Shown here: positions 1-25,715 of the stretch, in pieces
How the letters are laid out: each line of letters opens with the position of its first letter
How positions within the stretch are numbered: position 1 is the stretch's first letter
Assembly: GCA_943704525.1 (NCBI GenBank)
Contig: CALSCQ010001764.1
Span: forward strand, 1-25,715
Direction of reading: 5' to 3'
Length of the DNA stretch: 25,715 nucleotides
Origin: Pigoraptor vietnamica
Lineage: Eukaryota; Opisthokonta; Filasterea
Translations under genes and position numbers: made by a program
Notes under the pieces: generated by a model
Told to the model about the DNA's origin: nothing
What the model saw: only the letters and a program-made list of their open reading frames with translations
Databases searched by the model: none

Positions 1-27
1 GGGGGGGCGGGGAGGGAGGGAGGGATG
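1..27 (+). repeat. G-run cluster in P4-ATPase intron
   Basis: Several runs of three or more G separated by one base at the window edge, within the intron after the last visible P4-ATPase exon. The pattern can fold into a G-quadruplex on the plus strand. It may simply be low-complexity intron sequence. Confidence 0.6.
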
Positions 28-32
28 CTGAC

Positions 33-2704
33 CTGATCAAAGGCGCCCACGGCGAGGACGGGCAGTGATGTGAATATCACGTTGTAAAACGTGATGAACC
101 ACGGGTCAAAAATCGTCTGCGCGCGGACAGTGAAGGCCCGGTGAGTACAGGGTTATAGAGATATAACTGGCCATGCTTTTCAAGCCACGTGTCGTGCTTG
201 TGGTGCACATCCGCCGTGTGTCGCGAGATACAGGACGTGGACAAAACGCATGGTGTGTACAGTGTTCTTTGCGATGTCGATGGAAAGAGGAGCGGCAGAG
301 TCACACACCTGCGCCGAGAAGCCCGAGAAGAAGGCAAACCAGAACTGGACGAGCGTGAACGCAAAGTTCTTGTAGAAGAAGTACTTGAGGAACTTGCACA
401 TCCGCATGTACGACCACCGGCCGTGCACGAGGAGGAGCCGCTCCAAAAACGTGCTCGATTGAAAGGCGAGGCGCCATAAAAGGTCAAGGAATTAACTGGG
501 AGGATGCAACAACACGCAAAACATGAACCAAGAATAGGCGCGCGTGCAACGGGAGCAACACAAAATCGGCATTTTAAAGTGGCGGATATCTAAATTGGGC
601 AAAGGCGTAGTCGCTCGCAAGCACGGCCTGGCGACCCTCATGTCCGCTGATGCCGACACCAATGTGCGCCGCCTGCGAGACCACGTGACGCGTTAGAAAG
701 CGCAATTGACACGCCTGTGTTCGTCCTACACACAGCAAACGCACGCATACGCACACACAGCCGACGACAGAGCTCACACTACAGCCCATACATCGGTTAC
801 CGTTCGCGACGCAGCGCACACCCACTTGTATCATGCTAACGTCGTTGGCGCCGTCGCCAATCGCGAGCGTGACGGCCTTCTTGTACACCTTGACGAGCTG
901 CACGACGAGCGCCTTCTGAAGGGGACTCACGCGGCAGCATATCACGCTCGCACACCCCGACGCGGCCTCCAGGAAGCGCTCCTGCAATTGCGGCTGGAGC
1001 GCAAAGTGGAGCGTGTTGCCGTCGATCACAAGCGCCTTCTCGACGCCGGTGGACGGGGATGTGCGCGTGGTGATCGTCTGCGGAGAGAGGGAAAAATGCG
1101 ATCAGACGAAGTACTGGACGGACGGAGCGCCAATGCCATTGACGAAAAAGAGAATTCAGGAGGAGTTGGTTAACGCAGATATTTGGGAGGAGTTGGTTAA
1201 CGCAGATATTTGGGTAGAGGCGAACATTAAACTCCCCATCGAGCGAGGGACATTTGAGGCGAGCAGGGGGGGGGGGGGGGGGGGGGGGGGGAGGGGGAGC
1301 GTGCGCAACGACAACCAGGGACGACGGGCCCACCTGTTCAATCTGCTGCGCGCACTCGTCGACCGACCCTGCGTTGATGATGCAGAGGTTCATGTCCTGT
1401 CGCAGCAGCCGCGCGGCAAAGCCAATGTTGATCGCCGTCTCCTGCTTGTCCCCCGTCAGCACCCAGATCTTGATCGCGGCGCGCGCGAGCGTCGCGATCG
1501 TGTTGGGCACGCCGACCTGAGGAGAGGGATGCATTCGTGTTACGACATGACGACGCAAGATACAATGCAGACTATTACCACGCCCACAAAGCGCGTGCAC
1601 ACATAGGCGACAATACGCGCGCACACACGCACCTGCAGCTTGTCTTCAATGGCGGTCGCGCCGAGCAGCACGAGGTCCTTCTCAATCAGTTCGGCGACTT
1701 CGTTGAGCTTTTCCTCGCGGTCGTGGAGTGCGACGGCCGCCGTGTGGTGCTTGTGGCTCCACTCGCTAAACTCGCTCTCCGTCAGTTCGCGGAAGGCGAG
1801 GCACAGCGTACGAAGGCCGTCCGACGCAAACTTCTCGAGGTGAAGCGTCGTCGTGTCGCACATGTCTTGCACGGTCCCCGCCCTCGCAAGCCGCTCGTAG
1901 ATCACAGAGTCCGCGCCCTTGCAGTACAGCCGGAGCTTGCCGTCCGGACACCGCAGAATGACCGACATGCGCTTGCGGTCGCTGTTAAACTCGAGGATGG
2001 TGAGCAGCTGGTACGTCTCGTGCGTTCCCATGACGTCAATCGTCACCGTCGTTGGCGAACGCGTCACGAACGTGAACCCAAAGTTGCGCGCGGCCTCGAC
2101 GAGGGCGGCCTCGTCAGGGCTCTGCGCCTTGTAGTCGAGCATGCCGCTCGGCAACTATGCCAGGGAAAAAAGGGAGAGGGACGAGAAAGTACGGATTAGA
2201 ACACACGGGCTCGGGCGTTGATTCCTAGCACGCTGTCAGCCCAACCAAACGGGCAGTACGGCGCGACTTGACAAGATGGCGCACCTTCTCAGCCACGACA
2301 GTGTGGCAGAGGGCGAGGAGCTTGAAAAACTCGCGGCACGCGATGCTTCCCCCGCGAATGTCTCGCACGAGCGATTCTGCGGAAAAATGGCAACCGACGC
2401 GTGAGTGCGCGTGTGTGCCAATCCGCGTAACTGTCACATGAGGTGTTGTTACAGCACCCGAGCGAAGGGCCCGTTGGGGCAGCGAGGACACTCACCGTCG
2501 TAGAAGACAAACTTTGGGTTGTGCTGCGGATTCCAGCCAAAGTCCACGCGCTTGAGTTCCGGCATGGCCGCCTTCTTGCCGTCACGCGACATGGCGCCCA
2601 TTTGAGCCTCGGTCATCCCTGTGAGCGAAACGATGGGGGACGATCAGCATCAATTGCAGACTAGAAACACGTGCACCCACATCGCACGCACACACACGCA
2701 CGCA

Positions 2705-2764
<60 letters not shown>

Positions 2765-4775
2765 CAGACAACTGCAGCACCCACCCTTGCCGTACTCCAC
2801 GCCGTTGATGGAGCACCGGAGGAAGGTCATCTCGTTGCGAGTGAGTGTCCCCGTCTTGTCAGAGAAGATATACTCGACCTGCCCCAACTCCTCCGTGAGC
2901 GTCGTCGAGCGCGCCTGCGCAGGCGTGTTCGTATCCTCGTGGTACATCTGCCGAATCCAAAGACACAAAAGAGTCAGCACGGACCTCCACCCGCGTGCGG
3001 CGACAGGGGACAAGACATGCGCGACAACACCAAGCGAGAGGCACAACGCCAATCGCGCAGCGTTCGCACCTTAATGTCCCAGTCGATGAGCCAGCTCTGA
3101 ATGAGGCGGATGATTTCCACCGACACATACAGCGAGATGGGCACGAGCGTGTTCAGAATAATAATGAACGAAAGGCTCGTAAGCGCTCCAATCTGCGTGG
3201 GCGATGGAAGGAGAGATGGGTTACGACCGTACCAGACGGGAAAAGCCAGGCAAGCATAGCAAAACACGCATGCATACAGAGACTAACAATGACACCTCCT
3301 CACAGGCGCGCATGCACGGCGTGCGCGCACCACAGCAAGCACGACCGCACACAAACTCTCCAACAGTGCGCGCACTAGACACCGCACGCACCTTCGCCGG
3401 GGTGTTCGTGTAGTCCTTCCACGGGTTGTACGACTGGAATCCGTCGCCGACCTTGGCCTCCCACACGCCGCAGCCAATGGCCGCGAGGAAGCACAGCGTG
3501 ATGAGGAACAGGAAGATCGTGAGAACGAGCACGTTCATCACTTTGTCGAGGTGCGTGCGCTTGAAGCGAGCCTGCGGCGAAGTCGGCGGAGGGCCAAACG
3601 TCAGGAAAAAGCCCAGACGAACTAAGAACGACCGACAGGCGCGTCACGACTATCGCCAATTGCGAACGACACAAGTGTGCGCGTGTGCATAAATTGGCGT
3701 ACATGGGGGCGCACATGCACCCATTGCACATACCCCTCCGCTGTTCTGCATTAGCTTCGTGTCGTGTCCGGCAAAGACGACAATGCCAAACATCCACTTT
3801 GTGTTCCTCAACACGCAACCCTGCGACAGTCGTCGAATAAGTAACAGCTCACGCACAAGCCAGAGCCATGCAGGGGCAGCATAAGCTCCCCCTCTCTTTT
3901 CACTTTCAGAAACTCGGGCACGCTCAAAAGATTAAGCACTCAACAGCCAAAAGGCAGAAGCTACGCCCAGACACTCACGCGCAGGACCATGCGGTCGTTG
4001 TTCAGCGGCAGGGTGCGGCCAGCAAGCAATATCTGCCCGTCAAAGCGGTGCAGGTTGTTGTTCGGGGGCTCGCACGTGATCGTCCCCGCAAGCGACGACA
4101 GTGACTGCTCCGTCATGAGCTCCGCCGTCTCCTTCAGCGCCTGCCGCAGCTTGAGATTGGTTTCGCCGTCCAACTCCGCCGTCTCGACGTAGCAGTTGCC
4201 GTGGGGCTCGCTCGTCGAGAGCACAAGGAGGTCGGCCGCCACAAACTCGCCATCTTCCATCCTGGAAAAAAAAATACGACGACTTTGAGACACTGTCCAT
4301 ACGCGCACAGGCACGCCCACAGTGACCAAGAGAGCCAGTACCGACTAACTATGACACGTATTTCAACCCATTCCCTCTCCTCACTTCCACACAAATCCCA
4401 CTCAATCCACAACACGTGCGCTGACGTGCGCCAATGCGGCGAAACCCACTTGATGATGTCGCCGACGACGACCTCGTTCCAGTTGATGACGACGAGCTGG
4501 CCACCCCGCAGCACTTTGGTGGGGCGCGTGTTCACCGAAAAGTCGCTCTTGTGCCGCGTGTAGTCGTCGTACCCGTCCTTCACAGCCGTCACGGCAAGCA
4601 CAAAGATGAGGGGCACGGCCGTCGTCACGTAATTGAGGGCGGCTATTTGCGGGATGACCTGATTCGCGCAAGGTGCGTGATGTTTGGAGGGGTAGAGAAA
4701 AAAATGAGAATTGCGCACAGGGCCAAGAGGCATGCCTCAGAAGTTGTAGCAATTCGTACGCGTCTAGGACCTCAG

Positions 4776-4843
<68 letters not shown>

Positions 4844-5299
4844 CACATCCATACATCCGCGCAAAAGAAGGCGGACGAGACCGACCTGAAGAATGAGCAG
4901 CAGTAGGAAGTAGGCATTCGCGACGCGGCGGAACTGCTCGAAGAGGTTCTTCGGAAGGAACGTGAGGATCGTATACTTTGACGTCACGATCTTGTTGCCC
5001 ACGTAACGGTACTCCAGGTTCGCCTCGGGCCGATTGATTTGGACGATACGCTGCGCCTCGTTCGTTTTCCTCCTCCTTTGCAAATTGCTGCGCGCGACAA
5101 AGAGACATCCATGAGAACGTGTGGCAGAGAAAGGGCGCTGGTGTCCGAATGAGACGGGGACAAAGGCGAATAAAGCAAACGTTGCGCACCTCTGAAGGAG
5201 AATTCCGTACGATTGTTGGTCGTTGGCGTCCTGCGCCTGCATCAACGCGATTCTCGTTGTGAGTGAGGAACGCCACAAAAACATATACACACGCACATG

Positions 5300-5387
<88 letters not shown>

Positions 5388-5596
5388 ACGCACATGCACA
5401 CATGACACACACACGTACACTTGACACGCACACACAGACTCGCACACGCACGCACAGCCAAGCACCCAGTTCAAGCCGCCACAACACACACCTGTCCTTC
5501 CTTTTTGGCAGACGGCGCATCAAACTCCGTGAGCTCCATCGCCCCGGAGCCATTTTCGCCGAGCGGCGCCGACGATTCCGTCGGTGTGGCGCGCAT
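33..5596 (-). CDS. ATP8B-like P4-ATPase (phospholipid flippase), 3'-partial
   Basis: P-type ATPase of the P4 family, which moves phospholipids from the outer to the cytosolic leaflet using ATP. I placed 17 exons (minus strand, 5' to 3'): 5596-5492, 5236-5190, 5075-4886, 4658-4450, 4261-3979, 3820-3734, 3571-3392, 3192-3070, 2947-2785, 2618-2496, 2376-2273, 2154-1633, 1516-1334, 1077-826, 672-590, 450-309, 116-33. They join in frame to 960 codons. Motifs in order: actuator DGET (residues 215-218), phosphorylation site DKTGT (Asp 438), KGAD (617-620), TGDK (733), hinge GDGAND (847-852). The membrane part [19 protein letters not shown] and the following segment resemble the ATP8B class most. The first in-frame ATG is at 5596. 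Exon 2 could instead start at 5230. P4-ATPases usually have about 1,100-1,250 residues, so the last membrane segments and tail lie beyond the left edge. The intron between exons 15 and 16 is AT-AC. P4 enzymes usually need a CDC50 partner, not seen here. Confidence 0.96.
451..589 (-). other. AT-AC intron, probably U12-type (minor spliceosome)
   Basis: This 139-nt intron of the P4-ATPase begins ATATCCGCC and ends GAGCAC on the coding strand. The upstream frame reaches a TAA a few codons after the conserved AQF, and no GT lies between AQF and that stop, so a GT donor cannot be used without losing conserved residues. Joining AG|G across the AT and AC ends gives [14 protein letters not shown], which is ungapped against my recollection of ATP8B proteins. 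ATATCC matches the first six bases of the U12 5' splice site. TTCCTTGAC (483-491) fits the U12 branch consensus TTCCTTRAY at every base. The branch A lies about 33 nt from the 3' end, longer than the usual 10-20 nt. An AG end at GAG would insert residues and fits less well. Confidence 0.85.
1161..1214. repeat. Perfect 27-bp tandem duplication in P4-ATPase intron
   Basis: Two identical adjacent 27-bp copies (1161-1187 and 1188-1214), each starting AGGAGTTGGTTAACGCAGAT, lie within the intron 1078-1333. Perfect identity suggests a recent duplication. Confidence 0.95.
1266..1291. repeat. Homopolymer G tract of 26
   Basis: Uninterrupted run of G on the plus strand (C on the coding strand) in the same P4-ATPase intron as the 27-bp duplication. 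Its exact length is likely to vary and to be error-prone in sequencing. Confidence 0.95.
2709..2762. repeat. (CA)n microsatellite in P4-ATPase intron
   Basis: About 27 uninterrupted CA units in the intron 2619-2784. They read as (TG)n on the coding strand. Confidence 0.97.
4777..4840. repeat. (CA)n microsatellite in P4-ATPase intron
   Basis: Thirty-two CA units in the intron 4659-4885, again (TG)n on the coding strand. Confidence 0.97.
5300..5384. repeat. Compound (CA)n(GA)n microsatellite in P4-ATPase intron 1
   Basis: A short CA run passes into about 36 GA units within the first P4-ATPase intron. Scattered CA-rich sequence continues to about 5460. Confidence 0.96.
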
Positions 5597-6480
5597 GGAT
5601 CCCCCTCCGGCGCCCCAACCACCGACGGCGGGGGCCTTAGGGTGAACCTTAGTCCCCGCCAAATTGACGGTCGGCTGGCCGGGCGCCCACGCGTGCACGT
5701 GAGCCCGGCCCGTCCGCTCGAGTGGTTGCGTTCGGGACGGTGAGCCCAGAGGGCGCGCGGGGTGTTCTAGACGCTAGAACAGCCCCGGCCGCCTCCGGCC
5801 ACTCTCCCGCACAACGATGTGTGTCACGGATTGCGAGGGCGCATCGACGCCGACTAGGGGCCTCTCCCCCACTAACCAATGCGGTTGTATCCCCTCGGGA
5901 GAAGAGGGACGGCGCGCGCCACTCAGAGCGCGTAGATGGGCGCCGTGCTTCGGCGCAAACAGCCCGCGGCCACCGGCATGAGAGGAACGCGGCGATTTGC
6001 CTCGCCGTCGCGCACTCTGGCGAAGAAAGATGGCCACCGACGCAGAACAGGATCCGCCCAAGAGGAACGATAAGGGCGAAAATGCCTCGACGAGGAGGGA
6101 CCGTCGGTTACGAACGCTCGCAAAATCGTGTGCGGGACAAATATTCCCTATGCGAACTAACGAATAGAGCGATCGAACGAGCGATCAAAGCCACGGAGAG
6201 AAAATCGTGAGCATATTAAACGCCGAAAGAGTACCCGCTCCACTTTACAGTGAAGGAAGGGTCGGAGCACGTGCGTGCGTGTGTGCGTGCGTGCGCGCGT
6301 GTGTGTGGATGCGAAAGAGAGGGAGAAGCAGTGGCACAGGCAGAGCAAGGAGGAAAGTCACGCCACCACAACAACCTCGGTTGTTGCGCAGCTCAGAGTG
6401 AAATTCGGTGGAGAAATGACCAAAATTGCGAGGGGTTCTCAAATTACAAGCGGCGCCTGCTCTGCCACCCTGGTTGTCGC
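5597..6480. other. Intergenic, GC-rich P4-ATPase upstream region
   Basis: This stretch precedes the minus-strand P4-ATPase start and should hold its promoter and 5' UTR. It is GC-rich to about 6120, then less so, with a short GTGC/GTGT run near 6270-6305. Open frames exist on both strands, but they look like by-products of base composition, with no recognisable family. I see no clear TATA box or other gene. Confidence 0.5.
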
Positions 6481-6800
6481 GAGCAATTTATTTGACTGGA
6501 GAAGAATATGATCCAAAAATTCGGTCCTGCCCTTCAATTTATTTGGAGTCGTATGTTTGCGTACCGCCTTCAGTCCAAATTAGGAGTATTAGTAGTTTTC
6601 GATGGTTGCTTTGAGTGCGGCAAAGCATCAGTAGTCAACCACGCCGAAATGACTTATTATTCAAATACGCAATTAAGCCGATAATAAATCACTCTAACTA
6701 TGGAGTATGTATGAAGCCGCTCTTACTCATTTGAAAAATTCCGCCGCATCCCATACAAATTCTCACTTTACTGTGTGTTAGCATCAAAAAAATCGACTAA
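6481..6800. other. AT-rich intergenic block
   Basis: About 320 bp clearly richer in A and T than the rest of the window, with no coding frame. It could be a degraded insertion or an unconstrained spacer. I found no terminal repeats or target-site duplication. Confidence 0.5.
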
Positions 6801-6872
6801 ATACCCGTTTCGTCGCGGTTGCCATGGCGCTTTTTTCTCACCTTGCGCATCCCTTTGAGGCGTTTCCCAGGT

Positions 6873-7362
6873 GGAAAAATCAACAGACGCTCCCACCGTC
6901 TGTGTGTGTCCGGTCTGCACATCCACGTGAAGTACACACACACAGACACAAAAAACACACACAGACACGCAGACACACACCACACACGCAAGTGTGCTCG
7001 CCATAGTTGCATTGCGACTGACCGAAAGTGTGACGTGCAAAAAATCAGGAACAGATGCCCGTTCCCACGCAGTCAGTGCGTGTCCGGGCTCGGCCGTCAC
7101 TGGCACGGCGCACCGTGACATCAACTGCTGTCCCACGCACCCACTTGCGACCGTGCACTATCCACGCAGCCTGCTCGCACATTTGCATTGCCACTGACCG
7201 AAAGTGCCATTCCTCTGAGATATAAAGAACAATTTTGGGGAAAAATCAACAGTAGTCTCTGTGTGTGGGGACTCAGTCGGCACCCACCGTTGCAAAACCA
7301 CTGTCCACGCAAGCCGTGGAGGCGTGCTAGCGTATTTGCATTGCGGCTGACCGATAGTGCGG
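6873..7362. repeat. Degenerate three-copy tandem repeat (about 150-175 bp unit)
   Basis: The 24-bp core TTGCATTGCGRCTGACCGAW (then AGTG) recurs at 7007-7030, 7183-7206 (one extra mismatch) and 7336-7359, spaced 176 and 153 bp. A second shared block, near GGAAAAATCAACAG, opens copies one and three, and a variant opens copy two. Copies two and three also share CACCCAC and TCCACGCA blocks. Copy one is interrupted by a CA-rich run (about 6936-6990). The array ends about 75 bp past the stop codon of the START-domain gene. Confidence 0.75.
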
Positions 7363-7437
7363 ACTTTTAACTGCTCTGAAAAACGGTTCTCTTCAGTTCG
7401 TTTTTGCGATCATACACACAGACGCATACGCGCCGAA

Positions 7438-8657
7438 CTACGGCGCCTCGTGAGCGGCGGCCTTCTTGGCGCCTTTCCTCCACGGCTTGTGCTCGGGCTT
7501 GTTGTTCTGCTTCCATTCGGGATATTTGAGGCAGACGTCCCTGAACGACATCATTGCCTTGGGCGCGACGTGCAGCGTCAGGTGGTTCACGATGGCCTTC
7601 GGGAGCATGCCTGCAAACCGGGTGTTAATATATCGTAGAAGTCAACGATTAGGCGATACCGTGACACGGGGCACACCGGTTAATAGCAAAAAACGTAACA
7701 TGCCCATACAATTCCATTGAGGGCTACCTCACATCTAGCTCACAGTGGTGACTTGACGTTCGCAGAGGTCACTTTGACGCTTTACCATTTGACAAAAAAA
7801 CGGAACGGCACTCTACGAGGAGGCTGAAAAGTAATTGCGGACAAACCGGGGCCGACTCCATTCAACCCACCTCGGGGATCCGTCTGAGTGACCCACGTGA
7901 GCACGCAGCCGCCCTCTTCAGGCACCATCCAGTAACCCGTCAGAATGGAATTGGCGCGCACGAACCCCTTCTTGGGGGGGCACTTCTGCAAAACACGGCA
8001 ACATAAAAAAGGAGTTAGCCAGCGCGTCGCAACTGTCTGCACATTAGAGAATGCACGTTCATGTAATGCTATGCGAGATCATTGCAACGGCTACAAGGAC
8101 TGGGCATCAAAGCTTAGACTCGGCTTAGAGAGCCAACGGGGCAACCAGTCTCCAGGCATGCACACGCACGGACGCACGCACACACACGCACACACCTCGT
8201 GCTCGACCGAGTGGTTAATGATGAGGAACTCGCCGTTGTCGTATTCCCTCCACGAGCGCTGGTTGAGAAAGTCCCGATTCGAAATGCCAGGCGGGAGCTT
8301 CGCTGCGTAGTAGCCTATGTCGTTGCACTCGTCCAGCTCTATGAGTTCGTACCCCTCGATCATCACCTCATCAAAGTGCTGCGGGAAGTAAGGGCGCGCA
8401 ACAGTAAGACTAACGCACAAACGGAGAAGCAACAGCACACTCGAAAAATGTGCATTTTCTGAACAATAATGTAACGCCACCGGCAAACGAATGTGCCACT
8501 CGTGTGTGTGTGTGTGCGTGTGCTTGTGTGTGTGTGTGTTTGTATGCATGTACGTGTGTGTGTGTATGTGTGTGTATGTATGTGTGTGTGTATGTGTATG
8601 TGTGTGTGTGTGACGTGTGTGTTGTGTATGTGTACGTGTGTGTGTGTGTATGCGTGT

Positions 8658-8740
<83 letters not shown>

Positions 8741-9155
8741 TGAGAGAGACAATGGCCAATGCGCACATGTGCCAATACCAAAATTCCACGCAATCATACC
8801 TTTCGGTAGTCGGGGTCATGCAGCACATCATACACAAGGCTCGCTTCGATGCCCTCCAGTCGATTTCGCACACGTGTAATGTTGATGGGGGAGTCATCGC
8901 TCGACCTGCCCCAAACACGCAAAACGCATCAAACCAACGCGAGAGAAAGAGAGAGGGGTCCCAAAAACCATTGCGCAGCAGAGAGTGACAGAGAAGTGAG
9001 AGGAAGTGAGAGATGCGCCACACTCACCGCGTCCAAATCCTAATGTTCCCCTTGTTGTATCGCTCGGCCCATCCCTCGTCCTCGCTGGCGGCCAGGCGCT
9101 TGAATGCCTCAAAGTCCTCGTCCGTTGCAATCTTAATCGGCCCGAACACGGCCAT
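7438..9155 (-). CDS. STARD10/PCTP-like START-domain lipid-transfer protein
   Basis: A START-domain protein of 234 residues from five exons (minus strand): 9155-9028, 8905-8800, 8378-8196, 7985-7871, 7610-7438, ending in TAG. START domains form a deep pocket for one lipid, and the STARD10/PCTP branch carries phosphatidylcholine or phosphatidylethanolamine between membranes. Visible signs: the domain starts close to the N-terminus, VYDVLHDPDYRK lies before the first central strand, a GYYAAKLPPGISNRDFLNQR block follows, then GYWMVPEEGGCVLTWVTQTDP, and LKYPEWKQ near the C-terminus is typical of STARD10. There is no signal peptide or membrane segment, so it should be cytosolic. A short Lys/Ala tail follows the domain. 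Lipid specificity cannot be read from the sequence. Confidence 0.93.
8500..8740. repeat. (GT)n microsatellite array in START-gene intron
   Basis: Imperfect GT/GTAT/GTGC repeats lead into a pure (GT)n run from about 8661 to 8738 in the intron 8379-8799. On the coding strand this is (CA)n, the opposite orientation to those in the P4-ATPase. Confidence 0.95.
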
Positions 9156-9583
9156 TTTTTTCCTCTCTCTTTGCCGCTTGGCAGGCAAATGTGCCCAAAG
9201 ACAAGCGTGTCACTATCGCCTCATTTACGCGAGGAGAGTTACGACGTCGGAGTGTGCGTGTGGGACCTTATGCTCGTGAGATGCGTCTTTGATGCACACG
9301 CGCGCCGAAGAACAAAGGGGATTTTCCACACCCAACAATTACCATTGTTAGGCATCTTCGGACGGCACAAAATGTATAAATGAAGTGTTCGGGGGTTATT
9401 TGCGCTACTAATTACTAAATATGTAAATATTAACCCTAATGTAAGTACCCTGGCATGTGTTGGTGGCGCCAGGGTCTTCTATCCCGTGCATTGCACCGCT
9501 TTTATGGCTTAATGTGAGGCAATAGACGCACAGAATACTTTGGGCGGCGGCATTGTGCGTGCGCGTAGTTGCGTGTGCGGGAA
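9156..9583. promoter_or_regulatory. Divergent intergenic promoter region
   Basis: The 428 bp between the start codons of the START-domain gene (minus) and mitochondrial uS11 (plus) must hold both promoters. It includes an AT-rich stretch (about 9360-9440) and a perfect 7-bp inverted repeat, CCCTGGC...GCCAGGG, at 9448-9474 with a 13-bp spacer. No TATA box could be assigned with confidence. Shared regulation is inferred from the layout only. Confidence 0.55.
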
Positions 9584-11223
9584 ATGCTGTCGACGGGCGT
9601 CACTCGCGTATGGCGGTGAGTGCGCACACATGCATTCTGTACGAGGATTGAAGTTGCTCACTCGCCGTGTCTCTCGCAGAGTGTCGCACGTGGCAGCTCG
9701 ATCAGCCTCTATCGTTACAGGTTCGTACCCGACAGTTTGCACACCACTCCACACCACTTCACACGCTTGCATGTTCACGCAGTGGGTACGCGCCGAGTCA
9801 CGTACGCACGTATGCTCTTGCCTAGCTCAGTCACGGTCTCTTACTCTCCTGCTTCTTTTTGCAGCCCGCACATATTCCAAACCAGGACAGGACGCGCCGC
9901 CGGCCGCCCAACAGAAGCCTGTCAAGCTACCGCTGCGCCCGCCGAAGGTGAATGGCGGCGACGTGCTCGTGTTCTCGTGCCCGATGCACACCTTTCGCAC
10001 GACTGTTTTCTGACGTCTCTTTCGCGTCGCTGCAATGTAGGCCGGTGTCGCCGCTCCGGATGTGTTGGGATCGCAGCTCAAACAGTTGCAGGTATGCCTG
10101 AAGGTCATCTCCCCCTGTGTGCCTAGAGTTCGCATCGGATCCAAACCCCAAAGGTTCCCGTTGTTTTGCGTCCCCTGCGTGGTTTTTTTTTTTTTTTTTT
10201 TCGTGCTGTGAACGACATTTGCGCCCCTATCATGCAGGAAACGCTGAAGAACGCGCCGATTGTTCGCACGAGCCCAGTGACGCCGGGCGTGGGCTACTCT
10301 CAGTCGATCCAGCGAGTCGCGGCTCCTCTGGTGATTGCGATGTCGCACACGCTGTTCCCACACCTCTTTCCGCTTCGCGCGCAATACCTGACGCACGTGT
10401 TATTGCTGGAGGAAAGAGAAGATGAGGAGCAGGGAACGAGGGCACTGAGGAGTTGAATTCGCCTCTCCACGTTCACGCGACTGGTGTGTGCGTGCCGAGA
10501 TGCTGTTCTCACACGCAAAATATTTCCCCGTTACATCGCAGACGCCCCATTTGAGCATGAAGAAGCCAGATGTGCCCCCGGGGTCTCCGGCTGAGGAAGA
10601 GGCGATGAACCTCGACGATCTCCCCGTCGTGCACGTCCTCGCGACAAACAACAACACATTTGTGACAATCACATCCCCTGATGTGAGTGGAAGAGTGCGA
10701 TGAGGCGTCGTTGTGGTGACTTTTTCTTGTGTGTTAATTGAGGCTCTCGTGAGCGCACGACTGCTTCCGCTTTTCACTACTGCGATGGCACTTGCAGTCT
10801 CTCGTTCCCGTTGACGTCACGCAAATTGGTTCATGGTCGTTCGTCTGTCGTTTGTTCAGGGCAAGATTATCGCGACCACTTCTTGCGGCCTTGTCGGGTT
10901 CCAGAACGCCAAGAAGAACTCGTCGTTCGCGGGGCAGCAGGTCGCGTTCAGCGCGGCAAAGAAGGCATACTCGAAGGGCGGAGTGCGAGAGGTGCGTGAT
11001 GTGGACGTTCGATTTCACATTAGATCGCCGATGTGTCCTCTCGATCTAACTGCTAATGGCGCGTGGCACTCTGCAGGTGCGGTTAATGGTGAAGGGCACC
11101 GGGGTTGGGCGGCAGTCGTGCGTGCGAGGGCTCACGGCGGGCGGTCTCCGTGTTGTGTCCGTGACAGATGCAACTCCGATTCCGCACAACGGGTGCCGAC
11201 CGAAGAAGGCGCGACGCTTGTGA
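9584..11223 (+). CDS. MRPS11: Mitochondrial small-subunit ribosomal protein uS11
   Basis: Eight exons: 9584-9615, 9680-9720, 9865-9947, 10041-10091, 10238-10330, 10542-10682, 10860-10991, 11077-11223. They join in frame to 239 residues and end in TGA. The uS11 core covers about 129-239: [40 protein letters not shown] and the terminal [19 protein letters not shown], a very strong family match that binds 16S-type rRNA in the platform of the small subunit. The N-terminus is rich in Arg, Ser and Ala and lacks acidic residues at first ([20 protein letters not shown]), as a mitochondrial targeting presequence should be. Cytosolic uS11 lacks such an extension. Residues 53-128 are a linker of unknown role. 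The exon 5 donor (after 10330) and the two tiny first exons are the least certain parts, although all phases agree. Confidence 0.94.
10183..10201. repeat. Poly-T tract in uS11 intron 4
   Basis: Nineteen T in a row, ending 36 bp before exon 5. It may act as an extended polypyrimidine tract. Confidence 0.9.
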
Positions 11224-11254
11224 GAGGCCGTTGTACGACGCTTGTGAGGCCGTT
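11212..11254. repeat. Short tandem duplication across the uS11 stop codon
   Basis: CGACGCTTGTGAGAGGCCGTT (21 bp, written here as one unit of copy one, 11212-11232) is followed at 11236-11254 by a copy lacking one GA. The last Arg-Leu codons and the stop are thus duplicated just past the gene. Confidence 0.85.
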
Positions 11255-11612
11255 CTCGAGAGAAGCGATTGGCGGGAGTTGTTAAAGCGACCTGCGGGAC
11301 AGGGTTGATGGAGGAGTGAAACCCCCACTATAAATGATGATTTCGCGGCCTCTCCCTGATTGGTCGGCCGAGTAACAAGCGGGGTGACACGCCTATTCAG
11401 AGCGCTTCTTGTTGGTCGCATTCGACGTGACATTGCGACTGTCGGCTGTTGGCAACGGAACACGGCGTGACGCGTGCTGCCGTGACGAGAAACGGCGGCA
11501 GTTCGGTTGACCCGCGCCGATTATATTAGATTGATGCTGCGGTTTTTTCACAGCACCTGCCGAAGAAAACAAGTCGCCCTTAGTCTTCGTTCACACACCA
11601 CAGCGAATTCAA
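11224..11612. other. Intergenic between uS11 and phosphodiesterase genes
   Basis: About 390 bp holding the uS11 3' end and the phosphodiesterase promoter. A TATAAAT at 11329-11335 is the only TATA-like sequence noticed, but it lies 280 bp before the start codon and may be chance. No AATAAA was seen. Confidence 0.4.
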
Positions 11613-13136
11613 ATGGCGCAGCGCATGATCTGCTCCCCGCTGACGGCTGCCGTCTGCATTCTTTTTGCTGCCTACTCGGCCGGCGCAAGTGCACCTGGAT
11701 CGCCCTCAGTGTCGACCGGTGTCCCGCTTGCGAAGCGCGCCATCATCTTCGCAATCGACGGCCTGGGGGCGTCCTACATTGACGACCCGGCAACGGCATT
11801 TCCTTCGCTATCGCAAACTTTTCGCGAGGGCGGGACGTACATCCAGTGGGTCCGATCGGCCGTGCCGTACATTTCCATACCCAGCTGGGTCGAGGTGCTG
11901 ACCAGCCGCCCGCCCCCTGCGACCGGGGTGACAAGCAATGGGCCGCCGTTCGTGCACAGCGACACGGAACACAGCAAGAAGACGTTTCCCACGCCGGGCC
12001 TGCGCTTTCCGTCTCTTCTGTGGCAGATGCGCAAGGAGCGACCGGAAGGAAAAATAATGGTGCTCTTCGAGCATGAGCACCTGTCGGCGTACCTCATCGA
12101 CGCCGAAGACGGCGCGGACGCGACGCCCCTCGGGCCGTACGCGAAGTTCTTCAACCCATGGGAGGCACCGCACTTCGTTTCGTTCGCGTGCTCAAGCCTC
12201 TTTTTTCGAATGAGCGCGGCGTTGTACAAGGCCGTCTGCTCCGACGTGGCAGAGACGGTCGTTCGCGCGTTCATCACTCACCATGGACTCCCCGACATCG
12301 CGCTCGTCCACATTGACGTCGTCGATAGCATGGGACACACTGCTGGATTCGGGTCGTCCGCGTATAGAGATGCCATGGTGTTCGCCGACGCATACATCGC
12401 CCGCGTGCTGCGCATCACGGCAGCCGAATCGCCCACCTTCGCCGAAGAAACGGTCGTCGTGATTGCGTCCGACCACGGGGGCATTGGCGACGGACACGGC
12501 GCTCTCGAGTACTCGGAAGTGAACGAAGGCGTTCCGCTCGTTATGTGGGGCCCGGGAGTGCCAGCCGGATGCACCGTCGCAGGAAAGTTGGACGTCACGC
12601 TGGCGGACATTGCGCCGACAGTCGCATCGCTGCTGGGACTCGGGCGGAATCCCCTTTGGATGGGGCGAAATTTGCTGCCGTGGCTGCGCAACACGTGCCC
12701 GACGGGCAATGCCTCTTCCTTTGTTCTGGAGAGCGCACGGAACGAATTGTCGCTTTGGAACGACTACTTTTCATCGACGCGTCCCCCAGGCGTGCGGCCA
12801 TTTCGCTGGACGAATCCCGTCAACACACGCAATGGGATAGTGGTACTCTTCGCGCTATTCGCAACGGTTGCCATCGCAGTCGCCGCGTTGGCGTGTCTGC
12901 TGGTTCGAAGGCTGCGTCGCACGCGCGCGTCGTTGTTGTGGTGGCGTGTTGACAATTGCGCGCTTGAGAGGGTCGTGTGCGTCTCGGGACAGGATGCCGC
13001 ACTTCTCAGTGAGAACGAACCGCCATGGATGGACGACGATGAATTTGAAGCGTACAAAAAATCGGCGTGCTTTTGGACGTTTACGCGGCGTCTGTTGGCG
13101 CGCACTGAACGGCGGCCCACCCTGCAGCTGCAGTGA
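11613..13136 (+). CDS. Membrane-anchored type I phosphodiesterase (alkaline phosphatase superfamily)
   Basis: Intronless gene for 507 residues. A signal peptide (about 1-27) and one membrane segment near 408-431, followed by a basic stop-transfer stretch and a cytosolic tail of about 75 residues, give a type I membrane protein with its enzyme domain in the ER lumen, an endocytic compartment or outside. The fold is the phosphodiesterase/nucleotide pyrophosphatase branch: AIDGLG (metal ligand Asp 49), VPYISIPSW with Ser 88 at the nucleophile position, HIDVVDSMGH (Asp 235 or 238, His 242), ASDHGG (Asp 287, His 288) and GHG (His 295) before VPLVMWGPGV. These residues fit a two-metal site. Likely substrates are phosphodiesters such as nucleotides or lipid head groups; GPI ethanolamine-phosphate transferases share the domain but have many membrane segments, absent here. 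The ATG at 11613 is the natural start, before the signal peptide. Confidence 0.88.
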   Translation: MAQRMICSPLTAAVCILFAAYSAGASAPGSPSVSTGVPLAKRAIIFAIDGLGASYIDDPATAFPSLSQTFREGGTYIQWVRSAVPYISIPSWVEVLTSRPPPATGVTSNGPPFVHSDTEHSKKTFPTPGLRFPSLLWQMRKERPEGKIMVLFEHEHLSAYLIDAEDGADATPLGPYAKFFNPWEAPHFVSFACSSLFFRMSAALYKAVCSDVAETVVRAFITHHGLPDIALVHIDVVDSMGHTAGFGSSAYRDAMVFADAYIARVLRITAAESPTFAEETVVVIASDHGGIGDGHGALEYSEVNEGVPLVMWGPGVPAGCTVAGKLDVTLADIAPTVASLLGLGRNPLWMGRNLLPWLRNTCPTGNASSFVLESARNELSLWNDYFSSTRPPGVRPFRWTNPVNTRNGIVVLFALFATVAIAVAALACLLVRRLRRTRASLLWWRVDNCALERVVCVSGQDAALLSENEPPWMDDDEFEAYKKSACFWTFTRRLLARTERRPTLQLQ

Positions 13137-13493
13137 CGTCATGCTCAATGAAGTCCAGACACTTCCTCGTGTTACCCACGTTACCTGCAATGCCATTTTG
13201 GACGAGATTTCGGCAAAGTGAACGGGTAATTGTTGCATCATGTTGCCTAAATTAGTATCGTGACAACGCGAACTGCGGCAATGCAGCACACACACGCACA
13301 CACGCGCACACACACGCACACGCACACACGCACACACGCGCGCACACACACAGACACACCCGCGGCGACGTCACGCGGACAGTACATAACAGGTTTCTTT
13401 GTTGGCATCGCTTGATCTCAGCCCCCGGTGAAACCGGATGTGCTTTTGCATACTCGTCTTTCTCCACAGAGCCCTTCGTTCTCACCCAAAACT
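13137..13493. other. Intergenic with CA-rich run
   Basis: It separates the phosphodiesterase stop from the bZIP start. An imperfect CA/CGCA repeat occupies about 13286-13352. TTTCTCCACAG at about 13459-13469 looks like a splice acceptor and may mark a 5' UTR intron of the bZIP gene, but no donor could be fixed. Confidence 0.5.
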
Positions 13494-14465
13494 ATGTCTG
13501 CAAAGCCTCGCTCGCGCCGTGCAAACCTCCGCGTCGATCTCTCCTCCCTCCCTCCCCCCGCTCCAGAAGCGCCGGGTCGTGCAACGGGCGCGGCCACTGT
13601 AGCGCCGACGCCCTTTCGCAACGCCCGCGCCAGCGCATTCCTGCCTGACTTTGACGTTGTCGCCCCTTCGCCCGCCGCCAACGTCATTTACGAGGCGTTT
13701 GACCAGCGCCTTCGCGCTACCCTTGACCCTGAGGTCGAAGAAGAGGAATCTCCCGCGCACCGCCGAACTTCGCGAGGCCTTGTGCCGGACGACTCGCTCG
13801 CGAGCATCGATGGGAGCGCCGACTGGTCATCGGCCGACGGTGGCCTCTCGGCGGACGTTGCGTATGCGTCGCTGGGTATGATGAGCATGCGCGCGAATGC
13901 CAGCGCGCGCCACGACGAGGTGTGCGACACGCTGCGGATGCACATTGCGGAACACCCGCACGGCGGAGGCAGCCTGTGGGGACGGGGCGATCGCAAGAGG
14001 CGCGCGTCGGAAGAGAACCTCGAGCGCAAGCGCAAGCAGACGTTTGTGCCGAAGGAGCTCGTGCGCGAATACTGCGAGGCCACCAAATGCGAGATTAAGG
14101 CGCTCGCGGCGCGTCAATCGCCGACGAGTGCCAAGGCTGAGGAGGACGCGGACAGCGTCGATGGAACGGGCGCCGCCGCGGCGGGCCGTGCGGCTCCGGC
14201 GGGTTCCGCGACGACTGGGGGTCGCCGCAAGCGCAATCCGAATGTGACGGCGGAGGAGCGCGCGCGCGCTCGGCGGGAGCGCAACAGGCTCGCTGCGAAG
14301 AACCTGCGTGCGCGGAAGCGTGAGCTCCGGACGGTGCTTGAGTTTCACGAGGGCAACTTGACCCACGGGAATGAGAAGTTGCGCGAGGAAATTGGCGGAC
14401 TCCGCATGGAGCTGCAGTCGCTGCAGCGCATGCTCGCCTTGCACAAGTGCCCGAAGGCGCGCTGA
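13494..14465 (+). CDS. bZIP transcription factor
   Basis: Intronless gene for 323 residues. The first in-frame ATG is at 13494, in an AAACTATG context. The C-terminal quarter is a bZIP domain: basic region about 256-278 with NRLAAKNLR followed by ARKRE, then exactly nine residues to the first zipper leucine and leucines at 282, 289, 296, 303 and 310. This spacing (N-x7-R-x9-L) is diagnostic for DNA binding as a dimer through a coiled coil. The position after AAxx in the basic region is Leu, where known bZIPs usually have Ser, Cys or Phe. The N-terminal 240 residues hold Pro/Ala-rich, acidic and Ser-rich stretches, which could act in activation, and Lys/Arg clusters near 167-181 that may serve nuclear import. 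Target genes are unknown. Confidence 0.94.
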   Translation: MSAKPRSRRANLRVDLSSLPPPAPEAPGRATGAATVAPTPFRNARASAFLPDFDVVAPSPAANVIYEAFDQRLRATLDPEVEEEESPAHRRTSRGLVPDDSLASIDGSADWSSADGGLSADVAYASLGMMSMRANASARHDEVCDTLRMHIAEHPHGGGSLWGRGDRKRRASEENLERKRKQTFVPKELVREYCEATKCEIKALAARQSPTSAKAEEDADSVDGTGAAAAGRAAPAGSATTGGRRKRNPNVTAEERARARRERNRLAAKNLRARKRELRTVLEFHEGNLTHGNEKLREEIGGLRMELQSLQRMLALHKCPKAR

Positions 14466-15130
14466 GCCTGCGTGTGCAAACGCGCTCTCCGACGTGTCTG
14501 CTGATTTGTGAGATGTTGCAATTGTGTTTTCCCTTTCGCTTTGCGCCAATGTGCGTCTCGATTTGCGTGCGGCTGCGTGCGCGCGTCATGGCACCTTAGG
14601 GGGGCTGGTTCCCCGTACAAATACACACCGTAGAACTGACTCAAGGCCGTTATGAGTCGTTTTTTATAAGCCGAACTCGGACGCCACCGGCTGACGCTCA
14701 CCCGCCGGCGCCGGGCGCCAGCTGAGCCGTCCACACTCGTCGTCGCACTAGGCATCGCTCGCACACGGCGTGGCGCCGGCAGCTGAGTCGTCCACACTCG
14801 TCGTCGCACTAAGCATCGCCGTCTTATTTTACCTGGAGCCACAGTGCACAACGACGAGTCGACTGAGCGCGGCCGGAGGCAGAAGTGGTGCTTGTACTTG
14901 TAAGCGCGTCATGTAACACGTGACCTGGGAGTTATCCGGATTCAATCGGCGGAATTCGGGCCCCGTCAGTCAACAACAACAGCACTACTCTGCCGCCGAT
15001 GGTGTCTCACGATACTCAGAAACACTGACTTCACTCGTGTGTTTTCTGTGCGGGCGTCGGAGATATAGAGGTGTCCAGGGAATCGGGTACTTCCGTTAGA
15101 TCATTTCTATTTTTCTCGAATCAGTTAAGT
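14466..15130. other. Intergenic between bZIP and orphan gene
   Basis: About 665 bp without a convincing gene. It contains the 40-bp direct repeat pair described separately and a TTTTTATAAG TATA-like stretch at about 14661-14670. The last 120 bp, T-rich before the ATG at 15131, should be the 5' UTR of the orphan gene. I checked for tRNA-like arms and found none. Confidence 0.45.
14719..14819. repeat. 40-bp direct repeat pair
   Basis: Copies at 14719-14758 and 14780-14819 (61-bp period) share CAGCTGAG, TCCACACTCGTCGTCGCACT and GCATCGC and differ at two bases. GGCGCC palindromes precede both. The function is unknown; it may be a regulatory repeat of either neighbour. Confidence 0.9.
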
Positions 15131-17492
15131 ATGGCTTCGAAAACGGGCAATCAGTCTGGTGTGGCGCCGGGCAAGAAGTCGGCGACGCCGGGCAACAGGC
15201 CTAAGCCAGACCTTCCGGAAAACGTAGCCGAGCCTCAACCGGCCGACAAGCCAGCGCCAGCTGACGACGGCGACGCGGCGAAATCCACGCAAGCAATCAG
15301 CCGGGCGGGGCCTTCTGGGGTAGGTTTCTGCCGGCCGAAGTTGAACTGCCGAGGTTATCAAATCGTGCGGCCGGTCCCGCATTTAGGAACTAGCCGGTCG
15401 GCGGGCCGTAGAGCCCGAGCCCGCCGCACAGCCGGGCCGGGCTGCGACTGGTGAATCCGACAGTGGTGCGCCGGCGCCCGCGTCGGCCCGGCTCTCTCGG
15501 CGGTGTCTGACTGAGTCGTAGTTGGGCCGGCAACGTGCCTTGGCCTCCACGACCGACTGACCACGTAGTGTTGTCGATGCCTGTAGCTGACGCCAATCAA
15601 CAATGCGGCAAGTCAGCACAGGACTGATAAGTCGCCGGCCGCCGCAAGTGTGCCAAAAAGCACTGACAAGCCGAAAGAGTCGGCGAAGATGAAAGTGAGT
15701 CTCGGCTGTTGTCAGTGTTGTCAGTCAGCCATGCGCTGCGATCTTCCGGTTGCCTCAGTCAGCCATGCGCTGCGATCTTCCGGTTGCCTCAGTCAGCCAT
15801 GCGCTGCGATCTTCCGGTTGCCTCAGTCAGCCATGCGCTGCGATCTTCCCGTTGCCGCTGCTGCCCTTATAAACTTTCAGAACAGTGCACCGATATTCCC
15901 GGCTGCGCCGGCCGTGATCACAGTCGGTCACCGGCAGAGTTCTGACAAAATGCATTCGCGGCTGATGCAGATTCCGGTTGCCAAGACGCCGTCGGCCGGT
16001 GCGGCATCTGCGAGCAAGTCGACGAAGCCGTCGGCAGAAAAGAAAGTGAGTCACCTAGCAATGTGATGATGCCGGCGTCGGCTACTGCCGTGACAGCACG
16101 TCTTGTACTGCCATTCAGCTGGCCCCATCAGCTGTGCAGTTTTCCGGTTTGCATGCCTGCCGCGACCCGGTCGAAGCACCTAACTCCGCTGGGCCCTGAT
16201 GGTCAGCTCCATTGACAAACGCCTTACGCTCACTGAATGCAGACTCGGCCTGGCACGAATTCCAAGAAGGAGGAAGAATCGCCGAGCGCTTCGGATGCGC
16301 AGGTATGTTGTCAGAAGACAGTTATCTTTCTATCATTTCTTCAAACTTGCCGGCATACAGTAGTCCGCGGCGTCAAACTCTACGCACTTTTCTTATACGC
16401 ACAGTCTGCACTGTGTGAGTTTATCCGCGGAAAATATCCTAACATCCTGCATTTGAAAGCCGGTCGTGTCATGAACTCAGTCATTTTATTGACTTGGGAC
16501 GCTTGGCCCGATCCCTCCTTATCCCCCTCGCCCTCCCCCTTCCTCTCCCCCCGGCAATCGTCAAAGACTGAGAAGCCACTTCCACATTCAATCTACATCA
16601 TTCGCATCCCGTTGGAAGTACGCGATATGACGGGAATTTCCATTGACAGTGGACTGGAACCTCGACAGCTTGCCGTTGTGCAAGTCGGCTTATTCAGACA
16701 AGAACTGACCAAGAGGCTTTACCATCACGCCAGGGCGTGGTTGTTTGCGACTGGGGAGCTCATGAACATGGATGCGGGCCAGGACTCCGACAGCCGCGAT
16801 ACGCTGTCGAATCCCAACGACCGCGCGGAACTTTTCCCGGACCTAATTGGTCTTTTTAAGCGCGACCCGGACTCAAAGGACGACCTCAAATCGGTCGAAC
16901 GCTTTGGTGGGTCTGAGTGTGACGGACGCACTGGCTGTCGGCTGATTGTATGTATGTACGACAATTGCTGGAAACTAATTCGCCTGGGCTGCATTACGTA
17001 TGATGGCTTCTAATGCATGTACACGCAGTTCGTAGCCATGTCGGGACCGATTTTCGTACAAGTACTGTCAAGGATGTACTGACACATAAGCCGAATAGCG
17101 AGCTCGGATACGAGAGCAAGACTGTCTTTGAAAAGGGGCGGCACTTCTCGGTGACAGAACTGCGCTTGCTCACGACCACCGAACTCAAGGCAATGACCGA
17201 CTTCTTCCAAAACATGTGGGGGGAAGGCAAGGAGGCTACGCTTTCCTCGTTTTGCGTCGAGTTCGTGAGCAAATACTTCTTCCGCGTCCTCGTCGGCCGG
17301 AGCATCGAAGTCTGCGCCTCGTACGTCTCAACAGCCGTAACGCCAACGAGGGTGAAAAATGCCACGGAAGAGGAGAAAGAGGCGCTGAAAAGGCAGAAAG
17401 TTACCTGCACCGACCTAATGACGATCAGGGAGCTTTTCGAAAACGTCCCGGGAGAATCGTCTGATGAACTGATGCGCGTGCGCCGCATTTAG
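15131..17492 (+). CDS. Unrecognised protein with Lys/Ser/Pro-rich N-terminus
   Basis: I do not recognise this gene. Six exons are proposed: 15131-15319, 15617-15694, 15881-16045, 16243-16302, 16567-16906, 17029-17492. They join in frame to 431 residues and end in TAG. Residues 1-164 (exons 1-4) are low-complexity, rich in Lys, Ser, Ala and Pro, and probably disordered. Exons 2 and 3 end alike (KPKESAKMK and KPSAEKK), which hints at exon duplication. Residues 165-431 look globular with alpha-helical stretches, for example QVGLFRQELTKRLYHHARAW and TTTELKAMTDFFQNMW, and a Glu/Lys-rich helix near residue 395. There is no signal peptide, membrane span or catalytic motif. Intron 2 is an open multiple of three and may be retained. 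The exon 2, 3 and 5 acceptors were chosen by frame and are the weakest calls. Confidence 0.68.
15721..15856. repeat. 34-bp minisatellite, four copies
   Basis: Four head-to-tail units beginning TCAGTCAGCCATGCGCTGCG (15721, 15755, 15789, 15823). The first three are identical and the last has one change near its end. They fill most of intron 2 (15695-15880) of the orphan gene. Each unit holds TCAG steps that resemble splice acceptors, and all three frames of the unit lack stops on the plus strand. Confidence 0.97.
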
Positions 17493-17640
17493 CGCGTCTC
17501 CTCGTTGCCGTGTAACGCGTGCGCGTGCTTCCCCAATTGCTTCCCATCAAATGTACACTGATTTCGCCACCCGTTCTGAGAATTAGCGACTGTGGCAAGT
17601 TCATTACCACTGCCGCACGAACACGCACGCGCACGAAAAC

Positions 17641-17646
17641 AATAAA
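17641..17646 (+). terminator. AATAAA polyadenylation signal
   Basis: A canonical AATAAA lies 149 bp past the stop of the orphan gene and 60 bp before the end of the convergent VPS13 coding region. The two genes are only 214 bp apart, so their 3' UTRs probably overlap. No clear signal was found on the minus strand for VPS13. Confidence 0.55.
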
Positions 17647-17706
17647 TGAGAACGCCCATTAGAATTGCGCAGCAGACAGGGCACACAGATTCTAATCACA
17701 CTCCTT

Positions 17707-19953
17707 TCAAAGCGCAAGCGACGCCGTGGACCACCGCGCCCTCTCGTGCTCAGAGACATACGAGCGCTGCAGCAGCGACTCGATCGCTCCCTTGACCTTC
17801 TCCGAGAACGCCTGCGCAGCGCGCGGCTCCTCAAAGACAATCGCCGAAACGTACGTCTCCGTTTCCACCGACGGCGACGAGGGGACGGCCTGTCCAGACG
17901 ACCCGCGCGCGCTTCCCTGCGAGCCCCTTGGGACGCTCGACGTGGACGAGCGCTGCATGCTTCCCCGCAGAGACTGAGAGTGACTGCCGGCGCCCACCCT
18001 TCGCACTTGCACCGTCGGCCGCTTCCCTTCCGCAACAAGGCCATTCCTCCGCACAAACTCGGAGCAAGCCGCGAGTTCCACCACGTTCAGCTGCACCGTC
18101 ACGGGGTGGTCCGGCAGAGGACGCGTCACGGTCGAAGAGAGCGCGTCGGGTAGCATGCCAACGAGGCGAATCGACAGCTCCGGGCGAATTTCCGTCGACG
18201 GCTTCGCGCCCTCCTTCCCCTTGCCGGCATCGGATTTCGGGTCGCGGTTGTCGAGTGCGTAACACACGATGCGCTCGGAGGACAGCATCACCCACACGCC
18301 CTCCGCCGAAGACACCATCCAGTGCATGACGTAACGTTCGGAGGGCTCGTAATCGCTCATGCGCGCGAGCAGCCCGGCACCGACGGCCATCGCCTTCGAG
18401 TAGCGCACGAGCGCGAGGTCCGGCCCTATCGAGCGCGGCGGTCGCACGCGGTCAAATAGGGGGCGGCTGTTGAGTCCCGCCGTGTCGCGAATGGCGGCCG
18501 TCGTGTCCGAAGCGAGGTCGAGAATGCCGGCGACCGGCTTGGCGACGACGCCCACAAGGCCCTTGCCCACCCCCTTGAGAAAGCCTCCCACGCCCTCCCT
18601 CGACATTCCCTGGACGGGCTGCGTCACAATGCCCGAGATGCCCCCGACAAACCCCTTCCCGACGCCGACGACGCCGCTCACGGCGCGGTCGATGCCCTCC
18701 TTCTTCTCCCTACGCGTCTTTTCGCGGTCGCGCGCGTAGTCGGCGTCGCCCGCAAGCGTGACGAGACCGCTCGAGAGGGTCCCCGTGATGCGCGACGTCG
18801 AGTCTGCAAGGCCGTGCGTGAGGTTCTGGAGGAGCGACGACGTTCCTTTCTGCAGACCGCCGACGAAATCCTTGGGGCTGGTCACGAGACCCTGCGCTGG
18901 CTCGTAGAAGAAGTCCTTGAAGCCCGTGCTGAGATTGTTAAAGATGCCCAGCGGATTGCCCAGGAAGTCGGCCGATCCGACGATACGGTAGGCCTGTCGG
19001 AGGAGCTCCTGCTTGTACCACGACTTGAGCGTCTCGACAAGCGACTCGCGCGTGGCAAACAGGTGCTGCGACGCCACACCAAGTTAGGTCAGCGCGTTGT
19101 GGTTGCATATCATAGATGATACGCGACACTAGGCAAGTGCGTACAAGTGCTTCAAGGGCGCACACACGTGCTGCATTCCCCGTGCACATCGATTGAGAAC
19201 GACAGGGAGGCTGTAGTGGGAAGTCACAATACGCACCTCCAGCACGCAGGCGTTGAGGCGAATGGACGTTGGGCCGACGTTGACAAAGGGGACGAAGCGC
19301 CGCCTGAAACAGCACAGCAGTCCGTAACATCAGTAACACTCCTCGGCACTTGCGCACAAGCAGCATGCAATGTGTACGTACACGAGCGCCGCGCGAGTCT
19401 AGAGTTCGCACCCGCCCCATTCTCAAATCAAACCCACCGCGTCGCCTCAAGGTCTTCTGGGATTTCCGTCGCAGCCTCGACAATGACGCTTATCTTTATC
19501 GGCTGAAGAATGGCGACCTCAAAGTACATGCGATCGCCGCCTGGTGGGACGACGATGTGCGAGCGAAGCGAGTACCAGGGTAGAAATGCACACATATGGG
19601 TGTTAGCTTAATAATGGACGGCTCCTGCAAAGGCAGATACGGAGAGGAAAGGGAGGCAGTCGCAGCGACAGTCGGGCATACAGGGCCCAGCTGGTAACAG
19701 CGACAGAGCGCACGTGACGCACCCTTTGACTCGAGGGAGATTGCGTCCCTTGGGTCGTCGACAGAGCGGTTGAACTCGGCCTGCGCATAAGATATTTAGA
19801 TACCCACCAAAGGCACAGAACACCAGCCAAAGACGACGACAGCTACACGCACACGCACGCACGCACAGACGCACACACAGACGCACACACAGACGCACAC
19901 ACAGATGCGCACACAGACGCACAGACGCACAGACGCACAGACGCACAGACGCA

Positions 19954-19994
<41 letters not shown>

Positions 19995-22900
19995 TACACA
20001 CACAGACGCACACACACGTGCGCAGACAGTGGCAGATGTAACTCACGATGCGATTTTCGTCGCTGACGCCGATCGGGACCACCGCGGCGGTTGGAATGGA
20101 CTCTGGCGCACGCAGTGGCGGCGGTGTCTTCTCCATTGCAGCAAGAACGCCAAAGGCCATGCGCACGATGCGAAGGGCAAGCGTTTCTTCGACCTTCAAA
20201 AGTGCAGGAAGGAAGTGCAGAATTAGAAACCTATCCTGCTCTCGCATGCACTACATCTTACGTTGTATCTTACGTTGTCCCCCCCCACACACACACACAC
20301 ACACGCAGAGCACATACCTGCACGTGTATCTCCTGTATGAGGACGTCGAGGTACGGAATGACCTGCGTCGATCCCGACGGCTCACGCGATCGCATGACGA
20401 GCCCACGGAAGAACGGACGGCCGCTCGACGCCGTCGCGGTACCCTACAGACGCACATGGCTGTCTCAGAAAAATTGTACTTGCGGCACACCCCCCCTCTT
20501 TCCTCCTTCATGCACGCGCATTATCCCCTCCCACCTGAGGCGACTTGTTGGGTCCCCCGTACAGCACGACCGCGTTTCCGCCCCTCTCTTCCGACGGAAT
20601 GATCGTCTGGTTGTCGATTTGCAGCCATGCAATCGACGCCTCCACCGACTGCCTCGCCGCGCTCTGCGTCACCTCGGCGTTGATGGCACCCGTCGAGAGA
20701 TAGAGGAGCTCGGCGGGCGTAGAGTCCACCACAGACACGCCAAAGCCGCCGGTGAGCGACACGAGGACGGACACTTCGGGAGTCTCGTCACGTGACGCGT
20801 CGGTCGCGACAGAGTCCGTGCTGACGCTCGGGCGCATGGTCGGCTGCTGCTTGCTCGTACTGCGGCGAGACGCCGGAGTGAGCGCCTCGATGGCTGCTTT
20901 CTCGGCGTCAACGATGCGCAGGACGCGCGTGGGGCCGTCCGCGAGCACGCGACACCGAAGCCGCCCTGCGGTGCATGGAGTCAGCGCACATTTTCCAGCG
21001 TGGACTTACAACATAGTCCCTCGTGTGTGTACGTAGGTGTGTGAGTGCGGGGAGGGGGCGTGTACCTGAGCCAGGTCGGAGTTTGTGGAGTTGAAAGTGC
21101 TGGAGAGCATACTTTGCAGAACTCAGCGAGCCGACGCCAATCTGAATTGGGGGTGGGGGGGGGGGGGGGTAGGCGGGAATGTGTCAGTTTGAGCATCAAT
21201 ATTAAACGTGCGGGACCATACATGCGTGCGTGCCTGCATGGGAGAAGAAATGAAGCTTCGTGCAAAGAATGCCAATCGCAACACGACGCCCGATCGAAGA
21301 CCACGGCCACACACACCCACCTCCGACCCATCGACCGCGCCCGTGGGGTACTCGAGGGCGAGTGCGTTGCGCCCGTGAGGTGCGATGATGCCGTGTCGAA
21401 TGCGCCAGCGCAGGGAGTCATCGTCTCCCGTCTGCGATGAAAGGTTGAGTTGTGCCGCACTACACGCAAACGCATGCACACACACGGCCACGTAAACACA
21501 CACGCGCGCACTCTGGAATTACAGCCGCACAAAGGTAACGAGCGCACCTGTCGACTGGAGAGGCTCAGAGAGTGCGCGACGCCCCCGAAGAAATCGCGCG
21601 TGTATTCGAGGCAAAGGCCGCTCGCAATGTGAACGATCTTGTTGTCGCCCGTCAGGGTGAAGAGCTGCGAAGCGGTAAAACAAGCATTAGTCGCTACCGT
21701 AACAGCACGCCAAAAACACAAATTGCAATCGTGTGTGCGCGGGGAGTGCGCAATAGAATGCCCAATGTCAGGCTACTTGCGAATGCGAGTGTAAGGGAGT
21801 GACTGCGGCACTCTGTATAGCCCGTGCAGGAGACTATAAGGGTGTCTGTCGCGCACGCGTCGCGCTGCATGATGCACCCACCTGGTCCGCCGCATCCGAG
21901 CGCGGCTGCTTTGGCGCAAGCACGAGACGCGGCCGCTCGCCCGATGCACGCGACGAAAACGGAGATCCACCGAGACGGGGAGACGCGTCCGAACGCCGCG
22001 TCGGAACGCTCAGCTGCTGTCCAGACGACTGCAGCTTGGGGAGGCCGGTGACGGTCACCACGAGAGAAGGGTTCGCGACGGTCGAGATGTACATGGGGTT
22101 GGTGTAGTGGACGACGACAGTCTCCTGCACAGCGACAAAAGAGCTTGCGTTAAAATTTTAAAATTTTGCAACAAGGGTGTGTACATGTGTCATAGAAGTG
22201 TGTGTGTGCGTGCGTGTATTATTGTTAAGCACACACCACGTGCGCGCGCAAACATCAACTCCACTCGCCTCCAAGTTCTCGAGATGGCACAGCGCCGCAC
22301 TCGCTGGGTCTGTGCCCTGCGCCCATATCTTGATGGCGCGTTCGCACGAGAGATCATCCCACGCGTGCGGCACGGACTGTAGAGACGAGCGGTTGCACGA
22401 GTCAGATGAACGCACGCAGAGCAAAAAACGGCCACAGCAGTCAGGCATGGACACGCAACACGCACACACAGAGATATTTACTCAGAGGATTTGTGTGTGT
22501 GTGTGTTTGCGTGTGTGTGTTTATTTGTGTTGTGTGTTTGTGTGTGCGTGTGCGTGTATGCGTGTGCGTGTGTGCGTGTGCATAAAGTGTGTGTGTGTGC
22601 GTGTTGGAGGGGACAAGGCACGCCCCCACGCACCTGATCCGGCATAATCTCCTGTTCCGGTGCGCCCGGCTGCGTGATGACGACCGGCAAGTGACCGAGG
22701 TTCTCGATGCGAAAGGGGGGCGCCTGGTCGTCCTCGTGGAAGGAGACGACGTACCCGGCCTGCGAGTGCGGTCACGTGAGCGCTACATCAACACGAGCCT
22801 GTGGTTCTTCAGATGCACGCGGCACTCCGAAAAACAAAGAAACGTACAACCCCGACACCTTTGTACCCCATACCAAAGCAACCGCACCCACCCAAAAACC

Positions 22901-25545
22901 CTAATCCCAACCTCAATCCGAACCCCCAACCCTAGCACACCTTCCACAGGCGCACTTCAATGCGGATGACGGAGACGACCGTCGTGTCGTTTGCGCGCAG
23001 CCGAATGTGGAAAGTGCCGACGCCGTCGATCCCAAATCCACCGGAGAAGCTGCGGTCACGACAGAGCCGATGTGAGAGAGGTGGAAATTGAAGGAATTGC
23101 AGAATAAGACAGCAAGAACGTGCGCACAAATACGCGTAAGTGACAGAGACAAAAAATGCAAAAAAGTGCCCAAGAGATAATGGAAACTGACGGGAAAAGA
23201 CCCCACCTGCAGCGCTTGGAGGGCGGAAGCACCGTGTCGTCCTCACACAAGCGTATGGTCAGCACACGCTCGCCGTCCGCACGCGGCCAGTTGAACGGCG
23301 TGCGTGCTTCGGGAAGGAGGATGATGCCGCTGTCCCCAAGCACATTGGACCGCCCGCCAGAAACGTCAAGCTGTCCGCACTGGAGCGCGCGACCGCAACG
23401 GTTGAGTAGTGTGTACCGCGGCACGAATGTGATGACTTTTGTGTTGTCGAAGCGGCCGTACGCGTGTTTGATCTGCGTGGAGAAGAGGAACGGGCACCGT
23501 CAGTGATAGTGTGATTGGAGCGCGATTGCCAGAGATTGTGCGTGTGCGTACGTGCCGAAAAAATGCGTCCGTGCGTTCCCCCCGCACACTCATCCACACG
23601 AGCGAAGCAGCGACAGACCGAGGGGGCGGGTGCAGGCGAATGTCACAATAAGCGTACCATTACGCCCAGCATGTAGACGCGGTCGGGACGGTCGCCCTCC
23701 TGTTCCTCGCGCACGTCCACTGCGCCCATTCGGCCAACAACATCGAGACCAAAGGGCTGGCTCCACTTCGACACGGCGCCCACGCGCACGCGACACTGCA
23801 GCGGTAGAAGATAAGGGATGGGTAATTAGTAGCAGAGAAAGCATGCGCACACAACAAACATGCACATGGTCCGAAGAGAAGAACAAGCTGAGCTGGAGAC
23901 ACGAAAGGAATTGTGTGCGTGAGATTAAAAAGTACCTTGTTGAAGTTGTCTTCGCTGTCGAAAGAGAACATGAGCGGCGCCGACACAGCGCCCTGCGTGT
24001 GCTCCCCAAACTGGCCACTCGCGACGTCCGTGAAGTAGCCGTCCTGTGCACGCGAGCATCCGGTTACCACATGGATGCACGTGCAAGCCTCTCATATGCA
24101 ATCCTAAGACAGAGCACGACTCCCATTATCACAACACAGCAGGAATGTGCGAGTGTGCGCGCACACAGACAAAATATCGCGCACTCCGCACCTGCATGTA
24201 CGTCAGCGGCAGCCCGGACTTGTTGACCATCCAGTACGGCGCATACACCGACACGTGCCGCGACGCCCACTTTCCGTGGCCTGTTTGACACCCGAAGAAA
24301 TCGCAATTCACACTTTAAACATTTTCGTCGATGCGGAAGCACGCACTACACTAATAAGGACAGACAGTGTCTTCCGCAAATCCCTCAACGACCACGTGGA
24401 TGCCTGTGCTTCTTGCTATGGCCGCTCTGTGTTAGTGAGATGACAACACATGCGCGAAGACTCACCCTGGCGCCGGTTGATGATGTGGAGGAAGAGCGCA
24501 CGTGACCGCCTGTCCGTGAGCTTCATCTGTCGGTTGGAGCAACACAGAGATTAACAATCGTGCATGCGTAACACGCGCGCGTTTGGGTCACGAGGGCTAG
24601 CGAAGAATAAGTAGCGCAATTCGACACTTTGCAAAGTGGGCAAGCGACAACTCTCTGCGCAACGCACACGCCCATGCCACACAGAGAAGACAAGGCCGCA
24701 CTGGAGCAGCGCACAACGCACCCGCGAGTCGACGTCCTGCCCCTGCTCCTCCGAGTGCACAACGACGAGCGGACTCCACGTGTAGTCCTCCACCGATGAC
24801 GACATCCGCACGAGGTCGTCCAGGGGCAGCGAATGCACGCACTCGGCCGTGCCCGACAGCATCACACCCCGGATGGCGTCCGAAGACCCCGCTCCCACGC
24901 CCGCGGCAATGCCACTCACGCGGTACCCCTTGCGGTCTTGGCCGGGCAGTCCCACGGCCAGGCCCACGCGCGTGCTCTGCTCGCTCGGCCGCCCACTCTC
25001 GAGCGTGTAGTGCAGGTCGCACGGGAGAAGGTTCTCAATCACGATGGGCGGACGCAGCGTGAACGTGTGCGCGGGCATCGCAGCGCCCATGCGCGCGCGG
25101 GGATACGCGAGCCGCTCCACCGCCACGGACACGTTGAACGACTGGCGATCCCCCGGCGGCGGCGGGCACGTGAGCAGCGCGCCCATTGCGTTCGAGCGTG
25201 TGCCGTCCTTAAAGTCCGTCCAGTGGAGACTCGTCGTGGACCAGCCGTAGTCCCAGCTGCGGCCGTCGGGGCGGACGCGGAAGCGAGAGCCCACGCGGTC
25301 GATTGGGACGGCCACGTGCGACCCTGCGGGGAGCGGGAGAATGTACGGCGACTTGTCCCCAGGGAGCGGATCGAGGGCAATGTGCGTGTCGATCGCAAGG
25401 ACGCTGTGGACGACAATCGCCGAACGAACTTCGATGACTTTTCGGCCATCGATGAGCGCAATGTCGAGGACGAGACGGACTGCCTGAAGTGACGCGCTCG
25501 CGGGGGAGAGGGTGAGGACGAACTCGCCCACGCGATCGACGCTCA
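17707..25545 (-). CDS. VPS13: VPS13 bridge-like lipid transfer protein, C-terminal half
   Basis: VPS13 proteins are long grooves that move bulk lipid between organelles at contact sites. Twenty exons (minus strand): 25545-24722, 24526-24466, 24280-24192, 24043-23936, 23795-23658, 23472-23207, 23049-22941, 22759-22634, 22376-about 22233, 22124-21882, 21664-21548, 21431-21321, 21141-21066, 20965-20535, 20443-20318, 20193-20047, 19780-19723, 19606-19438, 19303-19237, 19065-17707; about 1,590 codons, stop TGA. Family blocks in order: [132 protein letters not shown]-like and [14 protein letters not shown]. The early blocks belong to the VAB/SHR-binding region and the late ones to the ATG2-like C region; a PH-like end with a Ser-rich insert follows. 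Exon 9's donor (22260 or 22233) and exon 18's acceptor are uncertain. The N-terminal chorein part lies beyond the right edge. Confidence 0.96.
19860..20013. repeat. GACGCACA minisatellite and (CA)n in VPS13 intron
   Basis: 8- to 12-bp units of the type CAGACGCA and CACACAGACGCA run from about 19860 to 19955 and pass into pure (CA)n. Both lie within the VPS13 intron 19781-20046. Confidence 0.92.
20285..20303. repeat. Short (CA)n in VPS13 intron
   Basis: About nine CA units after a C run in the intron 20194-20317. Confidence 0.85.
21151..21171. repeat. G-rich tract in VPS13 intron
   Basis: An almost uninterrupted G run (C on the coding strand), ending 10 bp upstream, on the coding strand, of the acceptor next to 21141. 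There it can serve as a pyrimidine tract. Confidence 0.75.
22490..22602. repeat. Imperfect (GT)n array in VPS13 intron
   Basis: GTGT, GTGC and TTGT units in the intron 22377-22633. They read as (CA)n on the coding strand. Confidence 0.9.
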
Positions 25546-25559
25546 CTGCGAGGCACAGT

Positions 25560-25715
<156 letters not shown>

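Follow-up and report, generated by a model that had tools for sequence, protein, structure and literature searches.

A minor spliceosome with a putative lineage-specific 5' splice-site code in Pigoraptor vietnamica

An AT-AC intron in a P4-ATPase gene

The window, by which we mean the whole stretch of DNA analysed (25,715 nucleotides from Pigoraptor vietnamica), starts within a P4-ATPase gene, and its last bases form a CA repeat; both ends are possible assembly break points. Long CA/GA microsatellites lie at about 2705-2761, 4777-4840 and 5310-5385 and in the last ~100 bases before 25715. On the plus strand at 11535-13136 there is a 533-residue open frame with no evident intron in an intron-rich neighbourhood, which by eye is type I phosphodiesterase-like with a membrane segment at its C-terminus. 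The features of the P4-ATPase gene considered here are the following.

826..1077, minus strand: preceding exon of the same P4-ATPase gene, included in the homology test
590..672, minus strand: exon upstream of the intron, 28 protein letters, part of the homology test
589..451, minus strand: predicted U12-type AT-AC intron of the P4-ATPase gene, 139 nt, phase 2, with a gapless junction against Phospholipid-transporting ATPase IC
582..589, minus strand: 5' splice site ATATCCGC (usual form ATATCCTT), with GC at +7/+8; RTATCCGC is recurrent across the genome
491..483, minus strand: TTCCTTGAC as U12-type branch site, its branch A (484) lying 33 nt ahead of the intron end
451..452, minus strand: 3' splice site AC; an alternative in-frame AG ends at 454
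309..450, minus strand: exon downstream of the intron, 47 protein letters, part of the homology test

The original prediction placed an AT-AC minor-spliceosome intron at 451..589, arguing that the frame after AQF meets a stop with no GT in between and that the join restores an ATP8B-type sequence without a gap, and all of this was borne out. The unspliced minus-strand frame of the P4-ATPase gene reads AQFRYPPL and then a stop, and no GT lies ahead of that stop. Removal of 589..451, whose borders are AG/ATATCCGCC at the 5' end and CGAGCAC/GTTTTTGG at the 3' end (minus strand), gives an open in-frame join of 590 to 450, and over residues 25-159 of the resulting 159-residue peptide (135 aligned residues) there is a gapless match to Phospholipid-transporting ATPase IC (E=8e-66; PDB 8ox4, which we take to be human ATP8B1). 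The alternative AT-AG end, 3 nt upstream of the AC end, is also in frame, but leaves one residue more.

The signals within the intron point the same way. ATATCC at 589..584 agrees with the U12-type rule RTATCC for +1 to +6, and a perfect U12-type branch site (TTCCTTRAC) lies at 491..483, near the 3' end. In the whole window RTATCC is followed by TTCCTTRAC at a distance of 40-200 nt a single time, whereas 300 shuffles preserving base composition alone averaged 0.013 such pairs. Because this junction homology is found in a genome that also carries genes for U12, U6atac and U4atac (see below), the reading of 589..451 as an AT-AC U12-type intron in an ATP8B-like P4-ATPase gene is supported, as far as sequence comparison can tell.

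The 5' splice site of this intron is a derived form, a point that goes beyond the remarks of the original prediction. According to PMC2846911, U12 introns follow the 5' rule RTATCCTT, in which either C, but not both, may be replaced by T. At +7/+8 the intron 589..451 has GC, where the strict rule has TT, and we class it as a variant U12-type intron for this reason.

Minor introns with GC at +7/+8 across the genome

Related introns were sought across the genome to which the window belongs (1395 contigs, 32.5 Mb in total). The pattern TATCNGC N20-80 TTCCTTRAC gave 12 matches genome-wide, against 4 for a reversed-pattern control; 11 of the 12 read TATCCGC and 11 of the 12 have A or G at +1. With TATCCGC N80-140 TTCCTTRAC there were 21 matches, the 589..451 intron among them, against 1 for the reversed control, and +1 is A or G in all 21. 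In the two GC patterns pooled, +1 is A or G in 32 of 33 cases (14 A, 18 G). The exception, a TATCNGC N20-80 match with C at +1 (L014), was dropped, so that 32 introns fit RTATC(C/T)GC...TTCCTTRAC, including those of PTEN, LSG1, AP-1 mu and IFT144; 11 of these came from the pattern that fixes GC at +7/+8 and leaves +6 free, and 21 from the one that fixes both. The statement that U12 introns are rare but present in this organism therefore stands, with dozens genome-wide by strict patterns. The canonical pattern TATCCTT N20-50 TTCCTTRAC had no match, and neither had its control, which is a weak result since a gap so short occurs in only 2 of the 12 TATCNGC introns.

The positions +7/+8 were left free in one search only, which makes it the fairer comparison of the two forms; it returned 29 candidates genome-wide against 3 for the reversed-pattern control, all 29 with A or G at +1. 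GC stands at +7/+8 in 21 of them, TT in 1 and other dinucleotides in 7 (CC in 1, GG in 0). In the remaining fetched DNA, GC follows TATCC at 19 of 123 places, which gives p of about 1e-11 for 21 of 29. Several of the 8 non-GC rows, all with A or G at +1, resemble true minor introns, namely L115 (ATATCCTTT) by frame and, by homology, L119 (FKBP) and L122 (glycyl-tRNA synthetase). Alongside the GC form, the usual form of the site and others thus seem to persist in this genome. The predicted minor 5' splice sites of this lineage are mostly RTATCCGC, not RTATCCTT.

In several genes the homology runs across the junction. In PTEN the joined exons match residues 1-55 of a solved structure gaplessly, the intron falling after the first base of the Tyr27 codon. 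This is presumably the same spot as that of human PTEN intron 1, which we take to be U12-type. PMC3728624 itself states only that PTEN contains a minor intron. The joined exons of AP-1 mu and of IFT144/WDR19 each match a solved structure gaplessly, and those of LSG1, whose intron has AT-AC ends, match one protein gaplessly. For the ATPase and IFT144 pieces the best solved-structure matches are, we presume, animal proteins, and the presence of an IFT144 gene points to a flagellated cell.

Ten pieces were compared with Pfam. The RasGEF and FKBP_C matches cross their junctions, those of MMR_HSR1 (LSG1) and Myb are confined to one side, the Foie-gras_1 match piece (L034) ends at the junction and is uninformative on the join, and the WD-repeat piece (L035) has only weak matches under the cut-offs. 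Four of the ten (PTEN, AP-1 mu, IFT144 and glycyl-tRNA synthetase) had no Pfam match, and all four matched solved structures. As to the non-GC introns, the solved-structure match of glycyl-tRNA synthetase runs across the junction with an offset of one residue there, and FKBP is also matched across its junction, with a one-residue offset nearby. For many candidates the 3' end is not fixable from the frame alone, and two (L011 and L116) have no open join within 50 nt.

The distance from branch to intron end could be compared for eight introns, each with its two exons matching one protein: 33 nt in the window, 33 in FKBP, 31 in IFT144, 28 in PTEN, 23 in glycyl-tRNA synthetase, 21 in AP-1 mu, 15 in RasGEF and 10 in LSG1. 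The 33 nt of the window intron, which had been called unusually long, lie at the top of a range of 10-33 nt and are shared with FKBP, so that they are not exceptional in this genome.

Minor spliceosomal RNAs and the altered U6atac

The intron had been taken to imply the presence of U11, U12, U4atac and U6atac RNAs, and a search of the window's own genome agreed for the last three, with no U11 found. At least one gene each of U12 (73.8 bits), U6atac (81.4) and U4atac (64) scored over its Rfam cut-off, these counts being lower bounds since each search scored part of the first-look candidates. The three genes look intact. U12 agrees with the Rfam consensus over its branch-binding stretch, and a run of 17 successive pairs is possible between U4atac and U6atac. 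Upstream of all three genes lies GTCCCAYAAG, ending 57-62 nt before each, and the same element precedes the U1, U2 and U5 genes (L001, L002, L003, L075, L079 and L087 for U12, U6atac, U4atac, U2, U5 and U1), so the RNAs of both spliceosomes seem to use one promoter type in this genome.

Other promoter-bearing stretches were noticed as well. Two short T-terminated genes, L042 (G000:C284, near 19,150-19,296, minus strand) and L048 (G000:C1110, near 24,097, minus strand), carry the snRNA promoter element and a TATATAAGG box and share GGTCCGG...GGGTTATC...CTCGACC. We take them to be Y-RNA / nematode sbRNA-like; L042 passes Rfam RF01656 (41.4 bits, cut-off 38) and L048 fails. Another RNA candidate with the promoter (L058) has a sub-threshold match to the Aspergillus sRNA Afu_182 (36 bits, cut-off 65). 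Four stretches that follow an exact promoter element (L062, L065, L069 and L076) look by eye like small-RNA genes, L069 having CATATAAGG and a T run and L062 and L076 box C/D-like motifs; with E up to 1 allowed, Rfam matched none of them apart from L065, at a chance level of 0.96.

U11 was sought in several ways. Rfam RF00548 found no U11 genome-wide, and it had no match in the control genomes either. A search for the promoter element with an Sm site found only the U4atac gene. The promoter element with GCGG gave 15 rows at 14 sites, while the control gave 10; by eye none of the 15 resembles U11 and two are Y-RNA-like. The Rfam scan of these covered 13 of the 15 loci, at the gathering score only. 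The single match for promoter element, GCGG and Sm site together (L037) is repetitive-looking by eye and was rejected as U11. Exact promoter-element sites number 78 genome-wide, against 49 for the control; 61 of the 78 correspond to L054-L114, and 60 of these 61, compared with Rfam under an E limit of 1 or 0.5, included U1, U2 and U5 and no U11, U4 or U6. The genome assembly may be partial, since the contigs met were all at least 10 kb.

The sole U6atac gene found reads GUGUUGUAUGA-GCC-GAGAGAAGG, where the Rfam consensus has GUGUUGUAUGA-AAG-GAGAGAAGG, a change at nt 12-14; as 46 of 652 first-look candidates were scored, "sole" is subject to a second copy. These nucleotides belong to the region through which U6atac binds the 5' splice site and are printed in capitals by Rfam, which marks them as conserved. 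The gene looks otherwise intact, with its promoter element, a T run at the end and complementarity to U4atac. In the human numbering, the splice-site partner of U6atac GG14/15 is CC5/6 (PMC4980772), and nt 12-14 therefore face +8, +7 and +6. Two new pairs become possible, G7 with C13 and C8 with G12 of U6atac, and among the 16 dinucleotides at +7/+8 GC alone gives two Watson-Crick pairs with C13 and G12.

The match is incomplete at +6, where C6 of the splice site faces C14, a puzzling mismatch. In the TATCNGC search, the sole one with +6 free, this position is C in 11 of 12 matches, T in 1 and never G, which would pair with C14. Moreover, the free duplexes with the organism's own U6atac (AUAUCCGCC at -2.5 and AUAUCCUUU at -3.4 kcal/mol) give the new splice site no advantage, and the introns do not use the perfect partner of this U6atac, AUAUCGGCU (-9.7). 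The compensation of the GC splice site by U6atac would thus be partial. Splice sites and U6atac probably changed together.

A proposed recoding of the minor 5' splice site

The minor 5' splice site is among the tightest signals in splicing and is read by U11 and then by U6atac. It is very probable that 589..451 is an AT-AC U12-type intron removed by a minor spliceosome for which this genome carries RNA genes, and that it belongs to a lineage with mostly RTATCCGC at this site and with a U6atac differing at nt 12-14; that it is removed in the cell we infer from sequence. As for how the recoding arose, we favour, with a probability of roughly 0.6, a natural shift of dozens of introns from RTATCCTT to RTATCCGC, accompanied by the change of U6atac nt 12-14 from AAG to GCC and by a U11 that would read CCGC. 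Pairs G7-C13 and C8-G12 would replace U7-A13 and U8-A12. The retained C6 facing C14 suggests a second reader of the splice site, which in the known mechanism is U11, and we predict a U11 with a matching GCGG, its gene so far unlocated, that would read C5C6G7C8. The branch reader, U12, would be unchanged and one 5' reader changed. The simplest history would be that of an ancestral minor system in which old introns such as that of PTEN stayed in place while the 5' code moved with U6atac and presumably with U11.

Three other accounts were weighed. That 589..451 is an ordinary U2-type intron placed wrongly, its AT-AC ends accidental, is suggested by the in-frame AG ending at 454 and by GC at +7/+8, and seems very improbable: there is no GT ahead of the stop, a GC donor at CC/GCCACT would add residues and is weak by consensus, and the perfect U12 branch site, the minor snRNA genes and the gapless AT-AC join all speak for the minor spliceosome. 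Slightly less credible still is the idea that GC at +7/+8 merely reflects a G+C-rich genome. G+C indeed reaches 60% across the first 15 loci fetched, and +9 and +10 lean to C, yet base composition alone would hardly yield GC with so little CC or GG in the free search, and GC is infrequent after TATCC elsewhere.

A more serious account accepts the U12 introns and their shifted 5' site and ascribes the U6atac change to unrelated drift or an assembly error, so that U11 alone tracks the site. The C6-C14 opposition, the duplex energies and the unseen U11 fit it well enough to make it a minority view worth keeping. Against it, the changes in U6atac fall exactly at the nucleotides facing +6 to +8, two of the three pair in Watson-Crick fashion with the new site, and the promoter element, T run and U4atac complementarity of the gene are those of an intact copy. 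For these reasons we consider it unlikely and prefer the joint recoding of splice site and U6atac.

The A/G TATCC start, TTCCTTRAC, the AC or AG ends and the minor snRNA genes are shared with known U12-type introns of the AT-AC and GT-AG kinds (PMC2846911), from which most candidates here differ by GC instead of TT at +7/+8. The nearest parallel is an engineered suppressor (PMC4980772), in which the P120 5' splice site CC5/6GG was combined with U11 GG6/7CC and U6atac GG14/15CC; the same helix is concerned and both splice site and U6atac depart from the usual, but here the change is natural, genome-wide and at +7/+8 rather than at +5/+6, U6atac has the further change G14C, to which nothing at +6 corresponds, and U11 was not found. 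In Acanthamoeba castellanii a C-rich stretch follows the 5' consensus of U12 introns, likewise a lineage-specific feature adjoining the minor 5' splice site; there it is described as lying downstream of the consensus (PMC2846911), whereas in the present genome the alteration is within the consensus and U6atac is different as well. Physarum is another lineage-specific departure of the minor system, with more than 20,000 minor introns reported in a 2021 study (via the citing papers PMC8329584 and PMC10639083), against dozens here by strict patterns. Among the literature matches listed, most subscription papers being outside their scope, neither a GC-form minor 5' splice site nor such a U6atac appeared in the portions of text available.

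Taken at this strength, the data suggest that the minor spliceosome of this lineage has a 5' splice-site code of its own. That site and U6atac both differ in one lineage suggests that the minor 5' splice site can be recoded, and the PTEN intron, presumably at the same spot as a human minor intron, suggests that old introns were recoded in place, not newly gained. In such lineages, programs that look for minor introns by RTATCCTT may miss part of them. If true, the recoding would be nature's version of the laboratory suppressor experiments, with the C-C mismatch at +6 tolerated as a relic or an intermediate, and this lineage would offer a natural test of which splice-site pairs matter.
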